In this document: in pieces, positions 1-64,000 of the stretch
How the letters are laid out: every line of letters starts with the position of its first letter
Numbering within the stretch: the stretch's first letter is position 1
Origin: Luteolibacter sp. SL250
Lineage (GTDB): Bacteria; Verrucomicrobiota; Verrucomicrobiia; Verrucomicrobiales; Akkermansiaceae
Reading direction: 5' to 3'
DNA: 64,000 bases
NCBI RefSeq assembly: GCF_026625605.1
Contig: NZ_CP113054.1
Span: forward strand, 2,790,001 to 2,854,000
Position numbers and translations under genes: made by a program
The notes under the pieces: generated by a model
Database searches by the model: none
Told to the model about the DNA's origin: nothing
Seen by the model: the letters and a program-made list of their open reading frames with translations, nothing else

Positions 1-150
1 GACGGTACGGTGGTGACCTGGTCGATGGAAGGCAGGAACAACTTCCTGGCGAAGATCTTCAGTGTTTTCATGGACTGCGAGAAGATGATTGGGGGACCGT
101 TCGAGCAGGGGCTGGCGGATCTCAAAACCCTTTCCGAAGCGAAACCATGA
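1..150 (+). CDS. SRPBCC-family protein, C-terminal part (cut by window edge)
   Basis: Only the last 49 residues are in the window, read in frame 1 and ending in TGA at 148-150. The tail, with NNFLAKIFSVFMDCEKMIGG followed by a stretch of FEQGLADLK type, resembles the C-terminus of SRPBCC (polyketide cyclase/START-fold) proteins. That family binds small hydrophobic ligands in a helix-grip cavity. The stop overlaps the start of the next SRPBCC gene (ATGA at 147-150), so the two are probably one transcriptional unit leading to the ECF sigma gene. The ligand cannot be told from the sequence. Confidence 0.7.
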   Translation, partial: DGTVVTWSMEGRNNFLAKIFSVFMDCEKMIGGPFEQGLADLKTLSEAKP

Positions 151-584
151 GTGCGGAAGGGATCCACAGCAGCCGCTCCTTCGCCGTTTCCCGGGAGCGC
201 CTCTATGCTGCCTTCGCCGATCCTGAACAGGTGGCCATCTGGTGGGGACCGGCAGGGTTCACCAATACCATCCAAGAGTTCGATCTCCGGCCCGGCGGTC
301 ACTGGCGTTTCACGATGCACGGCCCGGATGGCCAGACCTATGAGCAGGACAAGACGTTCACGGAACTGATCCCAAATGAGAAAGTCGCTTTGCGCCACCA
401 CGGACCGGTGCATGGTTTCCTGATGGAGATTTCCTTCCACGACGAAGGGGCGGGCAGCCGGTTCGACTGGCTCATGCGCTTCGATGATCCCGCTGAGGAG
501 GCGAATCTCCGTTCCTTCATCACGAAAGCCAACGAAGAGAACTTCGACCGCCTCCAATCCCACCTCAACTCCCACTCCGCATGA
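147..584 (+). CDS. SRPBCC/AHSA1-like protein
   Basis: A 145-residue protein with the AHSA1/SRPBCC pattern: an N-terminal strand ending in RSFAVSRERLYAAFADPEQV, the WWGPAGF turn typical of this group near residues 32-38, a GGHWRF strand and a long C-terminal helix (residues about 112-145). The fold is a helix-grip cavity for hydrophobic ligands; the Aha1-C-related members have no settled enzymatic role. Both ends overlap neighbours by ATGA (147-150 and 581-584), which points to translational coupling with the preceding SRPBCC gene and the following VOC gene. Such proteins are common passengers of ECF42 sigma operons. Confidence 0.85.
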   Translation: MSAEGIHSSRSFAVSRERLYAAFADPEQVAIWWGPAGFTNTIQEFDLRPGGHWRFTMHGPDGQTYEQDKTFTELIPNEKVALRHHGPVHGFLMEISFHDEGAGSRFDWLMRFDDPAEEANLRSFITKANEENFDRLQSHLNSHSA

Positions 585-988
585 ACCGCCTCATCTTCAT
601 CAATCTGCCGGTCAAAGATCTCCAGCGATCCATGGATTTCTTCAAGGCCCTCGGCTTCGACCTCAACCCCCAGTTCACCGACGAAACCGCCGCCTGTGTC
701 GTCATCAGCGATGTCATCCATGTGATGTTGCTGACGCACGACAAGTTCAACGGCTTTGCCCCGAACCCCATCAGCGACGCCCGCTCCGTCACGGAGGTTC
801 TCAACGCGCTTTCCTGCTCCAGCCGGGAGGAGGTGGACGACCTCGTCCGCAAGGCGGTCTCCGCCGGAGGCAACACCTACAACGAGCCGCAGGACCACGG
901 CTTCATGTATGGCCACGGCTTCCAGGATCCGGACGGCCACGTCTGGGAGGTGTACCACATGGACATGTCCGCCATCCCGCAATCCTGA
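581..988 (+). CDS. VOC-family (glyoxalase/bleomycin-resistance fold) protein
   Basis: A 135-residue single VOC unit built of two beta-alpha-beta-beta-beta modules. It starts with INLPVKDLQRSMDFFKALGF, the usual first strand and helix, and ends with FQDPDGHVWEVYHMD, where Glu in WEVYH is the usual metal-ligand position. VOC proteins include glyoxalases, dioxygenases and resistance proteins; the substrate here is unknown. It overlaps the upstream AHSA1-like gene by four bases and is followed 15 bases later by a small membrane protein gene, within the sigma-factor operon. Confidence 0.85.
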   Translation: MNRLIFINLPVKDLQRSMDFFKALGFDLNPQFTDETAACVVISDVIHVMLLTHDKFNGFAPNPISDARSVTEVLNALSCSSREEVDDLVRKAVSAGGNTYNEPQDHGFMYGHGFQDPDGHVWEVYHMDMSAIPQS

Positions 989-1003
989 ACTCTCCATAAT
1001 GCC

Positions 1004-1390
1004 ATGAAACATATCCCCAACATTGTCGGAGGCCTGCTTGGCCTGATGTTTGTCTTCGCCGCTTCGATGGTTCTCTTCAAACTGGGACCCACCCCTCCGG
1101 CGCCACCGGAGGGTTCTCCGCCAGCCCATTTCATGGCGGCGTTCGGGCCGACCGGCTACCTGACCTTCGTCAAGGTGTGCGAACTGGTCGGAGGTATCCT
1201 GGTGGCGATCCCGAGAACCAGAAACTTCGGCCTGCTGATCCTGGGGCCGATCATCATCAATATCATCGCGTTCCACGGCTTTGTGACCGCAGGGGTGGGG
1301 TTGCTTTCTCCCATGCTCATCCTGATCTGCCTCGCCGCACTCTACCTGCTGTGGGTGGGACGCCGCCAATTCCTCGCATTGAAAAACTGA
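1004..1390 (+). CDS. DoxX-like four-helix membrane protein
   Basis: A 128-residue protein with four hydrophobic segments: about residues 5-26, 51-70, 73-95 and 98-119. A proline-rich loop (PTPPAPPEGSPP) follows the first helix. The size and arrangement match small DoxX/DUF-type inner membrane proteins, several of which sit in oxidative-stress gene sets. It lies between the VOC and DUF1428 genes in the same orientation. The function is unknown and the DoxX relationship is by overall look only. Confidence 0.7.
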   Translation: MKHIPNIVGGLLGLMFVFAASMVLFKLGPTPPAPPEGSPPAHFMAAFGPTGYLTFVKVCELVGGILVAIPRTRNFGLLILGPIIINIIAFHGFVTAGVGLLSPMLILICLAALYLLWVGRRQFLALKN

Positions 1391-1421
1391 CACACCACCA
1401 AACCACGAACCCACCACGATC

Positions 1422-1772
1422 ATGGAAACCTACGTTGACGGATTCGTCCTGCCGCTGCCAAAGGACGGGATTGAGAAATACAAGGAGATGGCCACCACCG
1501 CAGCCACCGTCTGGCTCGACCATGGGGCATTGGAATACCGCGAGTGCCTGCTGGATGACGCCACCTGCCATGACATGGTCAGCTTTCCCGCACTGGCCGG
1601 TGCCAAGGATGGGGAGACGGTCGTCTTCGCTTACGTCGTCTATAAATCCCGGGAGGACCGCGACGCGGTGAACGCGAAGGTGATGGCGGATCCCCGCCTC
1701 AACTGCGAGGGCTGCCCGTTCGACTACAAACGCATGGCCTATGGTGGTTTCAAAACCATCGTCTCCGCCTGA
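1422..1772 (+). CDS. DUF1428 family protein
   Basis: A 116-residue protein starting METYVDGFVLPLPKDGIEKY and ending with CPFDYKRMAYGGFKTIV, both typical of DUF1428, a small ferredoxin-like alpha/beta (dimeric barrel) family. The conserved stretch FAYVVYKSREDRDAVN lies around residues 69-84. No reaction has been assigned to the family. Its place 31 bases after the membrane protein gene and 17 bases before the YCII-type gene puts it in the operon that ends with the sigma factor. Confidence 0.85.
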   Translation: METYVDGFVLPLPKDGIEKYKEMATTAATVWLDHGALEYRECLLDDATCHDMVSFPALAGAKDGETVVFAYVVYKSREDRDAVNAKVMADPRLNCEGCPFDYKRMAYGGFKTIVSA

Positions 1773-1789
1773 ATCAAACCACCGACATC

Positions 1790-2182
1790 ATGAGCAAGTC
1801 CCAATACCTGCTGTTGTTCCGCGACACGAACTGGCATCGTGAGCTCTCGCTCAACGAGATCCAGGAGATCATGAGCCGCACGAACGCGTGGTTCGAAAGC
1901 CTGGCCCAACAGGGCATCATGAAAGCCGGCCAGCCTCTGGACGGGGTGGGGGCGGAGGTTTCCTACCAGTCCGGCGTGGTGGTGGATGGTCCGTTCACGG
2001 AAACGAAGGAATCCGTGGGCGGCTACATCCTCATCGAGGCGGCCAGCCTGGAGGAGGCGGTGGCTGTCGCCCGCCAGAATCCCATGGTTCCCTGTGGCCT
2101 GAAAGTGGAGGTGCGCCCCGTCTCCGAAGACTGCCCTGCCAGCCGGCTGTCGAAGCAGAAACTCTTCACCGTCGGCGCGTGA
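1790..2182 (+). CDS. YCII-related (DGPF) protein, partner of ECF42 sigma factor
   Basis: A 130-residue protein of the YCII/DGPF superfamily. The signature DGPFTETKE starts at residue 66 and is followed by GGYILIEAASLEEAV, the usual second beta-alpha unit of the dimeric ferredoxin-like fold. DGPF proteins are almost invariably encoded beside ECF42 sigma factors. That holds here: the stop TGA at 2180-2182 overlaps the GTG start of the sigma gene at 2179. This is known family context, not proof of direct binding. Confidence 0.9.
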   Translation: MSKSQYLLLFRDTNWHRELSLNEIQEIMSRTNAWFESLAQQGIMKAGQPLDGVGAEVSYQSGVVVDGPFTETKESVGGYILIEAASLEEAVAVARQNPMVPCGLKVEVRPVSEDCPASRLSKQKLFTVGA

Positions 2183-3462
2183 AAGGGGAGGCATCCGCAG
2201 TTCCATCCGCCGGGGAGATCCCGCGGATCACGGAGAAGCTTTTCCGCCATGAGGCGGGGAAGCTGGTCTCCATGCTCACCGGCATCTTCGGCATCACCCG
2301 TCTCCAGCTCGCGGAGGATGTGGTGCAGGACGCGATGATCCGTGCGCTCCAGACGTGGCCGTATACCGGCGTGCCGGACAATCCCGCCGCATGGCTGATG
2401 CAGACGGCGAAGAACCGTGCGCTGGATGTCATCCGCCGGGAGAAGTTCTTCCATGACAAGCAGCCGGAGATCATCACCTCGCTCGAGCAATGGGTGCCGG
2501 AAGAGGCGGACCCGAAGTTCGACGACGAGATCAAGGACGACCGGCTGCGGCTCATCTTCGCCTGCTGCCATCCGTTGCTGCCGCAAGACGCGCAGACCGC
2601 GCTCGCATTGAAAACGCTCTGCGGATTCAGCCCCGGGGAGATCGCCAGCGCGTTCCTTTCCACCGAGGCCGCGGTGGCGAAGCGGCTGACCCGTGCGCGG
2701 CAGAAGATCGCGGAACTCGCCATCCCATTCGAGATCCCCGCCGGGCAGGACCTGACGGAGCGGCTGGATGGGGTGATGCGTGTGATCTATTTCCTTTTCA
2801 ACGAGGGCTACAGCGCCTCCACCGGCGACAGTGTGGTGCGGGAGGATCTGTGTTTCGAGGCCATCCGCCTGGCCAGCCTGCTGGTCGCGCACCCGGTCGC
2901 GGCCCGGCCGAAGCTCCACGCCCTGCTGGCCCTCATGTTCATGAACGGCGCGCGCCTTTCCGCCCGTGAGGACCGGCAGGGGAACATCCTCCGGCTGAAG
3001 GATCAGGACCGCACGCTGTGGGACAAGAGCATGATCGGCCACGGACTCCTGCACCTCGCCAGCGCGGCGCGGGGAGGGGAGCTTTCGGAGTTCCACCTCC
3101 AGGCCGGGATCGCCGCCTGCCATTGCGTCGCGGAAAGTGATGAAGCGACGGATTGGAAAAGGATCCTAGGTTATTACGACCAATGGACCGCCATCTCCGA
3201 CTCGCCGGTCGTGCGGTTGAACCGTGCGGTGGCGCTCGCGCGGGTGAACGGACCGGAAGCGGGGATGGGGGCCCTGGAGACCTTGCTGGAGAAAGGCGAC
3301 CTGGATTCCTACTACCTGCTGCACGCGGTGATGGGGGATCTGGAAGAACGGCTGAATCGGCCGAAAGCCGCGGAGATCCACTTTGAAAAGGCCCTCCAGC
3401 TCACCGGGGTCAAATCCGAGCAGGTTTTTCTCGCGAAGCGGCTGATGAATTGCCGGGGGTGA
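2179..3462 (+). CDS. ECF42-type RNA polymerase sigma factor with C-terminal SnoaL-free TPR-like extension
   Basis: A 427-residue sigma-70-family factor. Region 2 lies around residues 15-80 (AEDVVQDAMIRALQTWP, then AWLMQTAKNRALDVIRREK). Region 4 lies around 128-180 (LKTLCGFSPGEIASAFLS, AVAKRLTRARQKI). A long C-terminal helical extension carries the NEGYSAS motif typical of ECF42, then helix pairs resembling TPRs. ECF42 factors lack a classical anti-sigma factor, and the extension is thought to control activity. The GTG at 2179 is chosen because it overlaps the DGPF stop (GTGA); the reading frame stays open upstream but there it only overlaps the DGPF gene in another frame. The six upstream genes are the likely regulon and operon. 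Confidence 0.92.
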   Translation: MKGEASAVPSAGEIPRITEKLFRHEAGKLVSMLTGIFGITRLQLAEDVVQDAMIRALQTWPYTGVPDNPAAWLMQTAKNRALDVIRREKFFHDKQPEIITSLEQWVPEEADPKFDDEIKDDRLRLIFACCHPLLPQDAQTALALKTLCGFSPGEIASAFLSTEAAVAKRLTRARQKIAELAIPFEIPAGQDLTERLDGVMRVIYFLFNEGYSASTGDSVVREDLCFEAIRLASLLVAHPVAARPKLHALLALMFMNGARLSAREDRQGNILRLKDQDRTLWDKSMIGHGLLHLASAARGGELSEFHLQAGIAACHCVAESDEATDWKRILGYYDQWTAISDSPVVRLNRAVALARVNGPEAGMGALETLLEKGDLDSYYLLHAVMGDLEERLNRPKAAEIHFEKALQLTGVKSEQVFLAKRLMNCRG

Positions 3463-3510
3463 TGGGCCAACAGTCGTCCGTGTGAATCCCTGGCGGGACT
3501 GCGGCCGCTG

Positions 3511-3533
3511 GGAGCGCCGGTCTTCAGACCGGC
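3511..3533. repeat. REP-like palindrome, CTTCAG-centred
   Basis: GGAGC is followed by a perfect 18-base palindrome GCCGGTCTTCAGACCGGC (3516-3533). The same architecture (GAGC/GAGT flank and a CTTCAG-containing core) recurs at 4091-4160, so this looks like a family of short extragenic palindromes and not a one-off terminator. No T-tract follows it. Confidence 0.55.
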
Positions 3534-3618
3534 ATCTTCGGCGGATTATCTGATGGGAACCGTCTGGCAGCGGACGAAAAAACCACTTCATCTTCGCCGG
3601 TTCTCCATCTACGATGTC

Positions 3619-4086
3619 ATGGTGTCACTCCGCCATTCCATGGCCGTCACCGCCCTGCTGCTGTCGGGTTGCTTCTGCCTGCAAGCCGAAGAAGCCCTAC
3701 CGGTGATAGGGAAGCCTTATCTCGGCAAGGAAGGATACATGGAGGCCGAGATCTCAAATCCCACGAAAAGGACATTCGTCTATTCGGGATTTTCCGAGTC
3801 CGTGCCGATGTCCACCGTGGAGCTTCTGCGGGATGGCAAGTGGGTGTCCGGACCAATATGGGATTGCGGAACCGGACTGCGTTGGATTGAGATTTCGCCG
3901 GAGGCGAAAAGGGTGGTGAGGTTACCGATGTTGGAACAGATGCCAGCTGGCGACGCGTTACTCCGGATGAGATTCGTTTTTCGCGTGGATGCGGTCGGAG
4001 ACCTGAAGGATACATCTGAGAGCCACACCGCCTACAGTGAGGAATTCCGTCTTCCGCTGAAGGAAGAGAAGTCTCCGGCTGAATAG
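3619..4086 (+). CDS. Putative lipoprotein, unknown function
   Basis: A 155-residue protein starting at the ATG at 3619, just before a lipoprotein-type signal (MVSLRHSMAVTALLLSGCFC). LSGC fits a lipobox, so Cys about 16 is the predicted lipidated residue. An in-frame ATG at 3553 would put 22 charged residues before the signal and is less likely. The mature part is beta-rich with YLGKEGYMEAEISNPT and FRVDAVGDLK, and may be an immunoglobulin-like domain. No family is recognised. It stands alone between REP-like hairpins, without operon partners. Confidence 0.6.
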   Translation: MVSLRHSMAVTALLLSGCFCLQAEEALPVIGKPYLGKEGYMEAEISNPTKRTFVYSGFSESVPMSTVELLRDGKWVSGPIWDCGTGLRWIEISPEAKRVVRLPMLEQMPAGDALLRMRFVFRVDAVGDLKDTSESHTAYSEEFRLPLKEEKSPAE

Positions 4087-4090
4087 GACA

Positions 4091-4160
4091 GAGTGCGGAC
4101 TTCAGTCCGCCCCGGGGAATCCGATCCATACGAAGCCAAGCGGACTGAAGTCCGCGCTCC
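4091..4160. repeat. Paired inverted REP-like element
   Basis: Two 16-base hairpin cores, GCGGACTTCAGTCCGC at 4095-4110 and GCGGACTGAAGTCCGC at 4140-4155, are exact reverse complements of each other. Their outer flanks also match as an inverted pair: GAGT on the left and GCTC on the right. This REP-spacer-iREP layout is that of BIME-type repeats mobilised in trans by RAYT transposases; no RAYT gene is in the window. It sits directly after the lipoprotein gene and could also serve as its terminator. Confidence 0.65.
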
Positions 4161-4205
4161 AATCAAGCAGGCCGGTGCTTTTCTGTTGGATGCCGTCCAC
4201 CCAGC

Positions 4206-4225
4206 CGAACCTCTCACGAGGTTCG
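4206..4225. repeat. Short palindrome before the DUF2288 gene stop
   Basis: CGAACCTC-TCAC-GAGGTTCG forms an 8-bp perfect stem with a four-base loop and ends just before the stop of the leftward DUF2288 gene. It may be that gene's terminator hairpin, although no clear T-tract follows on the minus strand. It could instead be a second type of extragenic palindrome. Confidence 0.4.
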
Positions 4226-4229
4226 CTAC

Positions 4230-4556
4230 TCAACGGACCAGCACGAACGGCGAAACGACGACCGCCGTATAAGCTTCCGCGCCTTCGCGTTTCTCGAAGG
4301 TCTCTTCGTCCGCCTTCACCAGCAATTCCTCATCCAGCCAAGCCTGCACCCGCCTGCGGTCATCGCGGATGAAAGCCATGCCGACATCCGCGAGATCGAG
4401 CGCCTCATGGACGACGACCAGCACACCGTTGCGCAACGGTCCTAACAGATAGTCATAGGAAACGGGACCGGTGTATTTCCGGAGCCGTTCCTCCTCGGTC
4501 AGACCATCGTCCCCGAGCATCTGGTAGCGCAGCTTGTCGTCGTCCGGAGCTGGCAT
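4230..4556 (-). CDS. DUF2288 family protein
   Basis: A 108-residue cytoplasmic protein. Residues about 30-108 carry the DUF2288 pattern: a tyrosine-rich helix (VSYDYLLGPLRNGVLVVVHE), the LDLADVGMAFIRDDRRRVQ helix, AWLDEELL, and the terminal strand AVVVSPFVLVR. The family has no known function. The ATG (4554-4556) shares one base with the TGA of the upstream dehydrogenase gene (4556-4558), so the two are translationally coupled. The coupling is clear in the sequence, but a functional link is only inferred. Confidence 0.75.
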   Translation of the reverse strand: MPAPDDDKLRYQMLGDDGLTEEERLRKYTGPVSYDYLLGPLRNGVLVVVHEALDLADVGMAFIRDDRRRVQAWLDEELLVKADEETFEKREGAEAYTAVVVSPFVLVR

Positions 4557-5515
4557 CAGATCACGCCGTTGGCGCAGTTGGTCTCACCCTCGCCCTTGAG
4601 CGCGTTGATGAGGTTGGTGAGGGATTTCATCGCCTGGCGCGGCACGCTTTCAAAGGTGCGGGAGCCGACGTGCGGGGTGATGATGACCTTCGGGTGGTGG
4701 AGCAGGGGATGGTCCGGAGATGGCGGTTCCTCGTCGAGGACGTCGGCTGCGTAGCCTGCGAGCTTCCCGGAATCCAGCGCGGCGATGATCGCGTCCTGGT
4801 CGATGAGTTCGCCACGACCGGTGTTGATGACCCATGAGCCGTCCGGCATCATGGCCAGCCGCTCCGCATTGATGCAGTGGTGGGTTTCCGCATTCAGCTT
4901 CGTGTGCGGGCTGATGATGTCCACGGAAGAGAAGAGGGAATCGAGCGAATCGTGGCGTTTGATCTGGAATTGCTCCGCGATGTCCTCCGGCCAGTAGTTG
5001 CCGTAGGCGTGGACTTCCATGCCGAACGCGTGCGCCCGGCGGGCGACTTCCTGGCCGATGCGGCCCAGCCCGATGAGGCCGATCTTCTTCTGGAACAGCT
5101 CGTTGCCCGTCTTGCGGTCCCAGCGTCCGGCACGGGTGCCGTCGATGGCGTAGGGGAAGTTCTTTGCCATTGCCAGCAGCAGCAGGAACGTGTGCTCCGC
5201 CACCGTGTCATGGTTCACGCCGGGGGTGAAAAGGACAGGGATCTTCAGATCCTTGGTCGCGGCGATGTCGATCTTGTCCAGACCGATGCCGTATTTCGAG
5301 ATGACCTTCAGACGGGGCAGGGATTTCTCCAGCACCTCGCGGGTGATGGCGTCATCACCGCAGAGGAACGCGTCGAATCCACCGGCGATCTCCAGCATTT
5401 TCTCAAGCGAAAGCGGCCCGCGCTCGCGGACGATTTCCCAGCCCTGGGCTTCGAGCAGCGGATGGTGGGGGCCGGGGGTGTCTTGGAAGGAACAGGTGGA
5501 AAGCAGGACGCGCAT
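4556..5515 (-). CDS. D-isomer-specific 2-hydroxyacid dehydrogenase (phosphoglycerate-dehydrogenase-like)
   Basis: A 319-residue NAD-dependent oxidoreductase. The catalytic domain is split around a Rossmann domain with GLGRIG near residue 149. The active-site set is present: Arg in NTGRGELID, Glu in DVLDEEPPS and His in TPHVGSRT. It would interconvert a 2-hydroxyacid and a 2-ketoacid, and its closest look is to SerA-like enzymes without the regulatory ACT domain. The start MRVLLSTCSF is chosen because the frame upstream (to 5593) encodes a poor, non-conserved extension. It is coupled to the DUF2288 gene. The substrate cannot be fixed from the sequence. Confidence 0.88.
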   Translation of the reverse strand: MRVLLSTCSFQDTPGPHHPLLEAQGWEIVRERGPLSLEKMLEIAGGFDAFLCGDDAITREVLEKSLPRLKVISKYGIGLDKIDIAATKDLKIPVLFTPGVNHDTVAEHTFLLLLAMAKNFPYAIDGTRAGRWDRKTGNELFQKKIGLIGLGRIGQEVARRAHAFGMEVHAYGNYWPEDIAEQFQIKRHDSLDSLFSSVDIISPHTKLNAETHHCINAERLAMMPDGSWVINTGRGELIDQDAIIAALDSGKLAGYAADVLDEEPPSPDHPLLHHPKVIITPHVGSRTFESVPRQAMKSLTNLINALKGEGETNCANGVI

Positions 5516-5595
5516 GGCGGGACGTTGAATGCACTCGTTCCGGCGATCAATCCCCAAGAAGTGGGATTTGTCGCTTCCTTTGAATGCAAACAAAT

Positions 5596-6264
5596 CTAGT
5601 TCGGAATCGTCCGGTCCATGCCCTTGCTGTTCAACAGACGGTTGGGGTAGAGTGAATCAAGTGTGAAAATCAACAGCGCCTCCAGAAAACCAAGAGAACA
5701 GTGAGGAAACAGGCTGTCGCCTATCTTGACGGGATTTTGGCTATTCCATGCTTTAGCCCAAACGAAAAGGGGGCGTGAGAGAACATGATCGTCGTTCGCG
5801 CCGAGGGAAAAGAAGCGTTGCGGCCACCTCCTGTATCCCTTCGAAGTCGCGCTGAAAAGCGCGTCGGAAATACCACCGATATGCCCTAGCGAATCGTATC
5901 CGAAGCGGCTGAACGGGCCTTTGGATCTCGCGAGAGGCCCAGATAAATTTCCGGATCTTCCCAGTTTCTCGGCAACTCCCACGTATGCCGGATCAAACTC
6001 GCCGTGTGCGTCGCGGCTATACATGATATAGATCAGTCCTCTGACTGCCGGGTCATTGATTCCGGCCTTCAATTTGTCGATTTCGGTCTTCAGGAGCCGA
6101 TCAAGCTCACTAGCGTGCGCGATCAGCTTGCGATTTCTTTTCTGATGGATCTGAATGGGCTGGTTCACAGCACTCCGGAAAACGGGGGTATCCTGTGAAC
6201 GATCATCTGGAAAATGAGTGTCACGGAACCATCGCCAGGTTTGTGAATTGGGATCAGAGGGCAT
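5596..6264 (-). CDS. GIY-YIG nuclease-like protein (divergent)
   Basis: A 222-residue protein with no obvious full-length family. Residues 76-103 read GLIYIMYS, then YVGVAEKLGR, which fits a relaxed GIY-YIG motif with the catalytic Arg at 103. The C-terminal GFLEALLIFTL-SLYPNRLLN has the Glu (about 195) and downstream Asn expected of the fold. The N-terminal 70 residues are charged and helical. Codon use is less GC-biased than in its neighbours, which suggests acquisition by transfer. It is a single gene, divergent from dusB. The nuclease role is inferred from the motif order only. Confidence 0.55.
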   Translation of the reverse strand: MPSDPNSQTWRWFRDTHFPDDRSQDTPVFRSAVNQPIQIHQKRNRKLIAHASELDRLLKTEIDKLKAGINDPAVRGLIYIMYSRDAHGEFDPAYVGVAEKLGRSGNLSGPLARSKGPFSRFGYDSLGHIGGISDALFSATSKGYRRWPQRFFSLGANDDHVLSRPLFVWAKAWNSQNPVKIGDSLFPHCSLGFLEALLIFTLDSLYPNRLLNSKGMDRTIPN

Positions 6265-6359
6265 GGCTTGAAAACCGGCGGGAAGATTTTCGGTAATGAA
6301 GCTGGATCCTTCACTTTTGCAAGTTGGCTCTTTTGCGTCGCTTTGTTTAGGCTCGCCGC

Positions 6360-7364
6360 GTGCTCCCTTGGTTCCAGAACAAATTCCCGCTCTACCTCGC
6401 GCCGATGGCGGGGGTGACGGACCTCATTTTCCGCCGCATCTGCAAGGAGCTGGGGGCGGATGTGATGGTGACGGAGTTCGTCTCCGCGGAGGGGATCATG
6501 CAGGCGGACAGCCGCACGCGGAAATACACGGAGTTCACGGATGAGCAGCGTCCCGTGGGGGTGCAGCTTTTCGGAGCGGACGGGGAGCGGATGGGGGAGG
6601 CGGCGAAGAAAGTCGTGGACTGGAAGCGCCCGGATTTCATCGACATCAACTTCGGCTGCCCGGTCAACAAGGTGGTGGCACGTAACGGCGGATCATCCCT
6701 GCTCAAGGACTGCCCGGTGCTGGCATCCGTCGCCGCCGGCGTGGCAAAGGCGGTGGGCGACCAGGTGCCGGTCACGGCGAAGATGCGGATCGGGTGGGAT
6801 GAAAAGACCATCAACGCCGTGGAGGTGGCCAGGATTCTGGAAGACAACGGGATGCAGGCCATCGCCGTCCACGGCCGCACGCGGGCGCAGGGCTACGGCG
6901 GGGAGGCGAACTGGGAGGTCATCGACGCGGTGGCCCGTGCGGTGTCCATCCCGGTCATCGGCAACGGTGACATCTCCTGTGGTGAGGATCTGGTGAAGCG
7001 GAAGAGTACCACCGCCGTGTCCGGAGTGATGATCGGGCGGGCGGCCATGCAGAACCCGTGGGTGTTCCGGGAGGCGAAACACTTTCTGGAAACAGGGGAA
7101 ACCCTGCCGTCCGTGCCGCTGGAGGAGCGTTGGCTGCTGGTGCTGCGGCACTGCCGGCTGGCGGTGGAGTCGGCCCGTTATGGGGATGAAAAGCAGACCC
7201 TGACCGCGATGCGCTCCCGCCTGATGAGCTATTGCAAGGGATTTCCCGGCGCCCGCGACCTCCGCCAGAGGCTTTGCCAGGTCGCTTCGGTCGCTGAGGT
7301 GGAGGATCTCGCCGCGTTTTCCATCGGCCAGGCTGAGCTTGCCGAAGTGGAGCCGGTTTTCTGA
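6360..7364 (+). CDS. dusB: tRNA-dihydrouridine synthase (DusB-like)
   Basis: A 334-residue FMN-dependent enzyme that reduces uridine to dihydrouridine in the tRNA D-loop. It begins at GTG (6360) and goes straight into the barrel strand LAPMAGVTD (about residues 13-21). The catalytic cysteine is C100 in NFGCPVNKV. AVHGRTRAQGY and GNGDISCGEDL are the FMN-phosphate and barrel motifs, and a helical tRNA-binding C-terminal domain follows (about 245-334). The length is normal for the family. DusB is preferred over DusA or DusC on the overall pattern, but the exact uridine position is uncertain. Confidence 0.92.
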   Translation: MLPWFQNKFPLYLAPMAGVTDLIFRRICKELGADVMVTEFVSAEGIMQADSRTRKYTEFTDEQRPVGVQLFGADGERMGEAAKKVVDWKRPDFIDINFGCPVNKVVARNGGSSLLKDCPVLASVAAGVAKAVGDQVPVTAKMRIGWDEKTINAVEVARILEDNGMQAIAVHGRTRAQGYGGEANWEVIDAVARAVSIPVIGNGDISCGEDLVKRKSTTAVSGVMIGRAAMQNPWVFREAKHFLETGETLPSVPLEERWLLVLRHCRLAVESARYGDEKQTLTAMRSRLMSYCKGFPGARDLRQRLCQVASVAEVEDLAAFSIGQAELAEVEPVF

Positions 7365-7407
7365 ATCCCGGCTTTCCAAGTTGGCCGGGGCCGTGCAATT
7401 TCCCCGC

Positions 7408-7881
7408 ATGGAAAGCCATGAGGTGTTGAAGCGGGCGTTGAAAAAAACCAGTCCCAAGGCGGTTGCCGCGGAGCTGGGGATTTCGCTGTCCCTTGTCTAC
7501 AAGTGGGCGGAGAAGCCTTCGGAGGACGGCTCTGGCAGCAGAAATCCGCTGGATCGCCTGCAGAAGGTGATCGACCTCAGCGGGGACCCCAGCATCGTGG
7601 AATGGCTCTGCCGCCAGAACGGCGGGCATTTCGTCATGGACCCGGAGGTGGAGGAGCTGGACATCCAGCATGTCATGCCGGCCACCCAGGAACTGATCGC
7701 CCAGTTTTCCGGACTGTTGAGCCAGATCTCCACCGCCGCGGTGGATCACTCGATCACCAAGGACGAGGCCAAGGAAATCCGCGAGATATGGGACAAGCTC
7801 AAGAGCTACGCGGAGGGATTCGTCCGCTGCTGTGAGAAGGGCGACTTCGAGCGGATGGTGAACAGCAAGCCCGCGAACTGA
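7408..7881 (+). CDS. Small HTH DNA-binding protein
   Basis: A 157-residue protein starting MESHEVLKRALKK. A helix-turn-helix is visible at about residues 12-36 (SPKAVAAELGISLSLVYKWAE). The rest is helical, with a long amphipathic stretch ending in the acidic and basic CCEKGDFERMV. The HTH resembles those of phage CII-type or YdaS-like regulators, but no family assignment is secure. The in-frame start at 7339 overlaps the end of dusB and is less likely. It follows dusB closely and may share its promoter. Confidence 0.65.
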   Translation: MESHEVLKRALKKTSPKAVAAELGISLSLVYKWAEKPSEDGSGSRNPLDRLQKVIDLSGDPSIVEWLCRQNGGHFVMDPEVEELDIQHVMPATQELIAQFSGLLSQISTAAVDHSITKDEAKEIREIWDKLKSYAEGFVRCCEKGDFERMVNSKPAN

Positions 7882-7922
7882 AGGAACCCCGGGGGCGGGC
7901 GGGAGCCATCGTGGAGACAGCT

Positions 7923-7936
7923 CCCCGATATCGGGG
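7923..7936 (-). terminator. Palindrome abutting the FAD oxidoreductase stop
   Basis: CCCCGATATCGGGG is a perfect 14-base palindrome lying directly after the stop codon of the leftward FAD oxidoreductase gene and between convergent genes. There is no T-tract, so intrinsic termination is only possible, not shown. Confidence 0.3.
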
Positions 7937-9586
7937 TCAATCTTTCGCCGGGACAGGCTCCGGGGCGACCACCGGTTGTGGCGCCAGCTTCTGTGCCCGC
8001 GCGATGAGCCGGGTTTTCAGATCCTGGTATGGAACATCCTGGACGGAGACATCCCGGTCGAGTGCCAGCCCCGCCGCCGCGCCGGCCGACTGGCCGAGTA
8101 CCATGAAGGTCCACTCCAGCCGCACGGCTCCGTATCCGGCATAGCTGGAAGATAGGGCGGAGGGAACCAGCAGGTTGGAGCATTCCGCCCGCTTCGGAAC
8201 GATGGACCGGTAGGGGACCCCGAAGGGCCGGTAGTTGGTCAGGTCGAAGTAGGCACCCTCGTTGTAGATTTTTCCGTCACGGATGATGGTGCGGGCATTG
8301 TGGAGATCGACCGCCCACCAGCAGATGCCGATGGGGTCATCCACGGCGGGGCGGGGGGTGACGGAGCCAATGGGATCCCGGCGGACATCCGCCTCCGTGA
8401 TGACATAGTCGGAAACCATGCGCCGCGCACAGCGGATGTAGAGCTGGCGGGGCCAACCGCCGTTGTCGGTGAACTCGTCGGCGGGCAGGCCCCACTTGCT
8501 CCACTCGTCGCGGATCTCCTGCGGCACGGACGGATCGGTGGAGAGGAAGTGGATCAGTCCCTGGGTGTACTCCTTGTGTTCGCGGTAGATTTCCTGCCGC
8601 CGGGCGTGGCTGGCGGTCGGGTAGTCATGGTTGCGGCCGTAGAAGTTGCCTGAAAGGTCATGCCAGCTTCCCAGGTCGAACAGCTTTTGCATCGGGTTGG
8701 CATTCTGGCGGCCGGGGCCATCGAGCCAATCGTTCTTTCCGCCTGCCGCGAGGAACCTGCGGTAGATCTCGTAGTCCTTGGGGTCGTAGCCGGGAGGCGC
8801 GGTGATGGGGATCTTGTTGGCGGGGTTTTTCGTGAGGGGCAGGCGCAGGCAGAATCCCATCGCGGAACGGTCGGCCGCGCCATGGGTGCCGACCGGTTCG
8901 TTGCTGACACCCTTGATGACGCCGGAGGAAGGATCCCCTGGGACGACGTAGGGATCGACAGCGACCTTGTACTGGTCCTTGTGGGTCGGGTTGAGGACTC
9001 CCCCGACGTTTTCCCCATAGGCGGCATTTCCCTCCCGTCCCCAGGCGTAGGTGACGCCCGCGGCCGCCATCAGGTCGCCCTCCACGGTGCCGTCGATGAA
9101 AACCTTGCCGTCGATGACGGTGCCATCCTCCAGCCTGAGGGAGGTGATACGGCCGTCCTTCTTCGCCACGGCTTCCGGGGTTTCAGCGAGGCGTTTGCCG
9201 CGGATCTGGCGGACCTTCATTTCATCCAGCCAGCCGTCGATCACGCGCTGTGCGACCTTCGCCTCGAAATGGTAGCGTGGTTTTTTCGCACCATACGCGT
9301 CCCCGATGCGTTTGTAGAACTCCGCGGTCAGCCCGCCGATGGGTTCTCCACTGCCGCTGCGCTTGTCGATGTCCTGATGGCCGAGTCCCTCGACCATCAT
9401 ACCTCCCACGTGTGCGACCGGAGAGACGAGCAGCACGTCATGCCGGGAGTCCGCGAGTTCGAGCGCGGCGCCGAGAGCGGAAGGCGATTCGCCATAGACG
9501 ATGATGTCAGCCCGGTGGGCGTCCGCCGCATGGACAGCGGGGCAGAGAAGGAACGAAAGGGCGGAGAGGAATCTGGATCTCAACAT
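7937..9586 (-). CDS. Secreted FAD-dependent oxidoreductase
   Basis: A 549-residue protein with a signal peptide (MLRSRFLSALSFLLCPAVHA). It then has a flavin-binding N-terminus of the FAD_oxidored type (PF12831-like): ADIIVYGESPSALGAALELA as a variant dinucleotide-binding motif, the strand DVLLVSPVAHVGGMMVEGLG and a second FAD contact region, VFIDGTVEGDLMAAAGV (about residues 165-182). The C-terminal AGYGAVRLEWTFMVLGQSAGAAAGLAL is the usual final FAD-binding helix. Enzymes of this group are frequent in PVC bacteria near polysaccharide-degradation genes; the substrate is unknown. It stands alone, with no same-strand partner close by. Confidence 0.85.
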   Translation of the reverse strand: MLRSRFLSALSFLLCPAVHAADAHRADIIVYGESPSALGAALELADSRHDVLLVSPVAHVGGMMVEGLGHQDIDKRSGSGEPIGGLTAEFYKRIGDAYGAKKPRYHFEAKVAQRVIDGWLDEMKVRQIRGKRLAETPEAVAKKDGRITSLRLEDGTVIDGKVFIDGTVEGDLMAAAGVTYAWGREGNAAYGENVGGVLNPTHKDQYKVAVDPYVVPGDPSSGVIKGVSNEPVGTHGAADRSAMGFCLRLPLTKNPANKIPITAPPGYDPKDYEIYRRFLAAGGKNDWLDGPGRQNANPMQKLFDLGSWHDLSGNFYGRNHDYPTASHARRQEIYREHKEYTQGLIHFLSTDPSVPQEIRDEWSKWGLPADEFTDNGGWPRQLYIRCARRMVSDYVITEADVRRDPIGSVTPRPAVDDPIGICWWAVDLHNARTIIRDGKIYNEGAYFDLTNYRPFGVPYRSIVPKRAECSNLLVPSALSSSYAGYGAVRLEWTFMVLGQSAGAAAGLALDRDVSVQDVPYQDLKTRLIARAQKLAPQPVVAPEPVPAKD

Positions 9587-9602
9587 GATGGGAAATGGAG
9601 CA

Positions 9603-10478
9603 TCAACGCCGGCGGCGGTATGCGGTCAGGAATGGTGCAAGTGCAAATACCAGAATGGAGGAGGGCTCAGGGACGACGGAGATCACCACATTGTCGATGG
9701 CGAAATCCTGACCGACCGATGTCCCGGTGAAGACGCTGAACGTATTGAAACTTGAGACGATCCCGCTGCCATCGGTGGCGTTCATCGTGCTGATGATGTT
9801 GTTGGACGTGTCCCGCATCTGGTAGAACAAATCCATGGTGTCGCTCCCGGTGCGTGTGAGTGAGAAGGTGACGAGATAGCGGAGATCATCCGCCGCCAGA
9901 TTCGCGGTGCTGCCGACGGAATGGCTGCTGTCGGACGGTGTAAGGGTGGTGGTGAAGGAAACCGGGCTGGCCGCCCCTGCCCACAGGGTGTCGCTGGCAC
10001 CGGTCCTTTGCCTCAGCGTGGACTCCGGGGAGGTGTCGACGGCGGCGTCCGCATGGATGTCAGCGAAGGCACCGTAGCCCGTTGCTCCATTCCAACTCGG
10101 ATTGCCGATGCCATTGTTGATGTCCGCATTCACCGGAGATCCCACGTTGAAAAAACCGATCCGGAACGGCCCATCGTCGGCGGAGGCGATTCCACCGGTG
10201 GCATCGAAATTGAAGCTGACGGACAGAGTGTGGCCGATGTTCAGGGTGGTTCCTGCGAACGTGGTCCAGACCTGCGCATTGTTCCGGGATGCCGCATCCA
10301 GGAGCAGGTTCTGCCGTGTTCCGTTGGTGGTGAGGGTACTTCCCGCCTGTCCCTGGGCGTAGTACCAGGCGGGTGCGGTCCGGTTTCCATCGGAGAAATC
10401 GTCGCTGAGCAGGACGGTGCCCGCGGATGGAAGGATCGTAGTCGATAGCGCCAGGATGATGGGGAGAAACGGATTCAT
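9603..10478 (-). CDS. PEP-CTERM sorting-domain protein
   Basis: A 291-residue exported protein starting at the ATG at 10476-10478, with signal MNPFLPIILALSTTILPSAG. The C-terminus has the PEP-CTERM tripartite signal: VPEPSS, a hydrophobic helix (ILVFALAPFLTAY) and the basic tail RRRR. The middle is a beta-sandwich of the LamG or concanavalin type (LLSDDFSDGNRT, FRIGFFNVG). By family knowledge it is processed by an exosortase and anchored to or released from the envelope; no exosortase is in the window. Upstream in-frame codons to 10751 are not conserved-looking, so the shorter start is used. Confidence 0.85.
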   Translation of the reverse strand: MNPFLPIILALSTTILPSAGTVLLSDDFSDGNRTAPAWYYAQGQAGSTLTTNGTRQNLLLDAASRNNAQVWTTFAGTTLNIGHTLSVSFNFDATGGIASADDGPFRIGFFNVGSPVNADINNGIGNPSWNGATGYGAFADIHADAAVDTSPESTLRQRTGASDTLWAGAASPVSFTTTLTPSDSSHSVGSTANLAADDLRYLVTFSLTRTGSDTMDLFYQMRDTSNNIISTMNATDGSGIVSSFNTFSVFTGTSVGQDFAIDNVVISVVPEPSSILVFALAPFLTAYRRRR

Positions 10479-10596
10479 GGGATTTCGGGTTTGATGGAGA
10501 GCTTGCCGGATGGACCGGAATGCGTCCAGTAGGCGAAAGGCTAGTGGAGTTGGAAGTGGATCGACAGCCGGGTGCTGCCCGCTTATCACGGAAACG

Positions 10597-12675
10597 ATGC
10601 TCCGTCTGCCCATGGTCTTGTGCTGCTGCGTGTGGCTGTGCGCCCCGGGCTGGCTCCATGCGGGGGAACTCACCCATGCGGAGCAGGTGCGCCGCCTGAC
10701 GCGGAAGGAAAGTGCTTCGATGAAGCCGGTGAGGATCACCGGAGTGGTCACCTATGTCCGCGGACAGGGTGCGGGACTGGTGGTGGAGGACGATACGGGA
10801 GGAGTGATGCTGGAGTGGCCGCGCATCAGGGAGGACGAGTCCGCGGATCCTTCCTTCCAGGTGGGGATGAAGGTGGAGGTCACGGGTCGTACCATCACCT
10901 CTCCGCCGACGCCGCGGATCCATGTCCAGGGTTTCAGGGTGCTGGGGACGGCACCGCTGCCGGCTCCGGTGGAGATGGATCTTGCGGCCCTGCGTGTTTC
11001 GGAACTGGATGGCTCTTCCGTGCAGTGTGAGGACGTGATCCGTGTGGCGAGGATCGAGGAGGATGTCACTCCATCTCGGTTGGTCCTGGAACTCGGACCA
11101 GCTTCCGCGAGGCTGATGGTGTGGATATCCCGGTGGGATGAGGAAACGCGGCGGTTACTGGTGCCCGGTACGACCGTTCGTGTGCGCGGAGTGCTGATGC
11201 GTTGGAAGACGGTCAACTGGCTGCCGCTCGTCCCCTTCGTCGTTGTGAACCAACCCGACTGGGTGACCATAGTGGAACCGGCTCCTGAGTTCGGTGCGGT
11301 GCCCCGGCAGCCGTTGCCGGAGGTGCTGCCCGCCGCCGCGGACGATGATTTTTCCGAGACGATCCGCGTCGGTGGGGTGGTGAACTATGCGGACGGGGAT
11401 ACGGTGGTCATCCGTGAGAAGGAGGATGTGCTGTGGATCCGCCCGCGTGAGGCTCCGGCGCTGGTACCTGGTGACCGTGTGGAGGCGGTGGGCTTTCCCG
11501 GGCTCAACGGACCACGGGGGGAGCTGGAGGATGCAGTGGTCAGGAAAACCGGTCGTGCCATCCTGCCACCCGCCGAACGGATGGAGCCGGAGTATTTCCT
11601 GCAAAAGGAGTTCCTGTGGAAGGATGGCATGCGCGTGCGGATGAAGGGGACGGTCACGCGAGGATCCACGGAGCCGGAAGGTGCGCCGCTCCAGTTGCTG
11701 TTCGGTTCCCGGCAGATCCCGCTCTACTTCGCGGAGAGACCGGAGGATCGCTCGCTGCCTGTGGCGGGTAGCATCATGGAAGCGACGGGGGCGCTGGAGG
11801 CCGGCCTGAACGCGCACCTCCTGAGGGTGGGCCGTGGCGAGGCGGACTACCGGCTCCACCTGCAGGGCATGGAGGATCTGAAACTGATCCAGGCTGGTCC
11901 TTGGTGGACTCCGCTGCGGATCTTCGCCGTGGTGGGTGGTGCGGCGGTGGTGGCCGCGGGTGCGGGAGGATGGGCCTTGTTCCTGAAGCGGCGGGTCGCG
12001 GAAAAGTCCAGGGCGCTGGTCCATGAGATCGCGGCGCGCAGGGAGCAGGAGATCGTCTTCCAGGAACGTCGGAGATTGGCCGCGGATCTCCATGATACGC
12101 TTGAACAGACGCTCACCGGTGCGTCGCTCCAGCTCGAAGCGGTGGGGACGGCGGAGGCTCCGAGGCCCTTGGCGCTCGCCCGGAGATTGCTGGATCGCAG
12201 CAGGGATGAACTGCGCAGGGCGGTGTGGGATCTCACCCCGGAAGTGATCGAAGAACGTGGCCTCGCGGAGGCGCTGGAGGTCATCGCCGGGGAGCAGTCG
12301 GAGCTGGGGGTCGCGGTGGACGTCACGGCTTCAGGAGATGCCTCGCAAGTGCCGGACCGGATCTCCGCCCATCTTTGCCGCGTGGCGCAGGAGGCGATCT
12401 CCAACGCGGTCCGGCATGGCCATGCGGAAAGGGTGGAGGTGTTCCTCATGGTGGCGGAAGGAGAAGTGGAAATGGTGATCGCCGATGACGGGTTGGGATT
12501 CGATATCCGGCAGGCCCCAGGCATTTCCACCGGTCACTTCGGCATCAACGGGATGAAGGAACGGCTGCGCCGCCTCGGCGGATTGCTGGAGATCCGGAGC
12601 CAGCCGGGGGAGGGAACAAGCATCCGTGCCTGCTGTCCCATCGCATCCTTGGAAACGGTGGAGGGCAACGTATGA
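10597..12675 (+). CDS. NarL-family sensor histidine kinase with large exported beta domain
   Basis: A 692-residue protein: signal peptide (MLRLPMVLCCCVWLCAPGWL), a periplasmic part of about 400 residues, one membrane helix (about 441-463), a HisKA_3 dimerisation domain with the phospho-accepting H499 in ADLHDTLEQTLTG, and an HATPase domain (AQEAISNAVRHG N-box, IADDGLGFD, HFGINGMKERL). The periplasmic part holds three similar beta modules, each beginning with a pattern like VRITGVVTYV or IRVGGVVNYA, which suggests OB-fold-like units. It overlaps its response regulator gene by four bases (12672-12675). The signal sensed is unknown. Confidence 0.9.
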   Translation: MLRLPMVLCCCVWLCAPGWLHAGELTHAEQVRRLTRKESASMKPVRITGVVTYVRGQGAGLVVEDDTGGVMLEWPRIREDESADPSFQVGMKVEVTGRTITSPPTPRIHVQGFRVLGTAPLPAPVEMDLAALRVSELDGSSVQCEDVIRVARIEEDVTPSRLVLELGPASARLMVWISRWDEETRRLLVPGTTVRVRGVLMRWKTVNWLPLVPFVVVNQPDWVTIVEPAPEFGAVPRQPLPEVLPAAADDDFSETIRVGGVVNYADGDTVVIREKEDVLWIRPREAPALVPGDRVEAVGFPGLNGPRGELEDAVVRKTGRAILPPAERMEPEYFLQKEFLWKDGMRVRMKGTVTRGSTEPEGAPLQLLFGSRQIPLYFAERPEDRSLPVAGSIMEATGALEAGLNAHLLRVGRGEADYRLHLQGMEDLKLIQAGPWWTPLRIFAVVGGAAVVAAGAGGWALFLKRRVAEKSRALVHEIAARREQEIVFQERRRLAADLHDTLEQTLTGASLQLEAVGTAEAPRPLALARRLLDRSRDELRRAVWDLTPEVIEERGLAEALEVIAGEQSELGVAVDVTASGDASQVPDRISAHLCRVAQEAISNAVRHGHAERVEVFLMVAEGEVEMVIADDGLGFDIRQAPGISTGHFGINGMKERLRRLGGLLEIRSQPGEGTSIRACCPIASLETVEGNV

Positions 12676-13310
12676 GCAAATCCGCCGGAAACCTCCGTCT
12701 CGTCCTAGCGGACGATCATGCCGTGGTCGTCATGGGATTGGAAGCCGTACTTTCGCTGGAGCCGGATATGGAGGTCGTGGCGACGGCAGATGACGGACGG
12801 ACCGCGGTGGAAACCTACCGCCGGGAGCGGCCGGACCTCATCCTCCTGGACCTGCGGATGCCGGACATGGACGGCGTGGAGGCCGCGCGGCAGATCCGCC
12901 GCGAGTTTCCGGATGCGAGGATCCTCTTCCTCACCTCCTATGAGACGGAGGACGAGATCCAGCAGGCCATGGCATCCGGGGCGACAGGCTATGCCCTGAA
13001 ACGGAGCAAGGCCGTGGAATTGGTGCAGGCCATCCGGACGGTGGCAGGCGGCGGCACATGGATACCGGAACGGCTGGTTCGCCGGGCAAAGGAGGCCGCC
13101 GACTCGCCGGTCCTGTCCGGGCGCCAGCGGGAAGTCCTCTCGTTGGTCTCAAAAGGTCTCAGCAACAAGGAAATCGCCGAAGTGCTGGGCTTCTCGGAAA
13201 GCGGCACGAAGCAGCATCTGCGGCAGATCTTTGTGAAACTGGGTGTCACCGGACGGGCGGAAGCCATCTCCGAAGCGATGCAACGGGGTATCCTGAAGGT
13301 GGATGAGTAG
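12672..13310 (+). CDS. NarL/LuxR-type response regulator
   Basis: A 212-residue regulator. The receiver domain (about 8-125) has acidic pocket residues in LADDH, phospho-acceptor D60 in LLDLRMPDMDG, the Thr/Ser switch in FLTSYE and Lys in ALKRS. The output domain (about 145-205) is a LuxR-type HTH with LSGRQREVLSLVSKGLSNKE and VKLGVTGRAEAI. The start ATG lies in the ATGA that ends the kinase gene, so the pair is translationally coupled. It should be phosphorylated by that kinase and bind DNA as a dimer. Targets are not visible; the divergent PEP-CTERM gene is one candidate. Confidence 0.93.
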   Translation: MSKSAGNLRLVLADDHAVVVMGLEAVLSLEPDMEVVATADDGRTAVETYRRERPDLILLDLRMPDMDGVEAARQIRREFPDARILFLTSYETEDEIQQAMASGATGYALKRSKAVELVQAIRTVAGGGTWIPERLVRRAKEAADSPVLSGRQREVLSLVSKGLSNKEIAEVLGFSESGTKQHLRQIFVKLGVTGRAEAISEAMQRGILKVDE

Positions 13311-13435
13311 ATCGTCCCACATTGGACGGAATCCATCTGTTCCATTTCCGTTGACGCGGTGACCTGGAGCTGCTTCTCTCGCCGCCGCGACACGCTCCGA
13401 AGTCATTGTTCCAACGGGACTGGAGGGTGATCAAG

Positions 13436-13510
13436 GCCGCTGTAGCTCAGGGGTAGAGCAATTCATTCGTAATGAATAGGTCGTCGGTTCAAATCCGACC
13501 AGCGGCTCCA
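13436..13510 (+). tRNA. tRNA-Thr (anticodon CGT)
   Basis: A 75-nt cloverleaf: acceptor GCCGCTG/CAGCGGC, D-arm GCTC/GAGC, anticodon arm ATTCA-TTCGTAA-TGAAT giving anticodon CGT (reads ACG), T-arm GTCGG-TTCAAAT-CCGAC, discriminator T and encoded CCA. A degenerate copy of its 3' part lies at 14322-14375, so this gene was probably used as an integration site. Confidence 0.95.
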
Positions 13511-13832
13511 CCTATCCCACTTGTTTCTGCCTTTGCAGAGGAGAACTCAATCAATCGCTTCTTTCTCCGGTTACCTCCAGGTCACCTTGAAAAGCGAGTG
13601 ATCTTCTGCTTTTTTGGGGATATCTGATTGGGTCTGTGGGAAACAAACGGAAGACCGTCGCCTGAAATTCACGATTTCTCCGAATGGACGCTTCACCCAT
13701 CTTTGCGACCGAGACAGGAATCGAACCTGCAGGAACTGATTTGGTGCCGATTTCAGAGCCGCGCATCATGTCCGATTCCCACTCCTTGTCTGGATTCCGA
13801 GGCCGGGACTTCAATCACACAATCAGACAAAG
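13511..13832. other. Gene-poor spacer after tRNA-Thr
   Basis: About 320 bases between tRNA-Thr and the DUF6886 gene contain no convincing protein gene. The only recognisable structure is the minus-strand tRNA-like relic at 13707-13790. The base composition is more AT-rich than the flanking operons, in keeping with imported DNA. Confidence 0.5.
13707..13790 (-). pseudogene. Degenerate tRNA-like sequence
   Basis: Read on the minus strand, GCAGG-TTCGATT-CCTGT forms a normal T-arm, followed by CTCGGTC as a possible acceptor 3' strand. The 5' end GACAAGG pairs with it at only five of seven positions. A CTCTGAA stretch resembles an anticodon loop (CTG, Gln type), but its stem does not pair. The 84-base span fits a tRNA, but the folding is too poor for a working gene. 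It is read as a relic, perhaps phage- or island-borne. Confidence 0.35.
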
Positions 13833-14306
13833 ATGCGCCTCTTTCATGTGAGTGATTCCCCGGGAATCAGCCGATTTTTCCCCAGAAGCATCATGGGCGA
13901 AAGCCCCGTCGTATGGGCTGTTGATGAGAAGCACCTGGCCAACTACCTTTTTCCCAGAGACTGTCCACGGGTTTCATTCCTTTCTGAAAAAGGTCACCGC
14001 ATCATTCATGTCGAAAACTCCTGGAAAGAGAGAATCCGGCAATCGGCGATCTGGGTTTATGAGATGCCTGGTGAAAATTTTGAATCCGCCGATGCGATTG
14101 CAGGCTATTTTGTATCCCGCGAAGCGGTCATTCCTCTGGATTGCCGCCAGATTGACGATCCGACCGCAGCTCTGGAAGAAACAGGTTCAGAGCTTCACGT
14201 GGTTTCCTCCCTTTGGCCGATTTTCGATCAAGTGGTTTCGACGCAAGTCGAGTTTTCCTGCATCAGAATGCGCAATGCCGAACCTCGGAAAATTGGACCA
14301 CCATGA
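13833..14306 (+). CDS. DUF6886 family protein
   Basis: A 157-residue cytoplasmic protein starting MRLFHVSDSPGISRFFPR, with VVWAVDEKHLANYLFPRDCP around residues 26-45. This matches DUF6886, which has no assigned function. The middle has IRQSAIWVYEMPGENF, and the C-terminus carries VVSSLWPIFDQVVST. Codon use is more AT-rich than in the flanking genes. The gene sits between tRNA-Thr and a decayed second copy of the tRNA 3' end, so it is probably the only intact gene left on a small integrated element. Confidence 0.75.
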   Translation: MRLFHVSDSPGISRFFPRSIMGESPVVWAVDEKHLANYLFPRDCPRVSFLSEKGHRIIHVENSWKERIRQSAIWVYEMPGENFESADAIAGYFVSREAVIPLDCRQIDDPTAALEETGSELHVVSSLWPIFDQVVSTQVEFSCIRMRNAEPRKIGPP

Positions 14307-14321
14307 AATTGATCATGGATT

Positions 14322-14375
14322 CAATTCCCATCCGTACCGAATAGGGCGTCAGTCCAGATCCGGCCAGCGGCTCCA
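14322..14375 (+). pseudogene. Degenerate 3' copy of tRNA-Thr (attachment-site-like)
   Basis: CAATTC... to GCGGCTCCA matches the tRNA-Thr at 13436-13510 from the anticodon arm to CCA. Over the final 37 bases (from GAATAGG) there are five substitutions, and the T-stem changes are not compensatory. The 5' half is missing. With the intact gene it frames an interval of about 0.9 kb, like an old attL/attR pair. Confidence 0.65.
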
Positions 14376-14583
14376 TCTGCACGGGAGTCCATGATTCCGG
14401 AGGAAATGAGCGGAGGTGGAGAGCGGGCGGAGGGGCTTAATCATCGTGAAAGCGGAGGATTCGCTTTTCCTGAAATGCTTTCCGGGGTAGTAGCGTATCG
14501 GACCGGCGCAGGTTGTGGAAATCTGTGAATCTCTGTGAAAATCTTTGATTGATCGCAGGCCCGAATCCCGAAATAGTCTCTCC
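14376..14583. other. Intergenic, probable promoter region of the FG-GAP gene
   Basis: About 210 bases without a supported gene. The last part contains short repeats of CTGTGAA type (AATCTGTGAATCTCTGTGAAAATC at about 14518-14541). No clear promoter boxes were identified. Confidence 0.3.
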
Positions 14584-15759
14584 ATGAAACCCACCCTCAT
14601 GCTCCCGCTGGCCGCGATGACCGGCACTGTTGCCTTGGCCGCCGTCATCTCCATTTCCTGGGAGACAAAGCAACTGGACAACAACTTCTTCGCGGAGGGC
14701 GGCGCGATCGCTGACGTCAACAAGGACGGCAAGCCGGACATCATCTCCGGGCCCTACTGGTATGCGGGGCCGGATTTCAAGGAGCGGAAGGAAATCTATG
14801 ACACGAAGTCCTACGACCCGAAGGTCTACTCGGACATCTTCCTCCAGTTCGCCCATGACATCAACGGCGACGGCTGGCAGGACATCATGGTCTATAGCTG
14901 GCCGGGCAAGGGCGCGTGGTGGCATGAGAACCCGAAGGGCAAGGACGGCCATTGGGCGAAGCACCAGGTCCTCGACATCGTTGACGGCGAGTCACCGCAC
15001 TTCGTGGACATCGACGGCGACGGCAAGGTGGACATCGTCTGCGCGCAGAACGGCTCCTACGGCTACGCCACCGCTGGAGCGGACCCGACCAAGCCGTGGA
15101 CGTTCAAGCCGATCACCCCGTCGGACAAGTCCGTCTTCCGCTACACGCACGGCCAGGGCGTGGGTGATGTGGATGGCGACGGCAAGATCGACTTCATCGA
15201 GAAGCGCGGCTGGTGGAAGAACCCCGGCAAGGAAGGCGAGTGGGTGCTGAACCCCGTGCCGATTCCCGGAAAGGGCGGCGCGCAGATGTACGTCTATGAC
15301 TTCAACGGCGACGGGAAGAACGACATCCTCACCGTCATCGACGCGCACGGTTACGGCATGTCGTGGTTCGAGCAGACGGCGGACGGCTGGAAAGAGCACC
15401 CCATCCTGACGGACAAGAAGGAAACCTCCGCCGGCGGCTTCAACGAGACGCAGATGCACGGCGTGGACTTCGTGGATGTCGATGGCGACGGCATCAAGGA
15501 TGTCATCACGGGCAAGCGCTTCTGGGCGCACGCACCGAAGGCCGATGGCACCGGTGACCCGGGCGTGAATGATCCCGCCACGCTTTTCTGGCTGAAGGTC
15601 ACCCGTGAGAACGGCCAGGTGAAGTTCACTCCCAAGGTGATCCATGGGGACTCCGGCGTGGGCGTGATGCTGCCATCCGGCGATGTGAACGGTGACGGTC
15701 TGGTCGATTTCCTGACCGCCAACAAGAAGGGCACCTTCATCCACATCCAGAAACGCTGA
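14584..15759 (+). CDS. Secreted FG-GAP/VCBS-repeat protein
   Basis: A 391-residue protein with an N-terminal signal (MKPTLMLPLAAMTGTVALA). Repeated calcium-loop motifs of the D-x-[DN]-x-DG type follow: DVNKDGKPD, DINGDGWQD, DIDGDGKVD, DVDGDGKID, DFNGDGKND, DVDGDGIKD and DVNGDGLVD. Seven such loops spaced along the chain fit a seven-bladed FG-GAP propeller. Proteins like this are common in Verrucomicrobiota and Planctomycetota, often next to heme dehydrogenase-like proteins as here. The start at 14584 is preferred because the signal peptide begins there. It is probably a binding or scaffold protein; no enzymatic residues are evident. Confidence 0.85.
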   Translation: MKPTLMLPLAAMTGTVALAAVISISWETKQLDNNFFAEGGAIADVNKDGKPDIISGPYWYAGPDFKERKEIYDTKSYDPKVYSDIFLQFAHDINGDGWQDIMVYSWPGKGAWWHENPKGKDGHWAKHQVLDIVDGESPHFVDIDGDGKVDIVCAQNGSYGYATAGADPTKPWTFKPITPSDKSVFRYTHGQGVGDVDGDGKIDFIEKRGWWKNPGKEGEWVLNPVPIPGKGGAQMYVYDFNGDGKNDILTVIDAHGYGMSWFEQTADGWKEHPILTDKKETSAGGFNETQMHGVDFVDVDGDGIKDVITGKRFWAHAPKADGTGDPGVNDPATLFWLKVTRENGQVKFTPKVIHGDSGVGVMLPSGDVNGDGLVDFLTANKKGTFIHIQKR

Positions 15760-15772
15760 TCCACTTTCCCTG

Positions 15773-15803
15773 CGGCGGCGGGCCACGGTCCGCCGCCGTT
15801 TTT
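15773..15803 (+). terminator. Intrinsic terminator after the FG-GAP gene
   Basis: A GC-rich stem CGGCGGCGGG/TCCGCCGCCG (15773-15782 with 15789-15798) is followed by TTTTT. It separates the FG-GAP gene from the giant heme protein gene, so the two are likely transcribed separately. Confidence 0.75.
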
Positions 15804-15832
15804 CCATTTTCCCAACCCATCCGTTTTTCCGC

Positions 15833-18800
15833 ATGAGACACCTGATCCCATCTCTCGCCCTCCTGCCGGTGCTGACCGCGCCGGTGTTCGCCGCCAGCTT
15901 CGACCTCAAGGACGGCGACCGCGTCGCCTTTCTGGGGGATGCGCTGATCGAGCGCGAGCAATACGAAGGATGGGTGGAACTCGCCTTCACGACCCAGTTC
16001 CCGGACCGCAACGTGACGTTCCGGAACCTCGGATGGAATGCGGACACCCCCGCCGGTGATTCGCGGAATGGCCTGAGCCTTCTGCAAGCCGGACTGGAAC
16101 CGCCGGAGGAAGGATGGAGGCAGCTCCAGAACCAGCTCGCCACCTACAAGCCGAACGTCATCGTGCTGGGCTACGGCATGGCATCCTCTCTCGTGAAGGG
16201 CGGGACACCGGAGCAGTTCCAGAAGGAACTCGACCGCCTGCTGGATGACGCGGCGAAGTCCGCGGGAAATGAAGTGCGCATCGTGGTGCTGGGAGCGCCG
16301 CCGCGTTTCGAGTTCCCCGGCATCGCGGCCTCGGAGGCGGCCGCGCACCGAGAGCATCTCGCCGCGTTTGACAAGGTGCTGAAGGACACGGCCGCAAAGC
16401 GCAGCCTGCCCTTCGTCCCGCTGGCGGACCTTCCGCAGGAACCGGCCTACACGCAGAACGGCATCCACCTCACCGGTGAAGGCTACAAGGCGCTGGCCCG
16501 CCATATCGAGAAGGGCCTCGGTTGGAAAGCCGGAGCGTGGGACAAGGGCGACAGCGCCGCCGCCCTGCGCCGTCACATCCTCAAGAAAAACGAGTGGTTC
16601 TTCAACCGGTCCCGCCCGGCGAACATGGCCTACATCTTCGGCTTCCGGAAGAAGGAGCAAGGGAACAACGCGAAGGAGATCCCGCAGTTCGACGCGCTCA
16701 TCGCGGAGCAGGAGGTGGCCATCGCGAAGATGCGCGATCTTTCCAAGAACGTCGTGGTGCCGGATGCGCCGGTGCGCACGGAGTCCGCATTCGCGAAGAA
16801 TGTGACCCAGCCGCATCCCAACTTCACCGTGGCGGAGGGCTATGAGATCACCCTGTGGGCGGAGAACCCCCTCCTCCACAAGCCGACGCAGATGAACTTC
16901 GACCCCTCCGGAAAACTGTGGGTCGCCAGTTCGGAAACGTATCCGCAGGTGGAGGTGGGCCAGACCGCCGATGACAAGATCATCGTCCTTTCCGACAGTG
17001 ATGGCGATGGCAAGGCGGACAAGTCCTCCGTCTTTGCCGAAGGCATGCTCATGCCCACCGCGGTGCTGCCTGGGGATGGCGGCGTCTATGTCGGCCAGAG
17101 CACGGACCTGCTGCACTTCAAGGACACCGACGGCGACGGAAAGGCGGATGTGAAGACCCGCGTCCTCAGCGGCTTCGGCACGGAGGACACCCACCACAAC
17201 ATCCACACCCTGCGCCGCGGGCCGGACGGCCGCCTGTGGTTCAACCAGAGCATCTACACCCGCACGGACACGGAGACCCCGCACGGCGTTTTCCGCCTGA
17301 AAAGCGGTGGCATCATGCGCTTCGACCCGCGTGACTCGAAGATCGAGCCGGTCTTCTACGGCTGGTGCAACCCATGGGGCCACCAGTTCGACAAATACGG
17401 CCAATCCTTCGTCACGGACGGGGCCGGTGGTGCGGGCATCAACTGGGGTGTCCCCGGCGCGATGTATTTCACCTTCGCCAAGGCGCCGAAGATCCTCGGC
17501 AGCATCAGCCCCGGCAGCTATCCGAAATTCTCCGGCCTGGAGATCGTGGAGTCCGCGCACTTCCCGGCGGACTGGCAGGGGAACATGATCACCTGCGACT
17601 TCCGCGCGCACCGCATCGTCCGCTTCGGCATCGCGGACCAGGGTTCCGGCTACGCCGCGCAGGAACTGGGCGATCTCGTCCGCACGGATGATGTCAATTT
17701 CCGCCCCATCGACGCGAAGATCGGCCCGGATGGCGCACTTTATATCGCCGACTGGTCGAACCCGATCATCAACCACGGTGAGGTCGATTTCCGCGACCCG
17801 CGCCGCGACCGCGAGCACGGCCGGATCTGGAGGATCACGAAAAAGGGTGGCCCGCTCACCAAGACGAAGGACTTCACCAAGCTTTCCGAGAAGGAACTGC
17901 TGGAGTCGCTCGTCAGCGACAACCGCTACGACCGCGACCAGGCAACGGCGATCCTGTTCGAGAGCAAGTCCGCGACGCTGGATGCGGAGATCGGAAAATG
18001 GTCGGACGGATCGAAGGATGACCGCGTCTTGCTGGCCGCGCTGTGGCTGCAGCAGACCCGTGACACGAAGGGGCTGGACGAAAAGCTGCTGGCCGCTGCT
18101 CTGAACAGCAAGGTGGGCGAGGTCCGCGCCGCGGCGGTGCGGGTCTATGGCGACTCGATCACCGACGGAAAGATCGGTTCGGAAAGGGCGATGGAGATTC
18201 TCGCGGCGGCGGTTGCGGACGACTTCGCCCGCGTCCGCATCGAGGCGATCCGTGCGCTTTCCAAGGTGCCCGGCGCGCAGGCGATGAATCTCGCACTCAA
18301 GGCTCTCGACAAGCCGACGGACCGCTTCATCGACTACGCCCTGTGGCTGAACATCCAGGAACACGGTGAGGAATGGCTCGCCTCGCCCGAGTCGAAGGAA
18401 AACGCGAAGGCGCTCGAGTTCGTACTGGGCAACCTTCCTCCGGAAAAGGCGACTGCGGCGATCGCAAGACTGTTCCCCAAGCCGTTGCCGAAGGATGGCT
18501 CCGGACCATGGCTCTCGCTCGGCCTGAAGAATGGCGACGCCACCGTGCTCACCGCCATCTACGACCAAGTGCTTTCACAGGGCTTTGATGAGGCTGTCAC
18601 CCTGTCCGCCCTCCGTGGTCTCGGTGATGCCGTGTCCCAGCGCCAGATCAAACCTGCGGGCGATGCTTCGAAGCTGCTGCCGCTCATCAACGGCGGCTCC
18701 GACGCGCAGAAGGTCGCCGCGATCTCGCTGGCCGGTGCCACCGTGTCGTCCGACCTCATCCCGGCGCTGGTGGAGCTTTCCGCAAAGGGGAACCCGGCCA

Positions 18801-20050
18801 TCCGTGGTGCCGCCATCAATGCGCTGGGGAACTTCCCGGCACCCGCCGCGAAGGAGGCCCTGGTGGCCGCCGCGGCCGATGGTCAGCCTGCGGACATCCG
18901 CAGCCACGCCGTGCTTTCGCTGGCGAAGCATCACCGGGATGCGGCCGTGCCGCTCATCGCCGCCTACGCCTCAGGCATCACCGGGGCGGAACAAGGCCGG
19001 GATTTCTGGCAGAAGGCGCTTTCCTCGAAGGGCATCTCGAAGCAGCTCGCCGCGGTCATCGCGGAGAAGAAATTCTCGCCGGAAACCGCCGTCGCCTCCC
19101 TCCAGCACATCCCGGATGTGGCGGAGCACGACGCGCTCCTGAAGGTGCTCCGTGAACAGGCCGGTTCCGCCCAGAAGGTCTATGATGACGCGACCATCAA
19201 GAAGATGGCCACCCAAGCGACGGAAAAGGGTGACGCCGCCCGCGGGGAGATGATCTATCGCCGTCCTGCGCTCGCATGCACCGCCTGCCATGCCATCGGC
19301 GGGGCAGGGGGGAAGGTAGGCCCGGACATGACCTCCATCGGTGCCAGCGCGCCCATGGACTACCTCATCGAGTCCGTGGTGAACCCGGGCGCGAAGGTGA
19401 AGGAAGGCTACCACTCCGTCATCATCGAAACCAAGGACGGCAAGGCCATCATGGGCCAGCTCATCCGCAGCGGTGGCAGCGGCCTGACCGTGCGTGACGG
19501 CGCGGGCCAGGAGATCGTCATCCCGGAGAGCAACGTCGCGAAGAAGACGGACGCTGGCAGCCTCATGCCCGGTAACCTGATCGCCGCCCTCCCGGAGAAC
19601 GATGTGAACGACCTGTTCAAGTTCCTTTCCCAGCTCGGCAAGCCCGGCGACTATGACGCCACCAAGAGCAAGGCGCCGAAGGTATGGGCCGTGCTCGGCC
19701 TCACCACGGATCTCCAGGAGAAAGCCTCCGCCGGAGATCCCGCGCTGGCATGGACGCCTGTCAGCGCCACCGTGAACGGACGCCTGCTGCAGGAGGACGT
19801 CGCCGCCGTGGCTCCCAGCTCCAGCGAGATCATGGCCGGAACGAAGCTCCAGCTTTCGGAAGCGGCGAAGATCCAACTCACCTTCGCGGATGGCTTCAAG
19901 CCGACCGACATCTGGATCAATGGCAAGTCCGCCCCCAGCGGCACCGCCGACCTCCAGCCGGGCATCCACAAGATCGTGGTGCGCGCTCCGAAGGGAGGCA
20001 GGGCCATGCGGATGATCTGCGAGTCCGGCACCTTCCTGCCGGAGTGGTGA
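15833..20050 (+). CDS. Giant secreted SGNH-like / PVC heme-binding dehydrogenase-like / HEAT / cytochrome c protein
   Basis: A 1405-residue exported protein (signal MRHLIPSLALLPVLTAPVFA). Order of parts: an SGNH-hydrolase-like domain (about 25-230; VAFLGDALIE, then NGIHLTGEGY); a beta-propeller dehydrogenase-like domain (about 325-670; AEGYEITLWAENPLLHKPTQ, calcium loops DSDGDGKAD and DTDGDGKAD); HEAT-like helices (about 690-1090); a c-type cytochrome with C1149-TA-C-H followed by the PVC pattern MPGNLIAALPENDVNDLF; and a C-terminal beta domain with DIWINGKSAP. The usual SGNH serine is Ala (GDA). It probably acts in the periplasm in electron transfer tied to sugar oxidation; that role is inferred. 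Confidence 0.85.
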   Translation: MRHLIPSLALLPVLTAPVFAASFDLKDGDRVAFLGDALIEREQYEGWVELAFTTQFPDRNVTFRNLGWNADTPAGDSRNGLSLLQAGLEPPEEGWRQLQNQLATYKPNVIVLGYGMASSLVKGGTPEQFQKELDRLLDDAAKSAGNEVRIVVLGAPPRFEFPGIAASEAAAHREHLAAFDKVLKDTAAKRSLPFVPLADLPQEPAYTQNGIHLTGEGYKALARHIEKGLGWKAGAWDKGDSAAALRRHILKKNEWFFNRSRPANMAYIFGFRKKEQGNNAKEIPQFDALIAEQEVAIAKMRDLSKNVVVPDAPVRTESAFAKNVTQPHPNFTVAEGYEITLWAENPLLHKPTQMNFDPSGKLWVASSETYPQVEVGQTADDKIIVLSDSDGDGKADKSSVFAEGMLMPTAVLPGDGGVYVGQSTDLLHFKDTDGDGKADVKTRVLSGFGTEDTHHNIHTLRRGPDGRLWFNQSIYTRTDTETPHGVFRLKSGGIMRFDPRDSKIEPVFYGWCNPWGHQFDKYGQSFVTDGAGGAGINWGVPGAMYFTFAKAPKILGSISPGSYPKFSGLEIVESAHFPADWQGNMITCDFRAHRIVRFGIADQGSGYAAQELGDLVRTDDVNFRPIDAKIGPDGALYIADWSNPIINHGEVDFRDPRRDREHGRIWRITKKGGPLTKTKDFTKLSEKELLESLVSDNRYDRDQATAILFESKSATLDAEIGKWSDGSKDDRVLLAALWLQQTRDTKGLDEKLLAAALNSKVGEVRAAAVRVYGDSITDGKIGSERAMEILAAAVADDFARVRIEAIRALSKVPGAQAMNLALKALDKPTDRFIDYALWLNIQEHGEEWLASPESKENAKALEFVLGNLPPEKATAAIARLFPKPLPKDGSGPWLSLGLKNGDATVLTAIYDQVLSQGFDEAVTLSALRGLGDAVSQRQIKPAGDASKLLPLINGGSDAQKVAAISLAGATVSSDLIPALVELSAKGNPAIRGAAINALGNFPAPAAKEALVAAAADGQPADIRSHAVLSLAKHHRDAAVPLIAAYASGITGAEQGRDFWQKALSSKGISKQLAAVIAEKKFSPETAVASLQHIPDVAEHDALLKVLREQAGSAQKVYDDATIKKMATQATEKGDAARGEMIYRRPALACTACHAIGGAGGKVGPDMTSIGASAPMDYLIESVVNPGAKVKEGYHSVIIETKDGKAIMGQLIRSGGSGLTVRDGAGQEIVIPESNVAKKTDAGSLMPGNLIAALPENDVNDLFKFLSQLGKPGDYDATKSKAPKVWAVLGLTTDLQEKASAGDPALAWTPVSATVNGRLLQEDVAAVAPSSSEIMAGTKLQLSEAAKIQLTFADGFKPTDIWINGKSAPSGTADLQPGIHKIVVRAPKGGRAMRMICESGTFLPEW

Positions 20051-20059
20051 TCCCGCTTT

Positions 20060-20086
20060 CCGCGCCCGGCAAATCTCCGGGCGCGG
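20060..20086 (+). terminator. Hairpin after the giant heme protein gene
   Basis: CCGCGCCCGG and CCGGGCGCGG form a perfect 10-bp stem around CAAATCT. It is followed by only a weak T-rich run (TTGTCGTT), so it may be a modest terminator. Confidence 0.55.
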
Positions 20087-20154
20087 TTGTCGTTCATCCG
20101 CCTTTCGGCTGGTCTTGATATATCCTGCTTTCATCATGCGTTGAAACCAACCGC

Positions 20155-21834
20155 ATGATGAAGCCCCTCGCCCTCGCCGTCCTCTGTCTGCCCGTTTCCG
20201 TCCATGCCGCATCCGTGGGCGCGGATGTCCCTTTCACCACCCTGGAAGCGGAGAAAGCCAGCACGAAGGCTGCGGTGGTCACCCTGCAGGGACTGCCGGG
20301 AAAGGTGGTGACCCCGGAGATGGAGGCCTCCGGGCGTGGCTATGTCGAATTGAAGGCGACCGGTGACGCGGTGGTGTTCCCGGTGAAGGCCCGCGCCAAC
20401 AGCATCGTCATCCGCCATTGTATTCCGGATGCATCCGACGGTGGCGGACTGGAAGCCACTCTGTCCCTGTTCATCAACGGCGCGTTCAGCGAATCCCTCA
20501 CCCTCAGCTCCCGTCACAACTGGCTCTACGGGGAGGAAGGTCAGAACGGGCAGTCGAACACTCCGGGGAATGCACCCCATGTTTTCTGGGCGGAGTCGCG
20601 GCATATCCTCAAACAGCAGATCAAGCCGGGTGACCGCATCGAGCTGCGGCGCCAGGAAAAAGACGCGGCGGAGTTTTACCGCATCGATCTCATTGACCTG
20701 GAACTCGCACCCCCGCCGTTGCCACAGCCCGCCAATTCGCTGTCCGTGGTGGATTTCGGAGCCAATGGGACCGACGGGAAGGACGATACGGACGGCATCA
20801 TCGCCTGCATCCGCGAGGCGAAGGCGCAGGGGAAGGTCGTGTGGATCCCGGCGGGCACTTACCACCAGTCGAAGCGCTTCGAGCTGGAAGGCCCGGTGAA
20901 GGTGCAGGGCGCGGGAATGTGGCACACCTCCATCCTCGGGACGACCCTCGGGCAGGATTTCGCCAGCAACATGGGCTTCCGCCTTGCCGGGGATGGAGCG
21001 GAGGTCGCGGACCTCTATTTGGAATGCATTGCCCAGACGCAGCGCGGGAAATCGAATGGCAAGGGCTTCACCGGGGCTACGCCCGTGAACTGGACGGTGA
21101 GAAATGTCTGGATCTCCCATACCCAGACCGGCTTCTGGATGAGCGTGGCGTCCAGAGGAAAGGTCCAGGGCTGCCGCGTCCGCTTCACCTATGCGGATGG
21201 CATCAACCTCAACCGCGGAGCCAGCCACAATCTGGTGGAGCACTGCCACGTCCGGGGCTGCGGTGACGACGGCATCGCCATCCTTTCGGAAACGGAGCGG
21301 AAGGATCCGCCCGCGGAACGGAACATCCTCCGAAACAACACCATCGAAGCCATCTGGTGGGGCCACAATCTCGACCTCGCCGGTGGATCGCAGCACCTCG
21401 TCGAAAACAACCTGCTCGCCGACAATGCCATGATGGGCGTCTTCACCATCAACATGACCGGCGCCTACCCGAACCATCCGCTTTCGGACAGCATCGTCCG
21501 TGGCAACACGCTGCTGCGCGGCGGCGGCAACTACGTCGGCCAGAGGAGGGGAGCCGCGTGGATCTTTGCCGGCAGCGACACGGTCAAAGGCGTCGTCTTT
21601 GAGGGCAACCGGATCCTTTCCCCGATGTATAGCGGCATCCAGATCACCGGCGGGGCGGAACAGCAGATCCTTTTCCGTGGAAACACCATCGACTCCCCGG
21701 GAGGCTCGGCGGTCCACATCACGGACCAGGCGAAAGGCACCGGCATCTTCGAGGGCAACACCATCACAGGACTCCCGGAGGGCAAGGAAGCCTTCAACAA
21801 CACGTCGAAGGGATACACCGCGACGGTCCGCTGA
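20155..21834 (+). CDS. Secreted parallel beta-helix (GH87/pectate-lyase-superfamily-like) protein
   Basis: A 559-residue protein with signal peptide MMKPLALAVLCLPVSVHA. Residues about 25-190 look like a beta-sandwich carbohydrate-binding region. The beta-helix starts at VVDFGANGTDGKDDTDGI (about 199), the usual entry of the pectate lyase superfamily, and runs through repeats such as HNLVEHCHVRGCGDDGIAIL, ERNILRNNTIEAIWWGHNLD and QQILFRGNTIDSPGG. The acidic cluster GCGDDG is a plausible catalytic site. It resembles alpha-1,3-glucanase/mycodextranase-type proteins of the phylum, but the substrate is unproven. It follows the heme protein gene in the same direction. Confidence 0.75.
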   Translation: MMKPLALAVLCLPVSVHAASVGADVPFTTLEAEKASTKAAVVTLQGLPGKVVTPEMEASGRGYVELKATGDAVVFPVKARANSIVIRHCIPDASDGGGLEATLSLFINGAFSESLTLSSRHNWLYGEEGQNGQSNTPGNAPHVFWAESRHILKQQIKPGDRIELRRQEKDAAEFYRIDLIDLELAPPPLPQPANSLSVVDFGANGTDGKDDTDGIIACIREAKAQGKVVWIPAGTYHQSKRFELEGPVKVQGAGMWHTSILGTTLGQDFASNMGFRLAGDGAEVADLYLECIAQTQRGKSNGKGFTGATPVNWTVRNVWISHTQTGFWMSVASRGKVQGCRVRFTYADGINLNRGASHNLVEHCHVRGCGDDGIAILSETERKDPPAERNILRNNTIEAIWWGHNLDLAGGSQHLVENNLLADNAMMGVFTINMTGAYPNHPLSDSIVRGNTLLRGGGNYVGQRRGAAWIFAGSDTVKGVVFEGNRILSPMYSGIQITGGAEQQILFRGNTIDSPGGSAVHITDQAKGTGIFEGNTITGLPEGKEAFNNTSKGYTATVR

Positions 21835-21916
21835 TCGCGCGGCCCGGCAACACCAGCGGTTCCAGAATCCTCTTGCGCGTATGCACGGGGATTGGCACAT
21901 TCCGCCCGCACCAGAT

Positions 21917-21996
21917 GGCGGTCTGGCGGAATTGGTAGACGCGCTCGACTCAAAATCGAGTTCTAACGAGTGTGGGTTCGAGTCCCACGGCCGCTA
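21917..21996 (+). tRNA. tRNA-Leu (anticodon CAA)
   Basis: A class II tRNA: acceptor GGCGGTC/GGCCGCT with a G-T closing pair, TG at positions 8-9, D-arm with GCGGAATTGGTAGACGC, anticodon arm CTCGA-CTCAAAA-TCGAG giving CAA, an 11-base variable arm and T-arm GTGGG-TTCGAGT-CCCAC. The discriminator is A and CCA is not encoded. It marks the left edge of an AT-rich stretch. Confidence 0.92.
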
Positions 21997-22094
21997 CTTT
22001 CTTTCTCAAAAAGTTGGGTGACGCCAATGAATCTCAAACTGGGCAGAATTCGTTCAATTTTGGTGTCGGCTTGGATTGGCTGGCGAAGAATGTT

Positions 22095-22391
22095 CTAAGG
22101 TGGCGCTTTTCCTCGTCCTTGGAAAAGCTCGCGTTCCAAAGTCTGAATCCTCGAGTCTTGTTGAACCCGATCTTGAGCGAGTTTCTCTACTTTGTTGGGA
22201 AGCTCGATAAACCGAATAGTATGTGAGATAGCTCCCCCTATCATCGGAAGTAGGGCAGGAATACCAATAGCGATCGTGATCAGTGCGCTGATACGAGATA
22301 TGGGGTCAGTGGTGATCCGGGTAGCAAGGCCTTTGCTGGAATTGTGTGCGAGGGGACGGGAGCTTCGTGTGCGCTGACGTTTATGTTTCAT
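22095..22391 (-). CDS. Small membrane protein with C-terminal coiled coil, unknown
   Basis: A 98-residue protein starting MKHKRQRTRS at 22391, preceded by AGGAGG eleven bases upstream. It has a basic N-terminus, a hydrophobic segment (ISALITIAIGIPALLPMIGGA, about residues 32-52) and a charged helix, IELPNKVEKLAQDRVQQDSR, with heptad-like spacing. No family is recognised. It lies in the AT-rich stretch after tRNA-Leu with no neighbour on its strand. The ribosome-binding site and the sensible topology are the only support that it is a gene. Confidence 0.5.
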   Translation of the reverse strand: MKHKRQRTRSSRPLAHNSSKGLATRITTDPISRISALITIAIGIPALLPMIGGAISHTIRFIELPNKVEKLAQDRVQQDSRIQTLERELFQGRGKAPP

Positions 22392-22522
22392 GAGGCAGAG
22401 TGCCTCCTGATTTTCATATTTGACGTTTTTCACCCGTTCGGTAGCCTGACGGTGCAGAGCAAGGATACCTAAGGATGAGACTGTCCTTTATCAGGAGGTC
22501 TTGTTTTTGGTTCAATGTTTCG

Positions 22523-22563
22523 CCGCAGGGTGGCTTTTAGTAGAAGTTGCCCTGCGGTTTTTT
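22523..22563 (+). terminator. Strong intrinsic terminator (possible end of a small RNA)
   Basis: CCGCAGGG (22523-22530) and CCCTGCGG (22550-22557) form an 8-bp stem with a 19-base loop, followed directly by TTTTTT. A second hairpin lies upstream (AGACTGTCCT 22478-22487 with AGGAGGTCT 22493-22501, one bulged G). Since no protein gene precedes it on this strand, it may end a small non-coding RNA of about 100-120 nt. Confidence 0.6.
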
Positions 22564-22681
22564 GTTCTTCGGACCTTTGGAGTAGGCCTCTCGAACGACG
22601 AGATATTTGCCCCAAGCCGTGGAGCGGGTCAATGGACTTTTCCATTGCTTGTGATCCTGCGGTATTCACATCCTATTCGTC

Positions 22682-22697
22682 ATACCATATATGGTAT
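22682..22697. repeat. Perfect 16-base palindrome
   Basis: ATACCATATATGGTAT is its own reverse complement. It has the form of a dimeric regulator operator, but no regulator gene is near. It lies just before the inverted repeat at 22704-22750. Confidence 0.45.
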
Positions 22698-22703
22698 TTT
22701 GCT

Positions 22704-22750
22704 TCATAAGACGCGTTTTGCTGAATTGTGTCCCATTTTGCGTCTTATGA
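22704..22750. repeat. Inverted repeat with 25-base spacer
   Basis: TCATAAGACGC (22704-22714) and GCGTCTTATGA (22740-22750) are exact reverse complements. The spacing suits a recombinase or regulator site better than a terminator; no T-tract follows the right arm directly. Confidence 0.45.
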
Positions 22751-23152
22751 CGCTTATAAAGAACCCAAAACACCTTATAACCCGATATAGTGTTTCAAAT
22801 CGATGCAGCATTTCATGAAAAATTTGGCATCAGCGGACCTCGATGTGGATATGTAGGGGGTGAAGAAAAATTGGTATTCTTTTCAAAAATGTTCAAAGAA
22901 CGAGCTATCTAGTAGCGAAATGGGCTCTAAATTGCGAATTAGCAAGTGTATACGGCTTAGAACTGGATGCGGAGCTAGTTGTGTCCTGATGATTGATGGC
23001 GGAGGTGCGAGGATGGACAAGGAGGCTTTCCTGCCCGCTATAAGACTGCACAGGTAGAGGGTGTGAGCCCTACGGTGTGTATGGCCCACAACCCCTGTAG
23101 AATTCACACCAATTTCACACGCGTCGGTCCGGTGCCGGAGTAAGATCCCGCC

Positions 23153-24001
23153 ATGAACCGCAAACCGCGTCGCCTGCTGACCCGCCGGAATTTCCTCATG
23201 CTGGGAGGTCTCGGTGTTCTGGGCACCGCAGGAGGCATCGGGGCGGCCCGCATCGAGTCGAAGTGGCTGAGGATGACTTTCAAGAAGATCTCCGGGCTGG
23301 GGCTGGAGCGTCCGCTGCGCGTGCTGCATCTTTCCGACTTCCACGCGTCCTGGTGTGTTTCATGGGAGCAGATCCATGAGGCGGTCAGGACCGGCATGGC
23401 CCAGAAGCCGGATCTGGTCGTGCTGACCGGTGACTATGTCAGCTCCCGGAGCGATGACATTTCCGGCTACGGGGAGGCGCTCTCCCCGCTGCGCGACTTT
23501 CCCCATTGCTACGCAAGCTTGGGCAACCACGACGGCAGGTATCTCCCGCCGGACAGCCGCGCCCGGCAGATCGAGGCGGAGATGGGGAAAGCCGGAGTCC
23601 GCTTTCTGGTGAACCAGCGGGTGGATGAGGAGGTGAGCGGGCAGATGCTCAGGATCGCAGGGCTGGGGGACATCTGGCGGCATGAGGCGAAGCCGTGGGA
23701 ATGTCTGCTCCCCGCCGGGTCCGACGGACCGCTGACCCTGCTGCTTTCCCACAATCCGGACAGCAAGGTGGACGTGGAGGACTACGCCTGGGATGTGATG
23801 TTCTCCGGCCACACCCATGGCGGACAGATCAAAGTGCCCATCATTGACTGGGCACCGCTGCTTCCGGTGGAGGACCGCTCGATGGTGGAGGGGATCTACG
23901 ACTGGAAGGGGCGGAAGATCCACATCACACGCGGCGTCGGCTGCCTGCATGGCATCCGCCTGTTCTGTCCCCCGGAGATCAGCATTGTGGATCTCACCTG
24001 A
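23153..24001 (+). CDS. Metallophosphoesterase with Tat-type signal (YaeI-like)
   Basis: A 282-residue calcineurin-type phosphoesterase. The N-terminus LLTRRNFLMLGGLGVLGTAG fits a twin-arginine signal, so export in folded form is likely. The five metal-site blocks are in order: LHLSDFH, LTGDYV, GNHD, LLSHNPD and SGHTHGGQ. YaeI-like enzymes are linked to cell-envelope phospholipid or lipid A phosphates, and the next gene is lpxI. The two are 56 bases apart in the same direction, so co-transcription is possible. The true substrate is unknown. Confidence 0.88.
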   Translation: MNRKPRRLLTRRNFLMLGGLGVLGTAGGIGAARIESKWLRMTFKKISGLGLERPLRVLHLSDFHASWCVSWEQIHEAVRTGMAQKPDLVVLTGDYVSSRSDDISGYGEALSPLRDFPHCYASLGNHDGRYLPPDSRARQIEAEMGKAGVRFLVNQRVDEEVSGQMLRIAGLGDIWRHEAKPWECLLPAGSDGPLTLLLSHNPDSKVDVEDYAWDVMFSGHTHGGQIKVPIIDWAPLLPVEDRSMVEGIYDWKGRKIHITRGVGCLHGIRLFCPPEISIVDLT

Positions 24002-24057
24002 TTGTCGGGATGGTTGACGCGGCCGGATTCACCCGGAACACTGCCTTGGTAACACGC

Positions 24058-24882
24058 ATGGCAGCCACCCGCACGATCGGTATCATCGCAGGAAACGGAG
24101 TCTATCCGGAGACGTTCGTCGCCGCGGCGCGCAGGCATTCCCCCGGCACGCGCTTGGTCGTCACCGCCTTTGAGAACGAAACCAAGCCCGAGCTGGCGGA
24201 CAAAGTGGACGCCATCGGCTGGTTCCGCGTCGGCCAGCTCTCGAAGCTCATCAAATTCTTCAAGAAGGAAGGTGCCACGGAAGCCGTGATGGTCGGCCAG
24301 ATCTCCCCGAAGAACCTCTTCGACCTCCGGCCGGACCTCCGCATCCTGATGATGCTGGCACGGGTCAAGGAGCGGAATGCGGAGACGCTTTTCGGCGCCA
24401 TCGGTGAGGAAATGGCCAAGGACGGCATCACCCTGCTGCCCGCCACGACCTTCCTGGAAGATCATCTGCCCGGCGCGGGTCATGTCTGCGGCCCCGCCTT
24501 CAAGAAACGCCAGCTCGCGGATGCCGCGTTCGGCTACAAGATCGCGAAGGAAACCAGCCGCCTGGACATCGGCCAGACCGTCGTTGTCAGGAATGGCACC
24601 GTGCTGGCCGTGGAGGCGTTCGAAGGAACGAACGAGTGCATCGTCCGTGGCGGCGGGCTTGGCCGTGGCAAGGACGTCATGTTGGTCAAAGTCTCAAAGC
24701 CCAACCAGGACATGCGCTTCGACGTGCCGGTCATCGGCCCGCACACCATCGAGACCTGCGCGAAGGCAGGCGTCGCCGGTATCGCCATTGAGGCCGGGAT
24801 GACCCTGCTGCTGGAGAAGGAAAAGGTGGCGGCACTTTGTGCGAAGCACGGCGTGGGCATCCACGCGGTGCAGGGAGAGTAA
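24058..24882 (+). CDS. lpxI: UDP-2,3-diacylglucosamine pyrophosphatase LpxI
   Basis: A 274-residue protein of the DUF1009/LpxI family. It has an N-terminal Rossmann-like domain starting with TIGIIAGNGVYP and a C-terminal domain with ETSRLDIGQTVVVRNG, EGTNECIVRGGGLGRG and VIGPHTIETCAKAGVAGIAI. LpxI cleaves UDP-2,3-diacylglucosamine to lipid X and UMP in lipid A synthesis, replacing LpxH. This implies an LPS-bearing outer membrane. The ATG at 24058 fits the family N-terminus; an in-frame upstream ATG at 24010 adds 16 unlike residues. Confidence 0.92.
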   Translation: MAATRTIGIIAGNGVYPETFVAAARRHSPGTRLVVTAFENETKPELADKVDAIGWFRVGQLSKLIKFFKKEGATEAVMVGQISPKNLFDLRPDLRILMMLARVKERNAETLFGAIGEEMAKDGITLLPATTFLEDHLPGAGHVCGPAFKKRQLADAAFGYKIAKETSRLDIGQTVVVRNGTVLAVEAFEGTNECIVRGGGLGRGKDVMLVKVSKPNQDMRFDVPVIGPHTIETCAKAGVAGIAIEAGMTLLLEKEKVAALCAKHGVGIHAVQGE

Positions 24883-24889
24883 GGAGGAG

Positions 24890-24916
24890 GGACATTGCGG
24901 CAGAGCCGCTATGTCC
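24890..24916 (+). repeat. Hairpin after lpxI
   Basis: GGACATTGCGGC and GCCGCTATGTCC form a 12-bp stem with one mismatch and an AGA loop, eight bases after the lpxI stop. There is no T-tract, so it may be an extragenic palindrome as well as, or instead of, a terminator. Confidence 0.5.
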
Positions 24917-25071
24917 GCTTCGCTCCCATTCCTGTCCCTCGGCTGCAATGGCGAATCATCAAGACCTACCGCAAAGCCGCAAAGGTCACAAAGAATGCGC
25001 GAAGGCCAGATCTCGACCTCTTTTTTATTCTTTTGTAGAATTCTCCGTCAGCTTCGATCAGCGAGAATGAT

Positions 25072-25542
25072 TCACGGCAGGATATCCCCATACACCCCGG
25101 GGCTGCTTCCCGGAATCTCGAACGCCCCGACCGTCTTCTCGTAAAACTCCCGCGGACCCACGCCGCCGATGATGCCGTAGGCGTAGCCGCTGTCGCGCAG
25201 GCCTTCCAGGGCCTTCAGCAGCAGGGCCTTGCCCAGTCCCAAGCCGCGGGCGGATTCCGCGACGCCGGTGGGGCCGAAGAACGCCTTCTGGGTCACGTCG
25301 TAGCAGGAAAAGCCCAGAATCTCCTTGTCCCGGGTGGCGATGTAGCAGACGACCGGCTGGCGGGAGATGGCGACCTCCACCTCGCTCACCCATTTCGCGG
25401 AGAAGTGTTCTTTCGCAAAGGCGGCGACCGTGTGTTTCTCGAAGGCGCGCGCCTTCCGCAGGGTGATGCCCTGCTCTGTGACCGAGCGGTAGAGTTCCGT
25501 GCCATCCGGAAGGTCGTAGAGCCGTACGAGCATGTCGATCAT
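25072..25542 (-). CDS. GNAT-family N-acetyltransferase
   Basis: A 156-residue acetyltransferase. The acetyl-CoA-binding motif A is GPTGVAESARGLGLGKALLL (about residues 91-110), after the strand ILGFSCYDV. The C-terminal part has GYAYGIIGGVGPREFYEKTV, the usual motif B region. The acceptor substrate (amine or protein N-terminus) cannot be told. It is convergent with lpxI and divergent from the DUF6797-like gene; no operon partner is seen. Confidence 0.85.
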   Translation of the reverse strand: MIDMLVRLYDLPDGTELYRSVTEQGITLRKARAFEKHTVAAFAKEHFSAKWVSEVEVAISRQPVVCYIATRDKEILGFSCYDVTQKAFFGPTGVAESARGLGLGKALLLKALEGLRDSGYAYGIIGGVGPREFYEKTVGAFEIPGSSPGVYGDILP

Positions 25543-25636
25543 GCCCGGATTGAAGCTGAATCCACTACCTGTTCGAGTAGAAAAACCGGGATTTCTTTGC
25601 TAGACGGCAAACCGGCGGTTCGTATGGTCGGGCCTC

Positions 25637-27856
25637 ATGCAGAAACTCTACGCAACCCTTGCCCTCACTGCCGCCTTGCTCCCCGTCACCCATGCGGCGG
25701 AAGCGAAGAAAGGCACAAAATGGTATGAATCGATGCAGATCGGCCCGGCGTGGTCGAACACCTTCGGTGATTATCTGAAGGGCGAGAAGCGGACGGCGGC
25801 GCTGAAAGGCATCCTGCTGGACCTGGGCGACGGAAACCGTGCCCTTTTCGATACGGAGACCCTGCGCCTGGTGACCGTGTTCAACGGCGGCATCGAGTGG
25901 GGCGGCACCCCATGGACCGGCGCCCACGGCCCGCTGGTCACGCTCGGCAACAAGGAAGCCCTTCTCAACACCGCCGGAGGCCCCGGCTGGGCGGACCAGG
26001 GCGGTTCCTTCGAGGACAAGCGTGCGACCCCCGGCTACGGCAACCTGAAGGATGCCTCCTTCAAGGGATACTTCCGCAGCGGCAAGAGCATCGTCTTCGA
26101 CTATGTGGTGAACGGTGTTTCCGTGCAGGAGGCCATCAGCCACAAGGACGGCGTTTTCACCCGCACCCTGAAGGTCGGCAAGCGCGACAAGGACCTGGTC
26201 CTGCTCGTCAGCGATGAAGGTTCCTCCGCCGACCTGAAGGTGGCGACGGGTGGCGACATCAAGATTTCCGACGATGCGAAAACCGCGGGCCGCAAGATCG
26301 GCACCATCGCCAAGGGCGGCGAAACGGTCGTCCAGCTCGCCTTCGGCAAGGGTGATCCCAAGCCTGCCGCAGCCCCGGATTTCGCGGCGCTGGTGAAGGG
26401 TGGTGAGCCACTGTGGCCCGGCACCATCGAGACGGCCGGAACCGTCTCCGATGACAAGAAGTCCTCGTATGCGACGGACATCCTCACCCTGCCGACGGAG
26501 AATCCATGGAACGCGAACCTGCGTTTCGGCGGCTTCGACTTCATCGACGAGGACAGCGCGGCGCTTTCCTCCTGGAACGGCGACGTCTGGACCGTGAAGG
26601 GTCTGAAAGGTGACTGGAAGAACCTCAAATGGCAGCGGATCGCCTCCGGTCTGTTCGAGACCCTTGGTGTGAAAGTCGTCAACGGCGCGATCTACGTGAA
26701 CGGCCGTGATCAGATCACCCAGCTCATCGACCTCAACGGCGACGGTGAGACGGACCATTTCAAGGCTTTCAACCGCGACGTCATCATCACCGCGAACTTC
26801 CACGAGTTTGCCTTCGACCTGCAGACGGACAAGGAAGGCAACTTCTACTTCGCCAAGGCTTCCCCGGTGAAGGGCGGCGGCCGCGGCTTCGACCGCATCC
26901 TCGACCACAACGGTGTCGTCGCGAAAATCTCCCCGGACGGTGCCAAGTTCGAGGTGATTGCCACCGGCCTCCGCGCTCCGGGCGGTCTGGCTGTCGGGCC
27001 GAACGGTGAGATCACCACCGGTGAGAACGAGGGCACCTGGCAGCCACGCTGCAAGATCAACTTCGCCAAGGCCTCCCAGCTTCCCGTCTTCTGGGGAACG
27101 GAAGATTCCCGCCATGCCCTGAAGGACGCCAAGTATCTGGAGCCTCTGTGCTACCTGCCGATGGAGGTGGACAACTCCGGCGGCTCCCAGATCTGGGTGG
27201 ACAAGAAGGCGAAGTTCGGCCTCGCGGAGAACGAACTCATCCACCTTTCCTACGGCCAGTCCAGCGTCTACCGCGTGCTGCCCGTGAAGCGCGGCGACAC
27301 CCTGCAGGGCGGTGTGGTGAAACTGCCGATCAAACTCCAGTCCTCCGCGATGCGCGGCCGCTTCCACAATGACGGCTCGCTCTACCTCCTCGGCTTCCGC
27401 GGCTGGCAGACGAATGCCGCCACCGAGTGCGCGTTCCAGCGTGTCCGCTACAACGGTGAAACCCTGCCGGTGCCGGACAAACTGGAATACACCCCGACCG
27501 GCGTGAAGATCAGCTTCGCCTCCAAGCTGGATGCGGAACTGGCCAACGATCCCGCCAGCTACGGCGTGGAGCGCTGGAACTACGTCCGCGGACCGATGTA
27601 TGGTTCCGGAGAGTTCTCCGTGGATGAGGTGGATGCCGCCGCTGAGGAAGCCGCGCTGGTCAAGGAGTCCAAGGGCGTCCGCAAGCACGACACCGTCGCC
27701 GTGGAGTCCGCCAAGCTGGCCGCCGACGGCAAGACCGTCGAGCTGGTCCTCGCCGGCATGAAGCCTTCCCACCAGCTCAAGGTTTCCTTCGACCTCGAAG
27801 GAACCGGGGGCGAGATCCTGAAAGGCGACATCTTCGCCACCGTCTACAAAGACTGA
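25637..27856 (+). CDS. Secreted DUF6797-like/beta-propeller protein
   Basis: A 739-residue exported protein with signal MQKLYATLALTAALLPVTHA. The N-terminal part (about 30-290) has GPAWSNTFGDYLKG, LLDLGDGNRALFDTETLRLV and GTPWTGAHGPLV, resembling the DUF6797 domain. The middle (about 290-560) is propeller-like, with DLNGDGETDHF, NFHEFAFDLQTDKEGNFYF and GLRAPGGLAVGPNGE, as in PVC heme-dehydrogenase proteins. A C-terminal beta domain follows. No CxxCH is present; the next gene supplies five. The DUF label is from remembered family features, not a search. Confidence 0.75.
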   Translation: MQKLYATLALTAALLPVTHAAEAKKGTKWYESMQIGPAWSNTFGDYLKGEKRTAALKGILLDLGDGNRALFDTETLRLVTVFNGGIEWGGTPWTGAHGPLVTLGNKEALLNTAGGPGWADQGGSFEDKRATPGYGNLKDASFKGYFRSGKSIVFDYVVNGVSVQEAISHKDGVFTRTLKVGKRDKDLVLLVSDEGSSADLKVATGGDIKISDDAKTAGRKIGTIAKGGETVVQLAFGKGDPKPAAAPDFAALVKGGEPLWPGTIETAGTVSDDKKSSYATDILTLPTENPWNANLRFGGFDFIDEDSAALSSWNGDVWTVKGLKGDWKNLKWQRIASGLFETLGVKVVNGAIYVNGRDQITQLIDLNGDGETDHFKAFNRDVIITANFHEFAFDLQTDKEGNFYFAKASPVKGGGRGFDRILDHNGVVAKISPDGAKFEVIATGLRAPGGLAVGPNGEITTGENEGTWQPRCKINFAKASQLPVFWGTEDSRHALKDAKYLEPLCYLPMEVDNSGGSQIWVDKKAKFGLAENELIHLSYGQSSVYRVLPVKRGDTLQGGVVKLPIKLQSSAMRGRFHNDGSLYLLGFRGWQTNAATECAFQRVRYNGETLPVPDKLEYTPTGVKISFASKLDAELANDPASYGVERWNYVRGPMYGSGEFSVDEVDAAAEEAALVKESKGVRKHDTVAVESAKLAADGKTVELVLAGMKPSHQLKVSFDLEGTGGEILKGDIFATVYKD

Positions 27857-27894
27857 TCCCATTCCACAGACGACTTATCCCGAAGTCTTCGAAC

Positions 27895-29889
27895 ATGCTG
27901 CGCTCCTTCCTCGTATTGCTCATGCTGGCCGCCGCGGCCCGCGCCGAACTGATCGCCACCTTCACCCGTGAAGGGAGCACTGACACCAGGCGTGACCGGT
28001 TCCCGGCGCTGAGCATCGCGAAGGGGGAGCCTGCGACGCCCTTCCTGACGCCCGGCAAGTTCGAGGTCGTCTGGAAGGGGAAGCTGAAGCTGGACAAGCG
28101 CCAGCGCCTCGCCTTCTCGTTCGAGGGGGAGGGCAGTGTCGAGCTGAAGATCGGGGGGAATGAAATGCTGAAGCGCGAGGGCGCGCTGGCGGGTGAGCCT
28201 TCGGAAACGAAGCGCCTCAACCCCGGCGAGCACGATTTCGAGCTGATCTACAAGAGCAAGGACGATGGCTCCGCCTCGATGCGGATCTATTGGCAGGAGG
28301 TGGGCTTTGTCCGCCAGACCATCCCGCCGACAGCCTTTGCGGCGGAGGAGACGGAGGAGAGCAAGGCGGGCGACATCCTGCGTTCCGGCAGGCTCCACTT
28401 CGCGCAACAGAACTGCGCGAAGTGCCACGTTCCCAGCGAGGGCTTTGGCGCCACGCCGATGCCGGAGACGAGCGAGATCGGCCCCATCCTCATCGGCATC
28501 GGTGAGCGCGTGACGGAGGAATGGCTGCAACGCTGGATCTCCGATCCGAAGCACCTCCGGCCCACCACCCATATGCCGACCTTGGTCAATGCGGAGACGG
28601 AGGAAGGACGCCAGCAGGCGGCGGACCTCGCCGCATTCCTTGCCAGTTCGAAGCTGGGCCTGCCGGCCACCCCGGCACCTGATCCCGCCCTGGCGGAAAA
28701 GGGTGGGGCACATTTCCATGAACTGGGCTGCGTGGCCTGCCACAGCACCCCGGACAGGGATGGTCCGGATCTGGAAACCAAGCGGATCCCCCTCAACAAC
28801 GTCGCCTCGAAATTCCAGCCGGGCGCGCTGGTGGCGTTCCTGAAAAAGCCGGATGCCTACCACGCCACCACCGGCATGCCGGATTTCAAATTCTCCGATG
28901 AGGAGGCGAACTCCATCGCCGCCTACCTCACCAAGACCTCGGCCGGAAACGAGACAAAGGCTGCCAAGCCCTATCCGAAGGGCGACGCGGCACGGGGAGA
29001 AAAGGTCGCCGCATCCCTGCAATGCGGCACCTGCCACCCGGGCCTTCCCATGGAACCCGGCAAGGTTGCCCCGCTGGAGGCCATTTTCAAAAAGGACTGG
29101 TCCGCTTCCGGATGCGCGGCCCCTGCCGACAAGCGCGGCAACGCACCGGTGCTGAACCTCGATGATGATGCCCGCAGCGCCCTGGCCGCCTTCGGCAAGA
29201 CCGGCGGTGACTCCCTCAAGCGGGACACCCCGGCTGAGTTCGCGCGCCGCCAGATCGAGTCCATGCGCTGCATCGGGTGCCACTCGATGGATGACCACCA
29301 GTCGCTCCTCAGTTCGACCCATGAGGACAGCAAGAAGCTGACCGAGCATCTGGCCGGCCTGCATGAGCGGGTGGATCAGACCCGGCCACAACTGACCTTC
29401 ATCGGTGAGATGCTTTTCACCAGCTACATCGAGAAGATGTTGGATGGTTCCATGGAAAAGAGACCTCGCCCGTGGCTGGGGACCCGCATGCCCGCGTTCA
29501 AGGCCCATGCGAAGCCGCTGGCGGAAGGGCTTTCCAAGATGCACGGCTTCGAGCCGAGCGCACCGGTAAAGGTGGAGACGGATCCCGAGATGGTGGAGAT
29601 CGGCAAGAAGCTCGCCGGAACGGAGGGCTTCGGATGCACCACCTGCCACGGCATCGGCCCGGTGAAACCCACCGCCGCGTTTGAGGTGGAGGGCATCAAC
29701 TTCGAGTTCGTTCCGGACCGCATGCGCCCGGACTACTACCACCGCTGGATGGACAATCCCGCCATGGTGACACCCAGCACGAAGATGCCGCGGTATGCCG
29801 ACGGAAATGCCTCCCAGCGCACGGACGTGCTCGAAGGGGACGCTGGGAAGCAGTACGAGGCGATCTGGCAGTATCTCCACGCGAAGTGA
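27895..29889 (+). CDS. Five-CxxCH c-type cytochrome with N-terminal PA14-like domain
   Basis: A 664-residue exported protein (signal MLRSFLVLLMLAAAARA). Residues about 18-130 look like a PA14 carbohydrate-binding domain (LAFSFEGEGSVELKIGG, MRIYWQEVGF). Five heme-attachment sites follow, with first cysteines at 174 (CAKCH), 279 (CVACH), 377 (CGTCH), 459 (CIGCH) and 581 (CTTCH). Met ligands are likely in the THMPTL, TGMPDF, TRMPAF and TKMPRY segments. It is probably a periplasmic electron carrier combined with glycan binding. It follows the DUF6797-like gene by 38 bases and overlaps the glycosidase-like gene by GTGA. Confidence 0.88.
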   Translation: MLRSFLVLLMLAAAARAELIATFTREGSTDTRRDRFPALSIAKGEPATPFLTPGKFEVVWKGKLKLDKRQRLAFSFEGEGSVELKIGGNEMLKREGALAGEPSETKRLNPGEHDFELIYKSKDDGSASMRIYWQEVGFVRQTIPPTAFAAEETEESKAGDILRSGRLHFAQQNCAKCHVPSEGFGATPMPETSEIGPILIGIGERVTEEWLQRWISDPKHLRPTTHMPTLVNAETEEGRQQAADLAAFLASSKLGLPATPAPDPALAEKGGAHFHELGCVACHSTPDRDGPDLETKRIPLNNVASKFQPGALVAFLKKPDAYHATTGMPDFKFSDEEANSIAAYLTKTSAGNETKAAKPYPKGDAARGEKVAASLQCGTCHPGLPMEPGKVAPLEAIFKKDWSASGCAAPADKRGNAPVLNLDDDARSALAAFGKTGGDSLKRDTPAEFARRQIESMRCIGCHSMDDHQSLLSSTHEDSKKLTEHLAGLHERVDQTRPQLTFIGEMLFTSYIEKMLDGSMEKRPRPWLGTRMPAFKAHAKPLAEGLSKMHGFEPSAPVKVETDPEMVEIGKKLAGTEGFGCTTCHGIGPVKPTAAFEVEGINFEFVPDRMRPDYYHRWMDNPAMVTPSTKMPRYADGNASQRTDVLEGDAGKQYEAIWQYLHAK

Positions 29890-31214
29890 TCCGCACCGCG
29901 GCAGCCGTTGGCATTCCCCGCCCGCGGATACCGGGGCTCGTCCTCCTTCTGGCGGTTATTGCGATTGGCATTCCCTGTGCGCCTGCCGGGCCGGTCTTCG
30001 GTGTGCTTGGTGACACCAGATGGATGAATGATCCGCACGGCTGTCCCGGTTGCCCGAACACGGACCGTCCCCGGCGGGTCTACGAAGCGGGCATCCGCAA
30101 TGTCGAAATCCGCGTCCCGTGGAGCGAGTATGAGACCGCTCCCTCCGTCTATTCCCCGGAGAAGATCAAGTTCCTCAAAGATCGTGTGGCGATGCTGGAG
30201 CGCAATGGGCTGAAAGGCGTGCTCAACATCGAGTGGCACCGCTATCCCGGGTGGATCTGGCAGATTCCGGATTCGTCTTATGTCGGTGCCGCGGGAATCC
30301 GCAGTGGCGATCTCGACCGGAGATCGCGCGCCAGACGTCCGAACATCGTTTTCAACCAGAAAGTCCGCGATCATTTGATCGGGGTCATCCGCAGTCTGGC
30401 AAAGGAACTCGGTCCGCGGCACTTCTCCAGCGTCCGCGTCAGCAATGGAGGCATCCAGGGAGAACTCGCGTATCCGGATGCCAGGGAAGACACGCTCTGG
30501 GCATACGATGCGAATGCCGGAGCGTCGGGTGAATCAGTGCGACCCGCGACCATCCCGAGGCGTCCGCTCGGTGAATGGAGGCCCGGACAACCGGCCACAG
30601 CGGAGCAGATGGAACAATGGTACCGATGGTATGTCGCCGCACTGGCGGACGCGGGGGAGTTCCAGATCGTCGCCTTCAAAGAGGCGGGTTTCAGCGGTCC
30701 TTTCCAGATCATGATGCCCGGCAAGGGCGCGAGGCCCTCGACGGTCGCAAAAAGCCTGTCTGCATTGTCCGCTGGTGAACCCAGGCCGGATGAATTGGTT
30801 TCGATGGGAGTTGCATGGCACATGGTCGCCCGGGCCATCCACGACAAAGACCAGGTCTCCCTGCACTGCAGCTCCGTCGCGGAGGAAAACCCGGTCGATC
30901 TCACGAAACCCGGGGACGCACGCGATCCGATGGACAAGGCAAACTGGCCGTTCATCGACGGACTGGGAGCCTCACGTTGGATCGCCGTCATCGCCGACCA
31001 TTATGGCTTCCTCAAGTCAGGAGAGAATCCGGGGAAAGGGGATGCCAACGGGGACTACTACTATGGGGGCATGGCTGCCAATGCGGTAGCGCAGGCCGCA
31101 GCCGCCGGTTTCGTCTCATTTGATTGGGCCCACCACGAGAACCTCTGGGGCAAGCATCGTCTGCTTGATGACAAGCTCGCTCCCGCGATCGGGCGAAGCG
31201 GGGCAGGGAACTAG
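29886..31214 (+). CDS. Secreted TIM-barrel glycosidase-like protein
   Basis: A 442-residue protein beginning at GTG (29886), inside the stop of the cytochrome gene. A hydrophobic signal (IPGLVLLLAVIAIGIPCAPA) follows a 15-residue N-terminal stretch. The mature part looks like a GH42/GH35-type barrel: GIRNVEIRVPWSEYE, LKGVLNIEWHRYPGWIW, SSVRVSNGGIQGELAY and FQIVAFKEAGFSGPF near the expected catalytic strands. Candidate acids are Glu in GGIQGELAY and Glu in FKEAGF. No family number can be given. Coupling to the cytochrome suggests a shared carbohydrate substrate. Confidence 0.65.
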   Translation: MIRTAAAVGIPRPRIPGLVLLLAVIAIGIPCAPAGPVFGVLGDTRWMNDPHGCPGCPNTDRPRRVYEAGIRNVEIRVPWSEYETAPSVYSPEKIKFLKDRVAMLERNGLKGVLNIEWHRYPGWIWQIPDSSYVGAAGIRSGDLDRRSRARRPNIVFNQKVRDHLIGVIRSLAKELGPRHFSSVRVSNGGIQGELAYPDAREDTLWAYDANAGASGESVRPATIPRRPLGEWRPGQPATAEQMEQWYRWYVAALADAGEFQIVAFKEAGFSGPFQIMMPGKGARPSTVAKSLSALSAGEPRPDELVSMGVAWHMVARAIHDKDQVSLHCSSVAEENPVDLTKPGDARDPMDKANWPFIDGLGASRWIAVIADHYGFLKSGENPGKGDANGDYYYGGMAANAVAQAAAAGFVSFDWAHHENLWGKHRLLDDKLAPAIGRSGAGN

Positions 31215-31217
31215 GCT

Positions 31218-32243
31218 TCAGCGCAGCGTGCTTCCCTCAACCCAGTTGCCGTCGATCAGGCTCTTCTGCGCCGCCAGCGGGAGACCACGCTCACCCCGGT
31301 GGAACATGCCGATGACGTTGTGGACGGCCGTGGCGCCGATCTGTTCGAAGTTCTGGTCGATGCCGCTCATGCCTTTCTCCCGGTCGCGGAGTTCCAGTGA
31401 AATCAGGCCGACATCCTCCGGCACCCGCAGGCCCATTTTCTCCAGGGCATCCGCCACGCGGTACATGTGGACGCCCATGATCACCTCCGGGCGGTGGGTT
31501 CCATACCATTCCTGGAAGGCACCTTCATCCCAGTCCCTCGTGACCAGTGGCGGGATGCGTTCCTCCGGGCGGGAGCGTTCATGCTCGACCAGCAGCGCCC
31601 CCAGCCAGCGGCGGTCCGTGCGCTCGTTGACCTGGCCGTTGAGCGTCACGCCGATGCGGCGGTAGCCCCGCCGCCGGGCCTGGCGCGTCGCCAGGATGAG
31701 GCAACCGAAGTGATCCGTCGCCACCCGGTGGATTTCCGGCCGGATGAGCGAATAGCCGATGCCGATGGCGTTGAACTTGTCCCATTCCAGTCGCAGATGC
31801 CCGTTCGGGCGCGGTAGCGGGGCCAACAGCACGCACTGGATGCCACGGGCCAGGGCCACCCGCTGGAAGGTCGCGACGGCGCCTTTCACCGGCGGCACGC
31901 AGAACTCCTCCAGCACATAGCCATGTCTCTCCGCCGCGCTGGCCGCGCCACGGTGGATGCGGGTGAAGCTTTCCGAAAACTCCTGCCACGCGCCCGGTGT
32001 CTCATACCGCGTGACGTAGGCGATGACTCCCTGGAAGGCCGGCGTGGTGGCGGTGCGCCGGTGGCTCATCAGCAGGGATACCAGCGGGTCCACCCGGTAT
32101 CCCAGTTGTTCGGCGGCCTCCAGCACACGGAGACGTGTGGCTTCCGTGATCCGCGGATCGTTGTTGAGCGCCCGGGAGGCCGTGGCGCGGTGGACGCCTG
32201 CGGCATCGGCCACATCCTTCAGCGTTGGGTTGCGATGATCCAC
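31218..32243 (-). CDS. LacI-family transcriptional regulator
   Basis: A 341-residue repressor-type protein. The N-terminal HTH and hinge are clear: TLKDVADAAGVHRATASRAL, then LRVLEAAEQLGYRVDPLVS. The periplasmic-binding-protein-like effector domain runs from about residue 60 to 340 (GVIAYVTRYETPGAW, CLILATRQARRRGYRRIGVT, DVGLISLELRD). Start GTG (32241-32243) is chosen because it sits eight residues before the HTH; the open frame continues to 32408 through non-conserved sequence. It is divergent from the PEP-CTERM gene and its operon-like followers, the likely targets. The effector is probably a sugar or sugar acid (inference). Confidence 0.88.
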   Translation of the reverse strand: MDHRNPTLKDVADAAGVHRATASRALNNDPRITEATRLRVLEAAEQLGYRVDPLVSLLMSHRRTATTPAFQGVIAYVTRYETPGAWQEFSESFTRIHRGAASAAERHGYVLEEFCVPPVKGAVATFQRVALARGIQCVLLAPLPRPNGHLRLEWDKFNAIGIGYSLIRPEIHRVATDHFGCLILATRQARRRGYRRIGVTLNGQVNERTDRRWLGALLVEHERSRPEERIPPLVTRDWDEGAFQEWYGTHRPEVIMGVHMYRVADALEKMGLRVPEDVGLISLELRDREKGMSGIDQNFEQIGATAVHNVIGMFHRGERGLPLAAQKSLIDGNWVEGSTLR

Positions 32244-32284
32244 GGTGGATGCATACGCGGGTGAGGTTGATGAACGCAAGAACG

Positions 32285-32298
32285 TGCAACGGGGTGCA
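32285..32298. promoter_or_regulatory. Candidate LacI-type operator
   Basis: TGCAACGGGGTGCA has TGCA-anchored half-sites (TGCAAC and GGTGCA, one mismatch) in the divergent spacer between the LacI gene and the PEP-CTERM gene. Its placement suits autoregulation and control of the rightward genes. It is a single site without a second copy, so it is tentative. Confidence 0.3.
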
Positions 32299-32379
32299 TG
32301 AAACTTCCTTTGCGTGGATTTCCCGGAATGTCCCAGCATGCACGGCTGAAACGGAAAACCCTGATCCCTCCGAAAAACC

Positions 32380-33222
32380 ATGAAACGATCTATCCCCCTG
32401 TCTCTCACAGCCGCGGCAATGATGATAGGAACCTGTCATGCCGCCGTGCTGGTCAACGGTGATTTCGAGATCTCCGGAGCCGGAAACCCCACCTTCACCG
32501 GATGGAACGAAGTATCGAACGACACCGCCGTCGATTCGAAGGGATCATCCGCGATCATCGGCGGAGCGCACCTCTCCGGGACCACCAGCGTGGAAATGGT
32601 AGCCCTCGCGGCGAACGGCGGTGCCATCCGCCAGACCGTGCCGACCGCCCTGTCCCAGTTCACCGTTTCGCTGGACTTCGCGGCACTCTCTCCGGATGCC
32701 GCTGCGGACGTCTCCACCCGCTACTTCAGCATGCAGCTCAAGCATGGTGCGGTCACCTCCGTTACCCAGATCAACCTGCGGGTGGCGAAGTCCGGTCAGC
32801 TCCAGGCCTACGACGGGGCAAGCTGGCAGGCCGTCGGATCATTGGTCGCGGCCTTCAGCGTGGACACCGGAACCGCAGGGGCATGGGGTGGGGAGACCGT
32901 GGTCACCAACAGCCTGACCATCACCGGCGACTACACCGGCGCCCCAACCTACAGTGTGAACCTCAACGGAACCACGGTCAGCGGCCTCAACTATTTCCAG
33001 GGCGGTGCGCCGGCGACGGGAACCAATACCCTCAACTCCGTCTCCTTCTACGGCGGAGCGGCGGCGAAGAATTTCCTGGTGGATAATGTGGCCGTCGTTC
33101 CGGAACCGGCCACCGGTTGCCTGGTCTCCGCCGCCGGTCTCGGCCTGTTCATCCGCCGCCGCTCCGGTGCAACGGAGTGCATGACGAATCCTTTGAAAAC
33201 CCCCATAAATCGTGGGATCTGA
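32380..33222 (+). CDS. PEP-CTERM sorting-domain protein
   Basis: A 280-residue exported protein (signal MKRSIPLSLTAAAMMIGTCHA). The mature part starts AVLVNGDFEISGAGNPTF, a galactose-binding or jelly-roll-like beta domain common in PEP-CTERM proteins. The sorting signal VPEPATG, hydrophobic CLVSAAGLGLFI and RRRS follow near residues 245-270. About 15 extra residues (TECMTNPLKTPINRG) lie after the basic patch, which is unusual because PEP-CTERM tails normally end there. It is divergent from the LacI gene and may be controlled by it. Confidence 0.82.
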   Translation: MKRSIPLSLTAAAMMIGTCHAAVLVNGDFEISGAGNPTFTGWNEVSNDTAVDSKGSSAIIGGAHLSGTTSVEMVALAANGGAIRQTVPTALSQFTVSLDFAALSPDAAADVSTRYFSMQLKHGAVTSVTQINLRVAKSGQLQAYDGASWQAVGSLVAAFSVDTGTAGAWGGETVVTNSLTITGDYTGAPTYSVNLNGTTVSGLNYFQGGAPATGTNTLNSVSFYGGAAAKNFLVDNVAVVPEPATGCLVSAAGLGLFIRRRSGATECMTNPLKTPINRGI

Positions 33223-33281
33223 TGACAGGCAGCCGGTTCCCGCGCCTTACCTGAACCATCAGCAACCCATCTTGTTTCGCT

Positions 33282-36200
33282 TTGAAATCCATCCTGATAT
33301 CCCTCGCTTCTCTCGTCCTCTCCGCCGGATGGTGCATGGCCGCATCCTTCGCTGATGGCCGGATCGGTGGAGCGGCTGTGGCGGAAACGGCGAACCGATC
33401 GTACCGCCTGCTGGTGCCGGATACCGCGGAGAAAGATGTCCGTCTTCCCATCGTGATCTACCTTCACGGAGCAGGCGCGAAGGGAAACGACAACAGACGG
33501 CCGGAGGCGGAACCGATCCCCGCGCATCTTGCGTCGGCGGATTTCCAGAAAGCCCATCCGTGCTTCGTCCTGGTGCCCCAGTGCCGCGACGGCTCCGATT
33601 CCGAAGGTCGTCCGAACAACTGGGTGAAGTGGAAGGGGCAGAAAGAGCTGCCGCCCGCGCAGTGGGTGGAGTCGGATGTGGAACCCAGCGACCAGCTCCA
33701 TGCCGCGATGACGGCTCTGGATGAGATCATGGAGAACCATCCCATCGATCCGGCACGGATCTATCTCGCGGGAGTTTCCATGGGAGCCAGCGGCTCGTGG
33801 AACTGGGCCGCCAGACAACCCGGGCGCTTCGCCGCGGTGCTGCCGGTCTGCGGATTGAGTGAGGAAGGAAAGGCACCGGCGTTGAAAACGGTGAGGATAC
33901 GGACTTTCCACGGCACCCTCGACGATGTGGTTCCGGTCGAGCGCACGCGCCGGATGATCGCCGCGCTGAAGGGGGAAGGCGCGGATGCGGAACTCAAGGA
34001 ATACGATGGAGCCGGGCATGACATCGCCCGGAAGGTCTTGGAGGACGGTGCGCTGGAGTGGATGTTTTCCCAACGGATCGGAACATCGTCCGTAGTCACA
34101 CCCGTCTCCGACGAGCAGGGCTTGGAGTATTTCGAGAAAGAGATCCGCCCGCTGCTGGCGGAGCACTGCTACGAGTGCCACGGCGAGAAGAAGCAGAAAG
34201 GGGAATTGCGCCTCGATACAAAGGCCGCCGCCTTCGCCGGAGGGGAGCTGGGCAAGGCCATCGTCCCGGGGGATCTGGACAAAAGCCTTCTGATCACGGC
34301 GGTCCGCTACCATGAAAAGGATCTCCAGATGCCGCCGGAAGAAAAGCTTCCGCAGGATGTGGTGGCAAAGCTGGAGGAATGGATCCGCAAGGGCGCGGCA
34401 TGGCCGGATGACGGAAAGTCCCATACCTCGAAGGTGAGCGGCGAGATGGTGTTCAGCGATGAGATGAAGTCCCACTGGGCGTTCCAGCCGATGTCTAGGC
34501 CGGTCGTGCCACCGTCGGCGAAGAACCCCATCGATCATTTCATCGCGGAGAAGCTCGGACAGGCCGGGCTGGCTCTTTCCCCGGAGGCGGACGCGCGGAA
34601 GCTCATCCGCCGCGTGAGCCTGGACCTTACGGGCCTGCCAGCCACCCCGGAGGAGACGGAAGCCTTCGCTGCGGATCCTTCACCGGAGGCCTACCAAAAG
34701 ATCGTGAAGCGTCTTCTTTCATCCCCGCACTATGGAGAACGCTGGGGCCGCCACTGGCTGGACGTCGCACGCTATGCCGACTCCAACGGATCCGAGGTGG
34801 ATCACGCGATGGCAAACGTCTGGCGCTACCGGGACTATGTGATCCATTCATTCAATGCGGACAAGCCCTTCGACCGTTTCCTGCGCGAGCAGATCGCGGG
34901 TGATCTCCTGCCGGATGCGGATGACGATTCGCTGACCGCCACCGGGTTCCTGATGCTGGGGCCGAAGGCGCTGGCGGATCTCGACAAGGCGCGGCTCACG
35001 GCCGATGTCATCGACGAACAGGTGGACACCGTGTCCCGTGCTTTCATCGGGATGACCATGGGGTGCGCCCGTTGCCATGACCACAAGTTCGACCCCTTGT
35101 CCGCCGCGGACTACTACGCCATGTCCGGCATCTTCAGCAGCACGAAGACGATGGACGTTTCGAAGCGGGTGGCCACCTGGACGGAGCGACCTCTCGGAGG
35201 AAATGCGGAGCTGGAGAAATACGCGTCGCTGGGACATGAGATCGCGGAGTTGCGGAAGCAACGTGAAGCCATCGCGAAAGCCGGGGGCGGAAAGGAAAAG
35301 AAGGTGCTCGCATCCGGCACGGACTATCTCGTGGTGGAGGCGGAACATTTCACGTCCGGAAATGTGAGCGTGGAATCCGACAGCCTGGGCAGGGGCATCG
35401 GGGTGATCCGCACCCGGACCGAGTATCCCGACCACATCGAGTATGAGTTCGGGTTGCCGGAGGAGGGCGACTACCAGATCGAACTCCGCTATGCGGCAAA
35501 GGAATCACGGCCCACCCAGCTCCTTGTGAATGGCAACCTCGAGACCGAGGAGGCCGCTGCGGAGATCACCGGTGACTGGACGCCGCGGGCTCAGCGGTGG
35601 TTTGTCCAGGGGACCTACCGCTTCCGAAAGGGAACGAACGTCCTTGCGTTCCACCGCGACGGACCGGTGCCCATCTTTGACAAATGGATCATCGGAAAAC
35701 CCCGTGCGCAGGCTTACTCGGAGACCGCCCCGGAAGCAAAGGCAGGCTTCGCCGTGAAGGACGACGGCCGGAAGGAACGCCTGAAGAAAATGGACGCCGC
35801 CATCGCAAAGGCGGAGGATCGGCTGTCGGCCATGCCGCGGGTGATGGTTCCGCTGGAAGGAACCATCGCGGATGCCCCCATTCTGGTCCGGGGGAATCCC
35901 GCGACTCCCGGCGTGGTGGTGCCGCGCGGCTTCCCGAAGATCGTCACGAATGTGAAAATGCCCGCCCCCGGAGCGGAGGCCAGCGGTCGGAAAGAATTGG
36001 CGGACTGGCTGGCGCATCCGGATCATCCGCTGACAGCACGCGTCATCGTCAACCGGGTGTGGCTCTGGCACTTCGGCGAGGGCTTGGTGAGATCTCCGGA
36101 CAACTTCGGACTGAGGGGGGAGACACCTTCCCACCCGGAGCTGCTGGATTGGCTCTCCGTCTGGCTCGTCGAGAACGGATGGTCGCTCAAGAAGCTGCAC

Positions 36201-36860
36201 GAACTCATCTGCAACAGCGCGACCTACCGGCAGGCGGTCCTTGCGAAGGCTCCCGCGCAGGATCCTGAGAACCGCCTGTTCTCAGGCTTTCCGCGCCGCA
36301 GGCTGGAGGCGGAAGTGCTCCGTGACTCCATGCTGGCGATCTCCGCGAAGCTGGACACCACCATGGGCGGCTCCCTGATGACCGTCCAGGACCGCACCTA
36401 TGCGAACGGCGGAAACGCTCCGGCGGACATTGCGAAGAAGATGAATTACGGATCGCCCCGCCGCTCCGTCTATGTGCCCATCATCCGCAACGCGCTCCAT
36501 GATTTCTTCGGTGCCTTCGACTATCCGAACCCCGGCGTGATCACCGGCCAGCGTTCCCAGACGACGGTGGCGCCGCAGGCCCTGTTTCTGATGAACAGCC
36601 CCTTCGTGCTGGAGCAGTCGGCGGCGCTGGCGGACCGCATCGGCAAGATGGATGGCGATGACGAGGCCCGTGCCCGAGCGGCGTGGCAGCTCGTCCTTTC
36701 CCGCCCGGCAAGGGCGGATGAGATCGCCCGCGCGCTCGCCTATGTCAATGCCCTGGAAGGTGATCTCCGCGCACTGGGGGATGAGTCGCCCCGCCGTTCC
36801 GCATGGACCCGCATGTGCCAGACCCTTTTCGCTTCGAACGAATTCCTCTACCTGCAATGA
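33282..36860 (+). CDS. Secreted esterase / cytochrome / DUF1549 / CBM / DUF1553 fusion protein
   Basis: A 1192-residue exported protein starting at TTG (33282), with signal MKSILISLASLVLSAGWCMA. Residues about 35-270 are an alpha/beta hydrolase: nucleophile S166 in GVSMG, acid in TLDDVVP, His in GAGHD. Then a planctomycete-type cytochrome domain (C296-YE-C-H; QKGELRLDTK, PGDLDKSLL), DUF1549 (about 410-625, with C595-AR-C-H), a CBM6-like insert (about 685-800) and DUF1553 (about 895-1190; HPDHPLTARVIVNRVWLWHF, LFLMNSPFVLEQS). It overlaps the DUF1501 gene. Likely a surface oxidoreductase with ester-cleaving power; substrate unknown. Confidence 0.88.
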   Translation: MKSILISLASLVLSAGWCMAASFADGRIGGAAVAETANRSYRLLVPDTAEKDVRLPIVIYLHGAGAKGNDNRRPEAEPIPAHLASADFQKAHPCFVLVPQCRDGSDSEGRPNNWVKWKGQKELPPAQWVESDVEPSDQLHAAMTALDEIMENHPIDPARIYLAGVSMGASGSWNWAARQPGRFAAVLPVCGLSEEGKAPALKTVRIRTFHGTLDDVVPVERTRRMIAALKGEGADAELKEYDGAGHDIARKVLEDGALEWMFSQRIGTSSVVTPVSDEQGLEYFEKEIRPLLAEHCYECHGEKKQKGELRLDTKAAAFAGGELGKAIVPGDLDKSLLITAVRYHEKDLQMPPEEKLPQDVVAKLEEWIRKGAAWPDDGKSHTSKVSGEMVFSDEMKSHWAFQPMSRPVVPPSAKNPIDHFIAEKLGQAGLALSPEADARKLIRRVSLDLTGLPATPEETEAFAADPSPEAYQKIVKRLLSSPHYGERWGRHWLDVARYADSNGSEVDHAMANVWRYRDYVIHSFNADKPFDRFLREQIAGDLLPDADDDSLTATGFLMLGPKALADLDKARLTADVIDEQVDTVSRAFIGMTMGCARCHDHKFDPLSAADYYAMSGIFSSTKTMDVSKRVATWTERPLGGNAELEKYASLGHEIAELRKQREAIAKAGGGKEKKVLASGTDYLVVEAEHFTSGNVSVESDSLGRGIGVIRTRTEYPDHIEYEFGLPEEGDYQIELRYAAKESRPTQLLVNGNLETEEAAAEITGDWTPRAQRWFVQGTYRFRKGTNVLAFHRDGPVPIFDKWIIGKPRAQAYSETAPEAKAGFAVKDDGRKERLKKMDAAIAKAEDRLSAMPRVMVPLEGTIADAPILVRGNPATPGVVVPRGFPKIVTNVKMPAPGAEASGRKELADWLAHPDHPLTARVIVNRVWLWHFGEGLVRSPDNFGLRGETPSHPELLDWLSVWLVENGWSLKKLHELICNSATYRQAVLAKAPAQDPENRLFSGFPRRRLEAEVLRDSMLAISAKLDTTMGGSLMTVQDRTYANGGNAPADIAKKMNYGSPRRSVYVPIIRNALHDFFGAFDYPNPGVITGQRSQTTVAPQALFLMNSPFVLEQSAALADRIGKMDGDDEARARAAWQLVLSRPARADEIARALAYVNALEGDLRALGDESPRRSAWTRMCQTLFASNEFLYLQ

Positions 36861-38299
36861 ACCCATTCTCCTGCAATCAATTCTCCAGCCCGTATTCGCG
36901 CCGCGACGCGCTGAAGACCTTCGGCCTGGGCTTCGGTGGACTCGCCCTGTCCAGTCTGTTCGGTGAGACGGCACGTGCTGCGGTGACGGCGGCAGGACCG
37001 GGGATCGGAGCAGGGAATCCGTTGGCTCCACGTGCGCCCCACTTCGTGGGAAAGGCGAAGCGGGTGATCTTCCTCTTCATGCATGGTGGCCCGTCGTCCG
37101 TGGATACGTTCGACCACAAGCCCGCGTTGGAAAAGCACGACGGCCAGACCGCCCCGAACCTGCCGAAGATCACTTTCGCGGCGGCCAATGGCCGGGATGG
37201 CTCGAAGCTGTGGAAGTCACCGTGGAAGTTCAGCCCTCGTGGTGAAAGCGGCCACATGGTCAGCGAGCTGTTCCCGCACCTCGGCGGGCACGTGGATGAG
37301 ATGTGCTTCCTCCACTCCTGCCATGGTACCGCGCTGGACCATGGTGCGGCGGTGCTGAGGATGAGCACCGGCACGGAGGCCTTTGTCAGGCCCAGCCTGG
37401 GATCATGGATGCTCTACGGACTCGGTTCGGAAAACCAGGACCTGCCCGGGTTTATCACCATCGCCCCCAGTGACACGCACGGCGGCGTGAGGAACTATGG
37501 CTCCGCTTTCCTCCCGGCAGCCTATCAGGGAACCGCGCTCGGCTCCGCTGCTTCAAAGGCGGATGAGGCGAAGTTCAGATTCCTCGGCAAACCGGGCGAC
37601 GCGCTGCAACGGCGGCAGCTCGATTTCCTCCGCGAGATCAATCTCAACTCAGGCACTCCGGTCGATTCGGAACTGGAGGCCCGCATCGGGACCTATGAGC
37701 TGGCGTTCCGCATGCAGATGGCCGCTCCGGAGGTCATGGACATTTCAAAGGAAAGCGCCGCCACGCGTGAACTGTATGGGATCGACGATCCGGTCACCGC
37801 TGAGTTCGGGAAGAAATGCCTCCTCGCACGGAGGTTCGCTGAGGCAGGCGTCCGTTTCATCCAGATCAGCACGGGAGCGGTCTGGGACCAGCATGGCGGC
37901 TTGGTGAAGGGGCATGGAGACAACGCGCGCGCGAGCGACAAGCCCGCTGCCGGTCTGTTGAAGGATCTCAAGCAACGCGGCCTGCTCGATGACACGCTGG
38001 TCATCTGGGGAGGGGAGTTCGGACGCACTCCGACCCGTGAGGGCGGGGATGGCCGTGACCACAATCCCCACGGCTACACCATGTGGCTGGCGGGTGGGGG
38101 AGTGAAGCCAGGCCGTGTGGGGGCGACGGATGAGCTGGGCTACTATGCGGTGGAGAACAAGATCCACCTGCATGACCTGCATGCCACCCTGCTCGCCCTC
38201 ATGGGGCTGGACCATGAACGCTTGACTTACCGCTATGCGGGCCGTGACTTCAGGCTCACGGATGTTTTCGGACGCGTGGTGAAAGAGGTCTTCGCATGA
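36857..38299 (+). CDS. DUF1501 (sulfatase-like) Tat-exported protein
   Basis: A 480-residue protein with a twin-arginine-like signal (YSRRDALKTFGLGFGGLALS). Conserved DUF1501 segments are KRVIFLFMHGGPSSVDTFDH, HSCHGTALDHGAAVLRMSTG, LAPSD-like IAPSDTHGGVRNYG, LARRFAEAGVRFIQI, WGGEFGRTPT and GRDHNPHGYTMWLAGGGVK. The fold belongs to the alkaline phosphatase/sulfatase superfamily. DUF1501 genes nearly always pair with DUF1549/DUF1553 genes, as here, where start and stop overlap (ATGA, 36857-36860). Its reaction is not known. Confidence 0.92.
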   Translation: MNPFSCNQFSSPYSRRDALKTFGLGFGGLALSSLFGETARAAVTAAGPGIGAGNPLAPRAPHFVGKAKRVIFLFMHGGPSSVDTFDHKPALEKHDGQTAPNLPKITFAAANGRDGSKLWKSPWKFSPRGESGHMVSELFPHLGGHVDEMCFLHSCHGTALDHGAAVLRMSTGTEAFVRPSLGSWMLYGLGSENQDLPGFITIAPSDTHGGVRNYGSAFLPAAYQGTALGSAASKADEAKFRFLGKPGDALQRRQLDFLREINLNSGTPVDSELEARIGTYELAFRMQMAAPEVMDISKESAATRELYGIDDPVTAEFGKKCLLARRFAEAGVRFIQISTGAVWDQHGGLVKGHGDNARASDKPAAGLLKDLKQRGLLDDTLVIWGGEFGRTPTREGGDGRDHNPHGYTMWLAGGGVKPGRVGATDELGYYAVENKIHLHDLHATLLALMGLDHERLTYRYAGRDFRLTDVFGRVVKEVFA

Positions 38300-39570
38300 A
38301 AGGCCGCATACCCATCCGGTGGGTGATCGCGGTCATGCTGCTTTTGCTCTCCGTCCTGAACTACGTGGACCGTCAGGCGCTTTCGATCCTGGCGACCACC
38401 ATCCAGAAAGAACTCCATCTTTCCGACAGCGACTACGCGCGCGTCGGCCAGGCCTTCCTCCTTTGCTACACCATCTCCTACTTCTTCGCCGGTCGGGTGG
38501 TGGACCGCCTGGGCGCGCGCGCCTCGGAGACGATCTTCGTCACCTGGTGGTCGGTGGCGAACATGCTGACGGCGCTTTCTTCCGGATTCCTTTCGATGGT
38601 CGGCTTCCGCAGCCTGCTGGGCATCGGCGAACCGGGCCACTATGCCGTCTCCGCAAAGGTGGTGGGCGCCTGGTTCCCACCGAAGGAGAAAGGCGTGGCC
38701 GCCGGGATGTACATGATGGGCGGGACGCTGGGGGCGGCCATCGCCGCGCCGCTGGTCGCATGGCTGGCGCTCCAATATGGCTGGCGCTCGGCATTCATCG
38801 TCACCGGTATGATGGGGTTGGTGGTGGCACCCCTCTGGTACTACTTCTACCGTTCTCCCGCCTCCCACCGGTGGGTGGGGGAAAAGGAGAAGGAATTGCT
38901 CACCTCCCACGGCCTCATGGAGACCGCGAAGGCAAAGGCTCCGCCGCTGCCGTTCGGGACGATCATCCTGTGGAAACCGCTCTGGCTGGTGATGGGGGTG
39001 CGGATGCTCACCGACCCCATCTGGTATTTCTACCTCGTCTGGTTCGCGAAGTATCTCCAGGAAAAGCGCGGCATGACCCTCGGTGAGGTTGGCGGCACGC
39101 TGTGGATCGTCTTCGTCGCGGCGGACATCGGCTGCCTGGCCGCAGGCTTCGCATCCGGCTATTTCATCCGTAAGGGGATCTCTCCGGTCAACGCACGGCT
39201 CCGCGTCATCTGTGCCACCGCATTGGTGATGGGCTTGAGCTTCGTCATCCCGCTGCTGCCCGGTGCCGGATGGGCCATCGCCTTCGCCAGCCTCTTCGCC
39301 GGATGTGTGATGATGTTCATGGCCAGTTGCGTGACCTTGCCGCTCGATCTGTTTCCGTCCGGCTCGCTTGGCTCCGCGCAGGGCCTCATCGGCATGGGTG
39401 GCAGCATCGGCGGATTCTTTTCCACCGGACTGATCGGTGCGGTGCTCACGAAGCACCATTCCTACGACGGCCTGTTCACGGCCATGAGCTTTCTACATCC
39501 GCTCGCCGCGCTCCTGCTCGTGCTGTTGCTCCCGCGTGCGGTCGCCCATTTCCGAACCACCCATCCATGA
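38296..39570 (+). CDS. MFS transporter, anion:cation symporter (sugar-acid) type
   Basis: A 424-residue inner membrane protein with twelve predicted helices. It starts IPIRWVIAVMLLLLSVLNYVDRQALS, the first helix and NYVDRQ motif typical of the ACS family (hexuronate/galactonate-type transporters). RVVDRLGARA is the helix 2-3 loop and RSLLGIGEPGHY lies in helix 4. A cytoplasmic loop lies near residues 195-215. The start lies in the ATGA that ends the DUF1501 gene, and its own stop overlaps the enolase-superfamily gene. Context and family suggest uptake of a sugar acid; the exact substrate is not visible. Confidence 0.88.
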   Translation: MKGRIPIRWVIAVMLLLLSVLNYVDRQALSILATTIQKELHLSDSDYARVGQAFLLCYTISYFFAGRVVDRLGARASETIFVTWWSVANMLTALSSGFLSMVGFRSLLGIGEPGHYAVSAKVVGAWFPPKEKGVAAGMYMMGGTLGAAIAAPLVAWLALQYGWRSAFIVTGMMGLVVAPLWYYFYRSPASHRWVGEKEKELLTSHGLMETAKAKAPPLPFGTIILWKPLWLVMGVRMLTDPIWYFYLVWFAKYLQEKRGMTLGEVGGTLWIVFVAADIGCLAAGFASGYFIRKGISPVNARLRVICATALVMGLSFVIPLLPGAGWAIAFASLFAGCVMMFMASCVTLPLDLFPSGSLGSAQGLIGMGGSIGGFFSTGLIGAVLTKHHSYDGLFTAMSFLHPLAALLLVLLLPRAVAHFRTTHP

Positions 39571-40739
39571 ATCCGTCACCCACCATCATCACCTCCATCT
39601 CCTGCTGGAAGGTCTTCGTCCCGTTCGTCCACCAGGTGGAATGGAGCGCGGGAACCCGGCCGGGGATCACGCGGCTGGTCGTGAAAGTGGAGACGGCGGA
39701 TGGAACCGTCGGCATCGGCGAGACAATCTGCCTGCTGGAGTTCATCGAGCCGGTCCTGCGCAAGACGGTCATCCCGCTCGCCATCGGTGAGGATGCCTGC
39801 GACATCGAACGGCTGCTGAGGAAGACGGAAGGCGCGGGCTACTACCACCACAAGCGGGCGGTCACCATGGCCCGCGCCGCGGTGGAGATGGCCTGCTGGG
39901 ACATCGTCGGCAAGCAGGCCGGGATGCCGCTGCACCGGCTGTGGGGCGGCAAGTTCCGCGCGCAGGTGCCCATCATCGGCTACATCCAGTCCGCCGATCC
40001 CGCCGTGGCGGCCAGAGAGGCGGCGGATTTCGTCAGCCGTGGGTTCGGCACGCTCAAGCTGAAGCTGGGGATGGGCGAAGCTCTCGACATCGAGCTGGTG
40101 CGGGCTGTGAGGGACGGAGCGGGACCGACCGCGAGGATCCGTGGCGATGCGAACGGGGCCTGGACCATCGGTACCGCGAAACGCCAGCTACGGAAGCTGG
40201 AACCCTTCGACCTCGAGTATGTCGAGCAGCCATTGCCGCTGGAGGATCTGGCAGGCAGCGCCCATCTGCGGAAGAACACCTGCATCCCCATCGCGCTGGA
40301 TGAGGCTGCCTACACCCTGCAGGATGTCCATTCCATCATCGCTGCGGAGGCTGCGGATGTGGTGGTGATCGATCCCCACGAAGCGGGGGGGCTTATCCAG
40401 GCAAGGAAGCAGGCCGCCCTCTGTGAGGCGGCGGGCATCCCGGTGACCCTCCACAGCGGAGGAGAATGCGGCGTCTCGATGGCGGCCTACCTCCACTTCG
40501 CGGCGAGTGTGCCGAACCTCAGTCTGGCGATCGACACTCAGTATCCCAATCTCAGCGCCGACATCATCCCGGAACGCCACGACTGGTCATCCGGCTGGAT
40601 GGAACCCATCGCCGGAAAGCCGGGCTTGGGAGTGGACTTGGACGAGGCCGCCGTCGCCAGGCTCCAGTCGGACGTCATCCCCAATCCGTATCTGGATCCC
40701 AGGCGGCCGGACTGGTTCGGCACGAAGCCCGCCTACTGA
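39567..40739 (+). CDS. Enolase-superfamily (mandelate racemase/muconate lactonizing) enzyme
   Basis: A 390-residue enzyme with an N-terminal capping domain (about 1-125) and a barrel. Expected barrel-end residues are present: the KLKLG lysine pair, metal ligands Asp in RGDANGAW, Glu in VEQPLPLEDL and Glu/Asp in ALDEAAY, then VVIDPHEAGG and His in LHSGGECGVSMAAY. Such enzymes dehydrate sugar acids or racemise or cycloisomerise acids by proton abstraction next to a carboxylate. Overlap with the MFS gene (39567-39570) suggests it acts on the imported compound in the cytoplasm. Subgroup and substrate are uncertain. Confidence 0.88.
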   Translation: MNPSPTIITSISCWKVFVPFVHQVEWSAGTRPGITRLVVKVETADGTVGIGETICLLEFIEPVLRKTVIPLAIGEDACDIERLLRKTEGAGYYHHKRAVTMARAAVEMACWDIVGKQAGMPLHRLWGGKFRAQVPIIGYIQSADPAVAAREAADFVSRGFGTLKLKLGMGEALDIELVRAVRDGAGPTARIRGDANGAWTIGTAKRQLRKLEPFDLEYVEQPLPLEDLAGSAHLRKNTCIPIALDEAAYTLQDVHSIIAAEAADVVVIDPHEAGGLIQARKQAALCEAAGIPVTLHSGGECGVSMAAYLHFAASVPNLSLAIDTQYPNLSADIIPERHDWSSGWMEPIAGKPGLGVDLDEAAVARLQSDVIPNPYLDPRRPDWFGTKPAY

Positions 40740-40749
40740 CAGCCTCCGG

Positions 40750-43203
40750 TCACTTCCACTGGAACAGCTCGCTCTGCACCACTTCGTGGATGAGCGAGCG
40801 CATCCCGTAGCCATCCTTCCCGGCACGGGCGACAATCCCGTCGATGGCGGGTTGGTCGAACGGAGTGGGCACCGCGCCCGTTGCGTAGGTAACCAGGTGC
40901 CTCGTGACTCCTTTGGCCAGCAAGGCGGGCCGGTGGGCCAGATAGGTGCGTAACTCATGGATATTCGCGAATCGTTTGCCATCCGGCGTCTGCCCTGAGC
41001 TGTCCACTGGCAGTCCATCCTTCCACGTGAGTTGCTCCGGTTTCCGCTCCCGCACGGAAATGGACAATGTTTCCCGGTTCACCATCCGGTAGTGATCGCG
41101 GTGGTTTCCCATCACGTCGAAGCTTTCCAGCGCGAAGCCGTAGGGATCGAACCGTGCGTGGCAGGCAGCGCAGGAACGTCCCTCAGCATGCATCGCGAAC
41201 TGTTCCCGCAGCGTCTTCGCCCCGCGGACGTCCGGTTCCACCGGCTTGATGCCCGGGGGCGGGGGAGGGATCGGCGTGCCAAGCAGCCGTTCCGCCAGCC
41301 AGCGTCCCCGTTTCACCGGAGAGGTTACGGTCCCGTTGGCGGTCACCTTCATCACAGAGGACTGCGTCCAGATCCCGCCGAACGGGGAACCCGCCGGCAA
41401 CTTTGCCAGCCGCAGGCCCGCGCCTTCCACCCCGGGGATCCCATAGTGCGTGGCGAGCGCCCCGTTCGCCATGGTCCAGTCCGCCGCGACCAGATCCTTC
41501 ACGCCGATGTTCTCCTTCAGCATGCGGCGTAGGAATCCCTCCGTCTCCCACACGCTGGAGAGCTTCAGGAATTCCCCATACTCCGGATAAAGGTTCCCGT
41601 CGGGTGAGGTATCATTGATGGCACGCAGGCCGAGCCACTGCTTCGCGAAGTCCGTGATGAAACGCTCCGCCTTCGGATCCTCCAGCATGCGTTCCGTCTG
41701 CCGCCTCAGGGTGGCGGGATCCAAGATTCCGCCGGTGGCTGTCACTTCCATCAGTTCATCATCCGGCGTGGATCCCCACAGGAAATAGGACAACCTCGAG
41801 GCCAGCGCGTGTGCGGAGAGTTTCCCTGGCTCCTCCACCAGACAGAGGAAATCCGGCGAGGTCATGAGCAGGGTCACCTCGTCCAGAAATGCCCGCTTCA
41901 CCGGCATGCCGGCATCCACCGCGGCGGTCAGCCGTGACATCACCTCGTCCAGTTCTCCGGCGGTGAAATCACGGCGGTAGAGCCGTGTGCCGATCCTTGC
42001 GAATGTCTTGCGCATCGCGGCGGAGAAGGACTCCTTCAGCTCCGGAGGCAGCTTCGTGTTGTCGCCGGGCTTGCGCAGGAGCTGGTCGAGTTCCGGCGGA
42101 AAGTCAGCCGTCAGCCAGCGGTCGCCGGGCAGGGGCAGGGCGGGGGATTCCACCTCCACCCATTGCAGCGCCAATCCGGGCCCCTTACACTCGGAGGCCT
42201 GGTGGTTCTTCGGGACCGGCACGCCGAGTCCGAAGGGAACGAACCGGATGCCATCACCCACCGGGGCCTTGTCATTCAGGTCACGTGTCCGCAGATACAC
42301 ATCCGTTTCGATGACGGAGGGTTTTCCCGGTGGCACTTCGATGATGCCGACCAGCTCGACGATCTGCGGATACGCGCTGGTATGCCCGGCGTAAATCCCC
42401 ACCACCAGCGGCTTGTCCGTCTGGTAGGCGTAGGCGGAGATCTTCATCCGGTGGATGCCCGGACGCTCGGTGCCCTTGTAGGTGACCGGGCCGGAGGTCA
42501 GATCGGAGTTGAAGGAAACCATCGTCCCATCGGGAAGTTCCAGGATGTGGCCTTTCGACTGCTCGCTGGGCTTCGCGACGGCTTTCCGGGTCCGCGCCGG
42601 ATCGAACTCCGCCGACTGCGGGGCTTCCCCTTGCGGCAGGGGGCGGAGGATCCATTTCAAAACCGCCTCCGTCATGGTGACATAGCCCGCCGCGCCGCTG
42701 GCGGAAAGTCCCAGCGCGCCGCCCACCTTGTCATAGCCGTCCATCAGGTTGTCCTCCGGCAGGTTGATGCCCACCGTGGGACGCATGCCGGTCAGATCCT
42801 GGACCGTGTTGGCATACTCGTTTTGGGAAAGCCTCCGCAGCATGCTGCGGCCCTCGCTCCGCTGCTTTTCCAGATGCATGCGGCTGAAGTCACCCTTGAT
42901 CCAGCCGATCACCGCCTGCCTCTTTTCCGCCGCCGGCTGTTCCTCATCCTCCGGCGGCATGTTGCCAGACTCCAGTTGGTCCAGGATCCGGAACCACAGA
43001 TCCTTGTCCGCCATCAGCGCTTCAAGGCTGCTGTCCAGATCCACCTTTGCCTCCGCCTTCTTTCCGGAATGGCATTCCTTGCAGTGGGCTTCCAGCACCG
43101 CTTCCACCTGCCTGCCATAGGACACGGCTGCATCCTCCGCCGCCACGGCGCGGAGAAAGGACATGCCGGCGAGCAGGATGGAGATTCGTTTCAGCGCGTG
43201 CAT
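40750..43203 (-). CDS. DUF1587/DUF1592/DUF1588/DUF1585 cytochrome-type protein
   Basis: An 817-residue exported protein (signal MHALKRISILLAGMSFLRAVA). A planctomycete-type cytochrome site, C41-KE-C-H, comes first. DUF1587 follows (LRRLSQNEYANTVQDLTG, about 120-185), then a beta region, DUF1595/DUF1592 (TRLYRRDFTAGELDEVM, LASRLSYFLWGSTPDDEL), DUF1588 (SPVKRGRWLAERLLGTPIPP; second site C678-AA-C-H) and DUF1585 at the end. It starts six bases after the stop of the DUF1552 gene, so the two form an operon. Probable role: periplasmic electron transfer in degradation of an unknown organic substrate. Confidence 0.9.
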   Translation of the reverse strand: MHALKRISILLAGMSFLRAVAAEDAAVSYGRQVEAVLEAHCKECHSGKKAEAKVDLDSSLEALMADKDLWFRILDQLESGNMPPEDEEQPAAEKRQAVIGWIKGDFSRMHLEKQRSEGRSMLRRLSQNEYANTVQDLTGMRPTVGINLPEDNLMDGYDKVGGALGLSASGAAGYVTMTEAVLKWILRPLPQGEAPQSAEFDPARTRKAVAKPSEQSKGHILELPDGTMVSFNSDLTSGPVTYKGTERPGIHRMKISAYAYQTDKPLVVGIYAGHTSAYPQIVELVGIIEVPPGKPSVIETDVYLRTRDLNDKAPVGDGIRFVPFGLGVPVPKNHQASECKGPGLALQWVEVESPALPLPGDRWLTADFPPELDQLLRKPGDNTKLPPELKESFSAAMRKTFARIGTRLYRRDFTAGELDEVMSRLTAAVDAGMPVKRAFLDEVTLLMTSPDFLCLVEEPGKLSAHALASRLSYFLWGSTPDDELMEVTATGGILDPATLRRQTERMLEDPKAERFITDFAKQWLGLRAINDTSPDGNLYPEYGEFLKLSSVWETEGFLRRMLKENIGVKDLVAADWTMANGALATHYGIPGVEGAGLRLAKLPAGSPFGGIWTQSSVMKVTANGTVTSPVKRGRWLAERLLGTPIPPPPPGIKPVEPDVRGAKTLREQFAMHAEGRSCAACHARFDPYGFALESFDVMGNHRDHYRMVNRETLSISVRERKPEQLTWKDGLPVDSSGQTPDGKRFANIHELRTYLAHRPALLAKGVTRHLVTYATGAVPTPFDQPAIDGIVARAGKDGYGMRSLIHEVVQSELFQWK

Positions 43204-43209
43204 GGCCTT

Positions 43210-44466
43210 TCAGAGCATGCCGTTCATATTGCCCGTGCTGGAACCGAACCGATCCGTCTCCACGCCGAACTCCTGCAGCATCGTGACGAACAGGTTGCCC
43301 AGCGGCGTGTTGCGTTCCGTGTCTCCGGCGACATGGCCGCCATGACGGTGCCCTCCACCTGCCAGCAGGATGGGAAGGTTGGTGGTGCCATGGCCGCTGG
43401 CGTCCCCCAGATTGCTGCCGATGAGCACCTGCGTGGAATCCAGCAGACTGCCGCCGCCTTCCGGGGTATCCCGCAGCGAGGTGAGGAAATCCCGGAACGC
43501 TTGCATCTCCGCGCGCTCGATGATCCGCAGTTGCTCGATCTTCGCAGGATTCTTCCCATGGTGGGACAGGCCGTGATGGTCCTCGTCCACACCATCGATC
43601 GGTGGCTTGAGATCCATCCCCCGGATGAAGATCGAGATCACCCGCGTGGAGTCCGTCTGCAGCGCGAGTCGTGTGAGATTGAATAACAAGCGCGCCCGGC
43701 CGATGCTGTCCGCCCGGTCATTGCTGTCCACGGGTGGGGCCTCGCTGATCTGTGGTTTGGGCTTCACGGCCCATGCCTCGTCGGCCTGGAGCTGCTTCTC
43801 CATGTCCCGCACCGCATCCGTGTAGTCATTGAGCTGGGTCTGGTCCCGCACACTGAGCTTTCCTTTCAGCGAGGAAAAGCGGTCGCCCATCCGGTCGAGC
43901 ACGCTTCGGCCCTGCCGAAGGCGTTCCACCTCCGCCTCCACCTCCTTCGCCTGTCCGGCGAGGAACATTTTCGCAAAGACCCGCGAAGGGGAGTCCAGCG
44001 GAGGCACTCCCGCGCCGGTGCCGGTGTAGGTAAGGCCGCCCCCGCCGTCATGCGTCCGCAGGGACAGCAGAGGAAAGCGCGTGGCGCTCCCCACATGCCG
44101 GGACGCCAGATAGTCCAGCGACACCGTGTTCCGGAAACCGCTGGAGGTGGGGTGCTTCGCGCTGGTGAGGAAACACACTTCCGATGCGTGGTCGCCGCCG
44201 ATCTCGGGATGGGAAATCCCGGAGAACACCGTGAACCGCTCCCGGAGATCCTTGAGGATGCCCAGGTATTCGCCCGGCTCGTAGTCCCTGCCTGCGGTCT
44301 TTGGGAAAAAGGATGGCCCATACAGTCCGAAGGCGGTGCAGACATTCACCATCCGGCGTGGTGCGGGCGGCCCTCCCGGGGCGCCGTAGGTCTCCAGCCA
44401 CGGCAGGGCGAGAAAGGCGGAGGATGTCCTGATGAAATTCCGGCGGGACGTGGTGGGGTTTTGCAT
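43210..44466 (-). CDS. DUF1552 Tat-exported protein
   Basis: A 418-residue protein beginning MQNPTTSRRNFIRTSSAF, a twin-arginine-type signal. DUF1552 features include FGLYGPSFFPKTAGRDY, FSGISHPEIGGDHASEVCFL, SLDYLASRHVG, DLKPPIDGVDEDHHGLSHHG, VLIGSNLGDASGHGTTNLP and LFVTMLQEFGV. The His/Asp-rich segment DEDHHGLSHHG may bind metal, as expected of a phosphatase/sulfatase-superfamily relative. DUF1552 and DUF1592 genes are usual partners. Start M at 44466 is chosen for the Tat signal; the frame upstream to 44532 is not conserved-looking. Confidence 0.9.
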   Translation of the reverse strand: MQNPTTSRRNFIRTSSAFLALPWLETYGAPGGPPAPRRMVNVCTAFGLYGPSFFPKTAGRDYEPGEYLGILKDLRERFTVFSGISHPEIGGDHASEVCFLTSAKHPTSSGFRNTVSLDYLASRHVGSATRFPLLSLRTHDGGGGLTYTGTGAGVPPLDSPSRVFAKMFLAGQAKEVEAEVERLRQGRSVLDRMGDRFSSLKGKLSVRDQTQLNDYTDAVRDMEKQLQADEAWAVKPKPQISEAPPVDSNDRADSIGRARLLFNLTRLALQTDSTRVISIFIRGMDLKPPIDGVDEDHHGLSHHGKNPAKIEQLRIIERAEMQAFRDFLTSLRDTPEGGGSLLDSTQVLIGSNLGDASGHGTTNLPILLAGGGHRHGGHVAGDTERNTPLGNLFVTMLQEFGVETDRFGSSTGNMNGML

Positions 44467-44593
44467 GACCTGCGGATGGGTTGGGTCGCGGGCAAGCATC
44501 CGGACGGACCGGTGCCAACCTTTGCCATACACGTCCGCATGATTTCATTTTTCAACGAAATCATGGGAAATCGCCGACCCGCCGCGCGACCGG

Positions 44594-45754
44594 TCAGCGG
44601 CTGGCGATCACCTCGGCCGTGAAGCCCTTCAGGTAGCCCGTCTCCGGGATGGAAAGCAGGATCGGATGGTCCGCGCGCTGGCTGTGCTCCGCGACCAGGC
44701 GCAGGGACTTCTTCGCATCGATGGAGGCATCCACGATATTCTCCAGATACAGCTCGCGCGACGCGTGGTGGGAGCAGCAGAAGGTGGAGAGGATGCCGCC
44801 CTTTTCCAGCAGCTTCAGCGAGCGCAGGTGGATCTCCTTGTAGCCGCGCATGGCATCCATGAGCGTCTTCTTGTTCCGGGTGAAACTCGGCGGATCCAGG
44901 ATGATGAGATCGTAGTCCGGTTTCGCGTGCTTGAGGAAATCGAAGACGTTGTGCTCGATGACATCGATCTCCACTCCGTTGACCTCCGCATTCTTCCTCG
45001 CGGCCTCACAGGCGCTCGCGGAGACATCCACCGCGGTGACTTTCGCGGCTCCCGCCTTCGCACAGGCGAGCGCGAATCCGCCCTGGTTGGTGAAGCAGTC
45101 GAGCACCCGCTTGCCCTTGGCCAGCTTCGCCACCTCGGCGTGGGACTGGAGCTGGTCGAGGTAGAGGCCGGTCTTCTGCCCGTCGAAGAGGTCGATCTCG
45201 AAAGTCAGGTCGTTCGCCCGCACTTGGAACGGTCCGGGGTTTTCGCCGTGGAGCATCTCGATGCCCGGCTCCATCCCCTCCGCCTTGCGGTAGGGGGAGT
45301 CGTTCCGCAGGACGATGGACTTCGGGGAAAGCAGCGCGAGCAGGGCGTCACGGATGAGTTCCTTCCTCTGATCCATGGCCAGCGTCAGGGTCTGGACGGA
45401 GAGGTGGTCGCCGTAGCGGTCCACGATCAGGCCGGGGATGCCGTCGGACTCGCTCCAGACCAGACGGGCGAGGGTATCGTCGATGCCACGGCGCTGGCGG
45501 TGCTCGATCGCCTGCTGGATGCGGCGGGTGAAGAAATCCAGATCCAGGTCCTGCTTCCGGCGTGAAAAGCGGCGGGCGACAATCTGGGATTGCGGATTGT
45601 AGATGGCGGAGCCGAGCGGCCGGTCGCGGAAATCCTTCAGCGTGATCACATCCCCGGGCTGCGGATTGCCGAATGCCTTCTTGATCTCGGTGGCGTAGAT
45701 CCACTCGTGACCGTGGAAAATGCGGGCGCGCGGTGCGATGATGAGTCCTGCCAT
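44594..45754 (-). CDS. rlmI: Class I SAM-dependent rRNA methyltransferase (RlmI-like)
   Basis: A 386-residue enzyme: an N-terminal PUA-type domain (about 1-75; FHGHEWIYATEI, PGDVITLKDFRDRPLG), a linker domain (SDGIPGLIVDRYGDHLSVQ) and a Rossmann methyltransferase (VLDCFTNQGGFALACAKAGA, then catalytic-type LIILDPPSFTRNKKT near residue 290). RlmI makes 5-methylcytosine in 23S rRNA; this group also includes RlmK/L-like relatives, so the exact site is uncertain. It is divergent from the histone-H1-like gene. Confidence 0.88.
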   Translation of the reverse strand: MAGLIIAPRARIFHGHEWIYATEIKKAFGNPQPGDVITLKDFRDRPLGSAIYNPQSQIVARRFSRRKQDLDLDFFTRRIQQAIEHRQRRGIDDTLARLVWSESDGIPGLIVDRYGDHLSVQTLTLAMDQRKELIRDALLALLSPKSIVLRNDSPYRKAEGMEPGIEMLHGENPGPFQVRANDLTFEIDLFDGQKTGLYLDQLQSHAEVAKLAKGKRVLDCFTNQGGFALACAKAGAAKVTAVDVSASACEAARKNAEVNGVEIDVIEHNVFDFLKHAKPDYDLIILDPPSFTRNKKTLMDAMRGYKEIHLRSLKLLEKGGILSTFCCSHHASRELYLENIVDASIDAKKSLRLVAEHSQRADHPILLSIPETGYLKGFTAEVIASR

Positions 45755-45901
45755 GGGGCGGGGACTCTGCGCCGGGAAGCGGCGGAATGTCGAATGCGAA
45801 TCTCAGCTCAATTTCTCCCCGTCCGGGACGGTTCGCAGGCCTTGTGGAATTATGATCTTGCGCTGGTCGGCTCCAGTCCCTAGCCAGTGGCTCTACCAAT
45901 C

Positions 45902-46210
45902 ATGGGACAGCAATCCAATAAGATCATCAAACGCCGCCGCCGTGCCGACTACCTGAACCGCAAGAAGGATCAGGCGAAATTGGGTGGCATCTCCAAGAAG
46001 TCTTCGACCGTGAAGAAAGCAGCCGCTCCTGCCAAGAAGGCAGCCGCTCCTGCGAAGAAAGCCGCCGCTCCTGCCAAGAAGGCAGCCGCCAAGAAGGCTC
46101 CTGCGAAGAAAGTCGATGATGCCGCCGTGGCGGAAGTCGCCGACAAGACGGTTGAGGCGATCGAGAACATCGAGGAAGGCGCTCCGGCACCTGCCGAAGA
46201 GGAGTCCTGA
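45902..46210 (+). CDS. Histone-H1-like lysine/alanine-rich protein
   Basis: A 102-residue protein starting MGQQSNKIIKRRRRADYLNR. A basic N-terminus (residues 1-35) is followed by KKAAAPA repeats: three 21-base units at 46013-46075 and a degenerate fourth. An acidic tail (VEAIENIEEGAPAPAEEES) ends it. The AK/P repeats resemble histone H1 C-termini and chlamydial Hc1/Hc2 proteins, which bind and compact DNA. The conserved-looking N-terminus suggests a nucleic-acid or ribosome-associated role; DNA binding is inferred from composition only. Confidence 0.75.
   Translation: MGQQSNKIIKRRRRADYLNRKKDQAKLGGISKKSSTVKKAAAPAKKAAAPAKKAAAPAKKAAAKKAPAKKVDDAAVAEVADKTVEAIENIEEGAPAPAEEES
46013..46075 (+). repeat. 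Three tandem 21-bp units in the histone-like gene
   Basis: Units of 21 bases, each coding KKAAAPA, stand at 46013-46033, 46034-46054 and 46055-46075 with only synonymous differences. A partial unit follows to about 46108. Such repeats can vary in number by slippage, so tail length may differ between strains. Confidence 0.8.
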
Positions 46211-46231
46211 TCATTTTCCCACATGAAAAAG

Positions 46232-46261
46232 GGGCGGCGGTCTATGACCGTCGCCTTTTTT
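46232..46261 (+). terminator. Intrinsic terminator after the histone-like gene
   Basis: GGCGGCGGTC (46232-46241) and GACCGTCGCC (46245-46254) form a stem with one G-T pair and a TAT loop, followed by seven T. It ends transcription of the histone-H1-like gene shortly before the IscA-type gene. Confidence 0.85.
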
Positions 46262-46286
46262 GTGCTACCAAAGTCGATACGAAGCC

Positions 46287-46643
46287 ATGACGGCCAACTA
46301 CAAGATAGGTAACGAGAAGCTCATCAAGGTGCTGGACGGCGCCTCCGGCCACCTGCGTGGCTTGCTGGAGCGCCAGGGCAGGCCCGACGGTGGGCTGCGC
46401 ATCGCCGTGGTGGGCGGCGGCTGTTCCGGACTCCAATACAAGATGGATCTGGTCGATGGGCCGCGGGACCGAGACATCCTCGTTCCCAGCAACGGGGTCA
46501 ACGTGGTCATCGACCCGAAAAGCGCCCTCTTTGTCAGCGGCAGCGAACTGGACTACTCCGATGACCTCCAGCAGGGCGGCTTCAAGGTGAGCAACCCGAA
46601 TGCGGTGGTCACCTGTTCATGCGGTGAAAGCTTCGCGGCGTGA
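46287..46643 (+). CDS. IscA/ErpA-type iron-sulfur carrier protein
   Basis: A 118-residue A-type Fe-S scaffold/carrier (HesB/IscA family). The three ligand cysteines are in GGGCSGLQY (about residue 56) and VTCSCGESF near the C-terminus, in the usual CX(n)CXC pattern. Start at the ATG at 46287 gives the normal length; codons upstream overlap the terminator. Its stop overlaps the start of the HscB-like gene (TGATG), linking both to Fe-S protein maturation. IscS, IscU and HscA genes are not in the window. Confidence 0.9.
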   Translation: MTANYKIGNEKLIKVLDGASGHLRGLLERQGRPDGGLRIAVVGGGCSGLQYKMDLVDGPRDRDILVPSNGVNVVIDPKSALFVSGSELDYSDDLQQGGFKVSNPNAVVTCSCGESFAA

Positions 46644-47188
46644 TGACGGATGCTTTCGAGACCCTCTCGCTGCCGCCACGGCTGGACTTGGGCGATGAAG
46701 AGCTCCGTGGCGCGTTCCGGGAAGCCGGAAAGCGGCTGCACCCGGATGCCGGAGGTGGGGAAGGGGAATTCGCCGCACTGAAGGAAGCTCTCGCGATTCT
46801 GTCCAGCCCGTCCCGGCGGCTTGCCCACTGGCTTTCCCTCCGGGGAACGGCCGTGGAACCCCGTGGCATGATCGCCCCGGGACTGATGGATCTGTTCGGA
46901 AAGATCGGCCCGGTCAGCCAGATGGCGGAAACCGTGATCCGCAAGCGGGAGACCGCCCAGTCGGCCCTGGGGAAGGCATTGCTGGAGCCGGAACTCCAGA
47001 ACTGCCTCCAGCGCGTTGAGGAAATGATCGCGGAGGTGGATGCCTCCCTGGCGGCGGAATGCGCCGTGTTCGCGCCGTGGATGGCCACGAATCCGGATTC
47101 AGCTACGGGCTCGGAGAAGGTAAGGAACCTGGCATTCCTGGAAAAGTGGAAAACCTCCCTGAAGAGCCTCTACGCCAGGATGTTGTGA
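46643..47188 (+). CDS. hscB: HscB-like J-domain co-chaperone
   Basis: A 181-residue protein with an N-terminal J-domain: DAFETLSLPPRLDLGDEELR, HPD in RLHPDAGGGE (about residues 33-35) and FAALKEALAILSSPSRR. A C-terminal helical domain (about 85-181) with AQSALGKALLEPELQNC follows, as in HscB. It would stimulate the Hsp70 HscA and deliver the IscU scaffold. The ATG at 46643 shares a base with the IscA stop; a GTG at 46640 directly before it is an alternative start. J-domain and neighbour agree, so the assignment is fairly firm. Confidence 0.8.
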   Translation: MTDAFETLSLPPRLDLGDEELRGAFREAGKRLHPDAGGGEGEFAALKEALAILSSPSRRLAHWLSLRGTAVEPRGMIAPGLMDLFGKIGPVSQMAETVIRKRETAQSALGKALLEPELQNCLQRVEEMIAEVDASLAAECAVFAPWMATNPDSATGSEKVRNLAFLEKWKTSLKSLYARML

Positions 47189-47224
47189 TCCACTGGATGA
47201 GGTTCATTCTCACGCCTGAACGCG

Positions 47225-47260
47225 GAAAAACCGCCTTCCCGATGAAGGGAAGACGGTTTT
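47225..47260. terminator. Bidirectional terminator between hscB and glutamine synthetase
   Basis: AAAAACCGCCTTCCC and GGGAAGACGGTTTT form a long stem with loop GATGAA, A-rich on the left and T-rich on the right. It can end both the rightward hscB transcript and the leftward glutamine synthetase transcript. Confidence 0.85.
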
Positions 47261-47287
47261 GCGATGAACGGAATAACCCGGAAAGAA

Positions 47288-48310
47288 TCAGGGCTTGGGC
47301 ACGGTCTCGATGGTCGCGAGGATCCGGGAGGCGATCTGGTATGGATCACCCTGGGAGTTCGGACGACGGTCCTCGAGATAGCCACGATAGGCGTCACCCT
47401 TCACGAAGCTGTGCGGAACGCGGACGGATGCACCACGGTCAGCGACTCCGTAGGAGAACTTGTCGATCGACTGGGTTTCGTGGAGGCCGGTGAGGCGCAT
47501 GTGGTTGTCCGGACCATAGACGGCGATGTGCTCGGCGGTGTGGTCGCCGAATGCAGCCATCAGGGCCTCGAAGTAGGCCTTGCCGCCCTTTTCACGGAGG
47601 TAGTCCGTGGAGAAGTTCGCGTGCATGCCGGAACCATTCCAGTCGGTGTCACCCAGCGGCTTGCAGTGGAAGTTGATGTCGATACCGTACTTTTCGCAAA
47701 GGCGGATCAGGAGGTAACGGGCAACCCACACTTCGTCGGCGGCCTTCTTGGAGCCTTTGCCGAAGATCTGGAATTCCCACTGGCCTTTCGCCACTTCGGC
47801 GTTGATGCCTTCGTGGTTGATGCCTGCGTCAAGGCAGAGGTCGAGGTGCTCCTCAACGATCTGGCGGGCGATGTCACCCACGTTCTTGTAGCCGACGCCG
47901 GTGTAGTATGGACCTTGCGGGGCTGGGTAGCCATCGGTCGGGAAGCCGAGGGGACGGCCGTCCTGATAAAGGAAATATTCCTGCTCGAAACCGAACCATG
48001 CGCCCGGATCGTCCAGGATGGTGGCACGGGAGTTGGAAGGATGGGGGGTCACACCATCTGGCATCATGACTTCGCACATCACGAGCACGCCGTTGCGGCG
48101 GGTGGTGTCCGGATAGAGGGCCACTGGTTTCAGGACGCAGTCGGAGCTGCGGCCTTCAGCCTGTTGGGTCGAGCTACCGTCAAAGCCCCAGTTTGGCAGT
48201 TCTTCAAGCTTCGGGAATGCGTCGAAATCCTTGATGAGGGTTTTGCTGCGGAGGTTCGGGGTTGGCTTGTAGCCGTCGAGCCAGATGTATTCCAATTTGT
48301 ATTTGGCCAT
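47288..48310 (-). CDS. Glutamine synthetase type II (eukaryotic-like)
   Basis: A 340-residue enzyme of the GSII group, shorter than type I. It contains the beta-grasp domain with NWGFDGSSTQQAEG, the metal and substrate motifs FGFEQEYFLYQDG, KGQWEFQIFG, NGSGMHANFSTDYL, the ammonium/glutamate-site region HETQSIDKFSYGVADRGASVRVP, and YLEDRRPNSQGDPY. It joins ammonia to glutamate using ATP in the cytoplasm. No adenylylation tyrosine motif is expected in GSII, so regulation is probably transcriptional. It stands alone; the roughly 150-base upstream spacer must hold its promoter. Confidence 0.93.
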   Translation of the reverse strand: MAKYKLEYIWLDGYKPTPNLRSKTLIKDFDAFPKLEELPNWGFDGSSTQQAEGRSSDCVLKPVALYPDTTRRNGVLVMCEVMMPDGVTPHPSNSRATILDDPGAWFGFEQEYFLYQDGRPLGFPTDGYPAPQGPYYTGVGYKNVGDIARQIVEEHLDLCLDAGINHEGINAEVAKGQWEFQIFGKGSKKAADEVWVARYLLIRLCEKYGIDINFHCKPLGDTDWNGSGMHANFSTDYLREKGGKAYFEALMAAFGDHTAEHIAVYGPDNHMRLTGLHETQSIDKFSYGVADRGASVRVPHSFVKGDAYRGYLEDRRPNSQGDPYQIASRILATIETVPKP

Positions 48311-48463
48311 ATTTTTTGGTAATCAGTGCGTTAGCGGTATTTTTGGAGAGCAGCCCGGTCAAGGGGAATCTGTGAAGATTCTCAATGGGCGGATTGCTTT
48401 CCGAGAGGTATGAAAGCAACTAATATGCCAGCGGGTGGAAACTTCGAAAATTTTCAATGAATT

Positions 48464-49270
48464 CTACAAGTGGATCACTATGAGCGTGGTATCATCGCCG
48501 CCGGCACTGCGGAGAGCCCGTTCCATCATCTTTTCCAACGCTCCGGTGGGGCTGAGGTCTTCCGACAGGGCATTGGCGATGTGCTGTTCGGTAAGCCCGT
48601 CGATGAGTCCGTCGGAGCAGATCAGGAAGCGGTCACCGGGGAGATAGGGGACTGCTGCCAGATGGGGCCGCATCCTTGGGTGGCCGCCACCGATGACTTC
48701 GTAGAGCGCCGACCGACGAGGGTGGGAGCGATATTGCATCTCGCCGATCTGGCCCCGTTTCCACTGATCCCAGGCGAGGGTGTGGTCTTTGGAGAGCTGG
48801 GTGAGTTCTCCACCGCGTGAAAGGTAGATCCGGGAGTCACCCACATTCGCCAGATAGAGGTTCTCCGGGGTGAACCACGCCAGTGCCACCGTGGCGGACA
48901 TCCCTTTCTGTTCCTCACAGGATGCCGCGGCCACGTTGATCTGCTCATGCACGGCCCGGAGCGTGTCGCCGAGATGCTCCAGTGAGTCCGGGAAGAAACC
49001 TGAAGCCGCGGCTTTGAATGTCTCCGGGATCATTTCGCTCATCCCACGCAACAAAAGGGAGGAAGCCAGATCTCCCGCATTTCCGCCACCCATCCCATCA
49101 GAGACCGCGAAAACTAGGTCACATTCGGACAAGGTCCTGCTCCCGGATTCCGGGAGCGATTCAGCTCCGCCAAGGCCCGAAGCGAATGCCACCACGGAAT
49201 CGTCATTCCGGGGTTTGCGGGATCCGCTGTGGGATCGATAGGACCAGTGGAAAAGCGCGCCTTCGGACAC
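48464..49270 (-). CDS. PP2C-type serine/threonine phosphatase
   Basis: A 268-residue cytoplasmic phosphatase with all PP2C motifs: RKPRNDDSVVAF, VFAVSDGMGGGNAGDLAS, GMSATVALAWF, LANVGDSRIYL, LTQLSKDHTLAWD, FLICSDGLIDGL and GGDDTTLIVIHL. The Asp residues bind two metal ions. Residues about 150-200 form the flap region (WKRGQIGEMQYRSHPRR). No membrane segment is present. It lies 24 bases downstream of a very small kinase-fold gene on the same strand, so the two may be an opposed kinase/phosphatase pair. Confidence 0.9.
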   Translation of the reverse strand: MSEGALFHWSYRSHSGSRKPRNDDSVVAFASGLGGAESLPESGSRTLSECDLVFAVSDGMGGGNAGDLASSLLLRGMSEMIPETFKAAASGFFPDSLEHLGDTLRAVHEQINVAAASCEEQKGMSATVALAWFTPENLYLANVGDSRIYLSRGGELTQLSKDHTLAWDQWKRGQIGEMQYRSHPRRSALYEVIGGGHPRMRPHLAAVPYLPGDRFLICSDGLIDGLTEQHIANALSEDLSPTGALEKMMERALRSAGGDDTTLIVIHL

Positions 49271-49294
49271 GGTGGGTTTTTCTGGGAGGATGGA

Positions 49295-49723
49295 TCAGAT
49301 ATTGGCGGCGGGCTGGGATGCATCCTCCGATGGCGTGGGGAACGGCAGGATTTCCGCCAACTCGAAGTCGATGATGCAGAAACGCGCCAGTTTGTCCGAG
49401 TAGGTGATGTTCCGCGGCTCCGCGTCCAGATGCCGGACTCCGTAGTCACGCTCCAGCGCGGCGAAAAGCTGGTCCGCCCGCTCTTTCGGGATATGGGGGG
49501 CGGGCATCCCGCAGTTGGTGGAGACGAAGTAGTTCTCCTCCGGATGTTCCTCGATCACCTTCGGCACGTAAGGGCAGCCCCGTTGCTCGAGCACCTTCAG
49601 CACCTCCACTTCCGTGGCGTAGCGCTTGTCCGCATCGGTGCCGCGCAGGCGCTTGTGGACATTCCCGTAGAAGTCGATGCGGACGTGGGAACGGATTCCG
49701 TCTTTGATCGGTTGGATGGACAT
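49295..49723 (-). CDS. Very small protein-kinase-fold protein
   Basis: A 142-residue protein. Despite its size it shows the kinase core in order: possible beta-3 Lys K24 (NVHKRL), helix-C Glu E40 (ATEVEVLKVLEQRG), hinge-like YFVSTN, catalytic-loop H98-L-D100 with N105 (RHLDAEPRNITY) and metal Asp D119 in IIDFELAEIL. No glycine-rich loop is clear and the C-lobe stops after the IDFE strand. The start MSIQPIKDGI is chosen; the frame upstream to 49771 is not conserved-looking. Activity is uncertain and it may be a pseudokinase or aminoglycoside-kinase-like relic. It precedes the PP2C gene. Confidence 0.6.
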   Translation of the reverse strand: MSIQPIKDGIRSHVRIDFYGNVHKRLRGTDADKRYATEVEVLKVLEQRGCPYVPKVIEEHPEENYFVSTNCGMPAPHIPKERADQLFAALERDYGVRHLDAEPRNITYSDKLARFCIIDFELAEILPFPTPSEDASQPAANI

Positions 49724-49840
49724 GAAAGTTGGGGGAGATGGTAGGCATTGGCTGCCCATGGCCCAGCGCAAACTTACCGGGGACCACCGTCCGGAAAATG
49801 TTCCGTTGCCAGTCGGGGTGGGCGGGTTTATAAAACCGCT

Positions 49841-50257
49841 ATGTCAGCCGTTGCCGAACAGTCCGCAGTCATTGCGAAAACCAAAGAACTTTGCGCCGAA
49901 ATCGTCGCGGACCCTTCTTTCCGTAAGAACCAGGCTAAGGTCGAGCGCTTCCTCTCCGATGACGCCGCACGCCTCCAGTACCAGAGTGTCCATGAGCGCG
50001 GCGATGAGCTCGCCCACAAGCAACGGGCCGGGATCGAACTCAGCAAGTCCGAGGTCACCGAGTTCGAAGCCGCCCGCGACGCCCTGTTCGCCAACGAGAT
50101 CGCCCGTGACTTCCTCGAAGCCCAACGGGAACTGGAGCAGCTCCAGGGGGAAATCGCCAAGTACGTCGGTGCGACCATCGAACTTGGCCGTGTCGCCACT
50201 GAGGACGACATCCAGGATTCCGGCGGTTGCTGCGGTGGTGGTTGCGGTTGCGGCTGA
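49841..50257 (+). CDS. YlbF/YmcA-like protein with Cys/Gly-rich tail
   Basis: A 138-residue helical protein starting MSAVAEQSAVIAKTKELCAE. Helices at about 5-25, 27-55, 60-78 and 80-110 (FEAARDALFANEIARDFLEA) match the YlbF/YmcA family, with QRELEQLQGEIAKYVG at the end of the domain. The C-terminus SGGCCGGGCGCG holds four cysteines in twelve residues, which could bind a metal or Fe-S cluster. In Bacillus the YlbF-YmcA-YaaT complex carries Fe-S clusters and affects RNA turnover; whether that applies here is unknown. It is divergent from the kinase-fold gene. Confidence 0.72.
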   Translation: MSAVAEQSAVIAKTKELCAEIVADPSFRKNQAKVERFLSDDAARLQYQSVHERGDELAHKQRAGIELSKSEVTEFEAARDALFANEIARDFLEAQRELEQLQGEIAKYVGATIELGRVATEDDIQDSGGCCGGGCGCG

Positions 50258-50290
50258 TACGTTCCGGCCAAACCGGTAGTCTTTTTCACC

Positions 50291-50327
50291 ATCCGGAGCC
50301 GCTTCGTGCGGTTTCCGGATTTTTTTT
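50291..50327 (+). terminator. Intrinsic terminator after the YlbF-like gene
   Basis: ATCCGGAGCCGC and GCGGTTTCCGGAT pair around a TTCGT loop and are followed by a run of T (50320-50327). It ends the YlbF-like transcript. The next gene then needs its own promoter in the T/G-rich 40 bases before 50369. Confidence 0.85.
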
Positions 50328-50368
50328 GGTGCAAGTCGGGTCGGTTATGGTTGGTTCTGTGTCTGATT

Positions 50369-52963
50369 ATGTTGGTTCGTTTCGGTTTTTGTTTGTTTTT
50401 GGCGAGTTCCGCCTTCGCCTTGGAGTTCCATGTGACCCCCTCCGGAAAGGCGGACGCTCCGGGGACCGTGGAGGCTCCGTTCGGCACCCTGGTGCAGGCC
50501 CGCGATGCCATCCGTGCCCTGAAGAAGAAGGCGCCGCTCAATGAAGCGGTCACCGTCTGGGTTCACGGGGGAGCCTATGAAATGCAAGAGACGCTCGCCC
50601 TCGATGTGATCGATTCCGGCACGGAGAAATTCCCGGTGGTCTATCGCGGGGTGGAGGGGGAAACGGCTTGGTTCAACGGAGCCCCCAAGGTGGAGGATTT
50701 CACCGGGCACCAAGGAAAGATCCGGAAGGCCGACCTGAAGGAACTGGGACTGGGCAAGGCGGCGATCCGGCAGTTGCTGTTCAATGGCAAGCGCCAGCCC
50801 TTGGCACGATACCCGAATGCGGACCCGGCGGATCCGCTCTACAGCGGATGGGCGTTTCTCAAGGACGTGCCGAAGGACAAGATCGAGGGGCACCGCTGGA
50901 AGCGTGTGGCCTATCTGGATCCGAAGGACGTCCGGAAATGGGCGAAACCGGAGGAGCTTGAGATGAACATTTTCGCGGGCTACGGCTGGTGGAATTTCAT
51001 CATGCCGGTGGCATCGGTCGATGCCACAGCGAACACCCTGACACTGCAGAAGGACTGCGGCTATGATCTTCACCCACACAACCGGTATTTCATCCAGAAC
51101 GCCCTTGAGGAGCTGGATGCACCCGGCGAGTGGTACATCGACCGCACGACGGAAACCCTCTACTTCTGGCCTCCGGCAGACCAGGGTGAGGTGCGGATCC
51201 CGAAGCTGGGGAGCTTCGTGAAGATGGCGGCAGCCACCAAGCACATCACCATCCGCGGTCTGAACTTCACCGGTTGCACGGAGACTGCCATCAGCTTTTC
51301 CGGAACGGAGAACTGCACCGTGGCCGGTTGTGTCATCACCGAAGCGGGCGGCTGGAACGGCTCTGGGATTTCCATGCATGGAAAGAACAACCTGGCGACC
51401 GGAAATGATGTCTCTTTCACCGGTGCCACGGGCATCAGCCTGGGCGGTGGTGATCGGGTGAAACTGGAGTCCGCGAACAACGTGGCGGACAACAACCACG
51501 TCCACCATCCCGGCATGATCCAGAAGAACGGTGCCGGCATCGGCCTGGGTGGGGTGGGGAACAAGGCGACCCACAACCACATCCACCATACTCCCCGGAT
51601 GGCCGTCCAGTTCAGCGGGAACAATCTCGTGGTCGACTACAACCACATGCACCACACCGTGCTGGAGACCCAGGACGGCGGTGCGGTTTATACCGGAGGG
51701 CGGGACTGGATCAGCTCCCGCGGCACCTCCCTGAAATACAACTTCATCCACGACACCATCGGCGTGGGGCAGGGTGCGGACGGACTGAAGCACCCCCACT
51801 TCACCTGGGGCATCTACATGGATGACAACGCGGGCGGTCTGGACATCGTGGGCAACATCGTGGTGCGCAGCGCACGTGCCGCACTGCACCTGCACAACGG
51901 CCGCGACCACATCATCGAGAACAACATCTTCGTGGACGGCGGCGAGCGCCAGGTGGAGTACAGCGGCTGGAGCGGCAACCATCCGTTCTTCAAGAACCAC
52001 CATCAGATGATGATCGACGGCTGGGACAAGGTGAAGGAGCAGCCCGCCTGGAAGGGGCTGCGGAACATGGACTTCGACCCGCGCAACGCGGTCCGTCCGG
52101 ACGGAACCATCATGTCCGGGAACATCGCACAAAGGAACATCATCGCCTGGAAGGATGCCTCCCTCCGCTATGCGGACCTGAAGAGTGTTTCCGCGGAATA
52201 CAACACGTTCGACCGGAATCTGGTCTGGAACGGCGGCAGGGAGATCAACACCTCCGTGGTCCTCACCGGAGCTGATACCGGTGAAGAACTCATGGGGAGC
52301 TCTGCCTTGCTGGCGGGCACACCGGAGGGCAAGGTGCCGAAGGGATGGGGATGGAACCACAAGCCTCGCAAGGAACTGAAACTCCAGGCGGAGCCGGAAA
52401 ACGTCCTGCGGGTGGAAGCCGCAACCAGCGATGACCCGAAGAACAGCAAGGTAAGCCTGCACAGTCCGTCGATGCCTGCCAAGGCGGGCGGAGCCTATCG
52501 GGCGAAGATGAAGCTGAAAGGGACCAAGCCCGGCATGCGGGGCAGTTTTTCCTACGCCATTTTCTCAGCCGGGAACGGCTATTGGCAATCCGACGCCAAG
52601 GGAGTGACCCTCGGCACGGAGTGGCAGGAATTCGAACTCACCGGCGCGATGCTCCGGGAGTCCGATCCGAAGTGGAAGCCCTGGATGAGCAAGTTCTTCA
52701 TCCGCGTGGATCTGGCGGATTCCGAGGGGGACGTTCTGATCAAGGACCTGACGGTCCATGAGGCGGTGGCACTCGACGGCTGGACATCATGGCAGTCCGT
52801 CGGTTGGGACAAGCACTCCATCATCGCTGATCCGCTCTTCGAGAATCAGGAAAAGGATGACTATCGCCTGAAGAAGGACTCGCCGGCATTCAAGCTCGGG
52901 TTCCAGCAGATTCCGGTGGAGAAGATCGGCCAATACGACAGCGAATTCCGGGCGAAGCCCTGA
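50369..52963 (+). CDS. Secreted right-handed parallel beta-helix protein with C-terminal CBM-like domain
   Basis: An 864-residue protein. The ATG at 50369 gives signal MLVRFGFCLFLASSAFA; codons further upstream run into the terminator hairpin. Residues about 20-80 (FHVTPSGKADAPGT, FGTLVQARDAIRALK) are the usual entry of Pel-type beta-helices. The helix continues to about 590 with His/Asn-rich coils such as NNHVHHPGM, THNHIHHTPRM and DYNHMHHTVLETQDGGAVY. A beta-sandwich (about 680-820; LHSPSMPAKAGGAYRAKMKL) resembles CBM4/9 domains. Likely a glycan lyase or hydrolase; the polymer is unknown. Confidence 0.78.
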   Translation: MLVRFGFCLFLASSAFALEFHVTPSGKADAPGTVEAPFGTLVQARDAIRALKKKAPLNEAVTVWVHGGAYEMQETLALDVIDSGTEKFPVVYRGVEGETAWFNGAPKVEDFTGHQGKIRKADLKELGLGKAAIRQLLFNGKRQPLARYPNADPADPLYSGWAFLKDVPKDKIEGHRWKRVAYLDPKDVRKWAKPEELEMNIFAGYGWWNFIMPVASVDATANTLTLQKDCGYDLHPHNRYFIQNALEELDAPGEWYIDRTTETLYFWPPADQGEVRIPKLGSFVKMAAATKHITIRGLNFTGCTETAISFSGTENCTVAGCVITEAGGWNGSGISMHGKNNLATGNDVSFTGATGISLGGGDRVKLESANNVADNNHVHHPGMIQKNGAGIGLGGVGNKATHNHIHHTPRMAVQFSGNNLVVDYNHMHHTVLETQDGGAVYTGGRDWISSRGTSLKYNFIHDTIGVGQGADGLKHPHFTWGIYMDDNAGGLDIVGNIVVRSARAALHLHNGRDHIIENNIFVDGGERQVEYSGWSGNHPFFKNHHQMMIDGWDKVKEQPAWKGLRNMDFDPRNAVRPDGTIMSGNIAQRNIIAWKDASLRYADLKSVSAEYNTFDRNLVWNGGREINTSVVLTGADTGEELMGSSALLAGTPEGKVPKGWGWNHKPRKELKLQAEPENVLRVEAATSDDPKNSKVSLHSPSMPAKAGGAYRAKMKLKGTKPGMRGSFSYAIFSAGNGYWQSDAKGVTLGTEWQEFELTGAMLRESDPKWKPWMSKFFIRVDLADSEGDVLIKDLTVHEAVALDGWTSWQSVGWDKHSIIADPLFENQEKDDYRLKKDSPAFKLGFQQIPVEKIGQYDSEFRAKP

Positions 52964-52970
52964 TCCGCCT

Positions 52971-54128
52971 TTACTCCATCGTAGCGGACATCGCCCGGAC
53001 GGAAATCGTCCGTTTCAGCTCAAAGGAGACATAAGCGATCCGTTCGGGCTGCCGGTGGTTGAAAGGCGTGATCGTCAGCACCTCGATGGTGTAGGTTCCA
53101 TCCTCCCCGAATCCATCCGCGATGTCGGCCAGCGGCACCACGGCATTCTGCGGGGCGAAGGTGTTGATGGAGAAGGCTGAGGACGGCAGCTTGGTCCCCG
53201 TGGTTCCCAGGGCGGGAGGTCCGCGGTAGATCTGGGCGTAGGTCACGCTGTCCGGATAGAGATCCGTCAGGGTCACCCGGGCCTCCGGGGGCGCTTCCTG
53301 ATACGTTTTCCCGGGCTCGATCCCCTCGATCACCGCGGTGCATACCGGCCAGATCTGGATGGTCGCGGAGCCGACGGTGGCACGTGCGTCGCCGAGCTTC
53401 ACCGTGGCGGTGAATGATTCCTCGCCCATGGCCTTGGTCGGGAACTCCCCGGGAAGATTCTGATAGATGCCCGGAAGGCTGAAGGTGCCGTTCTTGCTGA
53501 ACTCGAAGCCCTGGTCGTAGGTTCCCTGTCCGGTGCCGTTCTCGGCAGGGATGTGGAGGGTCCTCTCGTAGAGCTTGTAGCTGCGGGCCATCGTCACCTT
53601 GGTGGGGACGCCCTCGGGCAGATTGTCCGTGTCCGTGGGGAGCCGGCCGACCGCCACGCTGGCGGCGAAAGGTTGGTCCGCCCTGGTGCGGGGCGGGAAA
53701 TAGGGGTCCGCGGAGGTGAGGGAGATCCGTGCCTCCGGGATGTAGGCGCCCACGGTTTGCTCCGCCAGGAGCTGCGGCAGGGAGGAACCAGCCGGATCGC
53801 TGCCGAGGTTGATGTCCAGATGAATGCCCAGCACCGTCAGGTCGATGAGGTTGGAGCTGAGGGATACATTCGCGCGCACTGCAGTACCCACGGCGGCGTC
53901 GAGTAGTGTGAACGGACTGAAGACGGGATCCTGGTAGGCGTAGAGCTGGAAGATCGCGCCATCACCCTCCAGTGGCTTCGACCGCACCGTGCCATTCTTC
54001 TGGGCGATGGGCGTGTCATAGACGACCGTCCGTCCATTGATCAACTGGATCTGCCGGACGAAATCCACAGCCTCTGCCTGGGATACCAGCAGCGTGATGA
54101 TGAAAAGGGAAATCTGCCGGGTTTTCAT
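52971..54128 (-). CDS. Secreted protein of unknown function (third of a set of three)
   Basis: A 385-residue protein with signal peptide MKTRQISLFIITLLVSQAEA. The mature chain is beta-rich: FVRQIQLINGRTVVYDTPIA, LTVLGIHLDINLGSD, SASVAVGRLP-like ASVAVGRLPTDTDN, and a C-terminal half with ATIQIWPVCTAVIEGI and TYTIEVLTITPFNHRQPERI that looks like Ig-type domains. No catalytic motif or anchor is visible and no family is recognised. Its ATG overlaps the stop of the 179-residue gene upstream (54125-54128), and that gene follows a third secreted protein, so the three are probably made together. Confidence 0.7.
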   Translation of the reverse strand: MKTRQISLFIITLLVSQAEAVDFVRQIQLINGRTVVYDTPIAQKNGTVRSKPLEGDGAIFQLYAYQDPVFSPFTLLDAAVGTAVRANVSLSSNLIDLTVLGIHLDINLGSDPAGSSLPQLLAEQTVGAYIPEARISLTSADPYFPPRTRADQPFAASVAVGRLPTDTDNLPEGVPTKVTMARSYKLYERTLHIPAENGTGQGTYDQGFEFSKNGTFSLPGIYQNLPGEFPTKAMGEESFTATVKLGDARATVGSATIQIWPVCTAVIEGIEPGKTYQEAPPEARVTLTDLYPDSVTYAQIYRGPPALGTTGTKLPSSAFSINTFAPQNAVVPLADIADGFGEDGTYTIEVLTITPFNHRQPERIAYVSFELKRTISVRAMSATME

Positions 54129-54664
54129 GGCGTCTGGGTCGGGATGGAAATGGGGCCTCCCTGGAAGGTTGCGACAACGAGCAGGTTTCCTTTCCTGTAT
54201 CGTTCCATGGTGTCGGGATGCAGCGGGGTCTTGCCGGTGATCTGGTCATGGGTGACATCCATGGTGGTGATCCACGCGCGGTTCGCTGAGAAAAAGGTCA
54301 GCCAGTCGGTGAACTTGCCGGAGGGCGATGAAACCATGTGGCTTCGCAGGCCGGGTGGGCACCAGATGACGCTGTCCTTTGGCAGGAGGATGAATTCGCC
54401 GCCGCCTTCCAGCGGGGTGGACATCTCCAGCAGTCCGAAGCCCTGCGGCTGCGGTGGCATCGGTTTGGGCAGTTCCTGCCCGGCTACAGATGCCTGCCTC
54501 CGGGCGGTCAGTTGCTCATCCGTGGTCGAATCGATGGTTGGGTGTCCGGCGTCCTTCGGCACGACGGCCAGCCCGGTTCCCGGCTTGCGTTCCGGCACAT
54601 CCGCTCCATGGAGGACGGAACAGGTGGCGGCGAGCAGGCCGAGGATGTGGAGGTGATGCTTCAT
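54125..54664 (-). CDS. Secreted protein of unknown function (second of a set of three)
   Basis: A 179-residue protein with signal MKHHLHILGLLAATCSVLHG. A proline-rich linker (LPKPMPPQPQGFGLLEM) is followed by a compact part with GGGEFILLPKDSVIWCPPGL, FTDWLTFFSANRAWITTMDV and GNLLVVATFQGGPISI. No family is recognised. It starts one base after the stop of the upstream secreted gene and ends inside the start of the downstream one, so the order and coupling are tight. Confidence 0.65.
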   Translation of the reverse strand: MKHHLHILGLLAATCSVLHGADVPERKPGTGLAVVPKDAGHPTIDSTTDEQLTARRQASVAGQELPKPMPPQPQGFGLLEMSTPLEGGGEFILLPKDSVIWCPPGLRSHMVSSPSGKFTDWLTFFSANRAWITTMDVTHDQITGKTPLHPDTMERYRKGNLLVVATFQGGPISIPTQTP

Positions 54665-54665
54665 C

Positions 54666-55541
54666 TCAGGGTGTGATGGTGACCTTCAGCCATCCCGGAC
54701 CCTGGCCGGTGGCGATGTCCACGGTGACGTTCAGGTCGGTGCTCAGGCCGGTGGTAATGGGCGCGATGGCCTGGGTGAGCGGTCCGGCAGGAGGCTCGGC
54801 GGGCGGGGATCCCAGCACGGTCAGCCCCACATCCGCGAGATCCAGCCCGAGGAAGGGCGGACGGTAGATCGGTGCGTCATAGCGGGCGATCTGGAAGGAG
54901 ACGTTCACCATGGATCCGGTGATGACCTGATCCGCGGAGGACATGGTCAGTACCCCGGACATCACTGGCGGGGCGGCGTGGTATTCCCCCAGAACGTAGA
55001 AGTAACCCTTCGGGTTGAGGTTGTAGTTGGCCGGACTGGCGATGCCTGGAAGCAGGGAGCCGAGCAGCGAGGACCCTGGCATGTGGAATCCGAGGTTCAC
55101 GGTGGCCGGATGCAGGGGATCACTGAGCGTCCAGTTGGCGCCGTATTGGTGGACCGGCCCGACGGAAGTGCCGGGGGTGCTCGATTTGATCGAGAGACGC
55201 TGGGGATAGAAGTTCGTCAGTCCGGTCTGGAGGGCAACGAAGCCCGTGGACTGGACCGTGCCGCCGGTGCCCAGCAGGCCGCCCAGGAGCTTTTCCTTGA
55301 AGACCCCGTTGACCACGGTGGCATTCACCGCCCGTTCACCGAGTTCGAGCTTTCCAGCCACTCCGAAGACGTCGTAACGGAACGGCTTGCCGACGGAGAT
55401 GGTCGCGGAACGATTCGTTTCGGTGAGGCTCACCGGCGCGATCATCCCGGGAGCCCAACATTGGACCTGGGCATGGCTCTGGTGACAGGGGGCCAGCGCC
55501 CCTGCCATGGCAAGGACGCCTATTTTCGAGCGTGCGCTCAT
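54666..55541 (-). CDS. Secreted protein of unknown function (first of a set of three)
   Basis: A 291-residue protein. MSARSKIGVLAMAGALAPCHQSHA is a plausible signal, so the ATG at 55541 is used although the frame opens at 55598. The mature part is beta-rich, with RSATISVGKPFRYDVFGVAG, GFVALQTGLTNFYPQ, KGYFYVLGEYHAAPP and FLGLDLADVGLTVLG. The Ala/Pro-rich LGSPPAEPPAGPLTQ lies near the C-terminus. No family is recognised. DLADVGLTVLG resembles LIDLTVLGIHLDINLG of the third protein, which hints that the two are distant relatives. Confidence 0.68.
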   Translation of the reverse strand: MSARSKIGVLAMAGALAPCHQSHAQVQCWAPGMIAPVSLTETNRSATISVGKPFRYDVFGVAGKLELGERAVNATVVNGVFKEKLLGGLLGTGGTVQSTGFVALQTGLTNFYPQRLSIKSSTPGTSVGPVHQYGANWTLSDPLHPATVNLGFHMPGSSLLGSLLPGIASPANYNLNPKGYFYVLGEYHAAPPVMSGVLTMSSADQVITGSMVNVSFQIARYDAPIYRPPFLGLDLADVGLTVLGSPPAEPPAGPLTQAIAPITTGLSTDLNVTVDIATGQGPGWLKVTITP

Positions 55542-55822
55542 CGGAACTGGATGTAAGGGGGTGCGGGTGATCAGCCGCCTTCCGGAATCCCGTTCCACCG
55601 TTGAAGGTGAGCCGGGTGGGTGATCCGTTGGCGTCTGCGGGTGTGAGCATCACCTTACAGCCTTTGCCTCTGGTGATACCAAAGGTCAGTTCGACAATGT
55701 GCTTATGAGGACATTACACGTCGGGCGATAATACGTATCCGCGGACCTCTTGTGCCCGGAAAACACTCATTCCGGGGATTTCCCGCTTATGAATGCAGAA
55801 ACCCCGCATTTTTACCAGGTTG
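55542..55822. other. Intergenic spacer between the secreted-protein set and hflC
   Basis: About 280 bases with no supported gene. It must hold the leftward promoter of the three-gene set and the end of the hflKC transcript. No clear terminator with a T-tract was found. Confidence 0.3.
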
Positions 55823-56830
55823 TCACTCCGCTCGCGGGAGGGCCGGTGCCTTCGGCTTTCCGTCAGCGGATTTGAGGTATTTGAATAGATCGCTGTCCGT
55901 CGAAAGGATCAGGGTGGAGTCTCCGCCGATGGTGCGACGGTACATCTCCATGGACTTCAGGAATTCATAGAGTTCCGCCGCTTCCGGCCGCTGGCCGTAG
56001 GCCCGGGCATAGATTTCGGAAGCTTTGGCATCAGCCGCACCACGGGTGGTCTGGACCTTCTTGTAGGCTTCGGATTCGATTTTGTTCAGATCCCTTTCCT
56101 TGTCGCCCAGGATCCGCGCGGCCTGACCCTGGCCTTCCGACCGGAATTTCGAGGCGATCTGGAGACGCTCGGAGATCATCCGCTCATAGATTTTCTCGAC
56201 CACCGTCGAGTTGTAGTTGATCCGCTTGAATCGGACGTCCAGCAGCTCGATGCCCAGTTCAGCGAGCTTCGCCCTGGCGTCATTCCGGATGTCAGCCTCG
56301 ATGGCGTGGCGGCCACGACGGATGGGCGGCAGGGTGCCGATGCTGCCGGGTGAGTTCTCGGTCATTTCCTCCAAGGTTTCGTCCCGGAGAGGCTTGCGGG
56401 CTTTGTCGGTGCGGATGATCTCGATGAGATCATGCTTGGCGACCGCGCTGCGGGTTTCGCTGCCGATGATGTCCTCGATCCGCGAGAGGGCGCTGCGCTC
56501 GTCCCGCAGGCGGCGGAAATACTCCAGCGGATCCGTGACGCGCCAGCGGGCGAAGGCGTTCACCGAAATGTAGAGCTTGTCCTTGGTGGGCATCTCATTC
56601 CTGGGTCCATCCCATGGTCGGATGTTTTTCGGGATGACGTTCACCACCTGGATGAACGGCTTCTTGAGATGCAGCCCCGGTTCAGTGATGGGCTTGCCAA
56701 CGGGGTTGCCGAACTCGGTGATGATCACCTGGTCCGACGGTTTCACGGTGTAGAAACAGCCGGAGAAGATCATCAGCAGTAGGATGCAACCCACGACGAC
56801 GAGGAAGGTGACGAATGCGCGCATGTTCAT
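55823..56830 (-). CDS. hflC: HflC-like SPFH-domain membrane protein
   Basis: A 335-residue protein with one N-terminal membrane helix (FVTFLVVVGCILLLMIFSG) and a periplasmic-type SPFH/band-7 domain: VKPSDQVIITEFGNPVG, GLHLKKPFIQVV, KLYISVNAFARWRVTDP and ELLDVRFKRINYNSTVVEKI. A long coiled coil follows (about 215-285; SEGQGQAARILGDKERDLNK). HflC with HflK forms a cage around FtsH and modulates membrane protein turnover. It overlaps hflK by four bases (56827-56830), the usual operon order. Confidence 0.9.
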   Translation of the reverse strand: MNMRAFVTFLVVVGCILLLMIFSGCFYTVKPSDQVIITEFGNPVGKPITEPGLHLKKPFIQVVNVIPKNIRPWDGPRNEMPTKDKLYISVNAFARWRVTDPLEYFRRLRDERSALSRIEDIIGSETRSAVAKHDLIEIIRTDKARKPLRDETLEEMTENSPGSIGTLPPIRRGRHAIEADIRNDARAKLAELGIELLDVRFKRINYNSTVVEKIYERMISERLQIASKFRSEGQGQAARILGDKERDLNKIESEAYKKVQTTRGAADAKASEIYARAYGQRPEAAELYEFLKSMEMYRRTIGGDSTLILSTDSDLFKYLKSADGKPKAPALPRAE

Positions 56831-57840
56831 CGGGCACCTCCTTCCGGAAGAGTCACGGTGGAACCGCCAAGGTTGAGCAGCGGCAGCAGGCCCTTCGCGT
56901 CCTCATCCAGCATCACGGTCCTGCCGATATTGGGGAGAATCTCGGACATGGTTTCCAGATAGATGCGTCTCCGCGTGACGTCGGGCGCGGTGCTGTACTG
57001 TTTGAGCAGTGCCTCGAAGGAGGCGACATCACCCTCGGCCTCGTTCACCCGTTTCATGGCGTACCCTTCAGCGGCGCTGACCATCCGGTCCGCCTCACCG
57101 CGCGCGAGCGGCACGGCCTTGTTGTATTCTCCATTGGCGATGTTGATGGCGCTTTCCTTCTCCTGGAGGGCGTTGTTCACCTCATTGAAGCTGCCCTGCA
57201 CGCGGCGCGGAGGATTCACGTTCTTGAGCTGGATCTGGTCGATGCGCAGGCCCATCTCATAGCTGCGTGTGGCATCCTGGAGCTTCTGGGTGGCGATGGT
57301 CTCGATCTCCTGCCGTCCGATGGTGATGACCTCATCCACCGTGCGGTCTCCGACGACCTCCCTCATCACGTTCTCGGAAAGGTCCCGCAGGGCCGCATCC
57401 GGGGACTCCACCTCGAAGAGGTATTGCATGGGATCATCGATCCGGTATTGCACCACCCACTCCACCAAGGCTGCGTTGAGATCTCCGGTGACCATGTTCT
57501 TCTCCTGCTCCTGCTCGTCCTCCGCTCCGTATTGCCAGGGATTGGTCGAGTTGTCCGTGCCGAAGCCGAATTCCTGCTTCATCTGCCGCTCAACCTGGAC
57601 CGCATAGCTCTTGTCCACGCCGAATGGGATCTTGAAGTGGAGGCCGGGCATGCTGGTCTTGATCGGCTTGCCGAAGCGGAGAACCACCGCCTGCGACTCC
57701 GCCGGGACGGTGTAGAATGAGGAAAACAGCCCCGACAGCACCATGATCAGGATGAAAACCCCGAAGATGATCTTCGGCAGCTTTGTCAGAATGTTCGATG
57801 CCGGGGGAGATGATGGGAACTTGGGAGGCTTGGTGGCCAT
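56827..57840 (-). CDS. hflK: HflK-like SPFH-domain membrane protein
   Basis: A 337-residue protein starting MATKPPKFPSSPP. An earlier ATG at 57849 is in frame and gives three more residues. It has a membrane helix (IIFGVFILIMVLSGLFSSFY) and an SPFH domain with VPAESQAVVLRFGKPI, GLHFKIPFGVDKSYAVQVER, VVQYRIDDPMQYLFEVESPD and LQDATRSYEMGLRIDQIQLK. A coiled coil (EYNKAVPLARGEADRMVSAA) follows. It lacks the long Gly-rich N-terminus of the enterobacterial protein. It forms a complex with HflC and FtsH; the gene leads hflC. Confidence 0.9.
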   Translation of the reverse strand: MATKPPKFPSSPPASNILTKLPKIIFGVFILIMVLSGLFSSFYTVPAESQAVVLRFGKPIKTSMPGLHFKIPFGVDKSYAVQVERQMKQEFGFGTDNSTNPWQYGAEDEQEQEKNMVTGDLNAALVEWVVQYRIDDPMQYLFEVESPDAALRDLSENVMREVVGDRTVDEVITIGRQEIETIATQKLQDATRSYEMGLRIDQIQLKNVNPPRRVQGSFNEVNNALQEKESAINIANGEYNKAVPLARGEADRMVSAAEGYAMKRVNEAEGDVASFEALLKQYSTAPDVTRRRIYLETMSEILPNIGRTVMLDEDAKGLLPLLNLGGSTVTLPEGGAR

Positions 57841-57907
57841 GGCGACCAACGAAGTCCCGACCGGCGTGAGGAGTCAAGAAAACCCGGAAAATCCAGGCAT
57901 CACCGGC

Positions 57908-59017
57908 TCAGTCCCGGAGGTGCCCCATGGCCTCCCGGAGATCGTCCGCGTTGATGTCCCTGCTGACGAAGGCACTGCCAGGAGAGTCGATCAGCACATA
58001 GCGGATCTGCCCGGATGAGAATTTCTTGTCCTTGGAAAGCCGGTCCATGACCGTGTCCGTGGTGATCCGCTCCGGGAGGATGACAGGGAGGTGGAAACGC
58101 TCCAGCAGGGAGATGATGGCACGGCCAGCTTCCGGTGGGAGGCCGGCCTTCCTCTCGGACAGGAACACTGCGGCCCGCAGGCCCAGCGAGATGGCCTCAC
58201 CGTGGAGCATCTCTCCGTAGGGAAGGGACGCCTCGATGCCGTGGCCGATGGTATGCCCCAGATTGAGCAGTGCGCGGATGTCCTTCGTTTCGTACTCATC
58301 CTCCTCCACGACCCGGGCCTTGATGCCGATGTTGCGGGCGATGAGATCCGCAGGCACATCCCGGCTTTCGGGATCGAGCGCGGCCAGTTCACCCACCATG
58401 CCGGCGTCGCGGATGGCCGCATGCTTGATCGCCTCCGCGAAGCCTTCGTGGAACTCCCGGGCGGGCAGGGTGCGCAGGGTGTGGGGATCCACCAGCACGC
58501 GTTTCGGTTGGTGGAATGCTCCCAACAGGTTCTTCCCTTCCTCCACGTTGACGCCGGTTTTCCCTCCCACGGAGGAATCGACCTGAGCGAGCAGGGTGGT
58601 CGGCACTTGGATGAAGGGGATGCCGCGGTAGAAGATGGCTGCGACGAATCCCGCGAGGTCTCCCACCACACCACCGCCCAGGGCGACAAGCAGGGATTTG
58701 CGGTCGTGGTTCTCCCGGATCATTCCGCGGCAGACTTCTTCCGCCTGGGTCATCGACTTCGATGATTCTCCGGCGGGAACGACATGGAGGGTGGTCTGGA
58801 AACCAGCCTCAGCCAGCGAGGCGAGTAGGGCCTCCGAGTGGAACTTCACCACGTTGCTGTCCGTGACGACGGCGACCCGGCAGGGCTTGATGCCTGCTTC
58901 AAGGATGGCTTGGCCCGCCCGCTGGAGCAGGCCGGGTTCGACAACCACATCGTAGGAACGGTCGGACAGATTGACTCGCACGGAAGGCATGCGCGGAGGA
59001 TTGGCGAGGATCGGCAT
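57908..59017 (-). CDS. aroB: 3-dehydroquinate synthase
   Basis: A 369-residue enzyme of the shikimate pathway, which converts DAHP to 3-dehydroquinate using NAD and a divalent metal. Motifs: NAD-binding ALGGGVVGDLAGFVAAIFYRG, VPTTLLAQVDSSVGGKTGVN, metal ligands Glu in HEGFAEAIKHA, His in LNLGHTIGHGIE and His in MLHGEAISLGL. The C-terminal helical domain has LSKDKKFSSGQIRYVLIDSPG. A second ATG at 58990 (MPSVRVNLSDRSY) is an equally sensible start. It lies 67 bases upstream of hflK on the same strand. Confidence 0.93.
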   Translation of the reverse strand: MPILANPPRMPSVRVNLSDRSYDVVVEPGLLQRAGQAILEAGIKPCRVAVVTDSNVVKFHSEALLASLAEAGFQTTLHVVPAGESSKSMTQAEEVCRGMIRENHDRKSLLVALGGGVVGDLAGFVAAIFYRGIPFIQVPTTLLAQVDSSVGGKTGVNVEEGKNLLGAFHQPKRVLVDPHTLRTLPAREFHEGFAEAIKHAAIRDAGMVGELAALDPESRDVPADLIARNIGIKARVVEEDEYETKDIRALLNLGHTIGHGIEASLPYGEMLHGEAISLGLRAAVFLSERKAGLPPEAGRAIISLLERFHLPVILPERITTDTVMDRLSKDKKFSSGQIRYVLIDSPGSAFVSRDINADDLREAMGHLRD

Positions 59018-59073
59018 TTTCCAAATCCAAAATTCCAAATTCCCAATTCAATCCGGCTATGATGGGCTGGCGC

Positions 59074-59427
59074 ATGGAAATCCGCAGATACGACGAACAG
59101 GTGCCGTTCACCACCAAGGACGGTTCGACGATCCGCAGCCTGCTGGACCGTGCGAACGCCCCCGTGGCGAACCAGAGCCTGGCGGAAGCGACGCTGCCGC
59201 CGGGAGCGGCGACCGAGCGGCACTATCACGGAGTGAGCGAGGAGTTCTACTACATCCTCGAAGGGAAGGGCCTCATGGAAATCGACGGACAGGAACGCGA
59301 AGTGGGTCCCGGTGACGCCATCCTGATCCCGGCAAAGGCCTGGCACCAGATCACAGCGGAAGGGGCGATGCGCTTCCTCTGCTGCTGCGCGCCGCCCTAC
59401 GCGCATGAGGACACGTTCTTTGCCTGA
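59074..59427 (+). CDS. Cupin-domain protein
   Basis: A 117-residue single cupin. Motif 1 is ERHYHGVSEEFYYILEGKG with the His, His-less and Glu ligand positions (HYH, E), and motif 2 is GPGDAILIPAKAWHQI with the last His. The end carries an unusual triple cysteine (FLCCCAPPYAHED). Cupins bind a metal and often small acids; the function is not assignable. Start MEIRRYDEQ (59074) is preferred over an in-frame ATG at 59059. It is divergent from aroB and convergent with the DUF1080 gene. Confidence 0.85.
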   Translation: MEIRRYDEQVPFTTKDGSTIRSLLDRANAPVANQSLAEATLPPGAATERHYHGVSEEFYYILEGKGLMEIDGQEREVGPGDAILIPAKAWHQITAEGAMRFLCCCAPPYAHEDTFFA

Positions 59428-59433
59428 GGGCAC

Positions 59434-59466
59434 AAAAAAGAGCCGGGGCTGGATGCTCCCGGCTCT
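59434..59466 (-). terminator. Intrinsic terminator of the DUF1080 gene
   Basis: On the minus strand AGAGCCGGG pairs with CCCGGCTCT and is followed by TTTTTT, just after the leftward DUF1080 gene. It lies between convergent genes and may also serve the cupin gene. Confidence 0.85.
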
Positions 59467-59483
59467 GTTCCTGGATTGGGAAA

Positions 59484-60173
59484 TCAGAGTTCCTTCACCC
59501 GCAGGGAGCGGAAGGACACCACGTCACCGTGGTCCTGGAAGACGAGGTGACCTTTCGCTTCCTTGTTGAACTTCTCCCACTTGGCGAACTTGGACTTCGC
59601 GAGCAGTTCTTTCCATTGCTCGGTGGAGGTATCCACATCGGCGGTGACGGTGCCGTTGATGGTGAGGGTGATCTTGGTGCCATCCACCTTGATGCTGCCT
59701 TCATTCCATTCGCCGGCCGGCTTGGAAACCTCCGGTTTGGCGGGGATGATGTCGTAGAAGGCACCAGCGAGGTTGCCGCGCTTGATCTCATGCTGATAGG
59801 CGGTCTTGGAGCGGGAATCCAGCACCTGGTATTCCGGACCGGTTTCGTAGGGGGCCTTGCCCGCTTCGCTGGAACGCCACATGATGCCGGAGTTGCCTTC
59901 CGGGGCGATCTTGAACTCGAAGCGGAACTCGAAGTTCGCATACTGGTCCTTAGTGAGGAGGTCGCCGCCGCCCTTTTCCGTCAGGGTGATGGCACCGTCC
60001 TTGACGATCCACTTTGCGTTCACATCCTCCTTCTTGAAGTTGCGGAAACCGTCGAGCGACTTGCCGTCGAAGATGAGTTTGAAGCCGTCCGCCTTCTCCT
60101 TGTCGGAGAGGGTGTTGGGTTCGCCGGCGAAAACAGGAAGCGCCAGGGCGCTGAGCAGGATGATGGATTTCAT
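59484..60173 (-). CDS. Secreted DUF1080 (3-keto-disaccharide hydrolase-like) protein
   Basis: A 229-residue protein with signal MKSIILLSALALPVFA. The DUF1080 concanavalin-like domain covers the rest: GFKLIFDGKSLDGFRNF, GDLLTKDQYANFEFRFEFKI, GNSGIMWRSSE, GPEYQVLDSRSK and HLVFQDHGDVVSFRSLRVKE. The family (now called 3-keto-disaccharide hydrolase) cleaves or binds oxidised disaccharides in the periplasm, in pathways that start with an oxidoreductase. It stands alone here. The length is normal for the single-domain form. Confidence 0.92.
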   Translation of the reverse strand: MKSIILLSALALPVFAGEPNTLSDKEKADGFKLIFDGKSLDGFRNFKKEDVNAKWIVKDGAITLTEKGGGDLLTKDQYANFEFRFEFKIAPEGNSGIMWRSSEAGKAPYETGPEYQVLDSRSKTAYQHEIKRGNLAGAFYDIIPAKPEVSKPAGEWNEGSIKVDGTKITLTINGTVTADVDTSTEQWKELLAKSKFAKWEKFNKEAKGHLVFQDHGDVVSFRSLRVKEL

Positions 60174-60262
60174 AAAAGCGAAGCCGATACGAGCGGGTTC
60201 CGGTCATTGTTTCAATGAAGGAATTTCACTTGGAGATAACCGGAAGAGTAGGATGATGGGGG

Positions 60263-61456
60263 ATGATTTCGTTCCGCGAGGCGCTCGGAAAACTGCTTGA
60301 GATGGTCCCACGGATGGGGACGGAGGAGGTGCGGATCGAGAATGCCGCGGGACGAGTGCTCCGCCAGACCATCCTGGCGGACCGGGACTTTCCGCCGTTC
60401 GACCGGGTGATGATGGACGGTTTCGCGCTGCGGAGCGCGGAGTGGACGGACGGGACGCGGGTTTTCAAGGTGACCGGGCAGGCGATGGCGGGCTTGCCAC
60501 AGGTCGGATTTCCGGAGGAGGCGGGAACCTGTGTGGAGGTGATGACCGGCGCGCCCTGTCCGGCAGGTGCGGACTGCGTGGTGCCAGTGGAGGAACTGGC
60601 GGGAATGGAGGAAGGCGGAGCGAGGTTCCGTGATGGGGCCGCACCGGTGGCTGGGAAATTCATCCACGCCCGTGGCAGTGATGTGGCGGCAGGAACGGTG
60701 CTTCTGCAGGAGGGTGCGCTGCTGGGGGCGCGGGAGATCGGCGTGGCCGCATCATGTGGCGTGGGATCGCTGGAGGTGTCCAGAGTGCCTGTCATTTCCG
60801 TGGTGGCGACCGGGGATGAACTGGTGGGAGTGGACGAAACGCCGCTGCCTCACCAGATCCGGCAGTCCAATGCCCACGCGGTGGCGACCGCTCTGGCGAG
60901 GGCCGGATTCCCCGCCGCGAATGTCGGCACGGTTTGCGACGACGAGGAAGTGGCGGTCGCTGTCCTTGCTGAGCGCCTGGCCGCCGGGGATTGGCTGATC
61001 CTGACGGGGGCGGTGTCAAAGGGAGCAAGAGACTTTGTTCCGGTAGTGCTGGCGGAACTGGGATGCACGGAGCTTTTCCACGGAGTGGCCCAGCGCCCGG
61101 GAAAGCCGGCCGGATGCTGGATCGGCCCAAAAGGACAGATCGTCATGGCCCTGCCGGGGAATCCGGTCTCAGCCATCACCGGGCTGCATGCGTTCGTGCT
61201 GCCCGCCTTGGGCCGTGCGGTCGGGCTGGAGGAGAAGTCTGGACGGCGGGTCGTGCCGGTGGATTGCCGGGGGCTGGAGGGTATGACGCAGCACCTGCCG
61301 GTGGTGCTGCGGGAGGACGGACGGGTGGAGGCCGCACCTACCGGAAACAGCGGCGATTTCGTCGGCTTGCTGAAAAGCGATGGTTTTGTCACCCTGCCTC
61401 CACGCGGCGAACATGCGGGTCTGCCGGTCGCAGTCCCGTTCACCCCGTGGCTCTGA
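60263..61456 (+). CDS. moeA: Molybdopterin molybdenumtransferase MoeA
   Basis: A 397-residue protein with the four MoeA domains. Domain I/II: DRDFPPFDRVMMDGFALRSA and TGAPCPAGADCVVPVEEL. Domain III (about 175-320): VVATGDELVGVDETPLPHQI, ILTGAVSKGARDFVPVVL, FHGVAQRPGKPAGCW and ALPGNPVSAITG. Domain IV is the C-terminal beta-barrel ending in PVAVPFTPWL. It inserts molybdate into adenylylated molybdopterin. It is the first gene of a molybdenum-cofactor operon; the next start is 10 bases after its stop. Confidence 0.93.
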   Translation: MISFREALGKLLEMVPRMGTEEVRIENAAGRVLRQTILADRDFPPFDRVMMDGFALRSAEWTDGTRVFKVTGQAMAGLPQVGFPEEAGTCVEVMTGAPCPAGADCVVPVEELAGMEEGGARFRDGAAPVAGKFIHARGSDVAAGTVLLQEGALLGAREIGVAASCGVGSLEVSRVPVISVVATGDELVGVDETPLPHQIRQSNAHAVATALARAGFPAANVGTVCDDEEVAVAVLAERLAAGDWLILTGAVSKGARDFVPVVLAELGCTELFHGVAQRPGKPAGCWIGPKGQIVMALPGNPVSAITGLHAFVLPALGRAVGLEEKSGRRVVPVDCRGLEGMTQHLPVVLREDGRVEAAPTGNSGDFVGLLKSDGFVTLPPRGEHAGLPVAVPFTPWL

Positions 61457-61466
61457 TTATATCCCC

Positions 61467-61952
61467 ATGGAAGAAAACGCATTCACACACGTCCGCGGTG
61501 GCCAGCCATCGATGGTGGACATCACGGGAAAAGCGGCGAACCGCCGGACCGCCGTCGCGGAAGTGAAGATGACGCTCGGCGCGGACATCATGGCCAGGCT
61601 GGAGGACGGCGATCTGAAAGGTCCGAAAGGCCCGGTGTTCCAGACGGCGATCATTGCCGGAACCATGGCGGTGAAAAAGACCAGCGAGCTCATCCCTTTC
61701 TGCCATCCGCTGCCGGTGGAGGCCTGTGATTTCACGATCAATCCGGAAGGTGATGGGATCTCGATCCTCTGCACCGTCACCACCACCGGAAAAACCGGCG
61801 TCGAGATGGAGGCCATCACCGGAGCCAGTGTGGCGGCACTGACCGTCTATGACATGTGCAAGGCGCTGAACAAGGGCATCGTGATCCGCGAGACGCGGCT
61901 GATTTCCAAAACCGGGGGCAAGTCCGGCGACTACCATTACCAGAACCCATGA
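61467..61952 (+). CDS. moaC: Cyclic pyranopterin monophosphate synthase MoaC
   Basis: A 161-residue enzyme that, with MoaA, converts GTP to cyclic pyranopterin monophosphate. Motifs: FTHVRGGQPSMVDITGKAAN, KKTSELIPFCHPLPVEACDF, TTGKTGVEMEAITGASVAAL and KGIVIRETRLISKTGGKSGD. The catalytic Lys lies in the KTGGKSG segment, and Asp in TVYDMCKA. The start at 61467 gives the standard length; the longer open frame overlaps moeA. Its stop overlaps the mobA start by ATGA. Confidence 0.95.
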   Translation: MEENAFTHVRGGQPSMVDITGKAANRRTAVAEVKMTLGADIMARLEDGDLKGPKGPVFQTAIIAGTMAVKKTSELIPFCHPLPVEACDFTINPEGDGISILCTVTTTGKTGVEMEAITGASVAALTVYDMCKALNKGIVIRETRLISKTGGKSGDYHYQNP

Positions 61953-62542
61953 GTGGTGAAATCCGGAAGCCGCTCTGCGGACTGGTGCTGGCAGGCGGGC
62001 GGAGTTCCCGGATGGGGACGGACAAGGCATCCCTTCTGCATCCCGACGGACGGACGCTCGGCAGGCGCTGCCATGACCTGCTGGAGCAGGCGGGCTGCGC
62101 GGACGTGTATCTTTCCCTGCGGGCGGATCAGGAGGTCCCGGAAGGTTTTGCCGACAAGGCACCGGAGTTACTGAGGGATGCAGATGGTAGTTCAGGCCCG
62201 GTTTCCGGTATTCTGGCGGCGATGAATTCGCGGCCGGATGCGGACTGGCTGGTGGTGGCGTGTGATCTGCCCCGGTTGGATCTCGCCTCGCTGGAGCATC
62301 TGCTTTCCTCCAGGCGGGAAGGGGAGCTGTTCCTCGCCTACCGGAGTGAGTTCGACTCGCTGCCGGAACCGCTTTGCACGTGGTATTCCAGTGAGGCCCG
62401 GGAAGTGGTGGTGAAGGCGGATCATTTCTGCCCGAGGAAGATCCTCATCCGGAACGAATGCCGTCTGCTGGAGCCGATGACCAACGGGGCTCTCGACAAC
62501 GCGAACACACCGGAGGACTGGAAGGCCGCCACGGAATCATGA
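61949..62542 (+). CDS. mobA: Molybdenum cofactor guanylyltransferase MobA
   Basis: A 197-residue nucleotidyltransferase. The N-terminal nucleotide-binding motif LVLAGGRSSRMGTDKASLLH is diagnostic of MobA, which links GMP to molybdenum cofactor for bis-MGD enzymes. Further motifs are SSGPVSGILAAMNSRPDADW, VVACDLPRLD with the metal-site Asp, and NANTPEDW near the end. Coupled by overlap to moaC and to moaD (ATGA at both ends). It implies DMSO-reductase-family enzymes in the cell. Confidence 0.9.
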   Translation: MSGEIRKPLCGLVLAGGRSSRMGTDKASLLHPDGRTLGRRCHDLLEQAGCADVYLSLRADQEVPEGFADKAPELLRDADGSSGPVSGILAAMNSRPDADWLVVACDLPRLDLASLEHLLSSRREGELFLAYRSEFDSLPEPLCTWYSSEAREVVVKADHFCPRKILIRNECRLLEPMTNGALDNANTPEDWKAATES

Positions 62543-62781
62543 CGACTTTCACCGTCCTCTATTTCGGCCTGTTGGCGGAGCGACGTGGACTTGCTGAGGA
62601 GCGTGTGGACTCCGCTGCGACCACAGCGGCGGAACTCTACGCGGAACTGGACGCGCGCCATGGACTCGGCCTTTCCATCGCCCACTTCCGGGTGGCGGTG
62701 AACGATGAATTCGCCGCATGGGACGGGGGAATCAAAAGCGGGGATGTGGTGGCGTTTTTACCTCCCATGTCCGGAGGTTGA
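62539..62781 (+). CDS. moaD: Molybdopterin synthase small subunit MoaD
   Basis: An 80-residue ubiquitin-like protein ending in the required Gly-Gly (PPMSGG), where the thiocarboxylate forms. The fold is supported by VLYFGLLAERRGLAEE at the start and VAVNDEFAAWDGGIKSGDVV. It supplies sulfur to MoaE for molybdopterin synthesis. It overlaps mobA by four bases and precedes the moaE-MOSC gene by 18 bases. Confidence 0.93.
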   Translation: MTTFTVLYFGLLAERRGLAEERVDSAATTAAELYAELDARHGLGLSIAHFRVAVNDEFAAWDGGIKSGDVVAFLPPMSGG

Positions 62782-62799
62782 AGATAGGGTCTCCGTGTC

Positions 62800-63756
62800 A
62801 TGAATGACGATACGCCGATCCGGTTCACGCTTGCGGGGGAGGGCTTTGAGCCCTCCCTGCTGGCGGAGGAATTGACGGACCACCGCGCGGGTGCACGGGT
62901 GATGTTCGACGGCCGGGTGCGGAATCACAACGAAGGCTCCGAGGTGGCCGGACTGGAGTACCAGGCCTATCCGGCGATGGCGGTGAAAGTCGGCCAGCGC
63001 ATCCTGGAGGAAGAAGCTGCGAGACATGGCCTGCTGCGCGTGCGCGGAGTCCACAGGACCGGGGCGCTGGAGATCGGCGAGTCAGCGGTATGGGTGGGGG
63101 TGGTCTCCGCCCATCGGGCCGCCGCATTTGATGGTGCGCGGGCCATCATGGAGCGCTTGAAATACGAGCTGCCGGTGTGGAAGAAAGAGACCTACAAGGA
63201 CGGCCGGATCGACTGGGTGGGGCCGGACAATAAGTCGTCGGAGACCGGTTTGGAAAAGCCGGGCGACCCGCCGGAGTGGGACGCGAGCATCCGTTGGATG
63301 TACCTTTCCGACGGTCATGACTTCCGTGGCCGCCATGGATTGGGCAGGCAGGATCATGGCATCCGCGCCGTTGACTCCGTGGAGTGCGTGGCGGGAATGG
63401 GACTGAGGGGGGACCGCTACTTCGGGATGAAGGAGGATTACAAGGGGCAGATCACTTTTTTTGATATCAAGATGGTGGAGGCGATCCGCGGCAAGTTCGG
63501 GCAGCCGGATCTCTCGGCGGGTATTTTCCGCAGGAACGTCATCGTGGAGGGAGTCGATCTTTCCCAGTGGGTGGGCAGAAGGTTCCGGTTCCAGGGAGTG
63601 GAGTTCGAGGGCAGCGAGGAATGCAAGCCCTGCTACTGGATGGACGAGGCGATCGCTCCCGGAGCGGAAGAGTTCCTGAAGCCGGACTTTGGGGGCGGTC
63701 TGCGGGCGAGAATCCTGTCGGATGGCGTGCTGAAAGTGGATCCAGCGGAGAAATAA
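62800..63756 (+). CDS. MoaE-MOSC fusion protein
   Basis: A 318-residue two-domain protein. Residues about 1-145 are MoaE, the large subunit of molybdopterin synthase: [40 protein letters not shown] and [17 protein letters not shown] with the catalytic Lys pair. Residues about 162-315 are a MOSC domain: [58 protein letters not shown], the Cys segment [13 protein letters not shown] and [15 protein letters not shown] domains bind molybdenum cofactor or transfer sulfur to it. The C-terminal domain may act on cofactor just made. Confidence 0.9.
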
Positions 63757-63820
63757 GCAGGAAAGTCCGATGCCGCCATACCCAGTTGCCCCCCTTGTTG
63801 TTCCACCTTATGGTTCCCAC

Positions 63821-64000
63821 ATGGAGTTGCCGCCGGTGGTGGACCGCATGGGACGGGGATTGCGGGATCTGAGGATCTCCGTGACGGACCGTTGCAATTT
63901 CCGCTGCCGCTACTGCATGCCGGCGGAGATCTTCGGTCCTGGCTACGCGTTCCTGCCGAAGGATGAGCTGCTCAGCTTCGAGGAAATGGAACGGCTGGTG
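63821..64000 (+). CDS. moaA: GTP 3',8-cyclase MoaA, N-terminal part (cut by window edge)
   Basis: The first 60 residues of a radical SAM enzyme are present. The Fe-S/SAM motif C-x3-C-x2-C is CNFRCRYC after DLRISVTDR, as in Moa[21 protein letters not shown] also fits MoaA. It starts the cofactor pathway from GTP together with MoaC. It is the sixth gene of the operon and continues beyond the window, 64 bases after the MoaE-MOSC stop. Confidence 0.93.

Follow-up and report, generated by a model that had tools for sequence, protein, structure and literature searches.

A miniature kinase-fold protein (here called the mini-kinase) and a PP2C phosphatase are encoded beside a type II glutamine synthetase (GSII) in Luteolibacter sp. 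SL250, and both genes recur with GSII across much of the bacterial class. The link of GSII to the kinase/PP2C pair is well supported, and GSII is very likely its functional partner. From the sequence evidence we lean towards the view that the two proteins form a converter pair that controls GSII, and the likeliest route is that GSII itself is phosphorylated reversibly. More tentatively, an active mini-kinase of ~130 residues and its PP2C could together be an undescribed GSII converter enzyme, serving nitrogen control in much of the class. The genes lie in a window of 64,000 nucleotides, by which we mean the whole stretch of DNA analysed (contig NZ_CP113054.1, positions 2,790,001 to 2,854,000); family, order, class and phylum below are those of this strain.

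Layout of the module

The mini-kinase, PP2C and GSII genes follow one another in that order (Table 1), with 24 nt between the kinase stop codon and PP2C and 153 nt between the PP2C stop codon and GSII. For the 142-residue protein, a preliminary description of this DNA had given the open reading frame and the residues K24, E40, H98-x-D100, N105 and D119, and both its coordinates and these residues are present as claimed. The reading frame is confirmed not to be due to chance, because homologues occur in 118/145 genomes of the family and 216/280 of the order. Comparison with plasmids gave no match for carriage of the module.

The preliminary description had also suggested a link between the pair and the YlbF-like protein encoded upstream. 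We found the YlbF-like gene adjoining the pair in 21 of 110 neighbourhoods, all within part of one genus. This confinement rules out a general link, and the gene is probably a local neighbour outside the module. The tail of the YlbF-like protein (CCGGG...CGC) is kept in close relatives and recalls metal binding.

Table 1 Features of the module and its neighbour (positions within the window)
Feature	Position	Strand	Evidence or remark
Miniature kinase-fold protein, 142 aa	49295..49723	minus	ATG start; residues, homologue conservation, AlphaFold2, Foldseek
PP2C-type Ser/Thr protein phosphatase, 268 aa	48464..49270	minus	PP2C_2, Stp1 model, metal-site motifs
Type II glutamine synthetase (GSII), 340 aa; proposed target	47288..48310	minus	Pfam, PDB matches, conserved linkage
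YlbF-like protein, Cys/Gly-rich tail	49841..50257	+	Com_YlbF 3e-12; divergent from kinase
K24 codon	49652-49654	minus	mini-kinase catalytic residue
E38 codon	49610-49612	minus	mini-kinase catalytic residue
H98 codon	49430-49432	minus	mini-kinase
D100 codon	49424-49426	minus	mini-kinase
N105 codon	49409-49411	minus	mini-kinase
D119 codon	49367-49369	minus	mini-kinase
E121 codon (of DFE)	49361-49363	minus	mini-kinase

A predicted kinase fold cut short after β9

We aligned the mini-kinase with 150 homologues. K24 and H98 were present in all 150, N105 and D119 in 148 each and D100 in 147. R34 and G72 were also invariant, and the metal motif reads DFE, not DFG, with E121 in 149/150. The catalytic set originally read in kinase order thus stood for K24, H98, D100, N105 and D119, with one correction: the αC glutamate is E38 (150/150), not E40, which occurs in 31/150. 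Conservation of D100 and D119 had been set beforehand as a test, and at 147/150 and 148/150 the protein passed it.

An AlphaFold2 model built with 53 homologues had a mean pLDDT of 89, with about 97 in the core. The predicted order of elements is β-β-αC-β4-β5-hinge-αE-β6-catalytic loop-β7-β8-DFE-β9, after which the chain ends. A fused homologue from Roseibacillus ishigakijimensis (L108), predicted with confidence throughout (pLDDT 94, pTM 0.88), has the first β-strand as well. The best PDB structures found by Foldseek were all kinases, namely Ark1 (8yv5, 6.9e-7), Bud32, RIO2, PRPK and CK2, and the TM-scores to Ark1 were moderate (0.63/0.53). With high confidence, the model describes a kinase N-lobe followed by αE, the catalytic loop and the DFG region, with the rest of the C-lobe missing. 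Two earlier expectations for the 142-residue protein, that its predicted structure would contain a kinase lobe and that most of the C-lobe would be absent, were borne out by the kinase matches and by the end of the chain after β9, respectively.

Sequence comparisons gave fainter signals. None of the protein family models matched the mini-kinase above its own cut-off; the Pkinase profile (PF00069) gave no match, and a GxGxxG loop is absent from the homologue alignment. APH (PF01636) scored 19.0 bits, below the Pfam gathering cut-off of 23.2, over the catalytic-loop stretch only. Sequence searches of the PDB returned weak matches to protein kinases (CDC7, CK2), mostly over the catalytic-loop stretch, and ArkI, Bud32 and RIO kinases were not among the best 60 PDB profile matches. 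The mini-kinase has the marks of the protein kinase-like fold (β3 Lys with αC Glu, and HxDxxxxN with the metal Asp), and it lacks those of a Hanks-type (eukaryotic-like) Ser/Thr kinase: a Pkinase match, a Gly-rich loop, an activation segment and αF-αI.

Across the class, H98, D100, N105 and D119 hardly vary, in stand-alone and fused mini-kinases alike. Judged by these residues, the mini-kinase looks like an active enzyme rather than a decayed pseudokinase, and it probably has kinase activity. The clear exceptions are two second-copy fusions, one with D100H, N105Y and D119S (L131), the other with D100N and R104E (L132); both keep their PP2C motifs intact despite the lost kinase residues. The preliminary description had offered either a minimal kinase/phosphatase switch or a pseudokinase regulating the phosphatase. 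Strong constraint on the complete catalytic set favours the switch, and a degraded pseudokinase is disfavoured by the near-invariant catalytic residues, those two paralogues excepted.

Related domains were also seen further afield. In a 456-residue protein from another class (L208:333-1700), a methyltransferase is fused to a mini-kinase at the C-terminus, whose motifs KxFRG, HRDxxxKN and IDFE resemble those of the family studied here. Two candidates from outside the class were rejected as orthologues: in G492 the mini-kinase is fused to a methyltransferase, and the protein in G518 looks like an ordinary kinase.

The phosphatase and its pairing with the kinase

The neighbouring protein matches Pfam PP2C_2 above the cut-off (2.1e-14) and the NCBIfam Stp1 model (Stp1/IreP, NF033484) at 5e-44 with 150.5 bits, below that model's cut-off of 230. 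The metal-site motifs DGMGG, GDSR, SDG and GDD are found in this protein and in the fused homologues, and the profile match together with the metal-binding aspartates classes it as a predicted PP2C Ser/Thr phosphatase (PPM). The PP2C part of the fused model matches PstP, Stp1 and tPphA (2xzv) in structure.

That this phosphatase and the kinase belong together had been proposed from their adjacency in the window, and the pairing proved to be conserved, through both gene fusions and class-wide adjacency. At least 13 genera of the order encode kinase and PP2C in a single open reading frame of 402-475 aa, in which the kinase precedes the PP2C (verified at L105, L106, L108, L110, L113-L125, L131-L133, L135, L136, L139, L140, L144, L147-L149, L153 and L155). 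The PP2C begins soon after β9 in these proteins, as judged from the L108 model. A separate fusion is found in a genus of a different family (g54; L213-L216). A FastTree phylogeny of 160 kinase domains, in which several deep nodes are weakly supported, implies that fused and split forms interchanged at least four times and nests g54 among split forms. Kinase and PP2C are fused or adjacent in 58/80 loci of the genome_contigs set. Where the two are split, PP2C is usually the next gene after the kinase on the same strand, and it adjoins the kinase on the same strand in 21/21 loci from other families of the order and class (L162-L182). Genus g3 is missing this PP2C in the three genomes tested, which gave remote PP2C matches only.

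Beyond the window, the SL250 genome has a 558-aa open frame with a PP2C match and, just downstream of it, a Pkinase match (G000:C1:3071686-3072990). This is apparently a composite of the known PP2C-kinase type, coexisting with the mini-kinase/PP2C pair.

Linkage and co-occurrence with GSII

We found one other constant neighbour of the kinase and PP2C, a glutamine synthetase. The protein in the window matches Gln-synt_C (1.4e-16) and Gln-synt_N (2.3e-11); its best PDB match is 4bax (5.8e-92), and PDB glutamine synthetases of 344-423 aa match it at 1e-75 to 1e-92. Its size, in a range of ~340-380 aa, and known GSII enzymes as its nearest relatives assign it to type II. It is the single glutamine synthetase of SL250 (the only Gln-synt_C match), and GlnE was not found in the genome.

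Among 110 mini-kinase neighbourhoods, each of at least 5 kb, 67 contain GSII, compared with 21 for the YlbF-like gene. Of the 53 class genomes in the phylum sample that carry the kinase, 44 have it no more than ~2 kb from GSII, as judged by comparing positions. The arrangement varies: in the genus of SL250 and in most genera with the fusion, GSII lies downstream on the same strand; at two loci (L139, L148) it is co-directional but upstream; and family f5, like the remainder of the class, has it divergent from the module. Because the linkage has re-formed repeatedly in different orientations, it argues for a functional tie between the pair and GSII over inherited gene order. In genera g7 and g11 the kinase lies elsewhere, and PP2C is divergent from GSII at L189, L190, L191, L201 and L212. 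One genome (G015) carries two fused kinase-PP2C copies, each beside its own, different GSII.

The distribution across genomes follows the same pattern. In the phylum sample (289 genomes), the 53 kinase-positive class genomes are the same 53 that are GSII-positive. In the family sample (145 genomes), 114 have kinase and GSII, 23 neither, four the kinase only and four GSII only; the Fisher p for this co-occurrence, about 1e-18, ignores shared ancestry. Exceptions are six genomes from other classes and two of the small-genome genus g5, in which a more distant GSII occurs and the kinase is absent. Genus g3, which is probably Akkermansia, has neither kinase, GSII nor PII in its complete genomes of 2.2-3.5 Mb, an absence that suggests wholesale loss of a nitrogen-control set (e.g. 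G028, G038, G063). In three genomes (G037, G046, G118), a second GSII, ~60% identical, stands in tandem after the module GSII (L205, L206, L207).

Two genomes pose the chief difficulty for a simple model of action in cis. In G138:C16 (L131) and G115:C10 (L132), the fused copy adjoining GSII is the one with the broken kinase site, and intact copies (L217, L218) lie elsewhere. When GSII sequences from kinase-bearing genomes were set against a small control set, S187, T235, Y246 and Y311 were enriched, S187 and T235 with exceptions, and no Ser or Thr was found that cleanly tracks the kinase.

Proposed mechanism and alternatives

PP2C enzymes remove phosphate from serine and threonine. Kinases of this fold need the Lys/Glu pair, HxD, Asn and the metal Asp, all of which are present in the mini-kinase. 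It is because of these properties, and because reversible phosphorylation and 14-3-3 binding are reported to regulate GSII in plants (PMC8668187), that we infer a GSII converter pair. The mini-kinase of ~130 aa would be a competent phosphotransferase cut down to the ATP-binding N-lobe, αE, the catalytic loop and the DFE metal site. Kinase (forward) and PP2C (back) would act as a converter pair dedicated to nitrogen assimilation. The likeliest substrate would be the neighbouring GSII, with reversible Ser/Thr phosphorylation setting its activity or assembly; judged by linkage, the chances that GSII is the direct substrate are about even. What we infer in this proposal is phosphotransfer itself, GSII as the direct target, the direction in which GSII is affected and any signal sensed. 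Kinases use the C-lobe to dock their substrates, and the mini-kinase lacks it; docking is therefore probably provided by the PP2C domain, the GSII oligomer or both, and this would account for the recurrent fusion of kinase and PP2C.

Neighbourhood and co-occurrence also fit co-regulation with GSII by another route. The pair might be linked to nitrogen and act directly on another substrate (PII/GlnB, a transcription regulator or some other protein), with GSII adjoining because it belongs to the same regulon; we regard this as unlikely, though more plausible than the other alternatives. In cyanobacteria PphA dephosphorylates PII, whose kinase there was unknown (PMC4285133), and the fused model matches tPphA (2xzv) well. 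SL250 encodes PII, as does every class genome of the phylum sample that has the kinase (PII overall, as a control for co-occurrence, 200/289). However, 18 class genomes have PII without kinase and GSII, so the kinase tracks GSII and not PII, which was rejected as the tracked partner. The one PII gene of SL250 also lies 1.6 Mb from the module.

Somewhat less likely again is an ATP/Mg-sensing role, in which the kinase fold binds nucleotide and controls PP2C (or GSII) allosterically, with no phosphate transfer in vivo. Such a sensor would suit a domain without C-lobe, activation segment or GxGxxG loop, the fused model, in which both domains are predicted with confidence, and the two paralogues that lost D100 (with N105 and D119, or R104) and kept their PP2C motifs. 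A mere nucleotide sensor, however, needs no catalytic D100, and the near-invariance of H98, D100, N105 and D119 over the class speaks against it.

It is very improbable that the mini-kinase acts on a metabolite or RNA, like the tRNA kinase ArkI or APH. The best Foldseek match is to an archaeal RNA kinase (Ark1/ArkI, followed by Bud32), APH gives a weak Pfam match, and a methyltransferase fusion occurs in a distant relative. Against this, the TM-scores to Ark1 are moderate, and the accompanying PP2C is of the Stp/PstP type, which dephosphorylates proteins. Least credible of all is an ordinary Stp-type phosphatase serving the Hanks kinases of the genome beside an unrelated mini-kinase: the genome does have 12 Pkinase matches to only two PP2C_2 matches, but repeated kinase-PP2C fusion and the shared absence in g3 make an accidental neighbour untenable.

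Comparison with known systems

Control of bacterial glutamine synthetase is known mainly for GSI, through adenylylation, feedback and PII, and to our knowledge little has been established about post-translational control of bacterial GSII. In the open-licence literature we found no paper on a class-wide mini-kinase/PP2C module tied to GSII. Kinase-PP2C composites and small kinases are already known; the class-wide module tied to GSII appears to be new, as far as the searchable literature goes. If the proposal is true, it adds a mode of nitrogen control common to much of a bacterial class, parallel to plant GSII phosphorylation. With about half the usual size, the mini-kinase would rank among the smallest catalytic domains of kinases, which raises the question of how a kinase without a C-lobe docks its substrate.

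Composite proteins of PP2C and Ser/Thr kinase are known in Pseudomonas and Deinococcus (PMC1262709). Like the fused module, they carry PP2C and a kinase-fold domain in one polypeptide, but their PP2C is N-terminal and their kinase matches Pkinase, whereas the module begins with an atypical kinase of ~130 aa that has no Pkinase match and is tied to GSII. Cyanobacterial PphA (PMC4285133) is likewise a PP2C in nitrogen control with a similar PP2C fold (2xzv); it acts on PII and its kinase partner is not known, whereas the module is tied to GSII and does not track PII.

The closest predicted folds, Ark1/ArkI, Bud32/PRPK and RIO2, belong to small kinases that share HxD…N and a metal aspartate with the mini-kinase. 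They are larger (~170-260 aa), have more of the C-lobe and act with different partners, and the likeness is one of fold only (TMq ~0.6). OspG and NleH are effector kinases with minimal kinase domains. The effector SteC is also described as having a minimal kinase domain (PMC13395416). Set beside the mini-kinase by description, these domains share its minimal character, but they belong to injected pathogen effectors, whereas the mini-kinase is encoded by a housekeeping, vertically conserved gene.

GlnE is the bifunctional glutamine synthetase adenylyltransferase/adenylyl-removing enzyme that acts on GSI in other bacteria. It resembles the role proposed for the module in bringing two opposing activities to bear on glutamine synthetase, in one protein or a pair; the folds are unrelated, however, and where GlnE adenylylates GSI, the module would phosphorylate GSII.
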